64,000 nucleotides of DNA from Ruminococcus sp. (GTDB lineage: Bacteria; Bacillota; Clostridia; Oscillospirales; Ruminococcaceae): assembly GCA_020861185.1 (NCBI GenBank), contig JAJBSV010000008.1, positions 1 through 64,000 of the forward strand, in the 5' to 3' direction. A model generated the notes under the pieces. It did no database searches. It had not been told where the DNA came from and worked only from the letters and a program-made list of their open reading frames with translations. The translations under genes and the position numbers were made by a program. Numbering within the stretch: position 1 is the first letter of the stretch; each line of letters begins with the position of its first letter. Shown here one piece after another: positions 1-64,000 of the stretch.

Positions 1-3
1 CTA

Positions 4-71
4 GACTTTCCGCGAGGGAAAGTCGTGTGCCAAAAGGGAGTAGCCCTTTTGGATTAACCCTGGAGGCAGAC
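4..71. other. Two perfect hairpins upstream of the surface-protein promoter
   Basis: Two inverted repeats stand side by side. One has an 8-bp stem (4-11 with 17-24) and the other a 9-bp stem (30-38 with 44-52). Neither has a T-run on either strand, so they do not look like intrinsic terminators. The second is followed by ATTAACCCTGGAGG (53-66), an arrangement that recalls the leader in front of Firmicutes ribosomal protein S2 genes, but no S2 coding sequence follows. The function is unknown. The rest of 72-150 holds nothing I can name. Confidence 0.35.
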
Positions 72-152
72 ACAAATTCGCAAAAATGCATATGTCAGTC
101 ATACTTTCACAGCGCTTTTTTATTTTATCGCCCGACACGATTAAAAATCCTG

Positions 153-181
153 TTGACAACATCCAAATAATATGATACAAT
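153..181 (+). promoter_or_regulatory. Sigma-A promoter of the surface-protein gene
   Basis: TTGACA (153-158), a 17-bp spacer and TACAAT (176-181), with an extended -10 TG at 173-174. The match to the vegetative consensus is nearly perfect. Transcription would start near 188, leaving a leader of about 107 nt before the ATG at 295. Confidence 0.85.
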
Positions 182-236
182 TTCAACATAAAGTGGGGAG
201 CCGTGTGGGTTAGTGTGTCATGTGTGTCTTTTGAGT

Positions 237-266
237 CTCTTTCGGTTCGCCGGAAGAGATTTTTTC
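237..266 (+). terminator. Terminator-like hairpin in the surface-protein leader
   Basis: A 9-bp stem (237-245 with 250-258, one G-U pair) closes a TTCG loop and is followed by a T-run at 260-265. It lies between the promoter at 153-181 and the start codon at 295. It could therefore attenuate the gene or end a short RNA of about 80 nt. The role is inferred; only the structure is seen. Confidence 0.55.
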
Positions 267-294
267 TGAAAAATTTTTGGAAGGATGGGAAACC

Positions 295-3200
295 ATGAAG
301 TTAAGAAAAGTTTTGTCCTTGCTCGTGGCACTCGCGATGATGGTGCAGGTTCTGCCTCTGTCGCTGTTTGCAAACGACATGGAAAGCGTGGCGGAGTACA
401 CTGTCAGCGAGTCGGTGACCGTTGACGCTTCGTCACTTGCCGACAACGATGAGTTGCTCGAAGGATACATAGAGCAGCTGTTCGGCACCGACAGTAACAG
501 CGGAATCATGCTCGCCGCCACCTATACCGGCGAGGATGCGCTTGATGACGTAAATCTGGAGGTATACACCGCTCTGAAATCAGCGATTGCGAACATCGCC
601 TCCGGTGCGGAATCTTCGACAGTCATCACCGTGAATGTCACGCGCACTACGACAGATTTGGGCGTGGCAGAGATTACAGATGATGACACGCTCAGCGCAG
701 CTATGACTGCCTTTGACGAAGTTTTTGATAGCGATCTGGTGCTCAACTATCTCATGAATGACTGCCCCTATGAGCTCTACTGGTACGATAAATTAGAAAA
801 TACATATCTTGAGATGGGCATTTCCGGCGGGGGAACAACTTTCGTTGCCGAGATGCATTTCACCATGCCCGTAGCGACAGCCTATCAGGCAGACGGCTCG
901 ACCACCACTGTTGATTCCTCGAAGGTCACAGCGGCAACAACCGCCGCTTCGTATGCCCAGTCGCTTGTAAGCACCTACTCGAGCTACTCCGACGAAGAAA
1001 AGCTTGAAGCTTTTAAGGAAACAATCTGCTCTTTGGTTTCGTATGAGACCGACTACGCAAGCGCCGATTTCGGCGACATCTGGCAGCTCGTCTATGTCTT
1101 CGACCAGGACAGCACTACCAACGTTGTCTGCGAGGGCTACTCAAAGGCGTTCCAGTATCTCTGCGACCTTGCAGGACTCGAGAGCATCATCGTCACCGGC
1201 ACAATGTCCGGCGGCACGGGTGCAGGCGAGCACATGTGGAACGTCGTCTACCTCGACGGTGTCAACTATCTCGTTGACGTCACCAACAGCGACGACGGCT
1301 CGGTCGGACAGGACGGCGGGCTCTTCATGGTCTGCGCCGATGATGCCGATGCAAGCGACGAGACCGGCTATACCTTCACTGTCAATAATCAGACCGTCAG
1401 CTATGTTTATGACAGCACTACTCTTGAATTGTATCCGGAGGATTATCTGACCTTGGGGACGGTTACAGTTGATGAGTATACAATCACTGTTTATGCTGAC
1501 GGTTGCACCTATGATGTAGTAAGTTCAGCATTGGAGGGTGAAGAAGTCACTCTGACAATCACTCCAAAGAGTACTGCGCAGGTAGTTAATTTGACATATA
1601 CGGAGCGCGAATATGACGAAACCTATGACTACTATTATACTGTGCAGTGGGAAGAAGTAACTTATACCGGAGAATCTTCCTATACCTATACATTCACAAT
1701 GCCGGGCAATGAAGTTCAAATCGTACTTCTTGCTGGAGAATACGAAGTAACTTATTCTACAGAGGGCTATGGGTTTGCGTTTACAAATCTTGACCTTGCC
1801 AACGCAGGAGACACTGTTACAATAAACGCATGGGTCTATGATGGTTGTAGCTTGGTAGATATTTCAATCATCGATTCCGATAACAACGTTATTACTTCAA
1901 CCTATAGTGGCAATTCAACTATCTATTTCTATAATAGCGATGGGGAAGTTTATAAAACGGCTACTAATGAGATATATGAATTCACCATGCCGGCAAGTGA
2001 TGTTACTGTCACTGTCACCTTCTCAGAAGCGCCGTATAGCATTACTGTTGATGACAACGTAGAAAACGGAACGATAACTACTTATTCGACTTCTGCTATT
2101 GAGGGAGATTCGATTCCATTTCTTGTGGAACCCGATGAGGGATATGCAATTTCCGAAGTCACAGTAACGACCACAAGCGGAGAAACGGTAGAATTAGCTG
2201 TTGCTGATGAAGAAAATGGACTTTATATCTTCTACATGCCCGCAAGTGATGTTGTTATCTCGGCGGCGTTTGAGGAAGAAAGTGAGACATATAACGTAAG
2301 CATAGCTGACACTGATAACGGCACAGTCATCTCCAGTGCTTCAACTGCTGATGAGGGTGAGACGGTTACACTTACTATAACACCTGATACTGGATATGAT
2401 GTTTCAGCTGTCGCAGTAATCGATTCTGACGGCAACGAAGTCACTGTCACTGAGCAGAGCGACGGAACTTATACCTTTGAGATGCCTGCTTCTGACGTAA
2501 CAGTAACTGTTACCGTTGACATCGGCTCTCACACCCACACCCTCACCCACGTCGAAGCAACCGACGCCACCTGCACCGAGGACGGCAACACCGAGTACTG
2601 GTACTGCGATGACTGCGACAAGTATTTCAGCGATGAAGACGCAGAGAACGAAATCACCCTTGACGATACCGTCGTAGAAGCAACCGGTCATGACTATGGC
2701 TGTGATGCGGCTACATTTACACTTTCAGTTTCCGCTTATTCGCTCATGAGTTATGCGCAGTCCGGCGATACGCTTGACATAACTCTTCCGTACAGCTTGA
2801 GTGCAAGCGACGATGTCGTTCTTCCTGTTTCCTATACGCTGACCGTAAACGGCGTGACTGTAAGCCTCAAGGGGTCTGACGGAACCGGAAGTGGTACATA
2901 CACTCAGACTGTTGACGTCGGGTATTTTGCAATGAATTATTCCGAGTCCGCAAATGCGATGATCCCGCAGTCAACATCTTTAAGCGGTGATATCGTTGTA
3001 ACCGCAATCGTTGATTGCAGCGCATACGGAAGCGACTGCACAATAGATGTAAGTGATATTGACAGTTGGGACTTTAAGCTTGGATATGTTGAGGCGGGTT
3101 CTGAAGACGGCGTCGGAGTCAACGCTGACGGCATGACCATCTCCAAGACCTACGAAAGCGCAAACGTAAGCTGGGCATGGTCGGACGACTACAGCTCCGC

Positions 3201-5397
3201 GACCGCAACCTTTACCTGCAAGAACGATTCGTCTCACACCGAGACAGCCGACGCAACAGTAACCTCCGAAACAGTCAAGGAAGCCACCTGCACCGCAACC
3301 GGAAGCGCAGTTTACACAGCGGTTGTCGATATGGATGGCACATCTTACACTGAAACAAAGACCGTAGAGCTCCCGATGATCGACCACACCGAGGGCGAAG
3401 CCGTCACCGAGAACGAAGTTGCGGCGACCTGCACCGAAGACGACTCCTATGAATCAGTCGTCTATTGCTCAGTCTGCGGCGAAGAGCTTTCGAGGGAGAC
3501 TGTAACCGTTGACGCCACCGGTCACAACTACGTTGCAACCGAAACCAGTGCAACCTGCACCGAGGGCGGCTATACAACCTATGTCTGCTCCGAATGTGGA
3601 GATACTTATACTGACAGTGAAACCGAGGCTCTCGGACATGATTACGAATCCGAAGTCACCAAGGAGCCGACCTGCGCCGAAACCGGCGTCATGACTTACA
3701 CCTGCTCAAGATGTGGCGACAGCTATACAGAAGAGATTGACATGGTCGACCACACCTACGGCGAGCCCGAATGGACTTGGGTCTGGTCTGAAACAGAGCA
3801 GACATACAACGTAACTGCCAAGTTCACCTGCACGGTATGCGGCGGAACAGATACCGAAACGGCATTGGTCACTTTTGAGACAACAGACGCAACTTGCACC
3901 GCAACCGGAAGCACCGTCTACACCGCCGTTGTCGATATGGATGGCACATCCTACAGCGATACAAAGACCGTAGAGCTCCCGATGATAGCTCACACCGAAG
4001 GCAAAGCCGTCACCGAGAACGAAGTTGCGGCGACCTGCACAACCGATGGCTCTTACGATACTGTCGTCTACTGCTCAGTTTGCGGTGAAGAGCTTTCGAG
4101 AGAGACTGTGACGGTTCCTGCAACCGGTCATACCGAAGGCGAAGCCGTCACCGAGAACGAAGTCGCGGCGACCTGCACGACTGATGGCTCTTACGACACT
4201 GTCGTTTACTGCTCAGTCTGCGGCGAGGAGCTTTCAAGAGAGACCATTACGGTTCCCGCAACCGGTCACACCACCGAAATCCAGAACGCTGTGGATGCCA
4301 CTTGCACCGAGGACGGTTACACCGGCGACGAGGTCTGCACCGTTTGTGGTGAGACAATAACCGTCGGCACTGTAATCCCGGCTACCGGACATAGCTTCAA
4401 CAGCGAAGGCGTATGCGAGGCTTGCGGAGCTAAGACAGGGGAGACCGGAACTGCTTCAACCGTAACGGTTGAGACGGACGATACCATATTCGCAAACGTC
4501 CTTCCTTCCGGATTGGTGACTTCTGCCACAATCTCGATTTCTAACGACAACGGCGGCACGCTTGTTGTTTCAACCGTCGTAGAGATTAGTGCTTATCCCT
4601 ACCTCGTTGAGCATATTGCCGACACGCTCAGCTTCACTCTCTATAACGAGGCGCAGGGCGACGACCTTATCAGCGACACCAACAGCTTCACGATTACAAC
4701 TACAGAGAATAACAAGAAGACACTCAAGAAGGTCTCAATGCTCTTCTACGGAGATGTTGACTACAGCGGCACCGGCACTTCCACCGTTACGATGAACTTC
4801 GCCGCAACGTCTGACCTTTCGTCGAGCGATATATATGTGCTTCACTACACCGGCTCATATCCCACATGGGAAGTAGTGACAAGCACCGTCACATTCGGCG
4901 ACACTGCAGTCACCGTTGAGTTCGAGGCTTCCGACTACTCGCCGTTCGTTGTACTTTCAGTAGCGAGCGCATCCTCCGGCGGAAGTTCTTCGATTATAGA
5001 CATTCTCCTGAGAATCTCTGCGAACTACTCCGACGTCACCGAGGCTATAGACAGAGCGAACGCTCTCAACCCGAGCGACTACGAGAACTTCTCGGCTGTA
5101 ACCGAAGCAATCAACGCCGTTAATTGGAACCTGAAGGCAATCAACCAGCTGACCGTCAACGCCTATGCCGACGCAATCAACACGGCGATTGATAATCTGG
5201 TCAAGACCACAGCCAACATCACCGAGGAAACGGTCAATATTGCCGAGCCGATTGAGGATACAAACTCCGATACGGAAGACGATGAAGAATCGTCCGAAAC
5301 TCCCGAACCTGAAAGCAACCCAACAACCGGAATTGCATTCTCGATTCTTCCGATGGTGATAGCCGCACTTGCGGCGGCATCTTCAAAGAGAAGATAA
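295..5397 (+). CDS. Giant secreted surface protein with transglutaminase-like domain and sorting signal
   Basis: About 1700 residues. The ATG at 295 is chosen because GGAAGGA (279-285) sits about 9 nt upstream; a TTG at 277 is the other option. It has a signal peptide (residues 1-26) and then a transglutaminase-like core with a Cys279, His313, Asp328 triad in the motifs CEGYSKAF, GEHMWN and LVDVTN. Residues about 395-740 are beta-rich repeats ending in MPASDV, like divergent InlB B-repeats. Residues about 756-1380 are cysteine-rich repeats with CxxC pairs. A FIVAR-like helical stretch lies near 1575-1640, and the C-terminus has NPTTG (1675-1679), a hydrophobic segment and SKRR. The end looks like a sortase signal of NPxTG type. 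The protein is probably cell-wall linked; its ligand is unknown. The gene is monocistronic, with its own promoter and terminator. Confidence 0.85.
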   Translation: MKLRKVLSLLVALAMMVQVLPLSLFANDMESVAEYTVSESVTVDASSLADNDELLEGYIEQLFGTDSNSGIMLAATYTGEDALDDVNLEVYTALKSAIANIASGAESSTVITVNVTRTTTDLGVAEITDDDTLSAAMTAFDEVFDSDLVLNYLMNDCPYELYWYDKLENTYLEMGISGGGTTFVAEMHFTMPVATAYQADGSTTTVDSSKVTAATTAASYAQSLVSTYSSYSDEEKLEAFKETICSLVSYETDYASADFGDIWQLVYVFDQDSTTNVVCEGYSKAFQYLCDLAGLESIIVTGTMSGGTGAGEHMWNVVYLDGVNYLVDVTNSDDGSVGQDGGLFMVCADDADASDETGYTFTVNNQTVSYVYDSTTLELYPEDYLTLGTVTVDEYTITVYADGCTYDVVSSALEGEEVTLTITPKSTAQVVNLTYTEREYDETYDYYYTVQWEEVTYTGESSYTYTFTMPGNEVQIVLLAGEYEVTYSTEGYGFAFTNLDLANAGDTVTINAWVYDGCSLVDISIIDSDNNVITSTYSGNSTIYFYNSDGEVYKTATNEIYEFTMPASDVTVTVTFSEAPYSITVDDNVENGTITTYSTSAIEGDSIPFLVEPDEGYAISEVTVTTTSGETVELAVADEENGLYIFYMPASDVVISAAFEEESETYNVSIADTDNGTVISSASTADEGETVTLTITPDTGYDVSAVAVIDSDGNEVTVTEQSDGTYTFEMPASDVTVTVTVDIGSHTHTLTHVEATDATCTEDGNTEYWYCDDCDKYFSDEDAENEITLDDTVVEATGHDYGCDAATFTLSVSAYSLMSYAQSGDTLDITLPYSLSASDDVVLPVSYTLTVNGVTVSLKGSDGTGSGTYTQTVDVGYFAMNYSESANAMIPQSTSLSGDIVVTAIVDCSAYGSDCTIDVSDIDSWDFKLGYVEAGSEDGVGVNADGMTISKTYESANVSWAWSDDYSSATATFTCKNDSSHTETADATVTSETVKEATCTATGSAVYTAVVDMDGTSYTETKTVELPMIDHTEGEAVTENEVAATCTEDDSYESVVYCSVCGEELSRETVTVDATGHNYVATETSATCTEGGYTTYVCSECGDTYTDSETEALGHDYESEVTKEPTCAETGVMTYTCSRCGDSYTEEIDMVDHTYGEPEWTWVWSETEQTYNVTAKFTCTVCGGTDTETALVTFETTDATCTATGSTVYTAVVDMDGTSYSDTKTVELPMIAHTEGKAVTENEVAATCTTDGSYDTVVYCSVCGEELSRETVTVPATGHTEGEAVTENEVAATCTTDGSYDTVVYCSVCGEELSRETITVPATGHTTEIQNAVDATCTEDGYTGDEVCTVCGETITVGTVIPATGHSFNSEGVCEACGAKTGETGTASTVTVETDDTIFANVLPSGLVTSATISISNDNGGTLVVSTVVEISAYPYLVEHIADTLSFTLYNEAQGDDLISDTNSFTITTTENNKKTLKKVSMLFYGDVDYSGTGTSTVTMNFAATSDLSSSDIYVLHYTGSYPTWEVVTSTVTFGDTAVTVEFEASDYSPFVVLSVASASSGGSSSIIDILLRISANYSDVTEAIDRANALNPSDYENFSAVTEAINAVNWNLKAINQLTVNAYADAINTAIDNLVKTTANITEETVNIAEPIEDTNSDTEDDEESSETPEPESNPTTGIAFSILPMVIAALAAASSKRR
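3286..4266 (+). repeat. Duplicated cysteine-repeat units inside the surface-protein gene
   Basis: Three near-identical 138-bp units (3385-3522, 3991-4128, 4129-4266) each encode a 46-residue module beginning HTEG and containing YCSVCGEELSRET. A 99-bp segment before the first (3286-3384) recurs before the second (3892-3990), so a 237-bp block is duplicated. Units 2 and 3 are directly tandem. Such DNA-level repeats can recombine and change the protein length. Confidence 0.8.
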
Positions 5398-5420
5398 AAC
5401 GCTGAAAGTACAATAGTAAG

Positions 5421-5471
5421 AACCCCTGCCAAGAATACTCATTCTCGACAGGGGTTTAATGTTTTTTACAC
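5421..5471 (+). terminator. Terminator of the surface-protein gene
   Basis: AACCCCTG (5421-5428) pairs with CAGGGGTT (5449-5456). A T-rich tract with six Ts follows near 5462-5467. Confidence 0.8.
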
Positions 5472-5478
5472 GGTAAAG

Positions 5479-5500
5479 TTTCTAACACTTTTCTAACACT
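5479..5500 (+). repeat. Tandem 11-bp direct repeat, candidate integrase arm sites
   Basis: TTTCTAACACT occurs twice with no gap (5479-5489 and 5490-5500). It lies about 140 bp before the tRNA-Trp fragment. Direct repeats with one-helical-turn spacing at this distance from a tRNA core are typical arm-type binding sites of tyrosine integrases. The assignment is inferred. The remainder of 5501-5640 has no gene I can support. Confidence 0.5.
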
Positions 5501-5640
5501 TTTTCTGGGTTGATGAATTTTTGGGGTTATGTTTGTTAAGCTGGTTTCCAAACTAAAAGCTCGACAAATCGTGTGACAAAGCGGGTTTAGATAACATCAG
5601 AAGTGATTGCAAGAGATTAGAAGATGAAAAGGTTTAAGAA

Positions 5641-5685
5641 CTCCAAAACCGCGTGCCGAGGGTTCAAGTCCTTCTGCCCCTGCCA
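5641..5685 (+). other. tRNA-Trp 3' fragment (attR-like scar)
   Basis: From the anticodon loop onward this matches tRNA-Trp: the loop CTCCAAA with anticodon CCA at 5643-5645, the 3' anticodon stem ACCGC, a T-arm (GAGGG, TTCAAGT, CCTTC at 5658-5674), acceptor strand TGCCCCT (5675-5681), discriminator G and encoded CCA (5683-5685). The 5' half is absent: the sequence before 5641 cannot pair with the anticodon stem, and no AGGGGCA acceptor strand lies upstream. Tyrosine integrases that use the anticodon loop leave exactly such a 3' fragment at the far end of the inserted element. The element would be to the left. The reverse-strand reading frame across it is an artefact. Confidence 0.8.
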
Positions 5686-5688
5686 ATA

Positions 5689-5717
5689 AAGAAGTCACGT
5701 ATGTGGCTTCTTTTTTT
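5689..5717 (+). terminator. Terminator following the tRNA-Trp fragment
   Basis: AAGAAGTCAC (5689-5698) pairs with GTGGCTTCTT (5703-5712) and is followed by a T-run to 5717. It starts 3 nt after the encoded CCA and is probably the native terminator of the original tRNA gene. Confidence 0.75.
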
Positions 5718-5725
5718 AGTAAAAC

Positions 5726-5758
5726 AGAGCGTATGTCATCCCAACCATACGCTCTTTT
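5726..5758. terminator. Hairpin between tRNA scar and ABC gene
   Basis: A perfect 10-bp stem (5726-5735 with 5746-5755) has Ts after it on the + strand and GTTTTA on the - strand. It is probably the terminator of the reverse-strand ABC gene that ends at 5794. Confidence 0.6.
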
Positions 5759-5793
5759 CGTATACCAATTACTTTTCTCTCGCAAGTTAAAGC

Positions 5794-7227
5794 TCATTTA
5801 TACATCTCCGCCTGCGTCTCAAAGAAGGTACAATAAAGCCCATGCAGGTCCATGAGTTCCTCGAACGTCCCATACTCCTTTATCTGACCGTGGTCGAACA
5901 CGGCTATCTTGTCGCAGAAGCGGGTGCTGTTGATTCTGTGGGAGATATACACCGTGAGCTTGCCATCGGATATGTCGGCAAAGTTGCGGTATATCTCACA
6001 TTCAGCGATGGGGTCGAGGGCGGCAGTCGGTTCATCAAGGATAAGGACAGGTGAATCTTTATAAAGTGAGCGCAATATCGCAATCTTCTGCCTTTCTCCG
6101 CCCGACAAGTCTATCCCTGCGGCAAACAGTTCCTTCGTTATGGGCGTGTCCAAGCCACGATACATTCTCCCGATTCTTTCTTCCATTCCAACGCTCCGGC
6201 ACAGCTCCATGAGCTTTTCTTTTTCCTCGTCCGTGACCTCGCTCTTTCCGGCAACGTTTTCGAGAATAGTGAACGGGAACAGGAAGAAATCCTGATTTAC
6301 TGCCGAGAAGATTTTCAGATAATCCCTGTAGTTTATCTTCTGGATATTGATTCCGTTGAGGAGAATTGCGCCCTCTGTCGGTTCGTACATTCTGGTAAGG
6401 AGTAACGTAAAAGTCGTTTTTCCTGCTCCGTTATAGCCGACAACTGCTAACTTTTCCTTACTGCTGAGCTTCAGATTGATGTTTTTCAGGACATAGGAAG
6501 TGCTGTTTGGATAGTGGAAGGACACATTCTTAAACTCGATTTCAATATCATCAAGGTTGAGGTCTTCGAGCGTCAGCCCACTATCATCATCAAACTTGCT
6601 TTCATATGTAAGGAAAGATTTATACATATGGATATAGTTCAGACTGTTGTTGAAATTCAGCATATTCGTTGCAACGTATGAGAATGCCGACATAAAGCTG
6701 ATAAGCGACGCTACACCCATCGTGAACTCACCGACCGAGATTGTGCCTTTCAGCGCATCAATTCCAATCAGCAGATAGGCTGAAATCTGGAATATGGTGG
6801 TGAGAAGAAAAGTTGCTAAGTTTATCACACCGTCTTTTTTAATCAGGCGCAGGTTGAGGCTGAGTATGTTCTTCTGGAAATGCTCTATTTTACTGAAAAC
6901 ATAGCTCCGAAGGTCGAACATATCAATATCTTTCTTTGCAGGTATGTTTTTCGGAATCTGAGACACATAGCCGAGCCCTCGTTGCTCTCTTGAAGAGTCG
7001 TTCTGAAACTGGAGGTTGTATTTCTGCTTTACGATTTGCAAAACTGATTGCAACCCAATCAGAACCACTGCAATCAGAAACAGCCATTTGTTCAGCATCG
7101 TCATGATGGCAACTATACCTATAAGTGATATGATATTTGAAAGTGTATCAAACACCGTTGTGATACTGGTAAAGTAATTGTTGCCCTGAGCAATCTGATT
7201 CGTGAGCTGTATGCTGTCCTGTCTCTT
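5794..7227 (-). pseudogene. 5'-truncated ABC exporter (membrane plus ATPase)
   Basis: This is the C-terminal three quarters of a single-chain ABC exporter. Remaining membrane helices are followed by a complete ATPase domain with Walker A VGYNGAGKTTF, signature LSGGERQ, Walker B VLILDEPTAALD and an H-loop YISHR. Exporters of this kind have about 580-600 residues; here about 475 can be read. Homology continues upstream of any start codon (QLTNQIAQGNNYF, up to 7227) and then meets an in-frame TGA at 7228-7230. An ATG with a purine-rich site lies at 7231 but is out of frame, as if an internal deletion removed the first transmembrane segment. A GTG at 7155 could start a shorter product. The substrate is unknown. 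It sits next to the tRNA integration scar. Confidence 0.75.
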
Positions 7228-7243
7228 TCATACCCTACCTCGC

Positions 7244-7633
7244 TTATTCCATATTAAGTGATACAAACATATCGTGAATCAGCGAATCTACCGAAAGCTG
7301 AGAAGTATAGCATTTGTAAACTCCCATCTCAGTAAGCTTGTCCATCATCTCACGCTCGGAGCCGAAATTGGTGTATACCATCGCCAGAATTAAAATCTCG
7401 GAGTCGAGCTCTTTTATTTTCTGTACCAGTTCAAAGATATCATAAGCCTTACTGTTAGAGATAAAAACAATCTGCGGGTGGAACTCCGCTACTTTGCCTA
7501 TAATATCTTCTTTCGCACTGACATGGTCAAACTCATAAGTGTCCGGTACCTCGTTCTCAATCAGGTCGCTTAAGCTTATCGCTCCCTTTTTGACTTTCTT
7601 CTCCTGAATAAATAATACTTTGATTTTGGGCAT
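7244..7633 (-). CDS. Receiver-like (CheY-fold) protein without the usual phosphoacceptor
   Basis: 129 residues. Alternating strands and helices (KIKVLFIQEKK, PQIVFISNS, ILILAMVY, then a GVYKCYTSQLSVDSLI tail) resemble a stand-alone response-regulator receiver domain. The acidic pair after strand 1 is missing, and the position of the phosphorylated Asp after strand 3 reads SNSKAYD, so ordinary phosphorylation is doubtful. The start at 7633 (MPKIK) is chosen because the upstream ATG at 7654 contains the ribosome site GGAG itself. The gene lies 13 bp upstream of the remnant ABC start on the same strand, so it may once have been co-transcribed with it. The function is not known. Confidence 0.6.
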   Translation of the reverse strand: MPKIKVLFIQEKKVKKGAISLSDLIENEVPDTYEFDHVSAKEDIIGKVAEFHPQIVFISNSKAYDIFELVQKIKELDSEILILAMVYTNFGSEREMMDKLTEMGVYKCYTSQLSVDSLIHDMFVSLNME

Positions 7634-7751
7634 GTTTTTTACTTCTCCTTTCATGCGATTCGCTACACTTATATAAACACCAAAATAAGCGAAAAGGGTG
7701 CAATTATTGTTTATAATTTTTCTCGCCGCAATCGATGTAACTCTACAAATA

Positions 7752-7788
7752 TTAAGAATTCTTAAGATTATATTAAGATTTCTTAATA
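7752..7788 (+). promoter_or_regulatory. Four-hexamer TTAAGA operator (OmpR/PhoB-like box)
   Basis: TTAAGA at 7752, 7762 and 7773 and TTAATA at 7783 have start-to-start spacings of 10, 11 and 10 bp. A -35 element begins 10 bp further on. Direct hexamers repeated once per helical turn and ending at the -35 are the classical target of winged-helix response regulators of the OmpR/PhoB family. The same array with the same spacing occurs at 24994-25030. The regulator is not in this window. Confidence 0.75.
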
Positions 7789-7792
7789 ATTC

Positions 7793-7821
7793 TTGATTTC
7801 CACTATTTCATTTGCTATCAT
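7793..7821 (+). promoter_or_regulatory. Promoter of the DUF1287 gene
   Basis: TTGATT (7793-7798), a 17-bp spacer and TATCAT (7816-7821), with an extended -10 TG at 7813-7814. It directly follows the TTAAGA array. It covers the TTG at 7793 that would give a longer open frame, which is why the gene start is placed at 7853. Confidence 0.75.
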
Positions 7822-7852
7822 GAGGTCACAATCTTTAACAGCGGGTGATTTT

Positions 7853-8560
7853 ATGAAAGCAAAAACAGGAAAACTGAGAATGGGTAGGCTTATTCTACTT
7901 ATTGCTCTTATTGCGATTGTGGCGTATTTTTTTGCCCATCGCTCAGTTCTCTATCAGAGATTTGGCGGAATTATTTCGGGGACACGACAGGTTGATTCCG
8001 GGGAGAAGTATTCTGCTGAGGATTTCGGCATTACCGAGTATGTAAGCTCCGTTGACCATGATGGTGATGGCATTGACGACCAGACGGATATTCTGGAAAA
8101 CGTCCGGGAGTACATAGCAACCTCGCCTCAATACAAGTCTAATTACTATGCCGAGGGCTACCCCGACGACGGCTACGGCGTCTGTACCGATGTTGTCGCT
8201 TTCGGGCTCTTGGGAGCGGGTTACGACTTAAGACAGCTCGTCTACGATGACAAACAAGCCAATCCCGAAGCCTATTCAAACGAAATCCGCGACATCAATA
8301 TCGACTTTCGTCGTGTCCGCAATCTTCTGATTTACTTTGAGCGTCACGCAGTCTCCCTGACTACTGACGTCACTGAAATTGCAGAATGGCAGGGCGGGGA
8401 TATAGTCGTCTTCGAAAATCACATCGGCATCGTTTCTGACGTCAGAAACGAAAACGGCACCCCGTGGATAATCCATCATGGATCAAGTACTCAATCCGCT
8501 TATGAACAGGACATCTTGGAACTCCGTGACGACATCGTTGGGCATTTCAGAATCTCATAA
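7853..8560 (+). CDS. DUF1287 family cell-envelope protein (NlpC/P60-like)
   Basis: 235 residues. An N-terminal membrane anchor or signal (residues about 11-27) precedes a DUF1287 domain: a calcium-loop-like DHDGDGIDDQTDIL, then GVCTDVVAFGL with the likely nucleophilic Cys, NIDFRRVRNL, and WQGGDIVVFENHIGIVSD with the likely catalytic His. DUF1287 belongs to the papain-like NlpC/P60 clan and its members are thought to act on the cell envelope; the substrate is not established. ATG 7853 follows GGGTGA at a good distance. The gene is monocistronic between the operator-promoter at 7752-7821 and the terminator at 8567. Sharing that operator with the lipoprotein/ABC operon at 25 kb suggests a role in an envelope-stress response (inference). 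Confidence 0.75.
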   Translation: MKAKTGKLRMGRLILLIALIAIVAYFFAHRSVLYQRFGGIISGTRQVDSGEKYSAEDFGITEYVSSVDHDGDGIDDQTDILENVREYIATSPQYKSNYYAEGYPDDGYGVCTDVVAFGLLGAGYDLRQLVYDDKQANPEAYSNEIRDINIDFRRVRNLLIYFERHAVSLTTDVTEIAEWQGGDIVVFENHIGIVSDVRNENGTPWIIHHGSSTQSAYEQDILELRDDIVGHFRIS

Positions 8561-8566
8561 AACAAG

Positions 8567-8596
8567 AAGCCGACGCTCATCACGTCGGCTTTTCTT
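8567..8596. terminator. Bidirectional terminator between DUF1287 gene and iscR
   Basis: AAGCCGACG (8567-8575) pairs with CGTCGGCTT (8583-8591), with T-runs outward on the + strand and an A-rich opposite flank. It serves two convergent genes. Confidence 0.8.
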
Positions 8597-9006
8597 TAGT
8601 CTTCATTCCTCATCAAATCCTTAATCGTAAACCCATCCAGATAATCCGAAATCATCTTGTCGAGACCTTGCCACATGGGGTAGGACCGGCACTCATAGCG
8701 GCGCTCGCACTGCTCGACGGACTTGTCGACGCAGGAGACCGGGGCGAGTTCGCCTTCGGTGAGCCTCAGGATTTCGCCGACGGTGCACTGTTCGGGCGAA
8801 CGACTCAGCTTGTAGCCGCCGCCTTTGCCTCGCTGTCCTTCCAGAACGCCGCCCGAAACAAGGCTTTTGACGATGGCTTCGAGGTATTTTTCCGATAGAT
8901 GCTGACCGTCGGCAATCTCCTGAAGCGGAATATATTCGTCCGTCTGTCTCTCGGCTATATCAACAACAACTCTCAGGGCGTATCTGCCCTTTGATGAGAT
9001 AAACAT
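8596..9006 (-). CDS. iscR: Rrf2-family Fe-S regulator IscR
   Basis: 136 residues. An N-terminal winged helix (SSKGRYALRVVVDIA, LSEKYLEAIVKSL, GGYKLSR) is followed by three cysteines, C92, C100 and C106, that would ligate a [2Fe-2S] cluster; E. coli IscR has C92, C98 and C104, so the first gap is two residues longer. ATG 9006 lies 8 nt after GGAG; the longer frame begins at a GTG at 9015 that is too close to it. The gene is divergent from sufCBDSU, 210 bp away, so it very probably represses or tunes that operon according to Fe-S status. Confidence 0.88.
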   Translation of the reverse strand: MFISSKGRYALRVVVDIAERQTDEYIPLQEIADGQHLSEKYLEAIVKSLVSGGVLEGQRGKGGGYKLSRSPEQCTVGEILRLTEGELAPVSCVDKSVEQCERRYECRSYPMWQGLDKMISDYLDGFTIKDLMRNED

Positions 9007-9029
9007 TGCATTCACTCCAATCTGACTTA

Positions 9030-9058
9030 AGTATACACCATTGCGGATTTAATTTCAA
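9030..9058 (-). promoter_or_regulatory. Promoter of iscR
   Basis: On the reverse strand, TTGAAA (9058-9053), a 17-bp spacer and TATACT (9035-9030). The start of transcription would be near 9023, about 17 nt from the ATG, giving a very short leader. Confidence 0.75.
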
Positions 9059-9107
9059 GACCCGACAAAAATTTTGAATTGTGAAGCCCGAAATGGGGCA
9101 TATTCCC

Positions 9108-9136
9108 TTGACAAGAGGCTTCAAGTGTGATACTAT
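9108..9136 (+). promoter_or_regulatory. Promoter of the suf operon
   Basis: TTGACA (9108-9113), a 17-bp spacer and TACTAT (9131-9136), with an extended -10 TG at 9128-9129. An IscR site would be expected near here, but I could not identify a clear palindrome. Confidence 0.85.
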
Positions 9137-9142
9137 ATCATT

Positions 9143-9166
9143 AACCTACCTTCGCGGTTGGTTTTT
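9143..9166 (+). promoter_or_regulatory. Hairpin at the 5' end of the suf leader
   Basis: AACCTACC (9143-9150) pairs with GGTTGGTT (9156-9163), with one mismatch, followed by Ts to 9166. It would form at the very 5' end of the suf transcript. It may stabilise the RNA or act as a weak attenuator; the stem is marginal. Confidence 0.35.
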
Positions 9167-9215
9167 AAATGTGTAAACTGCCGTTATGGCGATAAATAAA
9201 ACTACGGAGAGTGAA

Positions 9216-9974
9216 ATGCAAGTGTCTATACTTTTGGAAGTCAGCAATTTAAACGTCTCGATTGACGATAAACACATTCTGCATGATGTCAACATGCAGA
9301 TTAATGAGGGTGAAGCTCATGTCCTGATGGGACCGAACGGCGCCGGCAAGTCGACCCTCGGCTATGCCCTGATGGGCAACCCCCAGTATACTGTAAACTC
9401 AGGCAAAATTGTCTTTGACGGAAACGATATTACGTCCGAATCGCCGGATAAGCGTGCAAAAGCGGGAATGTTCCTTTCGTTCCAGACGCCGTTGGAGGTT
9501 CCGGGACTTACTGTCGAGAGTTTCCTCAGAAGCGCTCTTGAGCAAAGAACCGGCAAGAGAATCAAGCTCTTTGACTTCAAGAAGAAGCTTGCCGCCGCAA
9601 TGGAGCTTCTTCAGCTCGATCCATCCTATGCCAAGAGAGATCTGAATGTCGGATTCTCGGGCGGTGAGAAAAAGAAGACTGAGATTTTGCAGCTTCTCAT
9701 GTTCCGCCCGAAGTTCGCAATCCTTGACGAGACCGACTCCGGTCTCGATGTCGACGCAGTAAGGCTCGTCTCTCAGGGAATCAAGACCTACCTTGAGGAA
9801 GAGAATGGTGCGCTCCTCGTAATAACCCACTCAACAAGAATCCTTGATGCCTTCGATATTGACAAGACCCACGTCATAGTCGACGGTCACATCGTCGCCG
9901 ATGGTGACGCTTCGATGGTCGATGAAATCAATCAGAACGGCTACGAAAAGTATATTGAGCTAGCGGGAAAGTGA
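9216..9974 (+). CDS. sufC: SufC, Fe-S assembly ATPase
   Basis: 252 residues, usual for SufC. Walker A is MGPNGAGKST, the ABC signature FSGGEKKKTEILQ, Walker B FAILDETDSGLDVD and the H-loop VITHSTR; the DETDSGLD form is typical of SufC rather than of transporters. SufC hydrolyses ATP in the cytoplasmic SufBC2D scaffold that builds Fe-S clusters. ATG 9216 is preferred over ATG 9186 because GGAG (9206-9209) lies 6 nt upstream, whereas 9186 has no ribosome site. It is the first gene of sufCBDSU; sufB follows after 7 bp. Confidence 0.95.
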   Translation: MQVSILLEVSNLNVSIDDKHILHDVNMQINEGEAHVLMGPNGAGKSTLGYALMGNPQYTVNSGKIVFDGNDITSESPDKRAKAGMFLSFQTPLEVPGLTVESFLRSALEQRTGKRIKLFDFKKKLAAAMELLQLDPSYAKRDLNVGFSGGEKKKTEILQLLMFRPKFAILDETDSGLDVDAVRLVSQGIKTYLEEENGALLVITHSTRILDAFDIDKTHVIVDGHIVADGDASMVDEINQNGYEKYIELAGK

Positions 9975-9981
9975 GCGCGTG

Positions 9982-11388
9982 ATGAAAGAAAAAAGTCAGG
10001 TCGAAAGCATCGACCGCAACATGTACGATTTCCGCAATGAAGACACCGATAACTATAAGCTTAATGCCGGTCTCACGGAAGAAATCGTCGATAAGATATC
10101 AAAAGAAAAGAACGACCCTGCGTGGATGAACCTGTTCAGGCTTCAGTCGCTCCAGATATATAATTCTATGTCCGTCCCCGACTGGGGACCGCCGATTGAC
10201 GGCTTGGACATGGATAATATCGTCACCTATGTAAGACCCAACACCAAGATGAGCGCCAAGTGGAGCGATGTCCCCGACGAAATCAAAGATACATTTGAGC
10301 GTCTTGGAATCCCGCAGGCAGAGAGGAAGTCTTTGGCAGGTGTCGGCGCACAGTACGACTCTGAGCTTGTTTATCATAACGTCCGCGAGGAAGTTGCCAC
10401 AATGGGAGTGGTATACACAGACCTCGAAAGCGCAATGCACGGCGAATATGCTGACATGATAAGAAGTCACTTCATGAAGCTCGTCAAGCCCACTGACCAT
10501 AAGTTTGCCGCTCTTCACGGCGCAGTCTGGTCTGGCGGTTCGTTCGTCTATGTTCCGCCGCATGTCAAGGTCGAGATTCCGCTTCAGTCCTATTTCAGAC
10601 TGAATGCCCCCGGCGCCGGACAGTTCGAGCACACTTTAATCATAGTAGACGAGGGTGCAGACCTCCACTTTATCGAGGGTTGCTCCGCACCGAAGTATAA
10701 CGTCGCAAACCTCCACGCCGGATGCGTCGAGCTATTTGTCGGCAAGAATGCACGCCTCAGATATTCGACAATCGAAAACTGGTCGAAGAACATGTACAAC
10801 CTCAACACCAAGCGTGCAACCGTTGAAGAGGGCGGCACGATGGAGTGGGTTTCCGGCTCGTTCGGTTCGCATGTCTCTTACCTCTACCCGATGACAATCC
10901 TGAAAGGAAAGAATTCCCGTATGGAGTTCACCGGCATTACATTTGCCGGCAAGGGTCAGAACCTCGACACCGGCGCAAAGGTCGTCCACATCGGAGAGAA
11001 CACGTCTTCATATATCAACACAAAATCAATCTCAAAGGACGGCGGAATCAGCACGTTCCGTAGCTCCGTAATCGTCGGCAAGAATGCCCACAAGAGCAAG
11101 GCGGCGGTTTCCTGCCAGTCGCTTATGCTCGACGACATTTCCCGCTCCGACACAATTCCGGCAATGGATATCCGTACAGGCGATGCAGACGTCGGACACG
11201 AAGCGAGAATCGGCAGAATCAGCGACGATGCGGTCTTCTATCTCATGTCAAGAGGTATTTCAGAAGAGGACGCAAGAGCAATGATTGTCGGAGGCTTTGC
11301 CGACAACGTCTCAAAGGAGCTTCCGCTTGAGTACGCCGTAGAGATGAATAACCTCATCCGCCTTGAGATGAAGGGCGCAATAGGCTAA
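9982..11388 (+). CDS. sufB: SufB, Fe-S cluster scaffold
   Basis: 468 residues, full length. The SufB/SufD beta-helix core includes YVPPHVKVEIPLQSYFRLN, HFIEGCSAPKY, and the C-terminal GHEARIGRISDDAVFYLMSRG. SufB carries the nascent cluster in the SufBC2D complex. The start is uncertain between GTG 9979 and the adjacent ATG 9982; ATG is preferred, though the upstream site is weak and translation is probably coupled to sufC. sufD follows after 14 bp with a strong AGGAGGGGG site. Confidence 0.95.
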   Translation: MKEKSQVESIDRNMYDFRNEDTDNYKLNAGLTEEIVDKISKEKNDPAWMNLFRLQSLQIYNSMSVPDWGPPIDGLDMDNIVTYVRPNTKMSAKWSDVPDEIKDTFERLGIPQAERKSLAGVGAQYDSELVYHNVREEVATMGVVYTDLESAMHGEYADMIRSHFMKLVKPTDHKFAALHGAVWSGGSFVYVPPHVKVEIPLQSYFRLNAPGAGQFEHTLIIVDEGADLHFIEGCSAPKYNVANLHAGCVELFVGKNARLRYSTIENWSKNMYNLNTKRATVEEGGTMEWVSGSFGSHVSYLYPMTILKGKNSRMEFTGITFAGKGQNLDTGAKVVHIGENTSSYINTKSISKDGGISTFRSSVIVGKNAHKSKAAVSCQSLMLDDISRSDTIPAMDIRTGDADVGHEARIGRISDDAVFYLMSRGISEEDARAMIVGGFADNVSKELPLEYAVEMNNLIRLEMKGAIG

Positions 11389-11402
11389 GGAGGGGGGATA
11401 AG

Positions 11403-12440
11403 ATGACAACAGAAAACATTATTTTAAATCCGCTCCCAGTCAGGACGTGGAACAGCCTCAAGATGAATGAAGCGAACTATCAAGGTGAAATCCCGGCAGA
11501 TTCCTGCACTCCCGAGATAACCAAGCTCCCCAAGGCACTCAAGCTCATTCATAACGAGACTCTTGATAACGTCAAATCCGCCGCGGGAGAGCTCAGCATT
11601 CTTCTTACAAGCGACTCGATTCTTATAGAATCCGTAAGCGAAGCGTCACCGGCAGTTATTAACTACGATTTCACCGGCGGCAAGCAGGCAAGGCTCTTCC
11701 TCCACGCGAAGGAAAGCGCCACGCTTCCCGTATCCGTCGTAATGACAGGTGAGGGGACAGCAGTCCTTGAAATCAAGATTCAGGCTGATAAAGGCTCAAC
11801 TGTCGATTTATCCGTAATCCAGTCTGTCGGAACCGATTCCGATGTCATAACCGATATCGGTTGCACCTGCGAAGAAAATGCAAGCTTTAATCTTACAAAA
11901 TTGGAGCTCGGCGGTATGAACGAATATGTCGCGGTTTCCGTGGATTTAGCAGGCGAGCACAGCGCATTTTCGGCAAATTCAGGCTACAGAGTAAAGACGA
12001 ATCAGAGCCTCGACATGAATTACGTCGTCCGCCACACCGGCATGAAAACCGAATCGAATATCTTTGCTTCTGGAATCCTTGAGAACGACTCGACCAAGAT
12101 TTTCCGTGGCACAATCGACCTCGTCAAGGGCTGTGCCGGAGCAAAGGGCACCGAAAACGAGGACATCCTTCTTCTCGGCGATAATCAGGTCAACCAGACT
12201 ATCCCCCTTATCCTGTGTGACGAAGAGGACGTCGAGGGCAACCACGGCGCATCTATCGGCAGACTCGATGACAATATCATCTTCTATCTCGGCTCGCGTG
12301 GAATTTCTTCCGAGGCGGCTGAGGACATAATAGCCCATGCCAAGCTTGATGCGATAATTTCGCACATTCCCGATGAGGATACAAAGACTTTGGCTCACAG
12401 CCTCATATCTCCCGAGGCAGACGGAGGCGAAGATGCGTAA
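11403..12440 (+). CDS. sufD: SufD, SufB-like partner in Fe-S assembly
   Basis: 345 residues, somewhat short for SufD, which is often above 400; the N-terminal part is reduced. The C-terminal half has the SufBD motif GNHGASIGRLDDNIIFYLGS. It pairs with SufB and SufC in the scaffold. The start is ATG 11403 after AAGGAGG. The 3' end overlaps sufS by 8 nt, so the two are likely translationally coupled. Confidence 0.92.
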   Translation: MTTENIILNPLPVRTWNSLKMNEANYQGEIPADSCTPEITKLPKALKLIHNETLDNVKSAAGELSILLTSDSILIESVSEASPAVINYDFTGGKQARLFLHAKESATLPVSVVMTGEGTAVLEIKIQADKGSTVDLSVIQSVGTDSDVITDIGCTCEENASFNLTKLELGGMNEYVAVSVDLAGEHSAFSANSGYRVKTNQSLDMNYVVRHTGMKTESNIFASGILENDSTKIFRGTIDLVKGCAGAKGTENEDILLLGDNQVNQTIPLILCDEEDVEGNHGASIGRLDDNIIFYLGSRGISSEAAEDIIAHAKLDAIISHIPDEDTKTLAHSLISPEADGGEDA

Positions 12441-13644
12441 CTATAAAGACGATTTTCCGCTTCTTAAGAGCACCGACATCTCATATCTCGACAACGCCGC
12501 CACCGAGCAAAGACCGGCGGTTGTCCTTGAAGCTGTCAGAGACTTCTATGAACATTCAAATGCCAATCCGCTGAGAGGCTTATATTCGCTTGCCTATGAT
12601 GCCACCGAGCATTACGAAAATGCCCGTGAAAAAGTGGCGCAGTTCATCAATGCTCCCAAGGCGAGCGACATAGTATTCACCCGCAACACCACCGAAAGTA
12701 TAAACCTGGCTGCATATAGCTACGGCTTGAATTTTCTGCATGAAGGCGATGAGATATTAATTACAATCTCAGAGCACCATAGTAACATCCTTCCGTGGCA
12801 GATGGTCGCCAAGAAAACCGGGGCGACGCTTAAGTATCTCGAGTGTGAGCCGGACGGTTCGTACCCCTTGGACAAGCTGAAAGAGGCAGTAACCGAGCGC
12901 ACCAAGCTCGCCGCAATGGCTCAGGTTTCGAACGTTCTGGGAAGCGAAAATCCCATAAGAGAACTGATTTCGCTCGTCCACCATAACGGCGGCGTAGTGC
13001 TTATAGATGCCGCCCAGAGCGCACCGCATATGGCTATTGATGTAACCGAACTCGATTGCGACTTTCTCGCATTCTCCGGTCACAAAATGATGGCTCCGAT
13101 GGGAATCGGCGTTCTCTACGGCAAGGAAGAGCTTTTAGAAAAGATGCCGCCATTTTTATCAGGCGGTGAGATGATAGAGTACGTCACGAGGGACACTGCA
13201 ACCTATGCCGAGCTCCCGCACAAGTTCGAGGCGGGAACCGTCAGCGCAGGCGACGCGGTCGGTCTTTCGGCGGCTATCGACTATATAAACAGCATCGGCA
13301 TGGGCGTGATTCATGCCAGAGAGACGGAGCTCACAAAGCTTCTTTTCGAAGAAATGCGGGCGATTCCGCATGTCAACATAATCGGTAGCTCCGATTACAG
13401 AAATCATTCGGGGATTGTCAGCTTCACCGTCGACGGCGTCCATCCGCATGATATATCGGCTATTTTGGATGAAGATAAAGTAGCAATTCGTGCCGGTCAT
13501 CACTGCGCACAGCCGCTTCACACATTCCTTGGAATCCGTTCTTCGGCTCGGGCAAGCCTGGCATTTTATAACGACGAAGCCGACATCGAGCGATTCATAC
13601 GGTCGCTGAAAACATTAAGGAGGCGAATGGGTCTTGGCGAATAA
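12433..13644 (+). CDS. sufS: SufS, group II cysteine desulfurase
   Basis: 403 residues. A PLP-dependent class V aminotransferase fold: PLP lysine K218 in SGHKMMAPMG, catalytic Cys358 in AGHHCAQPLH, and TRNTTESINLAAYSYG for cofactor binding. It takes sulfur from L-cysteine as a persulfide and passes it to SufU. The start ATG 12433 is inside the end of sufD with GGAGG at 12423-12427. It overlaps sufU by 11 nt. Confidence 0.95.
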   Translation: MRNYKDDFPLLKSTDISYLDNAATEQRPAVVLEAVRDFYEHSNANPLRGLYSLAYDATEHYENAREKVAQFINAPKASDIVFTRNTTESINLAAYSYGLNFLHEGDEILITISEHHSNILPWQMVAKKTGATLKYLECEPDGSYPLDKLKEAVTERTKLAAMAQVSNVLGSENPIRELISLVHHNGGVVLIDAAQSAPHMAIDVTELDCDFLAFSGHKMMAPMGIGVLYGKEELLEKMPPFLSGGEMIEYVTRDTATYAELPHKFEAGTVSAGDAVGLSAAIDYINSIGMGVIHARETELTKLLFEEMRAIPHVNIIGSSDYRNHSGIVSFTVDGVHPHDISAILDEDKVAIRAGHHCAQPLHTFLGIRSSARASLAFYNDEADIERFIRSLKTLRRRMGLGE

Positions 13645-14062
13645 CACTTTTTATAACGAAGTCCTTACCGATCACAACTTGTATCCGCAGTATAAGGGAA
13701 CACTCGAGGACGCAACCTGTGCTCTTGAGGGAGTCAATCCATCCTGTGGCGATGATATCGTCCTGCAACTTAAAGTCGAGAACGGAGTAATCGTCGACGG
13801 CTCTTTTGAGGGCGACGGCTGTGCCATCTCTCAGGCGTCAGTCGACATCATGCTCGACCTCGTAATCGGCAAGACCAAGGAAGAAGCCCAGCACCTATCG
13901 GACTTATTCCTGAAGATGATTAAGGGCGAAGCCTCGGACGATGAGATAGAAGAGCTTGAAGAGGCGGGAGCCCTGAAGGACGTCTCACACATGCCGTCGC
14001 GTGTCAAGTGTGCGGTCTTAGGCTGGCGAACGATGAGCGAAATGCTCGACAAAACCGAATAA
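13634..14062 (+). CDS. sufU: SufU, zinc-dependent sulfurtransferase
   Basis: 142 residues. Motifs NPSCGDD (C38, D40), GDGCAISQAS (C63) and RVKCAVLGW (C126) give the zinc site of SufU. The Gly/Ala-rich insertion around residues 82-105, between the last two cysteines, separates SufU from IscU. It accepts sulfur from SufS. The start is a TTG at 13634, 10 nt after GGAGG (13619-13623). It is the last gene of the suf operon. Confidence 0.93.
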   Translation: MANNTFYNEVLTDHNLYPQYKGTLEDATCALEGVNPSCGDDIVLQLKVENGVIVDGSFEGDGCAISQASVDIMLDLVIGKTKEEAQHLSDLFLKMIKGEASDDEIEELEEAGALKDVSHMPSRVKCAVLGWRTMSEMLDKTE

Positions 14063-14072
14063 GCATAAAAAA

Positions 14073-14105
14073 ACAGGAGCCCCTAAAAGCTCCTGTTCTT
14101 ATTTT
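14073..14105. terminator. Terminator of the suf operon
   Basis: ACAGGAGC (14073-14080) pairs with GCTCCTGT (14089-14096), followed by TCTTATTTT, with A-rich DNA on the other side. It is probably shared with the convergent GH127 gene. Confidence 0.8.
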
Positions 14106-14108
14106 ACC

Positions 14109-16025
14109 TTAAATCAGGTTCATCCATACCCTCATCTGATTCTCACCGCGATTGCACCAGGCATAGTAGGGGATCGCTTTTGCAAAGCCTTCCTCATATG
14201 TCGGCTTGCTCATCGTGTAAAGCCCACTCACTTCACAACTTTTGACGGCAGGAACCTTGAGAGCAATTATGTCTTCGGGAAGTCCGTCAGCCTTTTCCCG
14301 GGAAATATCACTGCTTCCCGTCAGCGACAGTGAGAGAATGTTGCCGTTGCACCAATCGTTGTCCTTGCCCTCAAAGCAGTAGACAAGCGGTCCTCTGCAA
14401 AGAGCTACAGAGCCTGTAAGTTCCGGAATCTTGTTCGACGGATAAACATAGTAGGGAAGCGAATCAAGCTTGAGAACAATCTCGTCGCCTTTTTTGACGT
14501 CAAGATAAGCATAGCCGTTCTTAATTTTGCAATCGGCATTTTCGCCGTTCACTGTCAAGCTATATTCCTTGCTCCACGCCGGAATCCTGATAGCAAGCTC
14601 ACTTTCGCCATCGAGAACAGTGAAATTAACATCAAACCCATACGGATACTCCGTCTTGCATGATAGCTTGAGCCCGTTATCAAAATCAACTTCGCCAGAT
14701 GCAAACATGTGGCAGAAGGCGGTCTTCTCATTCTCACCATAGGCATGCTTTCCGAATGAGCAGACGCATCTTGCCAGATTCGGGGGACAGCATGCGCAAG
14801 CGTACCATTTCGGTCTATAGGTCAGGTCGTGCCAATGAGTAGAAGCACAGCCGGAGATACCGGGCACACACTCGAGCGGATTTACATAGAAGAAGCTCTT
14901 GCCGTCAAGCTGAATTCCGGCGAGAACGGTGTTATAAAAAGCTTGTTCCATGACATCGCCGTATTTTCCATTTGCGTCGCTTTCAAGCATCCTCGAAGCA
15001 AAGAACATGAGTCCGATAGAAGCGCAGGTCTCACAGTATGCTGTATCGTTCGGCAGGTCGTAATCAACCGTGAACGCTTCACCGTTGCAGGATGAGCCTA
15101 TGCCGCCAGTTATGTACATTCTCTTCCCGGTGATGCTCTCCCAGAGCCTGTTGCAAGCCTCCAGAAGCTCCTTGTCGTCGGTCTCACTCGCCAGGTCAGC
15201 CATTGCAGTATAGAGATAAACGGCTCTTACCGAGTGTCCGACAGCGTCCGACTGCTCTCTTACGGGTTTCGAGCACTGCATATAGTCGTGGTCTTTGCCG
15301 TCTCCACCCCAGACGACCCAATCGCGGGATTTCCGCTCTTTTTCGAAATATTCAGGGTCAACGCCACGAATGTCGATGAAATGCTTTGCAAGCTCGAGGC
15401 ACTTGCGGTTGCCGGTGAGGTGATACATCTTCATGAGAGCAAGCTCGACCTCCGGGTGCCCGGGATAGCCCTTGTGCCCGCCGGTGATGAAGACATTATA
15501 GATATGCTCGGCATTCTTTTCCATTACCTTCAGAAGCTTGTCCTTGCCGGTAGCCTCGTAATAGGCGCAAGCCGCCTCCATCATGTGACCGGTGCAATAG
15601 AGCTCGTGCCCTTCAAGGAGGTTCTGCCAACGGTGGTCTTTGTCCTTGATGGTGAACGCCGTGTCGAGGTAACCGTCTTCATCCTGAGCCGAAGCTATGA
15701 TGTCGATTACTTCATCGGCGGTTGCTTCGAGCTGAGAGTCAGGGTGAATCGCCAGCGAATAGGCGACCGTCTCGAGCCACTTTGCGGCATCGCTGTCCTG
15801 AAACACCATCCCATAGAAGCCGTCGCCGACGTCCTCGCCCCGAAGAGCCTTTGCGGCATTGATAAAGTTCGCGATAACGTGACTCTTTTCGGTATCGGGC
15901 GCCTCGTCCTTCAGAACCGAATACTGATAGGGGATAACCGTCTCACGGATGAGCTTCTGCTTCCTGCCAATGAAACCGTCGTCCGGTTTATATGCTGTTT
16001 GCTTAATCTGATGCTGATTTTTCAT
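14109..16025 (-). CDS. GH127-type glycosidase (beta-L-arabinofuranosidase family, DUF1680)
   Basis: 638 residues, usual for the family. An (alpha/alpha)6 barrel: DGYLDTAF, YCTGHMMEAACAYYEATG, and the zinc/cysteine catalytic site of GH127, seen as YCETCASIG (Glu and Cys) and CACCPPNLARC (adjacent Cys pair). Characterised members remove beta-L-arabinofuranose from plant glycoprotein glycans; the precise sugar here is inferred. No signal peptide, so it acts on imported oligosaccharides. ATG 16025 is chosen since the ribosome site AAGGA would lie inside the longer frame from 16043. It is divergent from a DUF2726 gene, without a sugar transporter alongside. Confidence 0.85.
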   Translation of the reverse strand: MKNQHQIKQTAYKPDDGFIGRKQKLIRETVIPYQYSVLKDEAPDTEKSHVIANFINAAKALRGEDVGDGFYGMVFQDSDAAKWLETVAYSLAIHPDSQLEATADEVIDIIASAQDEDGYLDTAFTIKDKDHRWQNLLEGHELYCTGHMMEAACAYYEATGKDKLLKVMEKNAEHIYNVFITGGHKGYPGHPEVELALMKMYHLTGNRKCLELAKHFIDIRGVDPEYFEKERKSRDWVVWGGDGKDHDYMQCSKPVREQSDAVGHSVRAVYLYTAMADLASETDDKELLEACNRLWESITGKRMYITGGIGSSCNGEAFTVDYDLPNDTAYCETCASIGLMFFASRMLESDANGKYGDVMEQAFYNTVLAGIQLDGKSFFYVNPLECVPGISGCASTHWHDLTYRPKWYACACCPPNLARCVCSFGKHAYGENEKTAFCHMFASGEVDFDNGLKLSCKTEYPYGFDVNFTVLDGESELAIRIPAWSKEYSLTVNGENADCKIKNGYAYLDVKKGDEIVLKLDSLPYYVYPSNKIPELTGSVALCRGPLVYCFEGKDNDWCNGNILSLSLTGSSDISREKADGLPEDIIALKVPAVKSCEVSGLYTMSKPTYEEGFAKAIPYYAWCNRGENQMRVWMNLI

Positions 16026-16088
16026 AACACATGTTCCTTTCACTTTTATATGAAAATCGTCTTTAATCCTTGGGGTTCAACTCAGTTT

Positions 16089-16117
16089 ATTATACATGAA
16101 TTTATGGGATAATGCAA
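16089..16117 (-). promoter_or_regulatory. Promoter of the GH127 gene
   Basis: On the reverse strand, TTGCAT (16117-16112), a 17-bp spacer and TATAAT (16094-16089). It is close to, and back-to-back with, the promoter at 16138. Confidence 0.75.
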
Positions 16118-16137
16118 TACATTTTGCTGTTCTCTTA

Positions 16138-16166
16138 TTGACTTTTGCGGTACTTTAATGTAGAAT
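16138..16166 (+). promoter_or_regulatory. Promoter of the DUF2726 gene
   Basis: TTGACT (16138-16143), a 17-bp spacer and TAGAAT (16161-16166). About 20 bp separate it from the divergent GH127 promoter. Confidence 0.75.
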
Positions 16167-16194
16167 TATATCATCAAATGCGGGGTGAATAGTT

Positions 16195-16818
16195 ATGCCG
16201 GAGGAGCAGAAATACTTATATGAAGTTAAGAAATCTCTTATTACCAGTATGGAGAGAAAATATTTGAGAGCGATAAAAGATGCTTTGCCGGAAGGTTATA
16301 TTGTTCTTCCGCAAGTTTCTTTAAGAAGTGTTTTGATACGGACTGATAATGCCAAGTTCCAGAATGAGCTTTTTAGAATTGCGGACGGTTTGATTTGTCG
16401 AGTAGAGGATTATCATCCCGTAGCTGTTGTGGAAATCAATGATGCATCGCATCTGCAAAGCGACCGCAGGAATCGAGATACAAAAGTCAAGAATATTTGC
16501 GAAGAAGCAGGACTGCCTATAATCACGTTGTGGACATCATACGGTATAAACGAGGAATACATAAAGCAAAGGGTTCAGAAGGCTATTGAAGAATCTATGA
16601 ATCCGCGTCGAGTTAAACATAGTGAATCTGTTACAGTTGCTTCTCAGCAGGATGATTTCGAAAATGGACCCATGGATGTTCCTGACAGCAACATTTCAAG
16701 CAGCAGTAATAACAGTCGGAATAATCCCAAGGCGTATAGCAAAGCCAACACAGTTCTAAAGTATGTGCTTGTTGCACTTATTATAATTTGCATAATTGCA
16801 ATTGTAATGCGTTCATGA
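16195..16818 (+). CDS. DUF2726 nuclease-fold protein with C-terminal membrane anchor
   Basis: 207 residues. Residues about 10-140 match DUF2726 (ERKYLRAIKDAL, YIVLPQVSLRSVL, VAVVEINDASHLQSDRRNRD, AGLPIITLWT). This family is related to restriction-endonuclease-like PD-(D/E)XK folds; the E-I-N-D, then K after the Arg-rich stretch, could be the remnant active site. A Ser/Asn-rich linker (about 145-180) leads to one transmembrane helix (YVLVALIIICIIAIVM) at the extreme C-terminus, so the domain would face the cytoplasm. The role is unknown. It has its own promoter and terminator. Confidence 0.7.
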   Translation: MPEEQKYLYEVKKSLITSMERKYLRAIKDALPEGYIVLPQVSLRSVLIRTDNAKFQNELFRIADGLICRVEDYHPVAVVEINDASHLQSDRRNRDTKVKNICEEAGLPIITLWTSYGINEEYIKQRVQKAIEESMNPRRVKHSESVTVASQQDDFENGPMDVPDSNISSSSNNSRNNPKAYSKANTVLKYVLVALIIICIIAIVMRS

Positions 16819-16838
16819 CTTTGTATTTATATATGAAT

Positions 16839-16870
16839 AAATCCCCGAGAAAGTCTCGGGGATTTTATTA
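16839..16870. terminator. Bidirectional terminator between DUF2726 gene and oadA
   Basis: A perfect 12-bp stem (16839-16850 with 16854-16865) has T-rich DNA on both sides and separates convergent genes. Confidence 0.85.
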
Positions 16871-16882
16871 TTTAGTATCTTA

Positions 16883-18319
16883 TTACTGAATCGAGCAGTC
16901 GTCAACATAAAGAACTCTCGGTCCGTTGTCAGCCGTCTTGGTGACAGCGACCTTCTTTTCTTTCTCGAGTCTTGATGCAAAGAACTTTGTCGCAACCTGC
17001 GGGAAGAGAGCGTAGCTCAGGACATCTTCCTCGGAGCCGTTGAAGCCAGGGACGTTTTTGACTTCTTCACGGTACTTGTCGAGCTCGGGCTCAAGGTTAT
17101 CTGCAGGACGGCAGGTGATAACCTCATCGTCACTGATACCGGCTTTCTTTCTGACATCCGCATTGACTTCGCCCGGGAGACGTCCGTATTCGCCCCTCAG
17201 AAGTCCCTTTGATTCCTTTGTGAGCATCTTGTAACGCTCGCCGGAGAGGACGTTCATAACCGCTTGTGTGCCGACAATCTGGCTCGTGGGAGTTACGAGC
17301 GGAGGATAGCCGAAGTCTTCTCTGACTCTCGGAACCTCGGCAAGAACCTCGTAGTACTTATCCTCAGCGTTAGCCTGCTTGAGCTGTGAAATCAGGTTGG
17401 AGAGCATTCCGCCGGGAACCTGATACATAAGCGTCTTGGTGTCAACGCTAAGAACCTTCGGGTCAAGAATACCATCAGCCTTCAGTCTGTTAGCGACGTT
17501 TCTGAAGTGAGCCGCCGCATCTGCAAGCTTCTTCTGATCTAATCCTGTGTCTCTGTCGGTTCCCGCAAGGGTAGCTACGAGAGATTCGGTTGCCGGCTGT
17601 GAAGTGCCGTTTGCAAGAGGCGAAAGCGCGGTGTCGACGATATCAACGCCTGCCTGTGCCGCCATGAGGTTTACCATGTCACCGGTACCGGTGGTGTTGT
17701 GCGTATGAAGATGAATCGGAATCTTGACGTGAGCCTTCAGTTCCTTGACAAGTTCAGCCGCATCATAGGGAAGAAGCAAGTTTGCCATGTCCTTGATGCA
17801 GATTGTGTCGGCGCCCATTTCCTCGAGCTCCATAGCGAGCTTGACGAAGTATTCCTTGTTGTGAACGGGGCTTGTAGTGTAGCTGAGAGCCGCCTCGCAC
17901 ATTCCGCCGTATTTCTTTGTGGCAGTGATAGCCGCCTTGAGGTTTCTTGTGTCATTAAGGGCATCGAAGATTCTGATAACGTCGATACCGTTCTCGATGG
18001 ACTTCTTTACGAACGCGTCGACAACGTCGTCCGCATAGTGCTTGTATCCGAGGATATTCTGTCCACGGAAGAGCATCTGGAGCTTCGTGTTAGGCATAGC
18101 CTTTCTCAGAGCTCTTAATCTCTCCCAAGGGTCCTCGTTTAAGAATCTCATGCAGGAGTCGAACGTTGCGCCGCCCCAGCACTCGAGCGACCAGTACCCG
18201 ATGGAATCAAGAATCGGGCAGGCTGGGAGCATGTCGTCAAGTCTCATTCTTGTTGCCGCCTGAGACTGATGTGCATCTCTTAAAATCGTATCGGTTATAT
18301 AAAGTTTATTGGTAGCCAT
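16883..18319 (-). CDS. oadA: Oxaloacetate decarboxylase alpha subunit (carboxyltransferase)
   Basis: 478 residues. A TIM-barrel carboxyltransferase beginning with the metal-site motif DTILRDAHQSQ, followed by GGATFDSCMRFL, LFRGQNILGY, the biotin-site lysine region CIKDMANLL and the zinc ligands HLHTHNTTG. The C-terminal biotin domain found in many OadA proteins is absent; a separate biotin carrier is encoded at 19628. It transfers the carboxyl group of oxaloacetate to biotin. It is the last gene of the operon oadG-biotin carrier-oadB-oadA. Pyruvate carboxylase subunit B is related, but the neighbouring membrane subunits favour the decarboxylase. Confidence 0.9.
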   Translation of the reverse strand: MATNKLYITDTILRDAHQSQAATRMRLDDMLPACPILDSIGYWSLECWGGATFDSCMRFLNEDPWERLRALRKAMPNTKLQMLFRGQNILGYKHYADDVVDAFVKKSIENGIDVIRIFDALNDTRNLKAAITATKKYGGMCEAALSYTTSPVHNKEYFVKLAMELEEMGADTICIKDMANLLLPYDAAELVKELKAHVKIPIHLHTHNTTGTGDMVNLMAAQAGVDIVDTALSPLANGTSQPATESLVATLAGTDRDTGLDQKKLADAAAHFRNVANRLKADGILDPKVLSVDTKTLMYQVPGGMLSNLISQLKQANAEDKYYEVLAEVPRVREDFGYPPLVTPTSQIVGTQAVMNVLSGERYKMLTKESKGLLRGEYGRLPGEVNADVRKKAGISDDEVITCRPADNLEPELDKYREEVKNVPGFNGSEEDVLSYALFPQVATKFFASRLEKEKKVAVTKTADNGPRVLYVDDCSIQ

Positions 18320-18336
18320 TGAAATCTCCTTTCATA

Positions 18337-19581
18337 TCAGCCCAGAAGCGAGATGAGGACACCCGCGGCAATAGCCGAGCCGATAACACCCGAAACGTTC
18401 GGACCCATGGCGTGCATGAGCAGGAAGTTCGAGGGATCTTCCTTTTGACCTTCTCTCTGAGCAACTCTTGACGCCATAGGAACTGCAGAAACGCCTGCCG
18501 CACCGATAAGCGGATTGATCTTGTTCTTCTTCGAGAAGAGGTTCATAATCTTCGCAAGGATTACGCCGCTGGCAGTACCTAAGCTGAACGCAACAATACC
18601 GAGGACAAGGATTCCGAGGGTCTTGAGATTCAGGAAGGTATTAGCAGTAGCAGTAGCACCGACGGAAACACCGAGGAATACAACGCAGATATTCATAAGC
18701 TCGTTCTGAACGGTCTTTGAAAGCCTTTCGGTAACGCCGCATTCTCTCATAAGATTTCCGAGCATCAGGCATCCGATAAGCGGAGCCGCAGAGGGAACCA
18801 AGAGTGCTACAAATATTGTAACAACAATCGGGAAGATGATCTTCTCGGTCTTCGAAACGGGTCTCAATTCCTTCATAACGATTCTGCGTTCTTCCTTGGT
18901 TGTAAGTGCACGCATAATCGGCGGCTGGATAACGGGCACGAGTGCCATATACGAATAGGCCGCAATCGCTATAGGACCAAGCAGGCTTGGAGCCAGAAGG
19001 GAAGTGGTGTAAATAGCTGTAGGACCGTCCGCACCGCCTATGATGGCGATAGCTCCTGACTCAGCGGAAGTGAAGCCCATAAGTGTTGCGCCTAGGTATG
19101 TAATGAAGATACCGACCTGAGCGGCGGCACCGAGGAGCAGTGTCTTCGGGTTTGCAATCAAAGGACCGAAGTCTGTTGATGCACCAACGCCTATGAAGAT
19201 AAGACAGGGATAAACGCCCAACTTAACGCCCAGATACAGAACGTCTAAGAGTCCGACCGTAACCGTCTCTCCGGCAGTCAAAGTACTCGCAACAACCGTG
19301 TTTTCGAGACCGTCGATAAACTCCTGCGTTATCGCCGCACCTCCGAACAAATCCCAGTGAATATGTCCGTCTACGAAGAGAACCTCGTGGAACATTTCAG
19401 CACCCGGAATGTTTGTAAGAAGCATTCCGAAGGCAATAGGTAGCAAAAGTAGCGGTTCCATTTTCTTTACTATCGCAAGATACAGAAGTAAACATGAGAT
19501 AGCAAGCATGATGATAACCTTCCAGTTATCTGCAATCATAGCGAAGCCGGTGGTTTTCAAAAAATCTAAAATTGCATCCAT
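18337..19581 (-). CDS. oadB: Na+-pumping decarboxylase beta subunit
   Basis: 414 residues and about ten membrane segments. Family motifs include [29 protein letters not shown], and [13 protein letters not shown], plus [29 protein letters not shown] near the end, split by a short loop. The subunit releases CO2 from carboxybiotin and couples this to sodium export. The length is in the family range. It lies between the biotin carrier (46 bp) and oadA (17 bp). Confidence 0.92.
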
Positions 19582-19627
19582 TTAAGCTTTTTGTCTCCTT
19601 TCCGTAAATAACGGCATCAGCCTGATA

Positions 19628-19978
19628 TTATTCGATAGCGCAAAGAACGTCGCCGGTCTTGACCGATGCGCCCTTTGAAACGTTTACGGAGACAACCTTG
19701 CCGGACTTCGGAGCCATGATTTCATTCTCCATCTTCATAGCTTCGAGAATCATGAGCACGTCGCCCTTATTGACAGACTGACCCTGAGAAGCCTTGACCT
19801 CAAGAATGGTTCCGGGCATCGGCGCGGAAACGGTTTCTGCGCCTGTAGGAACAGAAGCAGATGTAGCCGCAGGTGCAGGCTTAGCCTCAGTCTGACGGGA
19901 CTTAGCTTCCTCAGCAGAGATTTCTTCAATTTCGATTTCGTAATCGGTTCCGTTTACGTTAACGTGATAGTGTTTCAT
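19628..19978 (-). CDS. Biotin carrier protein of the decarboxylase
   Basis: 116 residues. An N-terminal beta segment, an Ala/Pro/Thr-rich flexible linker (about residues 30-50), then a biotinyl domain with EAMKMEN; the biotinylated lysine is K82. It shuttles carboxybiotin between OadA and OadB. ATG 19978 has GAGGAAGG 7 nt upstream; the longer frame from 20002 would contain that ribosome site. The arrangement, with the carrier as a separate gene, is as in methylmalonyl-CoA decarboxylases, but the alpha subunit is of oxaloacetate type. Confidence 0.93.
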
Positions 19979-20022
19979 AATGTGACCTTCCTCCATTGTC
20001 ATGAAAATGCTGTATAGGTTTA

Positions 20023-20331
20023 TTACAGCTTCTTGATAGATTTAATCCTGATTGCTTCTACGTCTTGCCCGAGTTCTTCCGCAATAACGGCGGAAACAGC
20101 CGCAATAAGCTCCTGTCTGTTGACGATAGGCTCAGCAGTGGGTGCGCTTACAGCGGGAGAAGTGGCAACAGTGGCAGGCTCTTTATCAGCTTTGCCTTTG
20201 TTCACTTTCGTCATGATGAAGCCGGGCAGATAGCAGATGGCGATAAGACAAATCAGTCCGAAGAAAACCATGCCAATACCGAGACCGACTACGGTTGCGG
20301 TTGACGGGGTTTGCGCTTCTAAAAGTATCAT
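20023..20331 (-). CDS. oadG: Decarboxylase gamma subunit (OadG family)
   Basis: 102 residues. One N-terminal transmembrane helix (about 12-38, [20 protein letters not shown]), an Ala/Pro/Thr-rich linker, and a C-terminal cytoplasmic tail [15 protein letters not shown] with IRIKSIKKL. It anchors and assembles the alpha-beta complex. ATG 20331 has AGGAG 7 nt upstream. It is the first gene of the operon, behind the promoter at 20366-20394. Confidence 0.85.
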
Positions 20332-20365
20332 AGCAGTTCTCCTTTCAAATTGCCGAATCAAGATT

Positions 20366-20394
20366 ATTGTAGCACAACACCGCTATTTTTTCAA
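20366..20394 (-). promoter_or_regulatory. Promoter of the oad operon
   Basis: On the reverse strand, TTGAAA (20394-20389), a 17-bp spacer and TACAAT (20371-20366), with an extended -10 TG. Confidence 0.8.
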
Positions 20395-20465
20395 GCCCTA
20401 ATGAGTATGATTTCGGATATAATTTTCACAGATTCGACATTCGCTCAAAAATGTATAAAAAACAG

Positions 20466-20494
20466 TGGAAATTTTTCTTGCAAAGTGATATACT
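20466..20494 (+). promoter_or_regulatory. Candidate promoter of the hydrolase-murF-ddl operon
   Basis: TGGAAA (20466-20471), a 17-bp spacer and TATACT (20489-20494) with an extended -10 TGA. The -35 is weak, the -10 good. Confidence 0.55.
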
Positions 20495-20532
20495 GTATCA
20501 TGACAGATTATGTGAACACTAAGGAGCATGGC

Positions 20533-21303
20533 ATGACAATAGCTGTAAACGGCATAAAAATAAACTGTAAAATGACAGGTACCGGTGATGTGGTTCTCTT
20601 CCTTCACGGTTGGGGAGCGAATATGGGGCTTTTCGATAAGCTCATGACCGCCGTTTCCGAAAAATATACCGCACTGGCACTTGACCTCCCCGGCTTTGGT
20701 GGGAGCGAAGAGCCGCCCGAACCGTGGAGCGTCGACGATTATGTGAAATTCGTAAATGCTTTTCTGGATGAGCTGGGTGTTAAGCCGGTCTGTCTCGTCG
20801 GTCACAGCTTCGGCGGGAGAATCATGATAAAAGAGCTTTCGGGCAATCTTCTTCCGAGCGTCAGCAAAGCAGTTTTTATAGATGCCGCCGGCATCAAGCC
20901 AAAGAAGACCCTCAAGCAAAACTTAAGTCTTGCCGCTTACAAAGCAGGTAAAGCCGTTCTTAGCTTCAAGCCGATCAAAGCACTCTTTCCGAATGCACTT
21001 GACAATCTTCGCAACAAGCGAGGTTCAGCGGACTATAAGAATTCAACTCCCACAATGCGTGCAACTCTCGTGAAAGTCGTAAATGAGGATTTGACCGAGC
21101 TTTTGCCAAAAATCAACATCCCGTCGCTTTTAATTTGGGGAACAGCCGACACTGCAACTCCTATTTCGGACGGCGAGACTTTCGAAAAGCTTATCCCCAA
21201 TGCGGGTTTAGTAAGGGTGAACGGTGCCGGGCACTATTCCTTCCTGCAAGCCCCTGAGCTCACCGAACGGGCGATTCGTTCGTTCTTAGGAATCCCACTA
21301 TAA
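20533..21303 (+). CDS. Alpha/beta hydrolase
   Basis: 256 residues. An oxyanion-hole HGWGANMGL, nucleophile elbow GHSFGGR (Ser), then LLIWGTADTATPI for the acid and GAGHYSFLQAPE for the histidine. It belongs to the serine-hydrolase clan; the substrate cannot be told from sequence. No signal peptide. ATG 20533 is chosen because AAGGAG (20521-20526) is 6 nt before it; longer frames lack a site. It is the first gene of a probable operon with murF (19-bp gap), ddl and an amidohydrolase, so a role near peptidoglycan precursor or D-amino-acid chemistry is possible but not shown. Confidence 0.75.
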   Translation: MTIAVNGIKINCKMTGTGDVVLFLHGWGANMGLFDKLMTAVSEKYTALALDLPGFGGSEEPPEPWSVDDYVKFVNAFLDELGVKPVCLVGHSFGGRIMIKELSGNLLPSVSKAVFIDAAGIKPKKTLKQNLSLAAYKAGKAVLSFKPIKALFPNALDNLRNKRGSADYKNSTPTMRATLVKVVNEDLTELLPKINIPSLLIWGTADTATPISDGETFEKLIPNAGLVRVNGAGHYSFLQAPELTERAIRSFLGIPL

Positions 21304-21322
21304 CAAACGGAGGTTATAACCT

Positions 21323-22885
21323 ATGATTTACCTGTTCAAGGCGCTGAGCGTTTTAGTATACTTATTTGCCGCTTGCCTTTCCGCACGCCATTTCATCCAC
21401 ATGTTCCAGCTGAACTCATATAAGCCACATGTTCAGGCAAAGTGGCTTCTCTCACATGCTTCGACATATATGGTAGTGCATTTGATTGTGCTTGTGATTG
21501 CAATCGCACTGAGTGCAATCTGCACAAATGCTTTGATTCCGCTCATACTCTCCGCAATACTGATTCTATTGACAGCCATCCCGGATATTCCGAAGGGCAA
21601 GGACAAAGTCCCGCTCAAGTATACTGCCCGTGTAAAGAGACTTATACTGACACTTGCAATACTCTATGTAATCCCGATAATTCTTTTGTGGATTATTCCC
21701 GTGAAAATCTCCGTGCCTCTTATGGCTCTATGGATATTCCTTGTTCCGTGGATGGTACTTCTTGCAAACCTCATCAATCGTCCGATGGAGCTTGCAATCA
21801 ACCGGCACTATATAAATGACGCCAAGCGAATCTTAGCCGACTGCCCGAACCTGACAGTAATCGGCATCACCGGAAGCTTCGGCAAGACGAGCGTCAAGTA
21901 TTTTCTTGATTCGCTCCTGAGTGTCAGATATAACGTCCTCAAAACTCCCGGCAATTTCAATACGCCTCTGGGGGTAGTCAAGACAATCAGAGGTTCTCTA
22001 AGAGCTACTCACGATATCTTCCTCTGCGAAATGGGTGCCAAAAATGTCGGCGACATCAAGGAAATCTGCGACATAGTTCATCCCACTCACGGAATCATAA
22101 CCTCAGTGGGGGAGATGCACCTTGAAAGCTTCGGCTCGATTGAGAACGTCAAAAAGACCAAGTTCGAGCTCGCCGATGCCGTCAAAGGCAAGGGAATGCT
22201 TTTCTTGAACATGGATAACGAAAACATCCAGTCGGTGGCACCCAGCTATGATCACATTTCCTACGGCATAGACGACCGCTCTGGCTACTATGTAACCGAT
22301 CTCACTATTTCCGAAAAGGGCTCCCAGTTCACTGTTCATGCTCCCTCCGGCAAGAGCTGCGAGTACCGTACGCCTCTTATCGGCAGGCATAACGTCGTGA
22401 ATATCTGTGGAGCGATTGCAGTTGCAAATTCTCTCGGGATAACTCTTGACGAGCTCAAGGCGCCTGTCCGCAAGCTCGAAAGCGTCCCTCACCGCCTTCA
22501 GCTCATCAACAAGGGCGACTATACCGTCATCGATGACGCCTATAATTCAAATCCCTCCGGCGCAAGAGCGGCTCTCGAAGCTATTTCAATGACGGACGGC
22601 ATGAAAATTCTTGTCACTCCCGGGATGATAGAGCTTGGTTCCAAGCAGTATGAACTCAACAAAGAATTCGGAACGGAAGCCGCCGCAGTCTGCGATTTCG
22701 TTGCGCTTGTCGGCTCAGCCCAGACGAAGCCCATCCACGACGGGCTCACAGAAGCCGGCTACCCGGAAGATAAAATCTATGTTGCGGAATCGTTAAATGA
22801 GGCTATGCAGAAAGTTTACTCCTTGACAACCGACGGAAAACGTAAGATAATACTACTTGAAAACGACTTACCCGATAATTATTGA
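21323..22885 (+). CDS. murF: MurF-type ligase with N-terminal membrane domain
   Basis: 520 residues. Residues 1 to about 160 hold roughly five hydrophobic segments; the Mur ligase starts near 175 with P-loop ITGSFGKTSVK (about 180-190), then TPGNFNTPLGVV, CEMGAKNVGDI, GRHNVVNICGAIAVA, DDAYNSNPSGARAAL and a terminal IILLENDLPD. MurF adds D-Ala-D-Ala to the UDP-MurNAc-tripeptide. Ordinary MurF is soluble and about 450 residues, so the membrane extension is unusual. The start has GGAGG at a good distance. ddl begins 22 bp after its stop, which supports the substrate assignment. Confidence 0.85.
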   Translation: MIYLFKALSVLVYLFAACLSARHFIHMFQLNSYKPHVQAKWLLSHASTYMVVHLIVLVIAIALSAICTNALIPLILSAILILLTAIPDIPKGKDKVPLKYTARVKRLILTLAILYVIPIILLWIIPVKISVPLMALWIFLVPWMVLLANLINRPMELAINRHYINDAKRILADCPNLTVIGITGSFGKTSVKYFLDSLLSVRYNVLKTPGNFNTPLGVVKTIRGSLRATHDIFLCEMGAKNVGDIKEICDIVHPTHGIITSVGEMHLESFGSIENVKKTKFELADAVKGKGMLFLNMDNENIQSVAPSYDHISYGIDDRSGYYVTDLTISEKGSQFTVHAPSGKSCEYRTPLIGRHNVVNICGAIAVANSLGITLDELKAPVRKLESVPHRLQLINKGDYTVIDDAYNSNPSGARAALEAISMTDGMKILVTPGMIELGSKQYELNKEFGTEAAAVCDFVALVGSAQTKPIHDGLTEAGYPEDKIYVAESLNEAMQKVYSLTTDGKRKIILLENDLPDNY

Positions 22886-22907
22886 TATAAGGAAGGAAGA
22901 CCAATAT

Positions 22908-24095
22908 ATGAAAATTAAACTCACACTACTCTTCGGAGGCAGAAGCACCGAGCATGAGATTTCGATAATCTCTGCTCTTCAGGCTTACTCCTACCTCGAT
23001 AAGGATAAGTATGACATCATCCCCATCTACATATCAAAAACCGGCGAAATGTACACCGGAGAGCATGAAGCGGACATCGAAGCCTATAAGGACATAAAGA
23101 AGCTTCTCTCGGAGAGCTATCGCGTCACTTTTGCAAGAGTAGGAGACAGGGTAGAGCTCCACAGAGTGGAAACAAAGCTCTTCCAGAAGCCTTTTGTTGA
23201 CTATGTCGACATTGCTTTCCCAATAGTCCATGGCACCAACGTCGAGGACGGAACCCTTGCCGGGTACCTCAATATGCTCGGTCTGCCGTATGTCGGCTGT
23301 GACGTCCTTTCGTCGGCTCTCGGAATGGATAAATACGCCATGAAGTGTGTTTTCAAGGACAACGGAATCCCGGTTCTTGACTGCATGCTCTGCTATTCCG
23401 ACGAATTTGACGAGAACCCGAATCTTGTCATGCTCAGTATCGAGAAGAAGTTCGACTATCCAGTCATTGTCAAGCCTGTCAATCTTGGCTCCAGTATCGG
23501 TATATCAAAGGCGGATTCAAGAGAAAAGCTTGAGACTGCTCTTTCGGACGCCTTCAAATACTCGAAGAAGATTCTTGTAGAGCGTGCTATAACGAACCTG
23601 ACCGAGGTCAACTGCTCGGTTTTAGGTGACGACAGGGAAGCCGAAGCCTCCGTCTGTGAAAGACCTGTCAGTGCCGATGAAATCTTAAGCTTCAACGATA
23701 AGTACATGAGCGGCTCAAAGTCCTCGAAGGGTATGGCGAGCACCAAGCGCATTATCCCTGCGGACATCTCTCAGGAGAACACAACTGCTATTCAGGAATA
23801 TGCTGTCAAGTCTTTCAAGGCTCTCGGTTGCAACGGTGTTGCCAGAATCGACTTCATGATTGATAACGACTCCGGTGAGGTATACCTAAACGAAATCAAC
23901 ACCATCCCCGGCTCGCTTTCCTTCTATCTCTGGGAGCCCAAGGGCGTTAAGTATTCAGTTCTTCTCGAGAGAATGATTTCCCTCTCCCTCAAGCGCTACC
24001 GTGAACAGCAGAGCATCACCTATACCTTTGACACGAATGTCTTAAGCGGTGTCCACCTCGGCGGCGCAAAGGGTGTCAAGGGCGGGAAGGCATAA
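22908..24095 (+). CDS. ddl: D-alanine-D-alanine ligase
   Basis: 395 residues, slightly longer than usual (about 310-370). ATP-grasp motifs: LLFGGRSTEHEISIISA at the N-terminus, HGTNVEDGTLAGYLNMLGLPYVG, VIVKPVNLGSSIGISK, and the metal-binding YLNEINTIPGSLSFYLWE. It makes the D-Ala-D-Ala dipeptide used by the MurF encoded just upstream. ATG 22908 follows GGAAGG; the longer frame from 22857 overlaps murF and is not needed. Whether it prefers D-Ala or D-lactate/D-Ser as the second substrate cannot be settled by eye. Confidence 0.88.
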   Translation: MKIKLTLLFGGRSTEHEISIISALQAYSYLDKDKYDIIPIYISKTGEMYTGEHEADIEAYKDIKKLLSESYRVTFARVGDRVELHRVETKLFQKPFVDYVDIAFPIVHGTNVEDGTLAGYLNMLGLPYVGCDVLSSALGMDKYAMKCVFKDNGIPVLDCMLCYSDEFDENPNLVMLSIEKKFDYPVIVKPVNLGSSIGISKADSREKLETALSDAFKYSKKILVERAITNLTEVNCSVLGDDREAEASVCERPVSADEILSFNDKYMSGSKSSKGMASTKRIIPADISQENTTAIQEYAVKSFKALGCNGVARIDFMIDNDSGEVYLNEINTIPGSLSFYLWEPKGVKYSVLLERMISLSLKRYREQQSITYTFDTNVLSGVHLGGAKGVKGGKA

Positions 24096-24115
24096 TCAGC
24101 AAGGAGGAATTCAAT

Positions 24116-24943
24116 TTGGATTGGAAAACAGTTAAGAAAATCGACGCTCATGTTCACCTCGCCCCTGAGGAAACCCTTGCCTGGATTGATGGAGTCTGGA
24201 AGCACGCTGAGCGCGAAGAATACATCCGCCTCATGGACGAATACAACGTCGAGAAAGCCGTCTTGGTTCCGATAAACGAAGGAGCAACCTACTATCCCGA
24301 TTGCAACAGGACAAATCAGTGGCTTGCGGACATGATGAATTCATCGGATGGCAGATTCATTTCGTTTGCGGATGTTCTCCCGGCAGGAGGATATTTCTAC
24401 GACACGGCACCATATTTTTTGGAGCATGCTGTAAATGAATACGGCTTGAAGGGTCTGAAGCTTCACCCGTCAAACCTCGGAATCCCGGTTGATTCGCTCG
24501 AAATGGTTCCAGTGATAAGAACGGCATGCGACCTGAAAATCCCGATAATGATACACTCCTATCCTTTCGGCGGAACCGACTTCGACCTGTGCTCTCCGTC
24601 GAGAATCCACAATATCTCAAGAATTTTCCCGGACGGAACCATCATAATCTCCCATATGGGTGGCTCCCGTTGGCAGGATGCCCTCGAGGGCAAGGAATAT
24701 GTAGACATCTCAACCTACCTTCCCGAACTCGTTCGCATCTATGGAATTGAAACCTCCAACCGCATTCTCCGCGAATTCGGCGCAGACCGTCTGATTTTCG
24801 CCACCGACTATCCTCAGGTTTATCGAGTGGAGCCGGAAAATATCTATGAAACCTACTGCGAAATCCTCAATCAGATGGACTTCACCGACTCAGAAATCGA
24901 AAAGATAGCCTACGGCAATATCTCCGATATCTTAGGACTATAA
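24116..24943 (+). CDS. Amidohydrolase (PF04909, TIM-barrel)
   Basis: 275 residues. Metal-binding IDAHVHL at the start, GLKGLKLHPSN, PIMIHSYPFGG, IIISHMGGSRW and FATDYPQ near the end: the amidohydro_2 pattern. Members are decarboxylases or hydrolases of small metabolites; the substrate is unknown. The start is a TTG at 24116 behind AAGGAGG (24101-24107). It is the last gene of the hydrolase-murF-ddl run, 20 bp after ddl, and ends at the terminator at 24951. Confidence 0.8.
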   Translation: MDWKTVKKIDAHVHLAPEETLAWIDGVWKHAEREEYIRLMDEYNVEKAVLVPINEGATYYPDCNRTNQWLADMMNSSDGRFISFADVLPAGGYFYDTAPYFLEHAVNEYGLKGLKLHPSNLGIPVDSLEMVPVIRTACDLKIPIMIHSYPFGGTDFDLCSPSRIHNISRIFPDGTIIISHMGGSRWQDALEGKEYVDISTYLPELVRIYGIETSNRILREFGADRLIFATDYPQVYRVEPENIYETYCEILNQMDFTDSEIEKIAYGNISDILGL

Positions 24944-24950
24944 GAAAAAT

Positions 24951-24982
24951 CCCGTCGTAAATGAATTGCGGCGGGTCTTTTT
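24951..24982 (+). terminator. Terminator after the amidohydrolase
   Basis: CCCGTCGT (24951-24958) pairs with GCGGCGGG (24968-24975), with two G-U pairs, followed by a T-rich tract. Confidence 0.75.
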
Positions 24983-24993
24983 ATGCCCAATTA

Positions 24994-25030
24994 TTAAGAA
25001 CTATTAAGATTAGATTAAGATTTCTTAATA
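24994..25030 (+). promoter_or_regulatory. Four-hexamer TTAAGA operator, second copy
   Basis: TTAAGA at 24994, 25004 and 25015 and TTAATA at 25025: spacing 10, 11 and 10 bp, and 10 bp more to the -35 at 25035. Hexamer order, spacing and the final T variant are the same as at 7752-7788, 17 kb away in front of an unrelated gene. This points to one shared OmpR/PhoB-type activator. Confidence 0.8.
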
Positions 25031-25034
25031 TTTA

Positions 25035-25064
25035 TTGACTTGCAGGAAATGCGGGGTGTAAACT
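25035..25064 (+). promoter_or_regulatory. Promoter of the lipoprotein/ABC operon
   Basis: TTGACT (25035-25040), an 18-bp spacer and TAAACT (25059-25064). The -10 is weak, as expected for an activator-dependent promoter. Confidence 0.6.
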
Positions 25065-25094
25065 TTAACCATCAAACCCGAAAGGAACATGATT

Positions 25095-25721
25095 ATGAAA
25101 AGAATATTTGCTCTTACTATTTCACTCGCTCTTGCGATCTTCCTTGTCGGTTGCGGCTCGGAGGATATGATGTACTCAGAAAGCAATGCAGGCTCCGTCG
25201 ATTCTTCCTACTCCATCCCGTACTATGTGGCAGAAACCGACGGCGCCATCTATGTCGACTGCAATGTGAATTCAGTAAACGTTGAAGAGGGGAAGATAAC
25301 CTCTGTCTCAGACCTTGGCAGAATCAACGACTGGTACTCAGCACTTTCCGATGACGGAACCCTTGCCGATGGCTACGTTTTCGTAACGGTCGAAGTAACT
25401 CTCAACAGTCCCGAAACCATCGACTCCCTCAGTCTTTCCTGCTTCTGGCTTTGCTATGGCAAGTCAAGCAAGAACTACGACTTCAAAGAACCGAGTTACA
25501 TCAGTGACTCAGCCGCTCCCGATGATGTGCACAATGCTATGACTGTAAACGTCACTGCAAATGAGGACAAAACCGTTACAATAGGCTATCTCATGGCGAA
25601 ATCAGGACTCGAAGACTCGAAATATATCGCTTTGGGTGCGGCATTCACCGACTTCGGCGATGATGGCGAATATACGAATCCGCTTATCAAGCTTGCCGAC
25701 AGCCTGGAGGAGCTTTCATGA
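25095..25721 (+). CDS. Lipoprotein of an ABC transporter operon
   Basis: 208 residues. A lipoprotein signal with lipobox LVGC (cysteine about residue 20), an Asp/Ser-rich spacer, then a beta-rich domain with ITSVSDL, VFVTVEVTLNSPE and a C-terminal VTIGYLM. The pattern recalls the immunoglobulin-like DUF4352 group, but I cannot assign a family firmly. ATG 25095 is taken, with AAGGAA 6 nt upstream. The stop overlaps the ATG of the permease gene (ATGA), so it is in an operon with the ABC genes. The operator at 24994 suggests induction by an envelope signal. Confidence 0.7.
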   Translation: MKRIFALTISLALAIFLVGCGSEDMMYSESNAGSVDSSYSIPYYVAETDGAIYVDCNVNSVNVEEGKITSVSDLGRINDWYSALSDDGTLADGYVFVTVEVTLNSPETIDSLSLSCFWLCYGKSSKNYDFKEPSYISDSAAPDDVHNAMTVNVTANEDKTVTIGYLMAKSGLEDSKYIALGAAFTDFGDDGEYTNPLIKLADSLEELS

Positions 25722-26561
25722 AAGTAGCATTAAGACTGGAGTTTCGCAGGCTTTTTTTCTTCAAAAGAACTGTATGTCGCCCTTGCCATAGGTCTTGCAC
25801 TGGTCGTCTGGCTGTTTGTGCATGAGATTTTGGAATCGGTGCGCTTTGCGCAGGAATTCGCCCTCTACGGCGACAATATTTCCGGCTATCTCCATTACCC
25901 GAAAACGGTTTTCAACTCCTCGATTGAGCTCGAATATGATGCCCTCCCGCCGATACTTCTTTATCTTCTCTTCCCGATAATAGCGGCGTTTCCTTATGCG
26001 TCGACCTATTGCAAGGATAAGAAAAGCGGCTATCTCAAGAATCTTCTCGTGAGAATCGACCGCAGGGACTGCTTCATGGCAAAGTACATAGCGTCATTCT
26101 TAAGTGGATTCTTCGTGAGTGGAGTGATTTTACTGGCAAGCTTAGGACTTACCATGCTTGCCTTCCCGATGCTCATTCCCGAAGCAGTCACGCAGAACTA
26201 TTATGTCCAGTCCGGCAATATGTGGGGAGAGCTTTTCTACACAATGCCGATGCTATACACGCTTCTGTACATCCTGATTGACATGCTCTGGTGCGGCTGT
26301 ATGGCGAGCTTCGCAATGCTGATAAGCATGTTCACCCGTTCGGCATTCTTAGCCGTTACCGGAAGCTTCATAGTTTTCGAAGTCCTGGATTATGTCCTCT
26401 CGCTCTTCTCGCTATCGCAGTTCAGCCCGATTACTTTTTTAAGACCGATTCAGACCTGCGATGGCATAAATTTATGGATTATCCTGACCGAATTTATAGT
26501 ATTTATGGCGGCAAGCTTCATCGGATTTTACTTTTTGGAGCGCAAGAAAGATGTATTTTAA
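25718..26561 (+). pseudogene. ABC-2-like permease, frameshifted in a T-run
   Basis: The frame from ATG 25718 encodes MKVALRLEFRRLFF and then runs out of frame after seven Ts at 25752-25758. Removing one T restores RRLFSSKELYVALAIGLALVV and a continuous 280-residue protein ending at 26561 with about six membrane segments. The region is 844 nt, one more than a multiple of three. It would be a membrane subunit of the transporter whose second permease (26551) and ATPase (27339) follow. The lesion may be a true mutation, phase variation at the homopolymer, or a sequencing error. The 11-nt overlap with the next gene is intact. Confidence 0.75.
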
Positions 26562-27336
26562 ATATGACCTGAAAGTCGGCTTCCTGCGGGATTTGCCGAA
26601 GTTTCTTATCCTCGCCTTCATAGTCTTAATCGCAAATATTTCGCTATTCAGATATGCCGAGCTGTTTTCTCTTAATCTGGAAAGTCTCGATTATATCCTA
26701 TATCTCACAAAGTCAATAGCACCATTTCCGCAAAGCGGCGAGGAGTTCAGGTTCCCTGTAGTTTGGTATCTTATACAGCTATATCTCATGTGGATAGTTG
26801 GCAGATATCCGTTTTCCTCAGTCTATGACAACCACGGCGCAAGTGTCCTGATATACGGCGGCTCGAGGTCAAGATGGTATCTCTCAAAGGTAGTGTGGAT
26901 TGCCATAACGGTGCTTGAATATTATCTCACAATGATTATAACCTCGCTTGCTTTCTGTTTGGTAACAGGCGTCCCAATCTCGTGGGAGATTAATCTTCTT
27001 GAACTTACAGAAGAGTTTTCGAGCGTGGCGCTATTTCTCCCGATAGTAACATCATTCGTAACGGGAGTATTTCAGCTATTCCTGATGACGCTGACCACGC
27101 CAATAATCAGCTTCTTCTTGGTAGCCGCCATCTCCGCCGCCTCAACCTATGTAACAAGCCCGTTGCTCTTCACAAACTGCTCCCAGTTCTTAAAGCTTTT
27201 GGCGTTTTCGGAGAACGGAATCGGAACCGGCGAAGGCTATTTAACCCTACTGATAGTATTCATACTATGCCTTGAGGCGGGGCTCATAATTTTCAACCGG
27301 CGGGACATTCTTAAAAGTCAGAGAGACGAGGAATAA
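26551..27336 (+). CDS. ABC transporter permease, second subunit
   Basis: 261 residues, about six hydrophobic segments (for example FLILAFIVLIANISLF and a C-terminal LLIVFILCLEAGLIIF), ending in a charged tail. No sequence motif gives the substrate. The start overlaps the previous permease by 11 nt, and the ATPase starts 2 nt after its stop. Paired permeases with a small ATPase and a lipoprotein resemble the lantibiotic- or peptide-immunity type of transporter (inference from layout). Confidence 0.7.
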   Translation: MYFKYDLKVGFLRDLPKFLILAFIVLIANISLFRYAELFSLNLESLDYILYLTKSIAPFPQSGEEFRFPVVWYLIQLYLMWIVGRYPFSSVYDNHGASVLIYGGSRSRWYLSKVVWIAITVLEYYLTMIITSLAFCLVTGVPISWEINLLELTEEFSSVALFLPIVTSFVTGVFQLFLMTLTTPIISFFLVAAISAASTYVTSPLLFTNCSQFLKLLAFSENGIGTGEGYLTLLIVFILCLEAGLIIFNRRDILKSQRDEE

Positions 27337-27338
27337 CT

Positions 27339-27968
27339 ATGATTTTGGAACTACAAAACGTAACGAAAACAATAAAAGGCGTGACGGTCTTAGATAACAT
27401 CAGCCTCACTATGCAGGGCGGCAGGGTTTACGGCTTTCAGGGCAAGAACGGAAGCGGGAAAACGATGCTAATGCGCCTTGTCTGCGGGCTCATCAAGCCC
27501 ACGAGCGGGCAAGTCGTCATCAATGGCGAGATTTTGGGCAGAGATATCTCGTTCCCAAGAAGCGTCGGAGTGTTGATTGAGAATCCGTCTTTTCTTCCAG
27601 AATACACGGCTCTCAGGAATCTCCGGCTCTTAAGCGATTTGCGAGACCACCTTTCCGACGACGAGCTCAAAGCCGCTCTTTCCGACGCCGGTCTCGACCC
27701 GGAAGACAAGCGGAAATACCGTAGTTTTTCACTCGGCATGAAGCAAAAGCTCGGCATAGCCGCCGCAGTCATGGGAAACCCTAAGCTCGTCATCCTCGAC
27801 GAGCCCATCAACGCCGTTGACGACGCCGGAGTCGAGAATATCCGCAAAATTCTCATGAGGCTCAAAGAGCACGGCTCCCTCATCATTGTCGCCTGCCACG
27901 ACAGGGAAGAGCTTGAGCTCATCTCCGATGAAATCCTCAAAATCGACGCAGGGAGGATTGTCCCATGA
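27339..27968 (+). CDS. ABC transporter ATP-binding protein
   Basis: 209 residues, short but complete. Walker A FQGKNGSGKTMLMR, a Q-loop region with ENPSFLPEY, signature FSLGMKQKLGIA, Walker B LVILDEPINAVDD and H-loop VACHDREE. The signature and short length fit ATPases of ABC-2 exporters. It energises the permeases at 25718 and 26551. The 3' end overlaps the next gene by 4 nt. Confidence 0.88.
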   Translation: MILELQNVTKTIKGVTVLDNISLTMQGGRVYGFQGKNGSGKTMLMRLVCGLIKPTSGQVVINGEILGRDISFPRSVGVLIENPSFLPEYTALRNLRLLSDLRDHLSDDELKAALSDAGLDPEDKRKYRSFSLGMKQKLGIAAAVMGNPKLVILDEPINAVDDAGVENIRKILMRLKEHGSLIIVACHDREELELISDEILKIDAGRIVP

Positions 27969-28483
27969 AGCGAATCATAGCCATTATCGCTGTGCTTGCG
28001 ATAGCTTTCACCGCAAGAGTTATATATGTCAACGCTGTCGAATATCGTTTCACCGAAAAATCAGTCTTTGAGACTGGTGAGACCTTCACTCTTTACGACT
28101 TGGAGCTCACCTGCACCTACGACGGCATCTACTCTTCGGAGGAGCTCGCCAAAATCTACGGCGAAGAAGTCCGGGACTATTCCAACGAATCCGACCTGAT
28201 TCTGACCCTCGAAATCACCAATCCTACAGACGAGCCTCAGACCCTCAATCTCACCTCCTTCTGTATGCAATACGCTTATATTCCCGGCGGAGGCATCAAC
28301 CCCTATCTCTTCGCCTACCTGAACCCCGGCATCGGCTCGAAATGTACCGTAGAATCGGGTGAAACCCTCACCGTCCTCCTCCCATACCTTTATGACTGGG
28401 ATACCCTTGGCACCGAGAAGCCCTACGACCTCGTCCTGTCCCTCTATCCCGAGAATGTGAGGGTGAGGGTAGTAGAGAAGTAA
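27965..28483 (+). CDS. Membrane-anchored extracytoplasmic protein of the ABC operon
   Basis: 172 residues. An uncleaved N-terminal anchor (KRIIAIIAVLAIAFTARVIYV) then a beta-rich domain with DLILTLEITNPTDEP and a C-terminal DLVLSLYPENVRVRV. It resembles the lipoprotein at 25095 in overall make-up (conserved ITNPT-type strand), so both may be sensors or immunity factors of the transporter. No family is certain. The start overlaps the ATPase gene (ATGA), so it is translationally coupled. Confidence 0.65.
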   Translation: MKRIIAIIAVLAIAFTARVIYVNAVEYRFTEKSVFETGETFTLYDLELTCTYDGIYSSEELAKIYGEEVRDYSNESDLILTLEITNPTDEPQTLNLTSFCMQYAYIPGGGINPYLFAYLNPGIGSKCTVESGETLTVLLPYLYDWDTLGTEKPYDLVLSLYPENVRVRVVEK

Positions 28484-28569
28484 TCAGTATCAATAAAATC
28501 TCTCTCGTTCAGTATTATTTCCTCAATCCCGGCAAAAATAATGGAAGTATTGCTTGAGGAGATGGTTTT

Positions 28570-29043
28570 ATGCGGGGAAGAAGTGCGGCGGTTTCAGTGG
28601 TCAAGAGAGTGGTGATATTTGTTGCCGGTGGGCTTACTTATGGACTCTTGGAAATTATCTGGCGGGGATATTCGCATATTTCGATGTTTGTGGTCGGTGG
28701 GGTGTGTATGGTGATTATCGGGAGCATGGACGAGGGCGGGGAAGCGCCTTGTCTTTTGTGGCAGGCTTGCCTCTCGAGCTTGACGATTACGGTGATGGAG
28801 TTCACTTCCGGAGTGATAGTGAATCTTGTAATGGGGCTTGATGTCTGGGACTACTCGTCACTGCCGTTTAACATAATGGGGCAGATATGTCTGCCGTATT
28901 CGGCGCTGTGGCTCATGCTCTCGATTCCGACTATATATTATGAAGATATCTTAAGGCATTTTCTTTTTGGAGAGAGCATCCCGCATCAGAGATGGCTTCC
29001 CGATATGCTGATATCTGAAAATTCGCCGAAAAAGGCGAAATAA
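28570..29043 (+). CDS. PF06541 membrane protein
   Basis: 157 residues, about four membrane segments. Conserved family motifs: GLLEIIWRGYSHISMFVVGG, ITVMEFTSGVIVN, VWDYSSLPFNIMGQICL and DILRHFLFG. The family is annotated as putative ABC transporter permease (CmpB-like), but its function is not demonstrated. ATG 28570 follows GAGGAGATGG. It begins 86 bp after the ABC operon and may be a separate unit, since I see no strong promoter or terminator between them. Confidence 0.75.
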   Translation: MRGRSAAVSVVKRVVIFVAGGLTYGLLEIIWRGYSHISMFVVGGVCMVIIGSMDEGGEAPCLLWQACLSSLTITVMEFTSGVIVNLVMGLDVWDYSSLPFNIMGQICLPYSALWLMLSIPTIYYEDILRHFLFGESIPHQRWLPDMLISENSPKKAK

Positions 29044-29055
29044 CGGGCAAAATCA

Positions 29056-29084
29056 TTGACTTTTCAGTCTCGTTGTGCTATTCT
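29056..29084 (+). promoter_or_regulatory. Promoter of the M29 aminopeptidase
   Basis: TTGACT (29056-29061), a 17-bp spacer and TATTCT (29079-29084), with an extended -10 TGC. Confidence 0.7.
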
Positions 29085-29130
29085 TTTTATTTGAGCGGAT
29101 ATGTTCCGCAATGTATAACGCCGAAAGGAA

Positions 29131-30378
29131 ATGGTACTTACGAAAAAATCAACTATAAAAAAGTACGCCAAGCTCATAGTAAGAGTTGGCGCAAATGTCC
29201 AGAAGGGTCAGACCGTTCAGGTCTATGCCGATGTAGATCAGGCTGAGTTTGCGGCTCTCGTTGTCGACGAGGCTTACAAGGCAGGAGCTAAGAAGGTCAA
29301 TGTCGAGTGGGGCTGTGACTCCATTATGAAGCTCAATTACAGACATGCTTCTGTCAAGACTCTTTCAACTATTCTTCCTTGGCAGGAGAAGAAGATGAAG
29401 TGGCAGAGCGAGGAGCTTCCCGCAAGAATCATGATTGAGTCGAGCGACCCCGACGGTCTCAAAGGCATCAACATGGAAAAGATGCAGAAGGCTTCCCGTG
29501 CAAGATACAAGGTTTCAAAGCCTTATTCCGAGAAGATGGAGAACCGCCATCAGTGGACTATCGCCGCAGTTCCGGGCGAGGCTTGGGCAAAGAAGGTATT
29601 CCCGGGGCTCCGCAAGAATCAGGCTGTCGAAAAGCTCTGGCAGGCAATTCTTGAGACAGTTTATGTCACCGATGACAACGACCCGATTGAAGTATGGAAT
29701 CAGGTCAACGAGGACTTCAAGACCAAGTGTGCTAAGCTCAACGCTTATCACTTCGAGAGGCTTGAATATAAGTCCTCAAATGGCACCGACTTCAAGGTCT
29801 GGCTGATGCCTAAGGGCAGATGGTGCGGCGGCGGAGAGACCGACCTTAACGGCAGATACTTCAACCCGAACATGCCCACTATCGAGGTATTCACCACCCC
29901 TGAAAAGGGCAAGGCAGAGGGAAAAGTTGTCTCCACAAAGCCTCTTTCCTATCAGGGTCAGCTTATCGAGAACTTCTGGTTTGAATTTAAGGACGGCAAG
30001 GTTGTAGACTACGGCGCAGAGAAGGGCAAGGAGCTCCTTGAGAAGATGGTCACCATGGACGAAGGCGCTTCCATGATTGGTGAAGTAGCACTCGTTCCCT
30101 GCGAGTCTCCCATCAACAAGCAGAACATCCTCTACTATAACACCCTCTTTGATGAGAACGCAAGCTGTCACATCGCTCTCGGCAGAGGCTTCAACGACTG
30201 TGTCGAAGGCTTCGAGGATCTTAAGAAGGAAGACTTCGACGCTATGGGCGTAAACGACTCGATGATTCACGTTGACTTCATGGTCGGCGCACCAGATATG
30301 TCGATTGTCGGCTACACTCACGACGGTCAGGCTGTCCAAATTTTTGAAAACGGCAACTTCACCGCAGAATTCAACTGA
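29131..30378 (+). CDS. M29 family aminopeptidase (thermophilic-type metallopeptidase)
   Basis: 415 residues, normal for the family. N-terminal KYAKLIVRVGANVQKGQTVQV, SSNGTDFKVWLMPKGRWCGG, NMPTIEVFTTP, and the C-terminal IGEVALVPCESPI and IALGRGF, then IHVDFMVG, place the metal ligands of M29. It releases N-terminal residues from peptides in the cytoplasm. An in-frame TAA at 29116 forces the start to ATG 29131, although AAAGG is unusually close to it (2-3 nt). Monocistronic. Confidence 0.88.
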   Translation: MVLTKKSTIKKYAKLIVRVGANVQKGQTVQVYADVDQAEFAALVVDEAYKAGAKKVNVEWGCDSIMKLNYRHASVKTLSTILPWQEKKMKWQSEELPARIMIESSDPDGLKGINMEKMQKASRARYKVSKPYSEKMENRHQWTIAAVPGEAWAKKVFPGLRKNQAVEKLWQAILETVYVTDDNDPIEVWNQVNEDFKTKCAKLNAYHFERLEYKSSNGTDFKVWLMPKGRWCGGGETDLNGRYFNPNMPTIEVFTTPEKGKAEGKVVSTKPLSYQGQLIENFWFEFKDGKVVDYGAEKGKELLEKMVTMDEGASMIGEVALVPCESPINKQNILYYNTLFDENASCHIALGRGFNDCVEGFEDLKKEDFDAMGVNDSMIHVDFMVGAPDMSIVGYTHDGQAVQIFENGNFTAEFN

Positions 30379-30394
30379 TTTGCTTCGTAATTCA

Positions 30395-30429
30395 AAAGCC
30401 CGCAGATTCAAAACCTGCGGGCTTTATTA
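30395..30429. terminator. Bidirectional terminator between aminopeptidase and phosphoglucomutase
   Basis: A perfect 11-bp stem (30395-30405 with 30415-30425) separates convergent genes and is flanked by T/A-rich DNA. Confidence 0.85.
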
Positions 30430-30446
30430 TTATGTCTGAAATTCAA

Positions 30447-32186
30447 TCAGAACCCCAGCGACGCCTTAAACTCTTTGGCAATCTTCTGCCCGAGCTCAAC
30501 CGCATCTTCTCTTACAGCCGCAATAGTGGTGTAGTAAGCCTTAATCTTCGGCTCGGTGCCGGAGGGACGGATGATGACGGTTGCCTTGTTTTCGAGGGTG
30601 AACTTGAGGACGTCCGACTTCGGGAGGTCGATGCCCTTTGATTCGCCTGTAACAAGGTCTGTGTCGGTCTTCTTCAGGTAATCGGCGAGTGCAACAACCT
30701 TGAAGCCTGCGATTTCCTTCGGAGGATTCTCGTGGAGGTCACCCATAATCTTCGCCATCTCAGCCATGCCGGCGGCGCCTTCGCAAACGAAGCTCTCGAC
30801 AGTGTGGACATAGTTGCCGTACTTCTTGTACATAGCCTCTCTTGCATCGAGGAGGGAAACGCCGATTGAACGGTAGTAAGCCGCCATCTCGCAAATCATC
30901 ATCGAGCCGACGACAGCGTCCTTGTCTCTGACATAAGAGCCTGCGAGATAGCCATAGCTCTCCTCAAAGCCGAATATGTATCTGTCGGCTTCGCCAGCAG
31001 CCTCAAGGTAGCCGATCTGCTCGCCGATGAACTTGAATCCAGTGAGGACGTTTCTCATCTCAACACCGTAATCTGCGGCAATAGCGTCCGCAATGGCGGT
31101 GGAAACGATGGATTTTACGGCAACCGGCTTCTCGGGCATGGTGCCGAGCTTGATTCTCTCTTTGCAGATGTATTCAAGAAGCATAGCTCCGACTTCGTTG
31201 CCACTGAACAGGACGTAGTTTCCGTCCTTGTCGGGAACGGCAATTCCGACTCTGTCGCAGTCGGGGTCGGTGGCAAGAAGCAAATCGGGCTTTACAGTCT
31301 TGCAGAGTTCCAAGCCAAGGTGCAAAGCTTCCTTGATTTCGGGGTTCGGGAACGGGCAGGTGGGGAAGTGACCGTCCGGGTTCTCCTGCTCGGGAACGAC
31401 GGTAACGTCGTTGACGCCGATTCTCTTTAAGATAGCTCTTACGGGCTTGTTACCGGTTCCGTTAAGAGGAGTGTAAACAACCTTCAAGCCGCTTGCGGCG
31501 CAAACCTCCGGGTGAATCTGCTGTTTCTGAACCTCATCGAGGTAAGCGGTGATAACATCCTGAGAGATGTATTCAATCACGCCGTTAGCAAGACCCTCTT
31601 CGAATCCGACGAGCTTCGCTCCGCCGAACATCGGAGTAGCGTTAATCTTGCCTAAGACCGTGTCGGCCGCTTCAATCGTCATCTGGCAACCGTCCGAGCC
31701 GTAAGCTTTGTAGCCGTTGTACTTCGACGGATTGTGAGAAGCGGTGCAGACGATACCAGCCTTGCAGTGAAGTGTTCTTACAGCCCACGAAAGCATAGGA
31801 GTCGGCATAAGCTCGCTGTAGATATAAGCCTTGATTCCGTTTCCGGCAAGAACTCTTGCCGCCTCTTTTGAGAAGAGGTCCGACTTGATTCTTGAATCGT
31901 AAGCGATAGCAACTGCGTTGTCCTGTCCGGGATAAGCTTCGTTGACATAGTCCGCAAGTCCCTGAGTAGCTCTTCTGATGGTGTAAATGTTGAGCCTGTA
32001 GGTTCCCGCACCGATGACGCCACGAAGTCCTCCCGTGCCGAATTCGAGGTCGCGATAGAAGCGGTCTTTAATCGCCTCGTCGTCGCCTTCAACCGACTTG
32101 AGCTCTTCAATAAGGTCAGGGTCCTCGGTTGCATTCTCGAGCCAGAGCTTGTAGAGCTCAGCCTCGCTGAGTCTTGTTTCGTTCAT
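30447..32186 (-). CDS. pgcA: Phosphoglucomutase/phosphomannomutase
   Basis: 579 residues, the length of Firmicutes alpha-phosphoglucomutase. The phosphoserine loop is TASHNPSKYNGYKAYG, the magnesium loop ATDPDCDRVGIA, sugar-binding GFEESYGYLAG, and the phosphate-binding IIRPSGTEPKIKAYYT. It interconverts glucose-1-phosphate and glucose-6-phosphate for glycogen and envelope glycan synthesis. ATG 32186 follows AAAGGGG. It lies 36 bp after telA on the same strand, so it may be read from the xpaC-telA promoter. Confidence 0.92.
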   Translation of the reverse strand: MNETRLSEAELYKLWLENATEDPDLIEELKSVEGDDEAIKDRFYRDLEFGTGGLRGVIGAGTYRLNIYTIRRATQGLADYVNEAYPGQDNAVAIAYDSRIKSDLFSKEAARVLAGNGIKAYIYSELMPTPMLSWAVRTLHCKAGIVCTASHNPSKYNGYKAYGSDGCQMTIEAADTVLGKINATPMFGGAKLVGFEEGLANGVIEYISQDVITAYLDEVQKQQIHPEVCAASGLKVVYTPLNGTGNKPVRAILKRIGVNDVTVVPEQENPDGHFPTCPFPNPEIKEALHLGLELCKTVKPDLLLATDPDCDRVGIAVPDKDGNYVLFSGNEVGAMLLEYICKERIKLGTMPEKPVAVKSIVSTAIADAIAADYGVEMRNVLTGFKFIGEQIGYLEAAGEADRYIFGFEESYGYLAGSYVRDKDAVVGSMMICEMAAYYRSIGVSLLDAREAMYKKYGNYVHTVESFVCEGAAGMAEMAKIMGDLHENPPKEIAGFKVVALADYLKKTDTDLVTGESKGIDLPKSDVLKFTLENKATVIIRPSGTEPKIKAYYTTIAAVREDAVELGQKIAKEFKASLGF

Positions 32187-32222
32187 AATAATTAGCCCCT
32201 TTCAATATATTTGGATGCAGTA

Positions 32223-33383
32223 TTAAGCTTCGTCGCTGTTGCGAATCTGGAGAAGCTTCTGCTTAAGGTCGTCTTCCATCTTGACCATTTCAGCCTCTGC
32301 AGCAAGTCTTGCAGTCCTGCCCTCAGACTGAATCTTCATAACGTCGTCAAGAGTCTGGATAAGCTGTTCGTTGGTCTGCTTCAGGGTTTCGATGTCGACG
32401 ATTCCACGCTCAGCTTCCTGAGCAGTCTCAACGGAAGCGGTGTGGAGCTTCTCGGCATTTTGCTTGAGAAGAGCGTTGGTGATGTCGGTAACCTGTCTCT
32501 GAGCCTGAGCCGCTTCGGTGGAGTGCTCGATTCCGAGCGCCAGAACCATCTGGTTCTTCCAAAGAGGAATGGTGCTCGTAAGAGTCGTCTGAATCTTCTC
32601 GACCATGACGTTGTCGTTATTCTGAATCATACGAATCTGCGGAGCGGTCTGGATGGAGATAGCTCTTGTGAGTTCAAGGTCGTGAATCTTCTTTTCGAAT
32701 CTGTCGCACTTGTCACTGAGATCCTTTGCCGCTTGTGCATCTTCCGCGAGTCCCGATGCCTTTGCCTTTTCCTGAAGCTCAACGAGCTTGCCGTTTCTGG
32801 TTTCTTCAAGCTTTTGCTTGCCTGCCATGACATACATGGTCAGCTCCTTGAAGTAGGCAAGATTCTGGTCATACATCTTGTCAAGAACAGCGGAATCCTT
32901 GAGAAGTCTCACCTGATGCTCCTGCAACGCGTCGCCAATCTTCTCGACGTTGACCTCGGCTTTTGCATACTTGGTCTTCATAGCTTCGAGCTTGTTCGAC
33001 TGCTTGCGGAAGAAGCCGAGGAATCCCTTTTCCTCTTCCTCGTTGATGCCCTTGAGCTCGTTTACCATGCTTGAAATCAGGTCTCCGACTTCACCCAAAT
33101 CCTGAGTTCTGACGTTAGCCAGAGCGGCATCCGAAAAGTCTGCCATCTTCTTCTGCGTGCTTGCGCCATACTGCAAAATCTGAGCGGTGTTCTCAACGTC
33201 AATCTTGGCGGCAAAGTCCGTAACCATCTTCTGCTCCTCGGGAGTGAGGGTTGTTGTCTCTGCAATCTGCGTGGGTTGCTGACTTCCTGCTTCGACAATT
33301 TCAGCCATGGTCTCGGTTTCAATGTCCGGCTCCAATGTCAGGTGAGGAACGTTAGTGAATTCTTGCTCATTTACATTGTCCAT
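32223..33383 (-). CDS. telA: TelA-like toxic anion resistance protein
   Basis: 386 residues. Long predicted helices and coiled-coil segments, with GIEHSTEAAQAQRQVTDITN and LAYFKELTMYVMAG as family motifs. TelA-family proteins are cytoplasmic or membrane-associated and are linked to tellurite and antimicrobial tolerance, but their biochemical role is unclear. The start ATG 33383 follows AGGAG. It is 51 bp downstream of xpaC, a very common pairing. Confidence 0.85.
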   Translation of the reverse strand: MDNVNEQEFTNVPHLTLEPDIETETMAEIVEAGSQQPTQIAETTTLTPEEQKMVTDFAAKIDVENTAQILQYGASTQKKMADFSDAALANVRTQDLGEVGDLISSMVNELKGINEEEEKGFLGFFRKQSNKLEAMKTKYAKAEVNVEKIGDALQEHQVRLLKDSAVLDKMYDQNLAYFKELTMYVMAGKQKLEETRNGKLVELQEKAKASGLAEDAQAAKDLSDKCDRFEKKIHDLELTRAISIQTAPQIRMIQNNDNVMVEKIQTTLTSTIPLWKNQMVLALGIEHSTEAAQAQRQVTDITNALLKQNAEKLHTASVETAQEAERGIVDIETLKQTNEQLIQTLDDVMKIQSEGRTARLAAEAEMVKMEDDLKQKLLQIRNSDEA

Positions 33384-33434
33384 AGTAATACTCCTGTTCT
33401 TGATAATGATTTTTATGCTAATGTTATTTTGCTC

Positions 33435-34634
33435 TTATTTGAAGTCATTTCCCTTGAGCCCTTCCTGTGCCAGAAGGGTGTTGAGGACGGAAATATCGCT
33501 CGAAACGTCCATAGCCGTGTCCGAGAACAGCTCATCCAGAAGTTTCTCAAACGCCTGATTGAGGGTGTCAAGAGTCTCTTCAATCTCACGCTTCGAGGCT
33601 TGGATATTTTCGCCCTGAACCGGCTGTTTGTCCATGTCGACATAAGCGTTAAGGAGCTTTACCGTCATCGGCAGATAGTAATCCATAAGCTTCTTCAAAT
33701 CCGGGACAACTTCGGGATTTGTCTCGGCACGCTCGAAAATTCTTTTTACTATAAGCTCCATCCGTGAGATTTTTCCGGAAATCTCTTCGCCGGGAATCGC
33801 ATCGTTGCAGGCTCTTATCTGGGCGATAAATTTGTTGCCTCTATCGAGAACCTCCTGAACCTTTGCGTCTTTTGCTTCTTTTTCGGATTGCCTTTCTTTC
33901 GCTAAGTCTTTGACTTTCTCTTCGGCTTGCTTTATGAGACTTTTCTGGTAATCTTCATACGTTGCATCGCTTGTGATAAGCACTGTCTGCTTATCGTCAA
34001 TGTGACCTTCGAGGAAAAGTCCGTCGTCAATCATCCTTTGAAGTTCTTTGCGGACTTTTTTCGCACTCATTCCGACATTTTTCGCAAGCTTTTCAATCGC
34101 ACAGTATGTCTTCGAGCCCAAAGTCTGCCGGTAGATCTTGAACCTGTTAGCAAAGCCCAACTGTCTGCCGCCGCTTATAGACAACGGTAGCCCGACAGCC
34201 ACGCCAATTATAGTAGGCAGGACAGTAAACAGTCCGAAATCAAGCCAGAACATCCATCCCACTAAATCTATCAGCATTGAAAGGCAAAAACCGCCGCCTG
34301 TAAGCACGATTCCGCCGATTAACTTCATAATTCCGCTTGATCTGATTTTGCTCGGATTGCCATAGAGTGCGGGCATATTCCTTGAAGAAGGAACCACCTT
34401 CGGAGTCGAATTCGTTCCGTTCTGATAACTGCCGGTATCCGAATCGTCATAGTAGGTGTTGGAGCTTCCGCCTGTCATTCTCTTAAGAGCATCACTGCCC
34501 ATATTTATAACATTTCCGACAAGATTGCGGACCGATTGATTCAGTTCGCTGTAATCCTGCGAATAGATGGCTTTATCTATCACATCACGGATGTCGTTGC
34601 CCAAATCATCCCAATTCGAATTATTGCTCGCCAA
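33435..34634 (-). CDS. xpaC: XpaC-like membrane protein
   Basis: 399 residues. An Asn/Ser/Gly-rich N-terminus, two or three hydrophobic segments (about 95-150), and a long helical C-terminal region beginning with the XpaC pattern SKTYCAIEKLAKNVG. XpaC-like proteins occur beside telA in Firmicutes and are proposed to act together, though the original name (chromogenic phosphate hydrolysis) does not define a reaction. The start is a TTG at 34634, since no ATG or GTG in frame has a better site. It is the first gene behind the promoter at 34674. Confidence 0.75.
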   Translation of the reverse strand: MASNNSNWDDLGNDIRDVIDKAIYSQDYSELNQSVRNLVGNVINMGSDALKRMTGGSSNTYYDDSDTGSYQNGTNSTPKVVPSSRNMPALYGNPSKIRSSGIMKLIGGIVLTGGGFCLSMLIDLVGWMFWLDFGLFTVLPTIIGVAVGLPLSISGGRQLGFANRFKIYRQTLGSKTYCAIEKLAKNVGMSAKKVRKELQRMIDDGLFLEGHIDDKQTVLITSDATYEDYQKSLIKQAEEKVKDLAKERQSEKEAKDAKVQEVLDRGNKFIAQIRACNDAIPGEEISGKISRMELIVKRIFERAETNPEVVPDLKKLMDYYLPMTVKLLNAYVDMDKQPVQGENIQASKREIEETLDTLNQAFEKLLDELFSDTAMDVSSDISVLNTLLAQEGLKGNDFK

Positions 34635-34673
34635 AAAATCATCTCATTTCTTTTGAACATTCTCATTCATCTA

Positions 34674-34702
34674 ATTATACAGCTTTTTTTATCACTTTAC
34701 AA
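34674..34702 (-). promoter_or_regulatory. Promoter of xpaC-telA
   Basis: On the reverse strand, TTGTAA (34702-34697), a 17-bp spacer and a perfect TATAAT (34679-34674). Confidence 0.75.
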
Positions 34703-34776
34703 GTGCCAATGAACGGTTTAAAGCAATTTTCGTGCGAATTTTTCGTGAATTTTTTGAAGAATGCGTTCTGTAGCCC

Positions 34777-34805
34777 TTGAATTACCGTCTCAAATAATGT
34801 AAAAT
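34777..34805 (+). promoter_or_regulatory. Promoter of comM-ispDF
   Basis: TTGAAT (34777-34782), a 17-bp spacer and TAAAAT (34800-34805). Confidence 0.7.
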
Positions 34806-34844
34806 AATAAAAGAAGCAAAAATCGGCAGGGAAGGGATGACGTT

Positions 34845-36377
34845 ATGTTTTCAGAAATAAAGAGTGTCGGGCTATTCGGAATGAATGCCTTTGAGGTTAG
34901 CGTTGAAGTTGAAGTGAGCAAGGGAATTGATCGTTTCGATATAGTCGGGCTTGCCGATATCTCGGTCAAGGAATCCCGTGAAAGGATTCGTTCGGCGTTT
35001 CGCTCGTCAAAGCTCCGCTTTCCAGCGGTCAGCGTTATAGTTAATCTGGCACCGGCGGATGTCAAGAAAAGCGGTTCGGCGCATGATCTGGCAATCGCCG
35101 CCGCTATTCTTGAGGCATCCGGCGCTTTTCCTGCGGAACGGACCGAAAACTGCTGTTTTATCGGCGAGCTTTCCCTGAGCGGTGACCTCCGCCCGATTAA
35201 CGGCGTTCTTCCTATGACAATATTTGCCCAGCGTATGGGCATTAAGAAGATGTATGTTCCGAAGGAGAATGCCTACGAGGCTTCCGTTGTCGAGGGGATA
35301 GAAGTTTATGGTGTCGAGTCCCTGAGTGAACTCGTCCACTTCCTGAGCGGAGACTTGATTATAGAAAAAGCTCCGCCATATATTCCAACCGAAAAGAATA
35401 TGGCAGTCCTTCTCGACTTTGCAGACGTCAAAGGTCAGCAGTTCGCAAAAAAAGCTCTTGAAGTCGCCGCCTGTGGTGGACACAACCTTCTGATGATAGG
35501 CTCGCCCGGTTCCGGCAAGAGTATGCTCGCAAAGAGGCTCCCCTCAATTCTCCCGAAGATGACTTTTGAAGAGTCCATAGAAACAACGAATATCTACTCA
35601 ATAGCCGGTCTTATCGATAAAAATGCGCCTCTTGTCACCGAGAGACCGTTCAGGGCTCCGCACCATACGGTTTCGACAGCCGGTCTCGCCGGTGGCGGAG
35701 GAATTCCACGCCCAGGGGAAATCTCACTTGCTCATAATGGACTTCTCTTCCTGGATGAGCTCGCCGAGTTCTCACGGTCAACTCTCGAAATCCTGCGTCA
35801 GCCTATCGAAGACGGAAAAGTGACGATTTCCCGCGCATCCGGCACGGTTACATATCCGTCAAATATAATGCTCGTAGCAGCGATGAACCCTTGCCCCTGC
35901 GGCTATTACGGTCACCCGAAGAAAAAGTGCGTCTGCACAAAGAGGCAAGTTTCGCAGTATCTTTCGAAGATTTCCAGACCTCTCCTTGACAGATTCGACT
36001 TGCATATCGAGGTGGCACCGGTTGAGTATGAGAATATCTCGTCGACCAAGAAGGAAGAATCAAGCGCCGCCATCCGTGAAAGAGTCCAGAAGGCGAGAGA
36101 AATCCAGAACGAGAGATACAAGGGCACGGGAATCACCTGCAACGCCAAACTTACATCCGAGCTTTTGCATGAGGTCTGCCCACTGACCGAAGATGCCAAC
36201 ACACTTCTCGGCGAAGTCTTTGACCGTCTCGGGCTTTCTGCAAGAGCATATGACCGTATTCTCAAAGTTTCAAGAACAATGGCTGACATGGACGGTGAAG
36301 ACAAGATCGATCGCAAGCATGTTGCTCAGGCTGTCAGGTATCGTTGTCTCGACAGAAAGTATTGGGAGAACGGATAA
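34845..36377 (+). CDS. comM: ComM/YifB AAA+ ATPase (Mg-chelatase-like)
   Basis: 510 residues, full length. An N-terminal Lon-protease-like domain ([37 protein letters not shown]), an AAA+ module with Walker [21 protein letters not shown] and LFLDELAEF, a cysteine cluster [17 protein letters not shown], and a C-terminal helical domain. In Gram-negative bacteria ComM is a hexameric helicase aiding branch migration in transformation; in Clostridia the role is less clear. It overlaps ispDF by 1 nt (TAATG). Confidence 0.9.
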
Positions 36378-37537
36378 TGAATAAAGATATTTCAGAACTA
36401 ATGCCTGCGTCAAAGTATGCCGAGCTGATTTTAGCCTGCGGTGGCAGAAGCGCTCGTATGGGCGGCGAAAACAAGCTTCTTTCCCTGATTTCGGGAAAAC
36501 CTTGCATTTATCGCGCGTGCGAGTTGTTCTGCGATTTTCCTGAGATAAAGCGAATTATAATCTCGGCTCCCACTGAGCTATTCGATACATACAAAACAGC
36601 TCTCAGCGGCATAGAAAAGCCGATTTTGTTCGTCAGCTCCGGCGAAACCCGTCAGCAGTCTGTCACAAACGCCGTAAAAGCCGCCGAAGAAGACATCATC
36701 ATGATTCACGACGGCGCAAGACCGCTTGTCTCGCATGGTGAGATTAGAGCATCCCTTGATGATGCTTTTGAGTATGGAAGCTCGATAATCTCAACACCGA
36801 TGACCGAGACAATAAGATTCTCGGATGGTGAGAAATCCTATTCTCCCGACCGCTCGAAATATTATCTCATCAAAACCCCGCAGAGCTTTTCACGGAAGCT
36901 TTATCTCTACGCTCTGGAGAACTCGACGGGCGACTATACCGACGATGCACAGCTCCTTGATTCTGTCGGCATAACTCCGCACCTGACAATGGGCTCGAGG
37001 AATAATATAAAAATCACTGTTTCGGAGGATTTAAAGATGGCAGGAGGACTGCTTGGTTTCGGCAGCGTAAGAATCGGTCACGGTTACGATGTTCATAAGC
37101 TCGTTCTCGACAGAAAGCTGATTCTGGGCGGAGTAGAAATACCGTATGACCTGGGCTTATTTGGGCATTCCGATGCCGATGTGCTCACACATGCTCTCAT
37201 GGATTCGCTCTTGGGGGCGGCGGCACTCGGCGACATTGGAAAGCTCTTCCCCGACACAGACGACAGATACAAAGGCGCAAACAGCATAGAGCTTCTGAAA
37301 GAAGTCTGCCGTGTTCTGAAAGACAACGGTTATCAAATAGTCAACACCGACATCACCGTAATAGCCCAGAAGCCGAAGCTTGCACCCTATATTCTCACGA
37401 TGCGGGAAGTTTTGGCGGACGCAATGGATATAGACATAAGCTGTGTATCCGTAAAAGCCACAACCGAGGAAGGCTTGGGCTTCACCGGAACAGGTGAGGG
37501 GATTTCCGCGCATGCCGTTTCTCTTATAAGAGGTTAA
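36377..37537 (+). CDS. ispDF: Bifunctional IspD-IspF (isoprenoid MEP pathway)
   Basis: 386 residues. Residues 1 to about 225 form IspD, with [24 protein letters not shown] and [11 protein letters not shown]; residues about 228-386 form IspF, with [31 protein letters not shown] and [17 protein letters not shown]. It makes CDP-methylerythritol and then the cyclic diphosphate in the MEP route to isoprenoids. The N-terminal consensus LAAG is here LACG. ATG 36377 overlaps the comM stop, so coupling is likely. A single continuous frame shows a true fusion, not two genes. Confidence 0.93.
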
Positions 37538-37551
37538 GTAAAACAGACATC

Positions 37552-37580
37552 AAAGGCTCTGCTTCGGCAGGGCTTTTTAT
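37552..37580 (+). terminator. Terminator after ispDF
   Basis: GCTCTGC (37556-37562), TTCG loop and GCAGGGC (37567-37573), flanked by AAA before and a T-run after. Confidence 0.75.
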
Positions 37581-37663
37581 TGTGTCAATGCGCCGTATTT
37601 CCACATATACTATGTTAGCCTCTTTTATTCAGAGGCAGTAATAAGTGCGAGGTGCACTTTGAA

Positions 37664-37885
37664 ATGAAATATACTCTCTTAGCCGTCTCGTCGATAACCT
37701 ACGCAATGAAGGCAAAGAAGCTCCTTAACGGTATGGGAATATTCTGCGAGGTGTCAAGAACTCCGAAGAACTTAGCTTCCGGCTGTGGCTACTCGGTCAG
37801 AATACGAGATAATCCCGACTATGTGACAGGAATTCTTGAGAAAAACGTCATTGCGGTTAAAGACCGAGGAACGGTTGAAATGTAA
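37664..37885 (+). CDS. DUF3343 small protein
   Basis: 73 residues. Matches DUF3343: LLAVSSITYAMKAKKLL, then CEVSRTPKNLASGCGYSVRI with two cysteines. The family often stands next to class V aminotransferase-fold proteins of the EF2568 group and near selenium-handling genes; it may be a sulfur or selenium carrier (inference). ATG 37664 follows GAGGTG. It is 30 bp upstream of the desulfurase-like gene. A TATACT lies at 37606 but without a good -35. Confidence 0.75.
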   Translation: MKYTLLAVSSITYAMKAKKLLNGMGIFCEVSRTPKNLASGCGYSVRIRDNPDYVTGILEKNVIAVKDRGTVEM

Positions 37886-37915
37886 AATACGGTCTTTACG
37901 AAAGGATTTGTCAAT

Positions 37916-39070
37916 GTGAAAACAGTCAATACAGTAAACGATGTTTACTTCGACAATGCAGCCACGACCTACCCAAAGCCTCCGTCTGTCATTAAAGCCA
38001 TGGCGGAAGCATCCGTAAAGTACGGCGGAAACCCGGGTAGGTCGGGGCACGCTTATTCAAATAATTCGGCGGCAATGGTTTATGATGCAAGATGCACAGC
38101 TGCCGGGATGTTTAAATCAAGCCCAGAAAACACAGTTTTCACGGGCAACTGTACTCATTCTCTTAATCTCGCCATCAAGGGAATAGTTCGTCCAGGAGAC
38201 AGGCTTGTTATATCCTCTATGGAGCACAATTCCGTTGCACGCCCCGCGTATGCTATATCAAAAGGCGGGGCAATAGTCGATGTGGCGGTAGTGGGGAAGA
38301 CGGACGAGGAAACCCTTGAGAATTTTCACAGGCTCATAACTCCCGGTGTTCGATGTGTCGTCTGTACAGCCGCCAGTAATGTAACGGGCAGGATAATGCC
38401 GATTCGTGAGATTGCGGACATGTGCAGAAGTATGGGAGTTTGCTTCATCGTCGATGGTGCGCAGGCTTGCGGGATTGTTCCATTGAGTCTTGACGACGGA
38501 ATGAATTTCATCTGCACAGCCGGTCATAAAGGGCTTTACGGTGTGACGGGAACTGGGCTTCTTATATCTGACGGCAAATATGTGCCAGATACAATAATCG
38601 AGGGCGGAACCGGTGCCACCTCTGCCGAGCTTGAGCAGACCGGCTTCATGCCCGAAAGGCTTGAGAGCGGAACCCTGAATACGGTCGGAATCGCTTCTCT
38701 GAAAGCCGGAATTGACTATGTCAATAACTATGGTATGGACGATATATTTAACCACGAGCAGTCGCTCTGCGAGATTCTCCTGGACGGACTTAGAGGCATC
38801 GACAACGTGACAGTCTACAGAAACGGCAATCACTTTGTCCCGATAGTGTCGTTCAATATCGAAGGCATACCGTCGTCGGCGGTTTCGGGTGCTTTATCCG
38901 AAAGAGGCTTTGCACTTCGCGGTGGGCTTCACTGTGCGCCGTTGGCTCATAAAACGCTCGGGACTCTGCCCGAAGGGACAGTCAGATTTTCGCCGTCGGT
39001 CTTCAATTCCGAGACAGACGTTAAAAGGCTCCTGACAGAAGTAAAAAAAATCTCAAAAGATGGACTTTGA
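37916..39070 (+). CDS. Cysteine desulfurase-like class V aminotransferase (EF2568 group)
   Basis: 384 residues. PLP-fold with YFDNAATTYPKPPSV, CTHSLNLAIKG, VDGAQACGIVPL, PLP lysine in CTAGHKGLYG, and a candidate active cysteine in RGGLHCAPLAH. It belongs to the NifS-like group named after Enterococcus EF2568, linked elsewhere to selenium-dependent enzymes. It is distinct from the SufS at 12433. The start is a GTG at 37916, 9 nt after AAAGGA. It is paired with the DUF3343 gene, and cdaA follows. Confidence 0.82.
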   Translation: MKTVNTVNDVYFDNAATTYPKPPSVIKAMAEASVKYGGNPGRSGHAYSNNSAAMVYDARCTAAGMFKSSPENTVFTGNCTHSLNLAIKGIVRPGDRLVISSMEHNSVARPAYAISKGGAIVDVAVVGKTDEETLENFHRLITPGVRCVVCTAASNVTGRIMPIREIADMCRSMGVCFIVDGAQACGIVPLSLDDGMNFICTAGHKGLYGVTGTGLLISDGKYVPDTIIEGGTGATSAELEQTGFMPERLESGTLNTVGIASLKAGIDYVNNYGMDDIFNHEQSLCEILLDGLRGIDNVTVYRNGNHFVPIVSFNIEGIPSSAVSGALSERGFALRGGLHCAPLAHKTLGTLPEGTVRFSPSVFNSETDVKRLLTEVKKISKDGL

Positions 39071-39139
39071 CTATTGAAATTTCCCTCGATTGCTGTTAAA
39101 ATAATAAGAGCATCAATGCCGTATCAGGCGGAAAGGGAA

Positions 39140-40063
39140 ATGGACTTGGAATTTATCAGTGATACTTGGGTAAAGTTCGTAAGTATAGTAAGTTCGATAT
39201 CTATAAGAGACGTTATCGACATAATCATATTGGCGTATATCCTGTATAAACTCATTAAAATCATCCGTGAAACGAGAGCTCAACAGCTCCTTACGGGAAT
39301 TTTAATCATACTTGGCGTGTATCTTGTCGCCTCGTGGTGGCAGCTTAAAGTTATGTCCTATCTCTTGGAAACCTTCTTCCAGATAGGCATTCTGGCGGTT
39401 ATTATCGTATTCCAGCCCGAACTCAGGCGAATACTTGAGAAGATGGGTCAGGCGAACGTGAAAAGCTTCGGAATTTTCGGTGGCGGTGGCTATAAAGCCG
39501 ATGATGAAGTGAAAAACTGGGATAACACCATCGAGGTTATCGGCGAAGCCGTAAGTCAGCTTTCCGAAACGAGAACCGGCGCACTGATAGTAATCGAGCG
39601 CACTACACGTCTGGGCGAACAGATTGACAACGGAACGGTCATGGACTGCATACCGAGCGTTGCAACTCTCGGCAGTATATTCTTCCCGAAGACGCCATTG
39701 CACGATGGCGCGGTAATCATAAGAAATGCCCGAATCATTGCGGCAGGTTGCTTCCTGCCGACTCCTCAGAAGGAAGAGCGAATCAACAAACAGCTCGGCT
39801 CCCGTCACAGAGCGGCAATCGGCATGAGTGAGAACTCCGATGCCATAATCATTGTCGTTTCGGAGGAGACGGGCACCATCTCCATTGCCGAAAACGGCGA
39901 GCTCACAAGAGGATACACAAAGGACAGAATCATAAAGTATCTGAAATCCCAGATAATTGATGAAAAGCTTTCGTCTGATAAGAAACTGTTAGGCAGGCTG
40001 TTCACAAGAAAGGAGAAGACCGATGGCGGAGAAGAAAACGACCGAGAAAACACAGAAGAATAG
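39140..40063 (+). CDS. cdaA: Diadenylate cyclase CdaA
   Basis: 307 residues. Three N-terminal membrane helices (about 20-95), then the DAC domain with PLHDGAVII and GSRHRAAIGMSE, the two nucleotide-binding motifs. It makes the second messenger c-di-AMP from two ATP, controlling potassium and osmotic balance and wall stress. ATG 39140 (MDLEF) is chosen; earlier starts at 39074 and 39116 add residues before the first helix. cdaR overlaps it by 41 nt. Confidence 0.92.
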   Translation: MDLEFISDTWVKFVSIVSSISIRDVIDIIILAYILYKLIKIIRETRAQQLLTGILIILGVYLVASWWQLKVMSYLLETFFQIGILAVIIVFQPELRRILEKMGQANVKSFGIFGGGGYKADDEVKNWDNTIEVIGEAVSQLSETRTGALIVIERTTRLGEQIDNGTVMDCIPSVATLGSIFFPKTPLHDGAVIIRNARIIAAGCFLPTPQKEERINKQLGSRHRAAIGMSENSDAIIIVVSEETGTISIAENGELTRGYTKDRIIKYLKSQIIDEKLSSDKKLLGRLFTRKEKTDGGEENDRENTEE

Positions 40064-41354
40064 ATTCTTCAAGAGCGGCAACTTCTACCTGATGCTCTTT
40101 TCCGTAGTTCTGGCATTCGTTATCTGGATTATCACGTCGCTTACCGTCTTTCCCGAGACAACTGTCACTCTCAAAGATGTTCCTATAGACTTTTCTTTGG
40201 ACGGTTCTTATGCGGACGTTGCCGGAATTTCGGTCATGAAGACGTCGGTTGATACCGTCAACGTCGTAATTTCCGGTGAGAGATATCTTATCGGCGATTA
40301 CACAGCGGATGATATTCATGTCGGAATAAACGTGGATGCAGTAAGAACAACAGGTTCTTATGATATTTCGCTCGTAGTAACAAGCGCAAACGGTGATACC
40401 ATCGAGGTTGAACAGATTGAGCCGTCAACCGTCAAGGTAGACTTCGACTATATGGTAACAAAGACCTTCTCTGTTGAGGATGGAACTCTCGTTGCCGATG
40501 TTTCGAACCTTTCCACTTCGGACGGATATATTATTGACGAAGAAGAGATTACTATTTCTCCGTCAACCATTGAGCTCTACGGTCCGCAGGACTATATCAA
40601 CCAGATAACGTCTGTCGCCGTCAAGGTTGACAACGCCGCAATTATCCAGTCTTCAATGACATCAAACCTCAATTCCGTGGTCTTCTACAGCGAAAACGAG
40701 GTATTCGAGAGTGAGGATATAACCGTTGATAATGAGAGCTTTGAAGTAACGGTTCCGGTATACCTTATAAAGACACTTCCTCTGTATGTTACGTTGACGT
40801 CATCTGTGGATTCGTTTGACACTTCGTCCGTAGCTTACAGTATAAGTCCTTCCAGCATCTCGGTTCGTTCTCAGAATGCAAGCCTCAGCAGTATGGATTC
40901 CATACTTATCGGCTACATTCCCATCAACGAGATAACCGTCGGAAGCGTGGTTACGAAAACGATTGAAAATAAGAGCTACTACGAGAATATTTCCGGAATA
41001 GATACCGCGACGGTAACCTTCGACCTCGAGGGCTATGCCGAAAAGGTTGTGACTATAAGCAATTCTCAGATTTATTTCCTGAACAGCACGGATGATAAGG
41101 TGGTAACCGTCGAGCAGGCTCAGATTCAGAATGTAATTCTGGTCGGACCCGAGGATGTTCTTGAGCAGATAAGCTCATCCGATGTTGTCGCCGAGATAGA
41201 CATGCTTGACTATGCCAATACTAATTCGAGCTATACTATCATGGATCTTACAATCTATGTTCCGGGATACGATAACGTCTGGAGCTACGGAACATATCGT
41301 GTATATGTAAGCATCGAAACAGTCGAGACAGAAGAAACGGAATCCGAAGAGTGA
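40023..41354 (+). CDS. cdaR: CdaR, YbbR-repeat regulator of CdaA
   Basis: 443 residues. A basic N-terminus, one membrane helix (FYLMLFSVVLAFVIWIITSL), and four extracytoplasmic YbbR-type repeats, ending in a Glu-rich tail. CdaR binds the membrane part of CdaA and tunes c-di-AMP synthesis. ATG 40023 lies within the end of cdaA. In most Firmicutes glmM follows; here a terminator follows instead. Confidence 0.88.
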   Translation: MAEKKTTEKTQKNRFFKSGNFYLMLFSVVLAFVIWIITSLTVFPETTVTLKDVPIDFSLDGSYADVAGISVMKTSVDTVNVVISGERYLIGDYTADDIHVGINVDAVRTTGSYDISLVVTSANGDTIEVEQIEPSTVKVDFDYMVTKTFSVEDGTLVADVSNLSTSDGYIIDEEEITISPSTIELYGPQDYINQITSVAVKVDNAAIIQSSMTSNLNSVVFYSENEVFESEDITVDNESFEVTVPVYLIKTLPLYVTLTSSVDSFDTSSVAYSISPSSISVRSQNASLSSMDSILIGYIPINEITVGSVVTKTIENKSYYENISGIDTATVTFDLEGYAEKVVTISNSQIYFLNSTDDKVVTVEQAQIQNVILVGPEDVLEQISSSDVVAEIDMLDYANTNSSYTIMDLTIYVPGYDNVWSYGTYRVYVSIETVETEETESEE

Positions 41355-41368
41355 TTCAAACAGAGATT

Positions 41369-41403
41369 AATCGGGGCGAAAGCTGATTTTGCCCCGATTT
41401 TTT
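41369..41403 (+). terminator. Terminator after cdaR
   Basis: AATCGGGGC (41369-41377) pairs with GCCCCGATT (41391-41399), followed by Ts. Confidence 0.85.
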
Positions 41404-41431
41404 GAGCATAAAATCAGGGAAGGTGAACGCT

Positions 41432-43018
41432 ATGCCGATTATAGTTATGAATATAAAGACACCCATAGACGTAGGCGAAGCGGAAATAATTTCGTCTTCT
41501 CTGAAGGAAATTGGCGTAGGCAAGCGCCATGTACTCTCGGCATCAATATACAAAACGTCGCTTGATGCAAGGAAACGTGAAAAAACCCGTGACGGAATCC
41601 GCCTTGTCAGCTCTGTGATTCTGACTCTTGATTCAGAAAAGCTTGAGCGTGAGCTGTCAAAGAGACAGAATGTAAAGTATTTTGAGGAGCTCGAACTGTC
41701 TCCGACGATTTCGAACAGAAAAAGCGACGGGCGTGTAGTGATAGCAGGCTTCGGACCTGCCGGAATGTTTGCCGGGCTGATTCTTTCGGAATACGGCTAT
41801 AAGCCGATAGTTCTCGAGCGAGGCGGTTCGGTCGATGAGCGAGTTGAGAAAATCACTGAATACTGGTCGGGCGGAGAGCTTGACGAGAGCACCAATGTTC
41901 AGTTCGGCGAGGGCGGAGCCGGAACCTTTTCGGACGGCAAGCTCACAACCCGAATCAACGACCCGCTTTGCCGATATGTCCTGCAAAAATTCGTCGATTT
42001 CGGTGCACCGGAAAGCATACTTAGAATCGCCAAGCCTCACCTCGGAACCGATAATCTTCGGGACATTGTCAGGAATATCCGTGAGCGTATTATTAAAAAC
42101 GGCGGTGAAGTCCGGCTTCACAGCGAGCTTACGGGAATTGAATTTGACGGTGAGCGGATAGCCAAGGTTTCGACGCCATCGGGTGATATAGAAACAAGTG
42201 CATTGATTCTGGCAATCGGTCATTCAGCAAGAGACACGTTTGAAATGCTCCTGAGCAGTGGCATCAGGCTTGAACCGAAGCCTTTTTCCGTGGGCGCGAG
42301 AATCGAACATACACAGGAAAGCGTAGATAAAAGCCTTTATGGCGACTATGCCGGAAGCCCACTTCTTCCAAAGGGTGAGTATCAGCTGTCATACAGGAGA
42401 CCCGACGGCAGAGCTTGTTATACCTTCTGCATGTGTCCGGGCGGTATGGTCGTTGCATCGGCAAGTGAAAATGGGACCATAGTCACCAACGGCATGAGCA
42501 TGTACAGCCGTGATGGGGAAAATGCTAACGCCGCCGTTGTGGTCTCTGTCACTCCCGACGATTTTGGGCATGGTGCGCTTGATGGTCTGAAATTTGCTTC
42601 CGATATCGAGAAGAAAGCCTATCTTCTGAGCGGCGACAGCTGTGCCCCGGCAATGACAGTAGGGGATTTCTTGGGCAATCCCGCAAGCCGTTCCGTAGTG
42701 CCAAGCTATAAGCCGGGCGTAGCGGACAGAGATTTAAACAAGCTTTTCCCGACGTTTATAACCGAGATGATGAAAGAAGGGCTTGCAAAATTCGCCCGCG
42801 AAATGGACTGCTTCGGCGATATGGGAGCCGTCCTGACTGCTCCCGAGACGAGGACATCATCGCCCGTCCGTATCCCGAGAGACGGGAATATGCGAGCTTT
42901 GGGAACAGAAAACCTGATTCCATGCGGTGAGGGTCCCGGCTATGCCGGAGGAATCATGTCAGCCGCAGTGGATGGAATCAAAGCGGCACTTGAAGTGATG
43001 AAGAGCTTTGCACCGTAA
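41432..43018 (+). CDS. FAD-dependent oxidoreductase (COG2509)
   Basis: 528 residues. An N-terminal domain of about 90 residues, then a Rossmann motif VIAGFGPAGMFAGLIL, FGEGGAGTFSDGKL, and a C-terminal CGEGPGYAGGIMSAAVDG for FAD. Members are predicted dehydrogenases whose substrate is unknown; some resemble geranylgeranyl reductases or HI0933-like flavoproteins. ATG 41432 follows GGAAGGTGA. It lies between two terminators and so is probably monocistronic. Confidence 0.82.
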   Translation: MPIIVMNIKTPIDVGEAEIISSSLKEIGVGKRHVLSASIYKTSLDARKREKTRDGIRLVSSVILTLDSEKLERELSKRQNVKYFEELELSPTISNRKSDGRVVIAGFGPAGMFAGLILSEYGYKPIVLERGGSVDERVEKITEYWSGGELDESTNVQFGEGGAGTFSDGKLTTRINDPLCRYVLQKFVDFGAPESILRIAKPHLGTDNLRDIVRNIRERIIKNGGEVRLHSELTGIEFDGERIAKVSTPSGDIETSALILAIGHSARDTFEMLLSSGIRLEPKPFSVGARIEHTQESVDKSLYGDYAGSPLLPKGEYQLSYRRPDGRACYTFCMCPGGMVVASASENGTIVTNGMSMYSRDGENANAAVVVSVTPDDFGHGALDGLKFASDIEKKAYLLSGDSCAPAMTVGDFLGNPASRSVVPSYKPGVADRDLNKLFPTFITEMMKEGLAKFAREMDCFGDMGAVLTAPETRTSSPVRIPRDGNMRALGTENLIPCGEGPGYAGGIMSAAVDGIKAALEVMKSFAP

Positions 43019-43023
43019 TACAA

Positions 43024-43060
43024 AAACCGCTTTCCTACAGAGCAGGGAAGCGGTTTTATT
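43024..43060. terminator. Terminator between FAD oxidoreductase and Ca2+ ATPase
   Basis: AAACCGCTTTCC (43024-43035) pairs with GGGAAGCGGTTT (43045-43056), with T-rich DNA on the right. Convergent genes on both sides. Confidence 0.8.
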
Positions 43061-43062
43061 GC

Positions 43063-45555
43063 TTACTCGCGATTTGTAATTAACCTCAGCAGTCCCGAGG
43101 CAATCGGCACAGCCGCCGCAAATATGAGCGACCAAACCATTTCCGGCAGTATCAAAGGTGTTGTCTCCATCGCAACTGACAAAAACGGTACATATATGCA
43201 CAGAGCCGTAACACCGGCGGAGGCAAGTACAGCAAAAATCAGAGCCGGATTCTCAAACGGATTCATCCGGAATACAGATTTTTTCTCGTTTCTGCACTCA
43301 AAAACATGTATAAGCTGGCTTGCAATCAGTGTCACCAGAGCACAGGTTCTTGCGGTTTCCAGTGTACATCCAAAATAAAGCGAATACGCAAAGCATCCGA
43401 GAGTGCAAAGCCCGATGAGAATGCCCCTGACTGAAATCTTTCCTAAGAGTCCTCCGCTGAAAAAGCTCCCTGAAAATTCGGACGGCTTCATTCGAAGAAT
43501 CTCTTTTTCGCTCTTCTCAAGGCTCAGTGCCATCGCCGGAAGTCCGTCGGTCACGAGATTTACAAGAAGTATCTGCGTGGGAAGCAGAACCACCGGTAGC
43601 CCCAGAACTATCGACAGGAACATAACCATAACTTCTCCGATGTTGCAGGAAATCAGATATCTCACAAACTTTCGGATGTTCATATAGACGGTTCTTCCTT
43701 GTCTGACCGCTTCGCAGATGGTCGAGAGGTTGTCATCAAGTAAAATCATATCCGCCGCCTGTTTGCAAGCCTCCGAGCCGTTCTGTCCGATTGCGATTCC
43801 GATGTCAGCTTCCTTGACGGCGGGAGCGTCGTTCACTCCGTCGCCCGTCATAGCAACGATGTTGCCTTTTCTTTTGAGCGATTGCACGATTCGAAGTTTA
43901 TCGCTCGGGTCGACTCTTGCAAATACAGCGGCTTTTGAAATTATCCTGTCGAGCTCCTTGTCGGTCATATTGTCGAGTTCTACCTTCGATATAACCAAAT
44001 CCCCACGCCTGAGTATTCCGACCTCCTTTGCAACCGCTTCGGCAGTCAGCTTGTGGTCGCCTGTAATCATAACCGTTCGGATTCCGGCTTTTCTGAGTTC
44101 GCTTACAGACGTTTTAGCCTCCGCTCTCGGAGCGTCGAGCATACCGGTGAGTCCCAAGAACACTTCATAGCCGGTTTTCTCATCTGTAAAGGCAAACGCC
44201 ATGACACGAAGTGCGCTTGCGGCGTAATCGTCAACAGTCTGATATAAATCTATTCTTTTCTCGCTTGTCAATGGTTCAACGCTCGATTCGGTATAAATCA
44301 TTCGACAGGATTTGAGTATCACATCCGGTGCGCCTTTTGTATATGTCCATACGCCGTGATTATCAGAGACAGTGACGCTCATTTTCTTTGTTTCGCTGTC
44401 AAATGGTATCTCGGAAAGCCTTGTGAAACCGTCTTTGTTTACGCCAAACTTTTTGGCGACGACAAGAAGAGCTATCTCTGTAGGGTCGCCGATGCCATCG
44501 CTCTCGCTCAGGACGGCATTGTTGCATAGAACGGCACACTTGAGGAGTTCACTCAGAGCTTTGTCCGGCTTTAAATCATCTGTAATGGCATATTCCTTGT
44601 CGGCGGTTCTTATTTTCGTGACGCTCATTTTATTTTCGGTGAGGGTTCCTGTTTTATCCGTGCATATGACATTTGCACAGCTGAGAGTTTCTACCGAATG
44701 AAGCCTTCTCACAAGAGCGTTTCTCTTCATCATTCTTCGGACGGACAATGCAAGCGCAATAGTAACTGTTGCCGGAAGCCCCTCGGGGATGGCGGCGATT
44801 GCTATTGTGATGCCTGTCATAAGCATGTCGAAAATCGGCTCGCCTCGCCATATTCCCGCTACAACCACAAGCACGCAAACTGCGGCACACATAATGCAAA
44901 GCGTCTTTCCGAGGGAACCGAGCTTTCTTTGGAGCGGTGTTTCCTGATTTCCCGCTTCGTCTATTAGCGAAGAAACCTGTCCCATTTTGGTGTTCATGCC
45001 TGTACTTTCGCAGACGATAACGGCGTTGCCTCTTGTAACCGAGCTTCCCATGAAGACTTGGTTTTCTGAATCGTCTTTCCTCACTGCCTCCGATTCGCCG
45101 GTGAGTATAGATTCATTGCACCAGAGCCCGTTGGAACTGAGTATTTTCCCGTCGCACGGCACTTGGTCTCCGGCTTCTATCAGAATAACGTCACCCGGGA
45201 CTATCTGCGAAGCGTCTATGACTTTTTCTTTCCCATCCCGAATCACTCTTGCGGTCGGTGCCGTCAGTTTTTCGAGAGCTTCCATCGTTTTCTCTGTCCT
45301 GTATTCCTGAATGAATCCAAGTATTGCATTCATCAGAACAATAAGAATTATCGTCACCGCATCGTATATTTCGCCCATGGCGACAGATATAACCGTCGCG
45401 CCCAAAAGCACCATAACCATGATATCCTTGAACTGCGACAGAAATATCCCGACGGGGTTCTTCTTGCTTTTCGACTTAAGGCGGTTGTAGCCGAATTCTT
45501 TCAATCTCTTTTCGACGTCCTGTTCACTCAGACCGCCAAAATTATTTTCCTGCAT
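43063..45555 (-). CDS. P-type Ca2+-ATPase (PacL/SERCA-like)
   Basis: 830 residues. An N-terminal cation-transporter domain GLSEQDVEKRLKEFGYN, TGES, the phosphorylation motif CTDKTGTLTENKMS and MTGDGVNDAPAVKEADIG, with ten membrane segments in all (two pairs plus a C-terminal six). The type is PII, most like calcium pumps (PEGL before the phosphorylation site). It probably exports Ca2+. ATG 45555 follows AAGGGAG. It is on the same strand as the frameshifted flavin reductase gene, 69 bp further on. Confidence 0.9.
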   Translation of the reverse strand: MQENNFGGLSEQDVEKRLKEFGYNRLKSKSKKNPVGIFLSQFKDIMVMVLLGATVISVAMGEIYDAVTIILIVLMNAILGFIQEYRTEKTMEALEKLTAPTARVIRDGKEKVIDASQIVPGDVILIEAGDQVPCDGKILSSNGLWCNESILTGESEAVRKDDSENQVFMGSSVTRGNAVIVCESTGMNTKMGQVSSLIDEAGNQETPLQRKLGSLGKTLCIMCAAVCVLVVVAGIWRGEPIFDMLMTGITIAIAAIPEGLPATVTIALALSVRRMMKRNALVRRLHSVETLSCANVICTDKTGTLTENKMSVTKIRTADKEYAITDDLKPDKALSELLKCAVLCNNAVLSESDGIGDPTEIALLVVAKKFGVNKDGFTRLSEIPFDSETKKMSVTVSDNHGVWTYTKGAPDVILKSCRMIYTESSVEPLTSEKRIDLYQTVDDYAASALRVMAFAFTDEKTGYEVFLGLTGMLDAPRAEAKTSVSELRKAGIRTVMITGDHKLTAEAVAKEVGILRRGDLVISKVELDNMTDKELDRIISKAAVFARVDPSDKLRIVQSLKRKGNIVAMTGDGVNDAPAVKEADIGIAIGQNGSEACKQAADMILLDDNLSTICEAVRQGRTVYMNIRKFVRYLISCNIGEVMVMFLSIVLGLPVVLLPTQILLVNLVTDGLPAMALSLEKSEKEILRMKPSEFSGSFFSGGLLGKISVRGILIGLCTLGCFAYSLYFGCTLETARTCALVTLIASQLIHVFECRNEKKSVFRMNPFENPALIFAVLASAGVTALCIYVPFLSVAMETTPLILPEMVWSLIFAAAVPIASGLLRLITNRE

Positions 45556-45624
45556 GATAAAACTCCCTTCCGAAACTCGTCCTAAGGTGAGTTTATGAAA
45601 GAGAGTCTTGTTTTAGAATGAGTT

Positions 45625-46127
45625 TCAGTTTGCCTTGTAAGCCTTGACTATCTCGCCGATGTACATTGTGTGAAGGTCATTCTCGGGATAGTTCCGTTCA
45701 AACACTGTCTTATCGACAAACGAATCCTTTGTAAGCTTCTGTGCATAGAGCTTTCTGCAAACGAGGACGAGGTTTGCCTCCTCAAAAGTGACCGTTCCAT
45801 CTGTGAACAGGGAGTGAGACCCGCTTCCTTCGGCTTATCGTGGTCTCTTCCCGAAACTCTTCCGCAGAGCCCGAGAGCTTTCTTGTAGCCGTCGGGGAAG
45901 AAGGTGAGGGTGAAGCAGTCGCTTCCGTCAACAAACTGCTTCGTATATCTCTGAGGTCTTATATAGCAGGTGGCAACCTCTTTGCCCCAGAGAATGCCGA
46001 CTCCGCCCCATGAGGCTGTCATAGTGTTGAAGCTGTCTTCGGTTCCTGCCGAGATGAGGCACCAATCGTTGCCGATTCTCTCAAACGGATTGAAAGTGAG
46101 CTCGCCTATATTGAATTCTTTCAGCAT
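45625..46127 (-). pseudogene. Flavin reductase-like (flavoredoxin) protein, frameshifted
   Basis: Residues 1 to about 106 read cleanly (FNPFERIGNDWCLISAG, SFNTMTASWGGVGILWGK), matching flavin reductase/FMN-binding split-barrel proteins. At about 45809-45812 one base appears to be missing; adding one gives FTDGTVTFEEANLVLVCRKL and a tail ending KAYKAN at 45625. The region is 503 nt, one short of a multiple of three; the corrected length is 167 residues. As written, the frame ends at 45648 in unrelated sequence. This may be a true mutation or a sequence error. ATG 46127 has AAAGG at 9 nt. It lies 45 bp after prs. Confidence 0.75.
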
Positions 46128-46172
46128 AAGAATCATCCTTTCTCAAATATATCCAAGATACTTTATGCCGGA

Positions 46173-47324
46173 TTATTTTGCCCTATGCTCCTTGATAAGT
46201 GTCTGAATCTTCTCATGCGGGTCGATAATCGAGCTTACTGACATGTCGTGGTTGAGAGCAGTGATGAAGTAGGAAACATACTTCGAGCAGTCAACTACAT
46301 GATACCATTCTCTCTCGAGCAACTCCTTGGGAGCATATGTCAGGTTAGTTCCGAATACGCCGTCGATAATACCGTCCTCATAAGCCTTGTCCATTTCGTC
46401 GTAGCCTTTTGTGAAGATGCAGTAAGTAGCATAGGTGAAGATTCTCTTTGCGTGTCTTTTCTTGAGGTCATAGGCGACTTCAATCATCGAATTTCCGGAG
46501 GAGATGATGTCGTCGGCGATGAAGATATCCATTCCGGTAACATCGTTTCCGAGATATTCGTGAGCTTCAATCTTGTTGACGCCGTCGATAACCTGACTTA
46601 CGTCTCTTCTCTTATAAAACATGCCAAGCGTAACCTGAAGCTCGGAGGAATAGTGCATGTTTCGATTCATTCCGCCTTCGTCGGGTGATACAATCATGAA
46701 ATGCTCTTTGTCTATAATCAGGTCGGGGAACGCCTTGAAGAGGGCTTTAAGCGCCTGATAAGAGGGAACGATGTTGTCAAATCCCATAAGCGGGACAGCA
46801 TTCATAACTCTCGGGTCGTGAGCATCGAATGTCAGAACGTTCTCAACTCCGATGTTCTGGAGCTCCTGAAGCATGACTGCGGCGTCGAGGGATTCTCTGC
46901 CGTTGCGCCTGTGCTGTCTGCCACCGTAGAGAAGGGGCATGATTACATTGACTCTGTGCGCCTTTCCTCCTGCGGCTTGAATCAATCTTTTTAAATCCTG
47001 AAAATGGTCGTCGGGAGATTTGCGATTTTCATAGCCGAAATACGGGTATGTACAGGAGTAGTTTCCTACATCGCAAACGAAGAAAAGGTCATAGCCTCTG
47101 ACTGTCTCGTAGATGAAGCCCTTGGCGTCTCCCGATTGGAATCTGGGACAGCTTGCCGGGATAAGGAAGGTATCAACATCCCTTCCCGCCTGTCTTGCCC
47201 ATGTCACGAGATAGTCGTTAATCTTCTCACCGAGCTCTTTGGCGTTTTCCATTGCTATGATGCCAAGTGGAGCTACACTCAGCTCGGGGTTGAAGATTTG
47301 CGAGGTCTTTTTTAACATTGTCAT
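46173..47324 (-). CDS. prs: Ribose-phosphate pyrophosphokinase (divergent)
   Basis: 383 residues, longer than usual Prs (about 310-320), with an N-terminal extension. The phosphoribosyltransferase core has LLYGGRQHRR, FDAHDPR, DEGGMNR and the PRPP loop IFIADDIISSGNS. The loop usually ends TGGT or TAGT; SGNS is a variant. It makes PRPP for nucleotide and amino acid synthesis. ATG 47324 follows GGAGG. It is 78 bp downstream of potD on the same strand. Confidence 0.88.
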   Translation of the reverse strand: MTMLKKTSQIFNPELSVAPLGIIAMENAKELGEKINDYLVTWARQAGRDVDTFLIPASCPRFQSGDAKGFIYETVRGYDLFFVCDVGNYSCTYPYFGYENRKSPDDHFQDLKRLIQAAGGKAHRVNVIMPLLYGGRQHRRNGRESLDAAVMLQELQNIGVENVLTFDAHDPRVMNAVPLMGFDNIVPSYQALKALFKAFPDLIIDKEHFMIVSPDEGGMNRNMHYSSELQVTLGMFYKRRDVSQVIDGVNKIEAHEYLGNDVTGMDIFIADDIISSGNSMIEVAYDLKKRHAKRIFTYATYCIFTKGYDEMDKAYEDGIIDGVFGTNLTYAPKELLEREWYHVVDCSKYVSYFITALNHDMSVSSIIDPHEKIQTLIKEHRAK

Positions 47325-47402
47325 TGAATCATGCCTCCATATTGTATTTTGAATAATAGTGTGCCGAATATGCTATATTCTAAATCTATAAAAGATAGAT
47401 TC

Positions 47403-48638
47403 CTACAGGTGATCGGAGTGCTTTTTTCTTGCCCGCCGGACGTTCACAAATACCGTAGCCGCCAGCATGGCAATAAGGAAAATGGGTACGAGCCAAGGAT
47501 TTGTCCCGTCAATTTTGAGCTGATTCCAGAGGGTTTGCATAAGCTCATTTGTCTCGTCAAAGAGATTGACAAAGACTTCCGTATGCTCGTTGAGATATTC
47601 ATCCGACGGATATTGCAGTGGGTTGTTCTTCACCTCATCGTCTAAAAGCTCATACGCCACCTGATTCGGAGTTGAATAGCCGGTGTATTCGCAGTTTGCG
47701 AGGGCAACCTCAGCTTCGCAGAGGAAGTTTATATACATTTCCGCTGCTTCCTTGTTCTGAGCGGTGGTCGGAATGCAGATGGCGTCTACAAACTGGTTGG
47801 TTCCTTCAACGGGGATGCAATAGGTGAGGTCTTCGTTCTCAGCCATCATTGTGACTGCGTCTCCGGCATAGTAGGGAGCGATGGCGGCGGAACCGCCCTC
47901 CATCTTGTCGAAAATCTCATCCATGACGTAAGCCTGAACCACTGACTTCTGTTCCTTCAGGAGAAGTGCCGCTTCCTGAAGTTCGAGCTCGTCCTCGGTA
48001 TTCTGGGAGTAGCCTAAGTACGTCAACGCAATACCAAAGGCATCTCTCGGATTGTTGAACATCAGGATATTTCCCGCATACTCTTTATCCCAGAGCGAAG
48101 CCCACGAGGTTATTTCTTCGTCAACCATAGTGGTGTTGTAGATAATAACAACCATTCCCCAGAGATAGGGGACAGAGTATTCGTTCGTCGGGTCGTATTC
48201 GGGATAGAGGAACGTATCCATGATATTTTTGATATTCGGGATATTATCAAAATCAAGCTTCTGGACAAGCCCTTCGTCTATCATCTTTGAAATCATGTAA
48301 TCGCTCGGGATTATGATGTCATACTCCGCACTGCCCGACTGAATCTTCGAGTAGAGAGTTTCGTTGCTCGCAAACGTTGTGTAGTTGACCTCGATTCCGG
48401 TGAGAGCTTCAAAAGCTTCGTTTACATCGAGCATGTCCGATTCGTTAAGGCACATATACTCGCCCCAGTTGGCGACATTAAGTATAATGTCCTGACCCAT
48501 GAAACGGGTATAGTCGTAGTCTGAAAGAAGCTCCTCATCGAGCTCGGAGTATGCGCCATATGCGTTGCCGGATGAGCATCCGCAAAGGGAAAGTGTAAGA
48601 ACGAGAAAGGCTATAAGAGCCGCTAAAAGTTTTCTCAT
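47403..48638 (-). CDS. potD: Spermidine/putrescine-binding lipoprotein with C-terminal membrane helix
   Basis: 411 residues. A lipoprotein signal with lipobox LCGC (Cys about 20), then a PotD-like binding domain (LNVANWGEYMC, YDIIIPSDYMISKM, YLWGMVVIIYNT, NFLCEAEVALANCEYTGYSTPN). Unusually the C-terminus ends with a transmembrane helix (PWLVPIFLIAMLAATVFVNV) and basic tail. It should capture polyamines for PotABC. The start overlaps potC by 4 nt. A terminator is not obvious after it. Confidence 0.88.
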   Translation of the reverse strand: MRKLLAALIAFLVLTLSLCGCSSGNAYGAYSELDEELLSDYDYTRFMGQDIILNVANWGEYMCLNESDMLDVNEAFEALTGIEVNYTTFASNETLYSKIQSGSAEYDIIIPSDYMISKMIDEGLVQKLDFDNIPNIKNIMDTFLYPEYDPTNEYSVPYLWGMVVIIYNTTMVDEEITSWASLWDKEYAGNILMFNNPRDAFGIALTYLGYSQNTEDELELQEAALLLKEQKSVVQAYVMDEIFDKMEGGSAAIAPYYAGDAVTMMAENEDLTYCIPVEGTNQFVDAICIPTTAQNKEAAEMYINFLCEAEVALANCEYTGYSTPNQVAYELLDDEVKNNPLQYPSDEYLNEHTEVFVNLFDETNELMQTLWNQLKIDGTNPWLVPIFLIAMLAATVFVNVRRARKKHSDHL

Positions 48639-49465
48639 ATCATGCTCTCCTTCCTCTGAGCGGCGCGGAATTGCTCTTGCTCACGTCTCAGCTTGCGGTT
48701 GTCGAGTATGTTTTTGGTTATGAGAATAACACAGATTACGAGGAAGATAATCGCCGACAGAGCGTTTATCTCCGGTGAAACCTTAAGCCTTGTCATCGAC
48801 TCAATCGTGATAGAAAGCGTCTGCACGTTCGTGCCGGATGTGAAGTAGCTTACAACGAAGTCATCAATCGAATAAGTGACACTCATCAGGAATCCTGTGA
48901 AGATGCCGGGCATAATCTCAGGGATTACGACCTTAAAGAACGCCTGCCTCTGGTTGCATCCAAGGTCCTGAGCGGCTTCAACAAGGCTCGGGTTCATTCC
49001 CCTGAGCTTCGGAAGCACGCTGTATATGACATACGGAACGTCAAACGAGATGTGCGCCAGTATAAGAGAGGCGAAACCGAACTGGAAACCGAACGAGGTT
49101 CTGAAAATCTGGAATAGAAGCATCAGAGACACGCCCATGATTATTTCAGGACTGACAACGGGTATATATGTCAGGTTCATGAAAACGGTTTTGGAGCGTT
49201 TTTTCATGCTGTTGATTCCGAGAGCGGCGGTAGTGCCCAGGATTGTAGCAAATATCGACGCCGCAAGAGCAACTATAACGGTGTTTCTCAGTGAAGTCAT
49301 TATAGTCTCGTTGTGGAACAGCTTGACGTACCAGTCAAGGGTAAAGCCTGTCCAGTTGGAACGTGATTTGGATACGTTGAACGAGAATACAATCAGAACG
49401 AGAATAGGAAGATACAAAAACAGGTACAGAGCGTACATGTAGAGCTTGGAGGATAGCTTTCTCAT
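48635..49465 (-). CDS. potC: Polyamine ABC permease PotC
   Basis: 276 residues, six membrane helices and the cytoplasmic EAA loop EAAQDLGCNQRQAFFKVVIPEIMPG that docks with PotA (two parts: EAAQDLGCN and FFKVVIPEIMPG). It forms the membrane channel with PotB. ATGA overlaps with both neighbours (4 nt) show tight coupling in potABCD. Confidence 0.93.
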   Translation of the reverse strand: MRKLSSKLYMYALYLFLYLPILVLIVFSFNVSKSRSNWTGFTLDWYVKLFHNETIMTSLRNTVIVALAASIFATILGTTAALGINSMKKRSKTVFMNLTYIPVVSPEIIMGVSLMLLFQIFRTSFGFQFGFASLILAHISFDVPYVIYSVLPKLRGMNPSLVEAAQDLGCNQRQAFFKVVIPEIMPGIFTGFLMSVTYSIDDFVVSYFTSGTNVQTLSITIESMTRLKVSPEINALSAIIFLVICVILITKNILDNRKLRREQEQFRAAQRKESMI

Positions 49466-50271
49466 GGCATAACCTCCTCTTCCGAGCCGAACTGATTGAA
49501 CAGGCTCATCAGGAATATTACGACTATCATAAGAACCAGTGCCATAGCCGAACCGAGGTGAGGATTATATGATGTTCCCAGGAACTGCGATTCGATTATG
49601 TCGCCGATAAGGTCGCTTGTTCCGCCGCCAAGCATTCTTGAAATGACGAAGGTCGAAACGCTCGGAATGAAAACGGCGATAATGCCTGAATTGATTCCGG
49701 GCATCGAGAGGGGAAGAATGACCCTTCTTACGAGGTTGAAGTTGTTTGAGCCTAAGTCTCTTGCTGCTTCGATAACGCTTGAATCAATCTTGACCATTGC
49801 CGAATAGAGCGGTAGAATCATGAACGGCAGATAATTATATACCATACCGAGAATGACGGCGCCGCCGTTATTGATAAGGTTCAGAGGACCGATTCCAAAC
49901 AGCCCCAGAAATTTGTTTATAAGACCGTTCGACTCAAGAAGCGTCATCCATGCGTAGGTTCTCAGGATGAAGTTTGTCCACATGGGGACCATTATTAAAA
50001 CTATAAGCGAGGATTGGTTGAATGACTTTGCACGCGAGATGATATATGCCGCGGGAAAAGCCAATATAAGACAGATAACCGTTGCGATGATGGCAAACAG
50101 TATTGAGCGGAAGAGCACCGCCATATAGTCCGACATATCGAACAGGTTTTGGAGAGTGAAAATTCCGTCAGAATCGGTAAGAGCGAATCCGATTACAAGT
50201 CCTAAAGGAATTATCGTGAAAATCAGAACCCATACAGCATATGGTACAGCGAAAACCTTAGATACCTTCAT
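49462..50271 (-). CDS. potB: Polyamine ABC permease PotB
   Basis: 269 residues, six membrane helices and an EAA loop EAARDLGSNNFNLVRRVILP. Partner of PotC. It starts 6 bp after potA's stop and overlaps potC by 4 nt. Confidence 0.93.
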   Translation of the reverse strand: MKVSKVFAVPYAVWVLIFTIIPLGLVIGFALTDSDGIFTLQNLFDMSDYMAVLFRSILFAIIATVICLILAFPAAYIISRAKSFNQSSLIVLIMVPMWTNFILRTYAWMTLLESNGLINKFLGLFGIGPLNLINNGGAVILGMVYNYLPFMILPLYSAMVKIDSSVIEAARDLGSNNFNLVRRVILPLSMPGINSGIIAVFIPSVSTFVISRMLGGGTSDLIGDIIESQFLGTSYNPHLGSAMALVLMIVVIFLMSLFNQFGSEEEVMP

Positions 50272-50277
50272 CTTCGG

Positions 50278-51321
50278 TTATGCCTCCGACTTGTGCATGA
50301 TATGTATGTCCATAGGAGTAACATTCATGCCGATAATCGCTCCTGCCTCCTCGCTCTGAGTGGAGTGTATTTTCCATTTGTAGCCGAGAGCATCAACGCC
50401 GATTTCGTAGTGAACGCCTTTGAATATACAGCTTTCCACTACTCCGACGATAGCTCCCTGATACTGCGGAACAACCTTGATGTCTTCCGGCCTTATGACA
50501 ACGTCAACAAGCTCGTCCGGGGCGAATCCCTGATCAACGCAGGAGAATTCTTTGCCGGCAAACTCGACCAGAAAGTCGCGTCTCATTATTCCGTCTATGA
50601 TGTTTGATTCGCCGATAAAGTCGGCAACAAAGGCGTTTGCAGGCTCGTTATAAATATCCTGCGGTGTGCCTATCTGCTGAATGGAGCCGTCTCTCATTAC
50701 GACTACCGTGTCGGACATGGTCAGAGCTTCCTCCTGGTCATGTGTGACATAGATAAACGTAATCTCGAGATCACGCTGCATTCTCTTAAGCTCTATCTGC
50801 ATTTCCTTTCGGAGCTTAAGATCCAATGCGCCCAGCGGTTCATCAAGCAGTAAAACCTTCGGGCGATTGACGAGAGCTCTGGCAATGGCAATTCTTTGCT
50901 GTTGTCCGCCGGAAAGAGAATTAACCGAGCGTTTCTCAAAGCCTTGCATGTTTACAAGCTCAAGCATCTCTCCGACACGGGTTGCAATTTCTTTCTCGGG
51001 AAGCTTCTGAATCCTGAGACCGAAAGCAATGTTGTCGTAGATATTCAAATGGGGGAAAAGCGCGTACTTCTGGAAGACAGTGTTGACCTCACGCTTGTGG
51101 GGTGGGAGGTTGTTAATCTTCACGCCGTTAAAAAATAGCTCACCGCTTGCCATTTCGGCAAAGCCACCGATGATCCGAAGCGTAGTGGTCTTTCCACATC
51201 CCGACGGACCCAAGAGTGTTACGAATTGTTTGTCCACTATGTCGAGGTTGATGCTTTTGAGCACCTGAATCCCGTCATACTCGACAACAGCATTTCGTAT
51301 GCTGATGATAGTATTTTTCAA
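50278..51321 (-). CDS. potA: Polyamine ABC ATPase PotA
   Basis: 347 residues. Walker [13 protein letters not shown], signature [11 protein letters not shown], Walker [14 protein letters not shown]-loop VTHDQEEA, then a C-terminal TOBE domain (about 255-335). It drives polyamine uptake by PotBCD. It is the first gene of the operon, behind the promoter at 51390-51418. Confidence 0.94.
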
Positions 51322-51389
51322 TTACAATCTTTGTCTCCTTGTTTTAAACAATTTTTTCGGCAGCATGATACCCCATAATGCCACTTTTT

Positions 51390-51418
51390 ATTATATAGCA
51401 AATTCAGCCCTTTTACAA
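51390..51418 (-). promoter_or_regulatory. Promoter of potABCD
   Basis: On the reverse strand, TTGTAA (51418-51413), a 17-bp spacer and a perfect TATAAT (51395-51390). The gap between potA and murD (51322-51640) holds this promoter, an AT-rich stretch, the murD promoter and its leader; no further gene is seen. Confidence 0.75.
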
Positions 51419-51536
51419 TAATAAAATTATAAATATTCGCGATATTTTGATAGGATTTTTTTATCCTTTTGTCGCAGTGAACTTTGATTGCCTCCCGAAA
51501 TTCAAAAAAATCTTCTCACTCTCGCAAAATTAGGCA

Positions 51537-51565
51537 TTGAATTGCGTAGGGAAATGTTATATAAT
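51537..51565 (+). promoter_or_regulatory. Promoter of the murD-dnaE gene run
   Basis: TTGAAT (51537-51542), a 17-bp spacer and a perfect TATAAT (51560-51565). Transcription would start near 51572. Confidence 0.8.
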
Positions 51566-51570
51566 GTTAT

Positions 51571-51609
51571 AGGCTGAAAATGTATAGTGACATACTGCGT
51601 GTTCAGCCT
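51571..51609 (+). promoter_or_regulatory. Stem-loop at the 5' end of the murD leader
   Basis: AGGCTGAA (51571-51578) pairs with TTCAGCCT (51602-51609); an inner GTAT/ATAC pairing is possible. No T-run follows. It may stabilise the long transcript; a regulatory role is not shown. Confidence 0.35.
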
Positions 51610-51640
51610 TAGCAAACGAAAAATCGAAAGGCGTGAATAT

Positions 51641-53035
51641 ATGAACAAGACACAGAGATTTTTTGATTCTCTTAAAGATATGAAGGTTGCCTTTATCGGC
51701 ACAGGTGTGAGCCACACCGAACTCATAAGGCTGTTCCTGTCCAAAGGCATTGACGTAACCGTTCTGGACAGGAAGACAAAAGAGCAATACGACCCCGAGC
51801 TCTACAGCGAGTTTTCAGAAAAGGGTGTAAAATTTGTCCTGGGCGAGAGCTATCTCGACAGCCTCACCGACTATGATGTAGTGTATCGCACTCCGGGAAT
51901 GTATTATAACAACCCGAAGCTCGTTGAAGCCCGTCAGGCAGGAGTCATAATCACAAGCGAGATGGAATCCTTCTTTGAGCTTTGCCCCTGCAAGATATAT
52001 GCTGTTACCGGCTCGGATGGCAAAACCACCACGACGACGCTTATATCCGAATTTTTGAAAGCAGAAGGCTATAAGGTCTGGCTTGGAGGAAATATCGGAA
52101 AGGCTTTGCTACCGAGAATCGAGAGCATATCCGAGACGGATTTCGCAGTTGTTGAGCTTTCAAGCTTCCAGCTCATTTCGATGCGCGAATCTCCCGATGT
52201 CGCAGTCATAACGAATATATCTCCGAACCATCTCGATGTTCACGGCACGATGGAGGAGTATATCTCCGCCAAGTGCAACATCCTCGACCACCAGAGCACA
52301 TTCTCAAAGGCTGTTCTGAATCAGGACAATGCCGAGACCGTCAAGCTCGGTGAGCGCGTAAGAGGAAATTTGGTCGGCTTTTCAAGACTTTCGCCTGTGA
52401 AGGTTGGAGCCTACCTCAATTCCGACAGAGTTCTCTGCTACTGCGACGGCAGAAAGACCGTCAAGATTATTCCAGCGGAAAGAATCAAGCTTCCGGGCGA
52501 GCACAATATCGAGAATTACTTGGCGGCAATCAGCGCCGTCTGGGGAGATGTTTCGATAGATTCCATCTGCCGTGTTGCACGCCATTTCGGCGGTGTTGAG
52601 CACAGAATCGAATTTGTAAGAGAACTTGATGGTGTCAAGTACTATAACGACTCAATTGCTTCCAGTCCGACGAGAGTTATAGCAGGTCTCAAGGCGTTCG
52701 GAACAAAGATAATAGTGATCGCCGGCGGCTACGACAAGAAGATTCCTTTCGAACCTCTTGCCGAACCGGTCAATAAGTACGTCAAGACTCTGATTCTCAT
52801 GGGTCAGACCGCACCGAAGATTGAAAAAGCCGTAACCGACACACCGTTCTATAATCCCGATGAGCTGACGATTCTTCACGCTTCGGGAATGGAAGAAGCG
52901 GTTGAGCTCGCAAGAAAGAGCGCCGAGTCGGGCGATATTGTAACGCTTTCTCCGGCATGTGCTTCGTTCGACATGTATCCGAACTTCGAGGTCAGGGGCA
53001 GGCACTACAAGTCGATAGTGAGCGGTCTCAAGTAA
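51641..53035 (+). CDS. murD: UDP-N-acetylmuramoylalanine-D-glutamate ligase (MurD)
   Basis: 464 residues, normal for MurD. An N-terminal Rossmann segment (KVAFIGTGVSHTELIRLFL), P-loop YAVTGSDGKTTTTTLI, ELSSFQLISM, NISPNHLDVHG, and C-terminal VEHRIEFV, then YNDSIASSPTRVIAGL. It adds D-glutamate to UDP-MurNAc-L-Ala. ATG 51641 follows AAAGG; the longer frame from 51587 has no site. It is the first gene of the long run to dnaE and overlaps the next gene by 1 nt. Confidence 0.93.
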   Translation: MNKTQRFFDSLKDMKVAFIGTGVSHTELIRLFLSKGIDVTVLDRKTKEQYDPELYSEFSEKGVKFVLGESYLDSLTDYDVVYRTPGMYYNNPKLVEARQAGVIITSEMESFFELCPCKIYAVTGSDGKTTTTTLISEFLKAEGYKVWLGGNIGKALLPRIESISETDFAVVELSSFQLISMRESPDVAVITNISPNHLDVHGTMEEYISAKCNILDHQSTFSKAVLNQDNAETVKLGERVRGNLVGFSRLSPVKVGAYLNSDRVLCYCDGRKTVKIIPAERIKLPGEHNIENYLAAISAVWGDVSIDSICRVARHFGGVEHRIEFVRELDGVKYYNDSIASSPTRVIAGLKAFGTKIIVIAGGYDKKIPFEPLAEPVNKYVKTLILMGQTAPKIEKAVTDTPFYNPDELTILHASGMEEAVELARKSAESGDIVTLSPACASFDMYPNFEVRGRHYKSIVSGLK

Positions 53036-53808
53036 TGATAAGGCGAATAGACAGCTTTGATAACGCAAAGCTACTTCTTCGGGATTCTCACTATTCAAGA
53101 ATTATTCTCTCACATATTCTTGCCTACGGCACTGAGTTCGATTTCTGTGAGTTTTATGAACTGCTGAGGGGCAACAAGCGAGTCGGAATATTCGCCTCTA
53201 TGAACAGCTCCCTGACGGTTGATTTACTCGACGATGCCCATAGCTCGTCCGGCTGTATAAGGGAAACCGCTGAGTTCATCCGCTTCAAGTATCCGATGTT
53301 CGTTGAGATGCCGGAAGTCCTGATTCCGAAGCGTGGTTTGAGCGAATACCGCAAGGAAAAGAGATATTTCTTCTCGGTCCCCACTATAGAGGATGCTCCG
53401 GAAGACAGTGAGCTTTTGAAGGAACTGCCGTATGAGTCTGTTTTCGAAACGGCTTTTTCGGGACAGGATGCAAACTACGGCTTGTGGCTCACAGACACGG
53501 TAAGACGTGTGAATCGGGGAATAGTCCGCATCTATGGCTATAAATCGTCAGTTCTCACAGTCAAGTGCCAGAGCTACGGCAGGACATATCTGGCTGATAT
53601 CGCCACTCCCGAGAAAGACAGGGGAAAGGGCTATGCCTCAAACCTTATAAAGCTTGTCTCACAGGAGCTGAAAAAAGAGGGAACAGACTGCTACCTTGCG
53701 TCGGACGAATCCATGAAAGATTTTTACCTTCGCCTCGGCTGTACAGGGCTCGGCGAGGATTATATACTGAAATTAAAGGAAAGAAAAGATTATGAAGAAT
53801 TTGTTTAA
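53035..53808 (+). CDS. GNAT-fold acetyltransferase
   Basis: 257 residues. The C-terminal half is a GNAT domain: YLADIATPEKDRGKGYASNL is the acetyl-CoA motif (ends RGKGYAS), followed by CYLASDESMKDFYLRLG. The N-terminal half is unassigned. The substrate is unknown. ATG 53035 overlaps the murD stop (TAATG), and the end overlaps the next gene by 17 nt. Confidence 0.78.
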   Translation: MIRRIDSFDNAKLLLRDSHYSRIILSHILAYGTEFDFCEFYELLRGNKRVGIFASMNSSLTVDLLDDAHSSSGCIRETAEFIRFKYPMFVEMPEVLIPKRGLSEYRKEKRYFFSVPTIEDAPEDSELLKELPYESVFETAFSGQDANYGLWLTDTVRRVNRGIVRIYGYKSSVLTVKCQSYGRTYLADIATPEKDRGKGYASNLIKLVSQELKKEGTDCYLASDESMKDFYLRLGCTGLGEDYILKLKERKDYEEFV

Positions 53809-55063
53809 CATTGACGAAAGAATACTGAAGCTTGCTGATGAAGCCGAGGCTCAGTGTTCGGAGGCGTTCAAACGCATCGATGAAATCGCCGAATACAACG
53901 GCATGAAGGTGCTTTCGGCATTTATTAAAAATAACGTCAGTGAGACCTGCCTCCACGGCACAACCGGCTACGGCTACGATGATGTCGGAAGAGATACGCT
54001 CGATAAAGTCTATGCAACAGCCTTTGGTTGTGAGGACGCTCTCGTTCGCCATACTATTGTAAACGGCACACATGCTCTTTCAACTGCACTTTTCGGAGTC
54101 TTAAGACCCGGCGACAAGCTTCTGATGCTCTGTGGAGCGCCTTATGACACACTCGAAGAGGTCATCGGCAAGCGTGGCGAGAAGGGCAACGGCTCACTCA
54201 TGGACTACGGAATCCAGTACGAGGAAATCGAGCTCCTCGAGAACGGCATGCCGGACTTAGATGCAATTACCGAAAAAGTCAAGACCGCTACAGTCGCCTA
54301 TATCCAGCGCTCAAGAGGCTATTCGACTAGACCTTCCTACACTATTGCCAATATCGAAGAGATGATAAAAGCCGTTAAAAAGGGCAATCCTGATGCCATA
54401 ATTATGGTCGATAACTGTTACGGCGAGTTCGTAGACACAAAGGAGCCTACCGAAGTCGGAGTCGACCTCATAATGGGCTCTCTCATTAAGAATCCCGGCG
54501 GAGGAATCGCTTCAACCGGCGGATATATCGCGGGAAGAAAAGACCTGGTCGAAAAGTGCGCCTACCGTCTGACGGTTGTCGGCATGGGCAAAGAGGTCGG
54601 AGCCTCACTCCACCAGAACAGGGAAATGTATCAGGGCTTCTTCCTGGCGCCAGGGGTAACTGCGGCGGCAGTCAAGACCTCCGAGTTTGCCTGTGCACTT
54701 CTGGGACTTTTGGGCTATGAATCCCTTCCGAAACAAGGCGAGCCGAGAGCGGATATAATCGCATCAATACTGCTTAAAAACGAGAAAACACTTACATCAT
54801 TCATAAAAGGCATCCAGAAGGGTGCGCCGGTAGACAGCTACCTCATTCCCGAGGCCATTGACACCCCCGGCTATGAAAGTCCGGTAATAATGGCGGCGGG
54901 AGCATTCACAATGGGTGCATCAATCGAGTTTTCGGCAGATGCCCCGATAAGAGAACCTTACGCCGCATGGCTCCAAGGCGCATTAACATATCCAACAGGT
55001 AAGGCAGGAATACTTATTGCCGTTCAGAACATGCTTGAGGACGGCGAGATAAAATTAGACTGA
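53792..55063 (+). CDS. Methionine gamma-lyase family protein (PF06838, 'aluminium resistance')
   Basis: 423 residues. A PLP-dependent fold type I: LHGTTGYGYDDVGRDTLDKV, VNGTHALSTALFGVLRPGD, MVDNCYGEFVDTKEPTEVG, and the likely PLP lysine in GSLIKNPGGGIASTGGY. The family is labelled methionine gamma-lyase or aluminium resistance; the true reaction in this clade is not settled. The start overlaps the GNAT gene. hprK follows after 24 bp. Confidence 0.85.
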   Translation: MKNLFNIDERILKLADEAEAQCSEAFKRIDEIAEYNGMKVLSAFIKNNVSETCLHGTTGYGYDDVGRDTLDKVYATAFGCEDALVRHTIVNGTHALSTALFGVLRPGDKLLMLCGAPYDTLEEVIGKRGEKGNGSLMDYGIQYEEIELLENGMPDLDAITEKVKTATVAYIQRSRGYSTRPSYTIANIEEMIKAVKKGNPDAIIMVDNCYGEFVDTKEPTEVGVDLIMGSLIKNPGGGIASTGGYIAGRKDLVEKCAYRLTVVGMGKEVGASLHQNREMYQGFFLAPGVTAAAVKTSEFACALLGLLGYESLPKQGEPRADIIASILLKNEKTLTSFIKGIQKGAPVDSYLIPEAIDTPGYESPVIMAAGAFTMGASIEFSADAPIREPYAAWLQGALTYPTGKAGILIAVQNMLEDGEIKLD

Positions 55064-55087
55064 CGTTCACATGGAAAGGAGTACTCA

Positions 55088-56047
55088 ATGGCAGAAAAGT
55101 ATACAGTTTCACTCGCACAGTTTGCGAAGGAAGTAAACTTAAAAACGGTCTACACACCGAAGGATTTATCCAAAATTCTCATCTCAAACAACGACATCAA
55201 CCGCCCGGGATTACAGCTCGCCGGATTCTATGCCTATTTCAACAACGAGAAGATTCAGATTTGCGGAAACACAGAGTTTGCATACCTTCAGGGGCTTTCT
55301 TCCGACGAAAGAAAGAAAGTTTTAATGACTCTCTTCTCATACAAGTTCCCGGCACTTCTTATTTCCCACGGACATGAACCCTTCCCTGAGATGATGGATG
55401 CCGCAACCGAATATGGCGTTCCGGTTCTTTCATCAGAGCTTGACACTTCGGAAGTTATCTCCCGAGGAATAGCATATCTGAATACCCAGCTCGGTCAGAG
55501 AATCACCCGCCACGGAGTTCTGATTGAAATCTACGGCGAAGGCGTTCTTATCGTCGGTGAGAGTGGCGTCGGTAAATCCGAAACCGCAATCGAGCTTGTC
55601 AAGAGAGGACACAGACTCGTCGCTGACGACGCTGTTGAAATCAAGAAGGTTTCGGCAATCTCTTTGGTCGGCTCCTCTCCCGACAATATTCGTCACTTCA
55701 TCGAGCTCAGAGGCATCGGAATAGTCAACGCAAGAAGACTTTTCGGTATGGGTGCCGTCAAGATGACCGAGAAGATAGATTTGGTCGTCAAGCTCGAAAT
55801 CTGGGATCCCGACAAGGTTTATGACCGTATGGGCGTCGATTCCGAGAGCATGGACATTTTGGGAGTTAATATTCCCTGTATCACAATCCCCGTTAAGCCC
55901 GGACGTAACCTTGCAGTAATCCTCGAGGTTGCCGCAATGAACAACCGTCAGAAGAAGATGGGCTATAACGCCGCTCAGGAGCTCCTCAATAACCTCGGTC
56001 TTGAGATGGAAGGAACAGAGACTGTTTCCAAGTGGGAGGATTTCTGA
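55088..56047 (+). CDS. hprK: HPr kinase/phosphorylase
   Basis: 319 residues. N-terminal domain, then Walker A VGESGVGKSETAIELVKRG, the HPr(Ser) signature RHFIELRGIGIVNARRLFG, and the dephosphorylation region near NIPCITIPVKPGRN. It phosphorylates HPr on Ser for catabolite control in Firmicutes. ATG 55088 follows GAAAGGAG. The stop overlaps the PHP gene by 1 nt. Confidence 0.95.
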   Translation: MAEKYTVSLAQFAKEVNLKTVYTPKDLSKILISNNDINRPGLQLAGFYAYFNNEKIQICGNTEFAYLQGLSSDERKKVLMTLFSYKFPALLISHGHEPFPEMMDAATEYGVPVLSSELDTSEVISRGIAYLNTQLGQRITRHGVLIEIYGEGVLIVGESGVGKSETAIELVKRGHRLVADDAVEIKKVSAISLVGSSPDNIRHFIELRGIGIVNARRLFGMGAVKMTEKIDLVVKLEIWDPDKVYDRMGVDSESMDILGVNIPCITIPVKPGRNLAVILEVAAMNNRQKKMGYNAAQELLNNLGLEMEGTETVSKWEDF

Positions 56048-56775
56048 TGCTTATCCAAGCTGACCTTCACACGCACACAATAGCTTCCGACCACGCCTAT
56101 TCAACCATCACCGAAAACTGCCGTGCGGCGGCTGACATCGGCTTAAAAGCCGTTGCCATGACTGACCACTATGGTGTGATGCCGGACATCGCTCATGAAT
56201 GGCACTTTACCAATATGAGAGTTCTTCCGAGAACAGTTTTCGGAGTTACCGTTCTTAAAGGTGCAGAGGTAAACATATATAACTATAACGGCGATGTCGA
56301 CATGCACGAGGACCTTCTTCAAAAGATGGAGTGGGTGGTCGCGTCATACCACAAGTACACTTTTGATGAGCTCTCGGATGACCCGAAGGTCGTTTCCGAT
56401 GGCTACATAAAGCTCTGTCAGAATCCATATATTGACGTTATCGGGCACCCGACAACCGATTTCTTCCCGTTCGAGCATGAAAGGGTTCTGAAAGTCTTCA
56501 AGGAGTACGAAAAGCTCGTTGAGATAAATGAAAGCTCTCTCATGCGTAAGAAGGGCTCACTCAAGAACTCGGTTCCGATACTCCAGCTTTGCAAGAAGTA
56601 TGAAATCCCGATAGTTGTCGATACCGACGCACATTTCTGGGATGCGGTCGGAAAGACTTCGACAGTTGAGAAGGTCCTCCGAGAAGTCGACTTCCCCGAA
56701 AAGCTCATTTTAAACAGCGACTGGGAAAAGGTGAAAGAGTGGATCTTAAGAAAGCACCCACAGCTTGAACTATAG
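56047..56775 (+). CDS. PHP-domain phosphoesterase (YcdX-like)
   Basis: 242 residues. Metal ligands in ADLHTHTIASDHAYST, AMTDHYG, GHPTTDFF and VDTDAHFWDAVGK: the trinuclear PHP pattern of YcdX-type phosphatases. The substrate is unknown. ATG 56047 overlaps the hprK stop (TGATG); the longer frame from 56032 is inside hprK. Confidence 0.83.
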   Translation: MLIQADLHTHTIASDHAYSTITENCRAAADIGLKAVAMTDHYGVMPDIAHEWHFTNMRVLPRTVFGVTVLKGAEVNIYNYNGDVDMHEDLLQKMEWVVASYHKYTFDELSDDPKVVSDGYIKLCQNPYIDVIGHPTTDFFPFEHERVLKVFKEYEKLVEINESSLMRKKGSLKNSVPILQLCKKYEIPIVVDTDAHFWDAVGKTSTVEKVLREVDFPEKLILNSDWEKVKEWILRKHPQLEL

Positions 56776-56802
56776 TAATAACATTGAAACGGTGACAAAG
56801 TA

Positions 56803-57702
56803 ATGCCAAACAGCATAAATTCTTTGAAAGAAACATCTCTGAAATACGGCTGTAAATTCCTGATTAACGAGCCTCTGAAAGAGCACACGTCTTTCAAAAT
56901 CGGCGGTCCTTGCGATATAATGATTTTTCCGAACAGCATAGATTCTCTTAAAGAACTTATTTCGGAAGCCGAGAGATATATGATTCTCGGAAACGGCTCA
57001 AACGTATTATTTTCCGATAACGGCTACCGGGGAGCGATATTTGTCCTCGGTCCTGATATGTCTGAGATAACCGTAGATAGCGAATATATCACGGCTTCTG
57101 CCGGAGCATCTTTGGTTCGTGTCTGCAAGACTGCACTTGATAATTCGTTGACCGGCTTGGAATTTGCTTACGGAATCCCCGGGACGGTCGGGGGAGCGGT
57201 CTTCATGAACGCCGGAGCCTATGGCGGAGAGATGAAGGATGTCGTGGCGGAAGTTACATGTATAAATCAGTCAGGAGAAATTGTAGCTTACAGCAGCGAT
57301 AATCTTGATTTTGGTTACAGAAGCTCTCGTTTCACTATTTCCAACGAGATAATCGTTTCCGCAAAATTCAGGCTTTCAACCGGCGATAAAGATGCTATCA
57401 AAGCCCGAATGGATGAACTGATTGCAAGGCGCAAATCACGTCAGCCTCTTGAATATCCGAGTGCAGGGTCTACCTTCAAGCGCCCCGAGGGCACATATGC
57501 TGGGCTTGTAATCGAAGAGAGCGGCTTAAAAGGCTACTCTGTCGGCGGCGCAAAGGTCTCCGATAAGCATGCAAACTTCGTCATAAACACAGGCGACGCA
57601 ACAGCCGCAGATGTGATGAAACTGATTTCGCACATTAAGAAAACGGTTTCGCAGAAAACCGGATATGAACTCGAATGTGAAGTCAAGCTTATAGAAGAAT
57701 AG
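56803..57702 (+). CDS. murB: UDP-N-acetylenolpyruvylglucosamine reductase (MurB)
   Basis: 299 residues, a type II MurB in length. FAD-binding NGSNVLFSDNGYRGAI, AYGIPGTVGGAVFMNAGAYG, YRSSRF, the proton-donor region PSAGSTFKRPEG, and VSDKHANFVINTGDA. It completes UDP-MurNAc synthesis with NADPH. It lies 27 bp after the PHP gene. Confidence 0.95.
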   Translation: MPNSINSLKETSLKYGCKFLINEPLKEHTSFKIGGPCDIMIFPNSIDSLKELISEAERYMILGNGSNVLFSDNGYRGAIFVLGPDMSEITVDSEYITASAGASLVRVCKTALDNSLTGLEFAYGIPGTVGGAVFMNAGAYGGEMKDVVAEVTCINQSGEIVAYSSDNLDFGYRSSRFTISNEIIVSAKFRLSTGDKDAIKARMDELIARRKSRQPLEYPSAGSTFKRPEGTYAGLVIEESGLKGYSVGGAKVSDKHANFVINTGDATAADVMKLISHIKKTVSQKTGYELECEVKLIEE

Positions 57703-57724
57703 GCTTTAATCTGGGAGGAAGAAT

Positions 57725-58585
57725 ATGAAAATCATTATTGTGACGGGAATGTCGGGAGCGGGAAAGTCGAGTGCTATCAACTATCTTGAAGACATCGGTT
57801 ATTACTGCATCGACAATATGCCTCCTGAAATGCTTCTGAGCTTTGCAAGATTCATAATCGGCTCGGATAAGCTGATAACCAAGGTCGCAATCTCTGTTGA
57901 TATCCGCTCGGGAGAGCTTTTTTCGAAGTTCGAGGACTGTGTCAACGCCTTGAGAGCACCCGACGTCGAGCTTTCGGTTTTGTATCTTGACGCTGATGAT
58001 GATACTTTGGTAAAGAGATACAAGGAAACCCGTCGTAAGCATCCTCTTGACGATGAAGCTTTCGGAAATCTGTATAAGGCGATTTCCCTTGAGCGTGAAG
58101 AGACTGAGAGAGCCAAGGAGATGTCCGATTTTTATATCGACACGACAGATTTCAAAATGGCGGATTTCCGTGTCAAAATGGCGGAGTTCTTCACCGACAA
58201 GGGTGCAAGAATGGCGATAAGCGTCATCTCCTTTGGCTTCAAGTACGGAATACCAAAGGACGCAGACCTTGTGTTCGATGTAAGATGCCTTCCGAACCCG
58301 TTCTATGTTCCTGAGCTTAAAAACAAGTGTGGACTGGACGATGAAGTATATAACTACGTTATGAGTTTTTCAGAATCAAATGAGGTCTTCAAGAAAATAT
58401 ACGACCTTGTAGGCTTTATGATTCCCATGTATGAAAAAGAGGGAAGGTCTCGACTCGTTATAGCGTTTGGCTGTACGGGCGGCAGACACCGTTCGGTCAG
58501 CTTCGCGAGAAGAACGGCAGACGCTCTGTCAACGGACAAGCTGAGCGTCAGGGTGGAGCATCGGAGCTTAGAGCAAAAGACATGA
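57725..58585 (+). CDS. rapZ: RapZ/YvcJ nucleotide-binding adaptor
   Basis: 286 residues, normal. Walker A GMSGAGKSSA, CIDNMPPEML, and the C-terminal RapZ domain with SFGFKYGIP, VFDVRCLPNPFY and FGCTGGRHRSV. In E. coli RapZ directs decay of GlmZ sRNA; in Firmicutes YvcJ influences competence and UDP-GlcNAc metabolism. The yvcK (glmR) gene that usually sits between rapZ and whiA is missing here. It overlaps whiA by 4 nt. Confidence 0.94.
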   Translation: MKIIIVTGMSGAGKSSAINYLEDIGYYCIDNMPPEMLLSFARFIIGSDKLITKVAISVDIRSGELFSKFEDCVNALRAPDVELSVLYLDADDDTLVKRYKETRRKHPLDDEAFGNLYKAISLEREETERAKEMSDFYIDTTDFKMADFRVKMAEFFTDKGARMAISVISFGFKYGIPKDADLVFDVRCLPNPFYVPELKNKCGLDDEVYNYVMSFSESNEVFKKIYDLVGFMIPMYEKEGRSRLVIAFGCTGGRHRSVSFARRTADALSTDKLSVRVEHRSLEQKT

Positions 58586-59535
58586 AAGTAAAATCAACAG
58601 AGTCATTTGTATACAAAGTGAAATCCGAAGCGGCGGAGTCGGTATCGGGAAGAAAAAAGTCGGATGCTTGTCTCTTGGGAATGCTTCTTATGAGCGAGAA
58701 TTCCGACGCAGGAATTGTCTACGGAACCGACAACGAAGTATGCAAAGATTTATTTATCAGGCTCGTCCGGCATGTGATCCCTGATAATAACAGTATCGGC
58801 GAAGAGATTGTACGCCACCGCGGCAGGTTTCCCGAATATAAAATCTCAGTTTCCGGGAAAGAAAGCACAAATGCGATTCTCACAAGACTCGATATCGCAA
58901 GCCTTGATTGCACAGAGCTTCTGTCCCGTGCGGACAAGCTTGCGGATTCAAATTTCGGTGCATTTATGACCGGAGTTTTCCTGAGCGGAGGGAGAGTGAC
59001 AGATCCTCAGAGGGAATATCACCTTGAGATAGCTGTCCCGAAAAGTGCGGACGATGGGCTCTATAACGGCATAAGCGAGCTTTTGGAGAAGCATATAGGG
59101 CTTGTCGCAAAGCACCTCACCCGTGGCGAGCATAAAACCCTGTACTTCAAGGACAGTGAGAATATTGAGGATATGCTTACCCTCATAGGAGCCACCGGCG
59201 CAAGCCTCGAAGTGATGAATACGAAGGTTTATAAAGATATCCGAAATCGTGCCAACAGGGCAACAAACTGCGACACTGCTAATCTCGAGCGTCAGAACAT
59301 TTCGGCACGGAAACAGCTCGAAGCCATAAAAGTAATCGAAAACTCTCCCAAGGGACTGTCTCAGCTTTCGGACGAGCTCAGGGAAGCGGCAAATCTGAGG
59401 CTCAAGTATCCCGAATATGCCTTGAGTGACCTTGCAGCGGAATTTAATCCTCTGTTGTCCCGTTCGGGAGTTAATCACAGATTCAAAAGACTTATAGAAA
59501 TCGCGGATAGCATAAACAAATCAAAAGAAGGGTAA
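58582..59535 (+). CDS. whiA: WhiA-type DNA-binding protein
   Basis: 317 residues. An N-terminal homing-endonuclease-like fold and a C-terminal helix-turn-helix (RLKYPEYALSDLAAEF, SRSGVNHRFKRLIEIA). WhiA regulates cell division genes in Gram-positive bacteria and supports chromosome segregation in Bacillus. ATG 58582 overlaps the rapZ stop by 4 nt; dnaE follows after 2 nt. Confidence 0.93.
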   Translation: MKVKSTESFVYKVKSEAAESVSGRKKSDACLLGMLLMSENSDAGIVYGTDNEVCKDLFIRLVRHVIPDNNSIGEEIVRHRGRFPEYKISVSGKESTNAILTRLDIASLDCTELLSRADKLADSNFGAFMTGVFLSGGRVTDPQREYHLEIAVPKSADDGLYNGISELLEKHIGLVAKHLTRGEHKTLYFKDSENIEDMLTLIGATGASLEVMNTKVYKDIRNRANRATNCDTANLERQNISARKQLEAIKVIENSPKGLSQLSDELREAANLRLKYPEYALSDLAAEFNPLLSRSGVNHRFKRLIEIADSINKSKEG

Positions 59536-59537
59536 CT

Positions 59538-62500
59538 ATGGCGAATTTTGTCCATCTTCATGTTCATAGTGAATATTCGCTTCTTGACGGTGCATGCAGG
59601 CTGAAAAGCCTTGTAAACCGTGTCAGGGAGCTTGGGATGGACTCTGTCGCCGTGACCGACCACGGGAACGTCTTTGCGACCGTTGAATTTTATAAAATAG
59701 CCAAAGCCGCAGGAGTAAAGCCTATTATCGGCTGTGAAATGTACGTCGCCCCGAGGACGAGATTCGATAAGGCGGGGAAGATAGACAACCCATATCGCCT
59801 GATAGTACTTTGCAAGAATGAAACCGGCTATAAAAATCTCTGTAAGCTCACGTCGCTTTCCTATACCGAGGGCTTTTATCGCAAGCCGAGAATCGACTTT
59901 GAACTTCTTGAAAGGTACCATGAGGGTCTTGTTTGCTTGTCCGGCTGTATAGCGGGCGAAGTTCCGAGGCTTCTGAGCGCCGGAGACTATGAGAACGCCA
60001 GGAAAACGGTTCTCAAATACCGTGCACTTTTCGGTGAGGATTACTATATCGAGGTTCAGAATCACGACTTTTCCGATGAGACGGATATTTTGCCGTATCT
60101 TTTCAAACTCAGTGACGAAACCGGCGTCAGACTCGCCGCCACAAACGATGCTCACTATATCAACCGCTCAGACGCACCCGCACAGAAGGTGCTAATGAGG
60201 ATTGCAACAAATACTGCGCTTGATGACCCCGACGGCATGAGTTTCCCAAATGATGAGTTTTATATCAAATCCGAGGAAGAAATGCTTGCGGCATTTCCCG
60301 GTCATCCGGAAGCCGTTTATAACACCGCAGAAATCGCAGATAAATGCAGCGTCGATTTCGAATTCGGAGTAACAAAGCTTCCTGCATTCTCAATAGAGGG
60401 TGTCACCGATAACGAGGCATATCTTCGGCAGATGAGCCTTGATGGGCTTAAAAAACGCTATGGCGACAATATCACCGATGAGATAAAAGAACGCCTTGAA
60501 TATGAGCTCGGAATAATATCAGGCATGGGCTATGTCAACTATTATCTCATAGTGTGGGATTTCATCAATTACGCCAAAACCCACGGAATCCCTGTAGGAC
60601 CGGGCAGAGGCTCGGGTGCCGGAAGCTTGGTCGCTTATTGCATTGGAATTACCGGCATCGACCCGATAAAATATAATCTTCTTTTCGAAAGATTTCTGAA
60701 TCCTGAGCGAGTCTCAATGCCCGACTTCGACATTGACTTCTGCATTGAGGGCAGACAGGACGTTATCGACTATGTAAAACGCCGTTACGGCGAGGACCAT
60801 GTGGCACAGATAGTCACATTCGGAACAATGGCGGCTAAGAGTGCGATTCGCGATTGCGGCAGGGTCATGGGAATTTCCTACAGTGTCGTTGACAAAGTCG
60901 CAAAAGCGATTCAGTTCGGAGAGACTTTAAGCGATGTAAAGGAGAACTCCCCCGAGGTCAAGGAGCTTTATAACACCTCGCCACAGGTGAAAGAGCTCAT
61001 AGACATGGCGGAACAGATTGAGGGGATGCCGCGACACTGTTCAACCCATGCGGTGGGAGTAGTAATCACTGCCGGACCCGTTTCCGATTACGTTCCCCTT
61101 ATGACCAACGACGGTCAGCTTGTGACGCAGTATACGATGGGAGTCCTCGAGAGCCTCGGAATCCTGAAAATTGACTTTTTGGGACTCCGGAACTTAACCG
61201 TTATTCGTGATGCTGTAAGAGAAATAAGGAAGAAAGAACCCGATTTCGATATAGAGAAGATACCTCTTGATGACAATGAGGTCTACAAAATGTTCGCAGA
61301 CGGCGATACTGTCGGAGTGTTCCAGTTCGAATCACAGGGGATGACAAGTACCATTATGCGGCTTGTTCCGGAGGATATAGAAGATCTGATTGCGGTTATC
61401 TCCCTTTATCGCCCTGGACCTATGGATTCTATTCCGACATATATCCGAAACCGCCATAATAAAGACTTGGTTACCTATAAAACTCCTCTTCTGAAGCCTA
61501 TCTTAGATGTAACCTACGGCTGTATCGTCTATCAGGAGCAGGTAATGCAGATTTTCCGCAGTCTTGCCGGTTATTCCTACGGCAGAGCGGACATAGTCCG
61601 CAGGGCTATGGCGAAGAAGAAGCATGACGTACTTGAAAACGAAAGAAAAGCCTTCATCTATGGTGAAAAGAACCCCGACGGTTCTGTGAACTGTTGCGGC
61701 TGTATAGCAAACGGTATCTCCGAAAAAGTGGCAAATGAGCTTTTCGACGAGATGACAAGCTTCGCTTCCTATGCCTTCAACAAGTCCCATGCCGCTGCTT
61801 ATGCGACTGTTGCCTACGAAACGGCATATCTCAAACGCCACTATTTCAAAGAGTACATGTCGGCACTCCTGACGAGCGTTCTCGACAACGTTGCAAAGAT
61901 AACCGAGTATTCGGCTGAGTGCGAGTCAAAGGGTGTCAGGATTCTTCCACCGGATATCAACCAGAGTCAGGATGATTTCGTCCCAGTTGATGAAGGCATC
62001 CGCTACGGACTTTTGGCAGTAAAAAGCCTCGGCAAAACCGCAATAAACGCAATTTTGCAGGAACGTGAGAAAAACGGCAAGTATCAGTCACTTGTGGACT
62101 TCATACAGAGAACTCATTCAAACGAGGTTACCGTCCGCTCGATAGAAAGTCTCATAAAATGCGGAGCGTTTGACTGCTTCAAGACAAATCGTCGGCAGAT
62201 GCTTTCAAGCTATGACAAGATTCTGGGCGCCGTTTCAAGCGAGTCAAGAGCCGGCATTGACGGTCAGATTGACTTGTTTGGCAGTGCGGAGAAAGCTCCC
62301 GTGGAGATGTCGCTTCCGCATGTAGAAGAGTATTCACTTGCCGAGCTTCTCGAAATGGAAAAGGAGACGACGGGAATCTATATTTCCGGTCATCCGCTCT
62401 CGGCATATACCGGTTGGATGACAGCCTCGGGAATGACGACCGCAAAGAAGATTATTGACGGCGCTTCGGACAATCCTCCGACATACAAGGACAAGCAGGA

Positions 62501-62999
62501 AGTCAGCATAATGGCGATTTTCCGCTCGAAGAGGGTTCACAACACCAAGAACGGAGCGATGATGGCGTTCTGCGTTGTAGAGGATGCAACCTCCGAAATC
62601 GAGGCTGTGGTATTTCCGAATATTTACGAATCGGCAAGAAATCTTTTGATGAACGGTTCACGACTTGCGATAACCGGCAGACTTTCCATCAAGGATGAGG
62701 AAACGCCGAAGATTCTTGCGGACAGTATCCAAAGTGTTGATGATTATGTCGGGGAACTCAAAAAAAGACCGCTTTGCCTGAAGCTTGAGTCGACCGAAAA
62801 AGACAAAATTTCGGCTCTTCGTAAGCTCTGCGAAAAGAATAACGGCGACGACAGGCTTATAGGCTATCTCTCCGATATGAAAAAGTCTACCGACATAAAA
62901 GGCGCAAACAAAATAAACATCAGCAACGAGACCATCTCCGAGCTGATAAAAATATTCGGCGTTGATAACGTCAAGTTTACCGTCAAGAAAGGACAATGA
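59538..62999 (+). CDS. dnaE: DNA polymerase III alpha subunit (DnaE)
   Basis: 1153 residues, normal for DnaE. An N-terminal PHP domain (HLHVHSEYSLLDGA, VTDHGN), the polymerase core (GPGRGSGAGSLVAYCIG, catalytic MPDFDIDFC, YQEQVMQI, RRAMAKKK), HhH motifs, and an OB-fold near residue 995. It is a replicative or lagging-strand/repair polymerase; PolC, if present, is elsewhere. The start lies 2 nt after whiA. A GH26 gene begins 2 nt after its stop. Confidence 0.96.
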   Translation: MANFVHLHVHSEYSLLDGACRLKSLVNRVRELGMDSVAVTDHGNVFATVEFYKIAKAAGVKPIIGCEMYVAPRTRFDKAGKIDNPYRLIVLCKNETGYKNLCKLTSLSYTEGFYRKPRIDFELLERYHEGLVCLSGCIAGEVPRLLSAGDYENARKTVLKYRALFGEDYYIEVQNHDFSDETDILPYLFKLSDETGVRLAATNDAHYINRSDAPAQKVLMRIATNTALDDPDGMSFPNDEFYIKSEEEMLAAFPGHPEAVYNTAEIADKCSVDFEFGVTKLPAFSIEGVTDNEAYLRQMSLDGLKKRYGDNITDEIKERLEYELGIISGMGYVNYYLIVWDFINYAKTHGIPVGPGRGSGAGSLVAYCIGITGIDPIKYNLLFERFLNPERVSMPDFDIDFCIEGRQDVIDYVKRRYGEDHVAQIVTFGTMAAKSAIRDCGRVMGISYSVVDKVAKAIQFGETLSDVKENSPEVKELYNTSPQVKELIDMAEQIEGMPRHCSTHAVGVVITAGPVSDYVPLMTNDGQLVTQYTMGVLESLGILKIDFLGLRNLTVIRDAVREIRKKEPDFDIEKIPLDDNEVYKMFADGDTVGVFQFESQGMTSTIMRLVPEDIEDLIAVISLYRPGPMDSIPTYIRNRHNKDLVTYKTPLLKPILDVTYGCIVYQEQVMQIFRSLAGYSYGRADIVRRAMAKKKHDVLENERKAFIYGEKNPDGSVNCCGCIANGISEKVANELFDEMTSFASYAFNKSHAAAYATVAYETAYLKRHYFKEYMSALLTSVLDNVAKITEYSAECESKGVRILPPDINQSQDDFVPVDEGIRYGLLAVKSLGKTAINAILQEREKNGKYQSLVDFIQRTHSNEVTVRSIESLIKCGAFDCFKTNRRQMLSSYDKILGAVSSESRAGIDGQIDLFGSAEKAPVEMSLPHVEEYSLAELLEMEKETTGIYISGHPLSAYTGWMTASGMTTAKKIIDGASDNPPTYKDKQEVSIMAIFRSKRVHNTKNGAMMAFCVVEDATSEIEAVVFPNIYESARNLLMNGSRLAITGRLSIKDEETPKILADSIQSVDDYVGELKKRPLCLKLESTEKDKISALRKLCEKNNGDDRLIGYLSDMKKSTDIKGANKINISNETISELIKIFGVDNVKFTVKKGQ

Positions 63000-63001
63000 C
63001 A

Positions 63002-64000
63002 ATGAAAAAATTACTTCAAAGCTTCGTCTGTATTCTCACAATCGTGGCGATTCTTTGCACCACCGCTTGCGGCACAGCCAAGATGGAGAACGCCACATTT
63101 GGCGATGTAAGAAGCGAGTATAACACCTCACTTGACTTAACCGAGAACACCTACACTGAGAACAATGCTCCGAGCGATTATTATCAGCTTCTTGAGTTTG
63201 AGGACGGAACCTTGGGTGGAAGCTGTAAGGTAACTTCTAACGAGTTGTTTTCCGGCGGAGCAGGCGTTACGGGACTCAATTCCGACAGCGATTCGATGGT
63301 AATTTCTTTTGAGATTGAAAATTCAGGTTTCTACAATCTGACCGTTTCGGCATATACAGCGAATGCCGGCAGAACCAATTATGCCAATCTTGATGGAAGC
63401 TATATCGGCTCGGTTGAATGTGAAGTAGGGAAAGAAGTCTGTGATGTCACACTTGAGTATATCTATCTCAGTGCAGGAACCCACGAGTTTTCGATGACAG
63501 TAAGCTGGGGTTGGGTCGATTATGATTGTCTCACTATAACCGCTTCCGATATAAATATCGAAGACGTTTATAACGTCACATGCTCGCTTTCAAACGAAAA
63601 CGCTGATGATAACACCGTAAGGCTTTATAATTTCCTGTGTGATATTTACGGCAAATACACCTTGACGGGTCAGTTCGCCGACTCAAGCAGAGATTCCGAA
63701 GAGTACGAGTGGATTACTTCCATCACCGGCGAAGAGTTTGCGGTTCTTGGTCTCGACATGATGAACTATACTCCAGTTGCTCAGGCTAATAATGCTTCAA
63801 CCGAGACTGTTGAGTGTGCCTATGACTGGTATGTCAACTGCGGAGGAATTGTCCAGATTTGCTGGCATTGGCAGTCGCCCGAGGGCTATGTATCCGATGA
63901 CGGTGCATGGTACAGCTCATTCTACACCGAGTATTCGACAATAGATCTCGACAAGGCAATGAACGGCGAGGACGACGAGCTTTACAACCTCTTGGTTGAG
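63002..64000 (+). CDS. GH26 beta-mannanase lipoprotein (partial, runs off the window)
   Basis: 333 residues to the window end, no stop. A lipoprotein signal with lipobox TTAC (Cys23). Residues about 44-190 look like a CBM35-type beta-sandwich (LEFEDGTL, FEIENSGFYNLTV, YIYLSAGTHEF). From about 200, GH26 begins: RLYNFLCDIYGKYTLTGQF and GGIVQICWHWQSPEG. GH26 enzymes cut beta-1,4-mannans; the catalytic acid/base should lie near or past the edge of the window. It is surface-anchored. ATG 63002 follows AAAGGA and the dnaE stop by 2 nt, so it appears co-transcribed with a replication gene, which is odd. Confidence 0.83.
   Translation, partial: MKKLLQSFVCILTIVAILCTTACGTAKMENATFGDVRSEYNTSLDLTENTYTENNAPSDYYQLLEFEDGTLGGSCKVTSNELFSGGAGVTGLNSDSDSMVISFEIENSGFYNLTVSAYTANAGRTNYANLDGSYIGSVECEVGKEVCDVTLEYIYLSAGTHEFSMTVSWGWVDYDCLTITASDINIEDVYNVTCSLSNENADDNTVRLYNFLCDIYGKYTLTGQFADSSRDSEEYEWITSITGEEFAVLGLDMMNYTPVAQANNASTETVECAYDWYVNCGGIVQICWHWQSPEGYVSDDGAWYSSFYTEYSTIDLDKAMNGEDDELYNLLVE

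Follow-up and report, generated by a model that had tools for sequence, protein, structure and literature searches.

Helix-phased TTAA operator arrays suggest a VanR-like two-component regulon that includes a DUF1287 gene and an ABC transporter operon in Ruminococcus

Two promoters with matching operator arrays

The DNA analysed here, referred to as the window, is a stretch of 64,000 nucleotides from a Ruminococcus sp. genome (G000; 1,966,847 bases in 16 contigs). It carries two putative promoters that are each preceded by an array of four TTAAGA-type boxes (Table 1). The first stands before a gene whose product belongs to the DUF1287 family and is predicted to be a cell-wall cysteine amidase. 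In the available part of PMC10318531, DUF1287 is grouped with the NlpC/P60-group amidases, which have a Cys-His-His triad. The second stands before an operon for a lipoprotein and an ABC transporter.

Table 1. Positions of the arrays, promoters, downstream genes and candidate regulatory genes (positions are those of the window unless a contig is named).
Feature	Position	Strand	Description
Operator array 1	7752..7788	+	TTAAGA-N4-TTAAGA-N5-TTAAGA-N4-TTAATA, exact pattern; upstream of DUF1287 gene
Promoter 1 (from sequence)	7793..7821	+	-35 TTGATT 7793-7798, 17-bp spacer, -10 TATCAT 7816-7821
DUF1287 protein	7853..8560	+	235 aa; PF06940 2.2e-40; N-terminal hydrophobic segment by eye
Operator array 2	24994..25030	+	Order and spacing as array 1, exact pattern; upstream of lipoprotein/ABC operon
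Promoter 2 (from sequence)	25035..25064	+	-35 TTGACT 25035-25040, 18-bp spacer, -10 TAAACT 25059-25064
Predicted lipoprotein	25089..25721	+	210 aa from ATG 25089, or 208 aa from ATG 25095
Probable ABC-2-type permease	25818..26561	+	PF12679 E=1.2e-4, 21.9 bits, below cut-off 27.2
Second hydrophobic protein	26551..27336	+	Probable permease by eye and position; no family matched
ABC ATPase	27339..27968	+	PF00005 7e-30; nearest lantibiotic-protection ATPases
Small gene	27965..28483	+	172 aa, overlaps ATPase end; no family matched
Candidate regulator	G000:C5:94958-95659		Outside the window, ~87 kb from DUF1287 gene; adjoins histidine kinase
Histidine kinase	C5:95691-98078 (L037:4192-6579)		795 aa; HisKA and HATPase_c; next to regulator

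The 208-aa form of the lipoprotein matched no family in Pfam or NCBIfam. The ABC ATPase scores 172.9 bits against the lantibiotic-protection family TIGR03740, short of its cut-off of 309.75, and a role of the operon in peptide defence is a guess.

Upstream of array 1, positions 7244-7654 of the minus strand hold a divergent gene for a 136-aa protein that appears receiver-like by eye and has no Pfam or NCBIfam match at E ≤ 1e-3, and the gene at 277-5397 (+) codes for a protein of 1706 aa that has repeats of the InlB type (PF18998) and a transglutaminase-like match scoring at its cut-off. Array 2 is preceded by an amidohydrolase gene, and further upstream, at 21323-24095 (+), lie Mur-ligase-family and D-Ala-D-Ala-ligase-family genes, the latter at 22857-24095.

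The arrays are nearly unique to one genus

An earlier note on this DNA had described an identical order of TTAAGA-type boxes with 10-11-10 spacing at the two promoters, which is exact on direct reading, and a distance of 10 bp from array to -35 in both, which holds when counted start to start; the gap itself is 4 bp at each promoter. The genome-wide search that the note had proposed, run with up to three mismatches in the four-box pattern, found only arrays 1 and 2 together with their own two reverse-strand readings, and the reversed control gave one match. With up to two mismatches, the pattern occurs in 11 of 149 genomes from the genus, family and order (the window's own included), all of one genus, and the control gave none. 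When a single genome per species was scanned across 84,980 species, 18 stretches came up, 12 of them congeneric. The six from elsewhere (four Bacteroidales, one Prevotellaceae and one Bacillota) proved on reading to be short tandem repeats and were set aside. A three-box search allowing three mismatches added two weak matches (L016 and L017), a number equal to that of the reversed control, and these were dropped. With so few matches in its own genome, among relatives and in the species-wide scan, the likeness between the two arrays is not a product of chance.

The box nearest the -35 element reads better on the opposite strand, as TCTTAATA, which is TATTAAGA reversed, and the last two boxes therefore form an inverted pair, ATTAAGA-TT-TCTTAAT. 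Neither a purely direct-repeat reading nor a purely palindromic one is adequate, the former owing to the mixed orientation of the boxes and the latter owing to the broken first palindrome of array 2. The reading of the arrays as four direct repeats in the earlier note is right only in part: the boxes are of mixed orientation, and other species have three to six of them.

Boxes before DUF1287 genes are phased to the -35 element

DUF1287 is encoded in 18 of 31 congeneric genomes (E ≤ 1e-30), and the phasing of boxes was counted in these 18 promoters, with the lipoprotein promoters left out and the -35 of L107 anchored by hand on TTGACTTCGACA. Between -80 and -5 before the -35 there are 81 TTAA words, and 80 of them fall on a single 10.5-bp ladder with start positions at -9/-10, -20, -30/-31, -40 to -42, -50 to -52, -61 to -63 and -72; the only word off the ladder lies at -44 in L098. 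The phase concentration at 10.5 bp is R=0.93, a value equalled by 0 of 20,000 random placements and by 0 of 20,000 sets in which each promoter was shifted relative to its -35, although these figures are not probabilities of independent events because the promoters are related. The phase is kept among DUF1287 proteins down to 57% identity, with box number ranging from 3 to 6. Half-sites spaced about one helical turn apart and phased to the promoter are the arrangement of OmpR/PhoB-family operators.

Of the 81 TTAA words, 68 are followed by a G or preceded by a C; the background figure, from 723 TTAA words at 46 loci in this genus with the arrays themselves counted, is 57%. Across the genus, the -20 box mostly points toward the promoter and the -10 box backward: the former, present in 14 of the 18 promoters, has only the G in nine, only the C in one and neither in four, and the latter, present in 13 of the 18, has only the C in eight, both in three, neither in two and only the G in none.

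A looser pattern, TTAA-N7-TTAA-N6/7-TTAA-N5/6-TTGA, gave 23 matches in 19 of the 31 congeneric genomes, with none in the reversed control and only two in the window's own genome. Three matches were new (in G023, G004 and G019). That of G023 lies before a gene for a VanY D-alanyl-D-alanine carboxypeptidase (PF02557, 1.6e-21) and that of G004 before one for a C39-like peptidase (PF13529, 2.3e-24), which suggests that both may be further targets of the regulon.

Targets are apparently lost and gained within one clade

Within the clade of 11 genomes that carry the array, DUF1287 was found only in the window's own genome and in G025 (E ≤ 1e-30), where array 1 is conserved (L028). Remains of the locus persist in two others. 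G029 (L027/L050) retains array 1 and its promoter (L050:495-640, on C8) and has lost the DUF1287 coding region except for a short remnant near its end, and G019 (L135) keeps the last three boxes of array 1 before a broken DUF1287 gene.

Among the 31 congeneric genomes, homologs of the lipoprotein (E ≤ 1e-10) were found in exactly the 11 with the array, and in 10 of these the array lies directly upstream of the lipoprotein gene. The exception is again G019 (L052, C13 72001-80000), where about 3 kb with two genes that look permease-like by eye separate the two. Part of the promoter region recurs before the lipoprotein gene at this locus. Apparently the regulon swaps members while the operator stays constant.

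A candidate regulator carries similar boxes at its own promoter

Seven genes of the window's genome encode an OmpR-type DNA-binding domain. The product of the one on contig C5 (Table 1), which has a receiver domain (PF00072, 3.3e-31) and a Trans_reg_C winged helix (PF00486, 3.3e-23), both above cut-off, and is encoded beside a histidine kinase gene, has the make-up of an OmpR/PhoB response regulator. Of the solved structures, RegX3 (2oqr, E=1e-43) is the closest to it in sequence. Elsewhere in the genome, L032:3476-3976 (G000:C1) codes for a protein of 166 aa that has an OmpR-type DNA-binding domain and is too short for a full receiver, and this gene is flanked by two large genes that resemble P-type cation ATPases by eye.

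Upstream regions of 170 bases were searched for a pair of TTAA words, each followed by G or preceded by C, at a distance of 10-11 or 20-23 bp. Among the seven OmpR-family genes the C5 regulator alone passes this pair test. The earlier note had advised a search for a two-component system whose own promoter bears the box, and the C5 gene lends support to that idea. From start to start its boxes are 20 and 23 bp apart, a spacing that differs from that of the target arrays, and the end of the final TTAA lies 12 bp ahead of the -10. Orthologs with 59-100% identity are present in 28 of the 31 congeneric genomes (E ≤ 1e-80). The test is passed by 23 of these 28 (0.5 expected from shuffles) and failed by five; it is passed by 11 of 27 relatives with 45-62% identity from 78 genomes of other genera (0.3 expected) and by none of five paralog controls, although the counts are not independent because most of the loci are related. 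A TTAA placed 12 bp before a TWNNNT word is found in 34 of 42 promoters of regulators of the His type described below, a loose match that in some cases is not the promoter.

G021 has a regulator piece of 67% identity that contains stops, along with a second, overlapping piece, and a phased pair lies upstream. G005 and G014, drafts rated 97 and 96% complete, have DUF1287 ladders, and the search for a C5 ortholog there found nothing closer than paralogs of about 36% identity at most.

A recognition-helix residue varies with the half-site

Among the 27 relatives from other genera, the recognition-helix residue that follows VH(I/L/V)R is His 14 times, Arg nine times and Asn four times. Pairs of TTAAG were found with 11/14 of the His proteins, 0/9 of the Arg proteins and 0/4 of the Asn proteins, and pairs of GTAAG with 0/14, 5/9 and 0/4, respectively. 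Fisher tests of His against the rest, which ignore relatedness, give P values of 3e-5 (TTAAG) and 0.016 (GTAAG); these values are after the fact because the column was chosen after viewing the alignment beside the motifs. All 28 congeneric orthologs have His, and 23 have TTAAG pairs. In two of the Arg cases, L180 and L181, a looser scan also picked up pairs that combine TTAAGA with GTAAGA.

A tree was built from 35 proteins (the 27 from other genera, six of the 28 congeneric orthologs and two outgroups). In it L175 and L178, which have His, are nested with good support in the Arg clade, beside L181, so the residue has changed at least twice on the tree. A simple rule for how OmpR-family proteins change targets, with one helix residue set against one half-site base, could follow from this pattern.

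DUF1287 is linked to the regulator in other families

Five of the 78 genomes from other genera encode DUF1287 (E ≤ 1e-15), and three of the five (G102, G107 and G110) also encode the regulator (E ≤ 1e-62). G107 and G110 belong to two families other than that of the window's genome. The DUF1287 gene of G107 ends about 120 bp before the regulator gene, beyond which an open frame taken by eye for a kinase runs to the edge of the locus and has no significant match to the window genome's kinase. The gene order in G110 is regulator, DUF1287, kinase; this kinase is 32% identical to ours over 310 residues (E=1e-37), and the regulator promoter has a TTAAG/CTTAA pair. In G102 the DUF1287 and regulator genes are on different contigs. 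By eye, no ladder was seen directly upstream of DUF1287 in G040, G098, G102 and G107, that is, in four of the five genomes.

A common regulator is the favoured explanation

Taken together, the sequence comparisons make it likely that both arrays are operators of one VanR-like OmpR/PhoB-family regulator, the C5 protein encoded beside its kinase. The common regulator of this family and the small envelope regulon proposed in the earlier note have comparative support in the phased boxes at 18 of 18 DUF1287 promoters, in the boxes at the C5 gene and in the DUF1287 genes that adjoin the regulator in two other families. TTAA half-sites, with G after or C before, are presented once per helical turn on a face of the DNA set by the -35, with starts at about -10, -20, -31 and -41 and in other species also at -52, -62 and -72. 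Dimers of the phosphorylated regulator could line this face and touch RNA polymerase at the -35. An envelope signal may then raise production of the DUF1287 cell-wall enzyme and, in one clade, of the ABC transporter operon, and the regulator would also act on its own promoter. Activation of the targets is likelier than repression. Several observations weigh against the explanation: the DUF1287 ladders in G005 and G014, where the search gave no C5 ortholog, the five congeneric regulator promoters that fail the pair test, the pass of a second regulator of this genome, L038, when 12-bp spacing is admitted, the different spacing of the regulator's own boxes, and the DUF1287 genes with no ladder in four genomes of other genera.

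Two alternatives dispense with a two-component system. A homodimeric regulator of another kind might bind palindromes of the form TTAAGA-N2-TCTTAA, with two copies 21 bp apart. Array 1 has TTAAGAATTCTTAA, both arrays have TTAAGATTTCTTAA, and the -20/-10 box pair is mostly inverted across the genus. However, the first palindrome of array 2 is broken (TTAAGAACTATTAA) in all 10 genomes with the array directly before the lipoprotein gene, the direct copy TTAAGA being retained; moreover, ladders can have odd box numbers and gaps, and both linkage and covariation favour the C5 regulator, leaving the palindrome explanation improbable. The least probable of the alternatives is that the ladder reflects intrinsic curvature or an UP-element-like promoter feature with no specific regulator. 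A+T-rich repeats helix-phased beside the -35 can by themselves raise transcription, but the G or C flank is in excess over background, the ladder pattern has just two matches in the window's genome, and the gene of the C5 regulator has boxes like these as well.

The arrays might instead be bound by another regulator with TTTAAG-type repeats, encoded at C9:192750-193430 (L038), which we take by eye to be CiaR-like and whose best NCBIfam match is RppA (223.1 bits, cut-off 250). TTTAAGG/TTTTAAG repeats lie 12 bp apart in its own promoter, an 11-bp TTTAAGG/CTTAAGG pair is located downstream of its kinase gene, and the promoter passes the pair test once a 12-bp spacing is also allowed, as do those of 3/12 L038 orthologs, with the counts for C5 orthologs unchanged. 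In addition, the site of streptococcal CiaR as given in the available text of PMC3091779, NTTAAG-N5-TTTAAG, fits the middle two boxes of both arrays (CTTAAG-N5-ATTAAG and ATTAAG-N5-ATTAAG) with one mismatch each. Yet this regulator is found in only 12 of the 31 congeneric genomes (E ≤ 1e-75; 11 of the clade and G017), and DUF1287 ladders also occur in genomes without such a match. None of the 12 promoters passes the pair test without the 12-bp spacing, and no linkage to DUF1287 was seen. On its distribution and promoters the L038 regulator is an unlikely controller of the arrays, and overall we consider this explanation improbable.

The two-component system of the L038 locus spans L038:3251-5198 (G000:C9:192750-194697), the 11-bp pair lies at L038:5225-5262, between the kinase gene and two further genes, and the repeats possibly mark a second, separate TTTAAG regulon.

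With the C5 protein as regulator, phased operators and gene neighbourhood would tie an uncharacterised family of wall enzymes, DUF1287, to a specific two-component system. The records seen for the genus are metagenome-assembled genomes, and the host is an uncultured gut-type bacterium. We offer a broader scenario tentatively, as a possibility that falls short of even odds. A VanR-like subfamily might extend over several families of the order, its His members reading TTAAG and its Arg members GTAAG after at least two changes; DUF1287 would be an old part of the circuit, once located between regulator and kinase and perhaps shaping the wall signal that the kinase senses; and in the clade of the window DUF1287 would be in the course of being lost while a new ABC operon has already acquired the same operator.

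Comparison with known systems

The pho boxes of PhoB and the arrays of other OmpR-family regulators have a half-site at each helical turn next to the -35. The arrays described here share this layout and differ in sequence, in their mixed orientation and in having three to six boxes within 75 bp.

The best NCBIfam match of the C5 regulator is the VanR family NF033117, at 237.8 bits below the cut-off of 350, and that of the kinase core is VanS, at 154.2 bits below the cut-off of 400 in a match that starts at residue 504; both proteins thus resemble these families and fall outside them. According to the portion of PMC4405338 that was available, the promoters of VanR and VanRB are bound by these proteins themselves, and sites of the VanR type are positioned on the upstream side of the -35. 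The consensus given there, (T/C)CGTANGAAA(T/A)T, resembles TTAAGA(A/T)(A/T) of the arrays. The chief difference is at the start of the half-site, which is TTAAG here and not CGTANG, and repeats of the consensus itself are not found in the arrays.

CiaR sites, as described in the accessible text of PMC3091779, share the TTAAG core with the arrays, and the distance from TTAA to -10 in the C5 regulator promoter, 12 bp, exceeds by one base that of the layout used there to search for CiaR sites. The two middle boxes fit the CiaR consensus with one mismatch and the whole array does not; it consists of four boxes at 10-11-10, the final one inverted. The target promoters here combine a ladder with a downstream -35 close to consensus (TTGACT or TTGATT). 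The recognition helix also differs, being VVEVYVSKVRKKL in CiaR (PMC3091779) and NNAVAVHMRHLREKI in the C5 regulator. Among the titles and abstract openings listed by a literature search, neither this regulon nor control of DUF1287 is named, and in the part of PMC3968067 at hand both occurrences of TTAAGA are primers. We would place the predicted system within the known OmpR/PhoB kind, as a new regulon whose regulator is VanR-like but not VanR.
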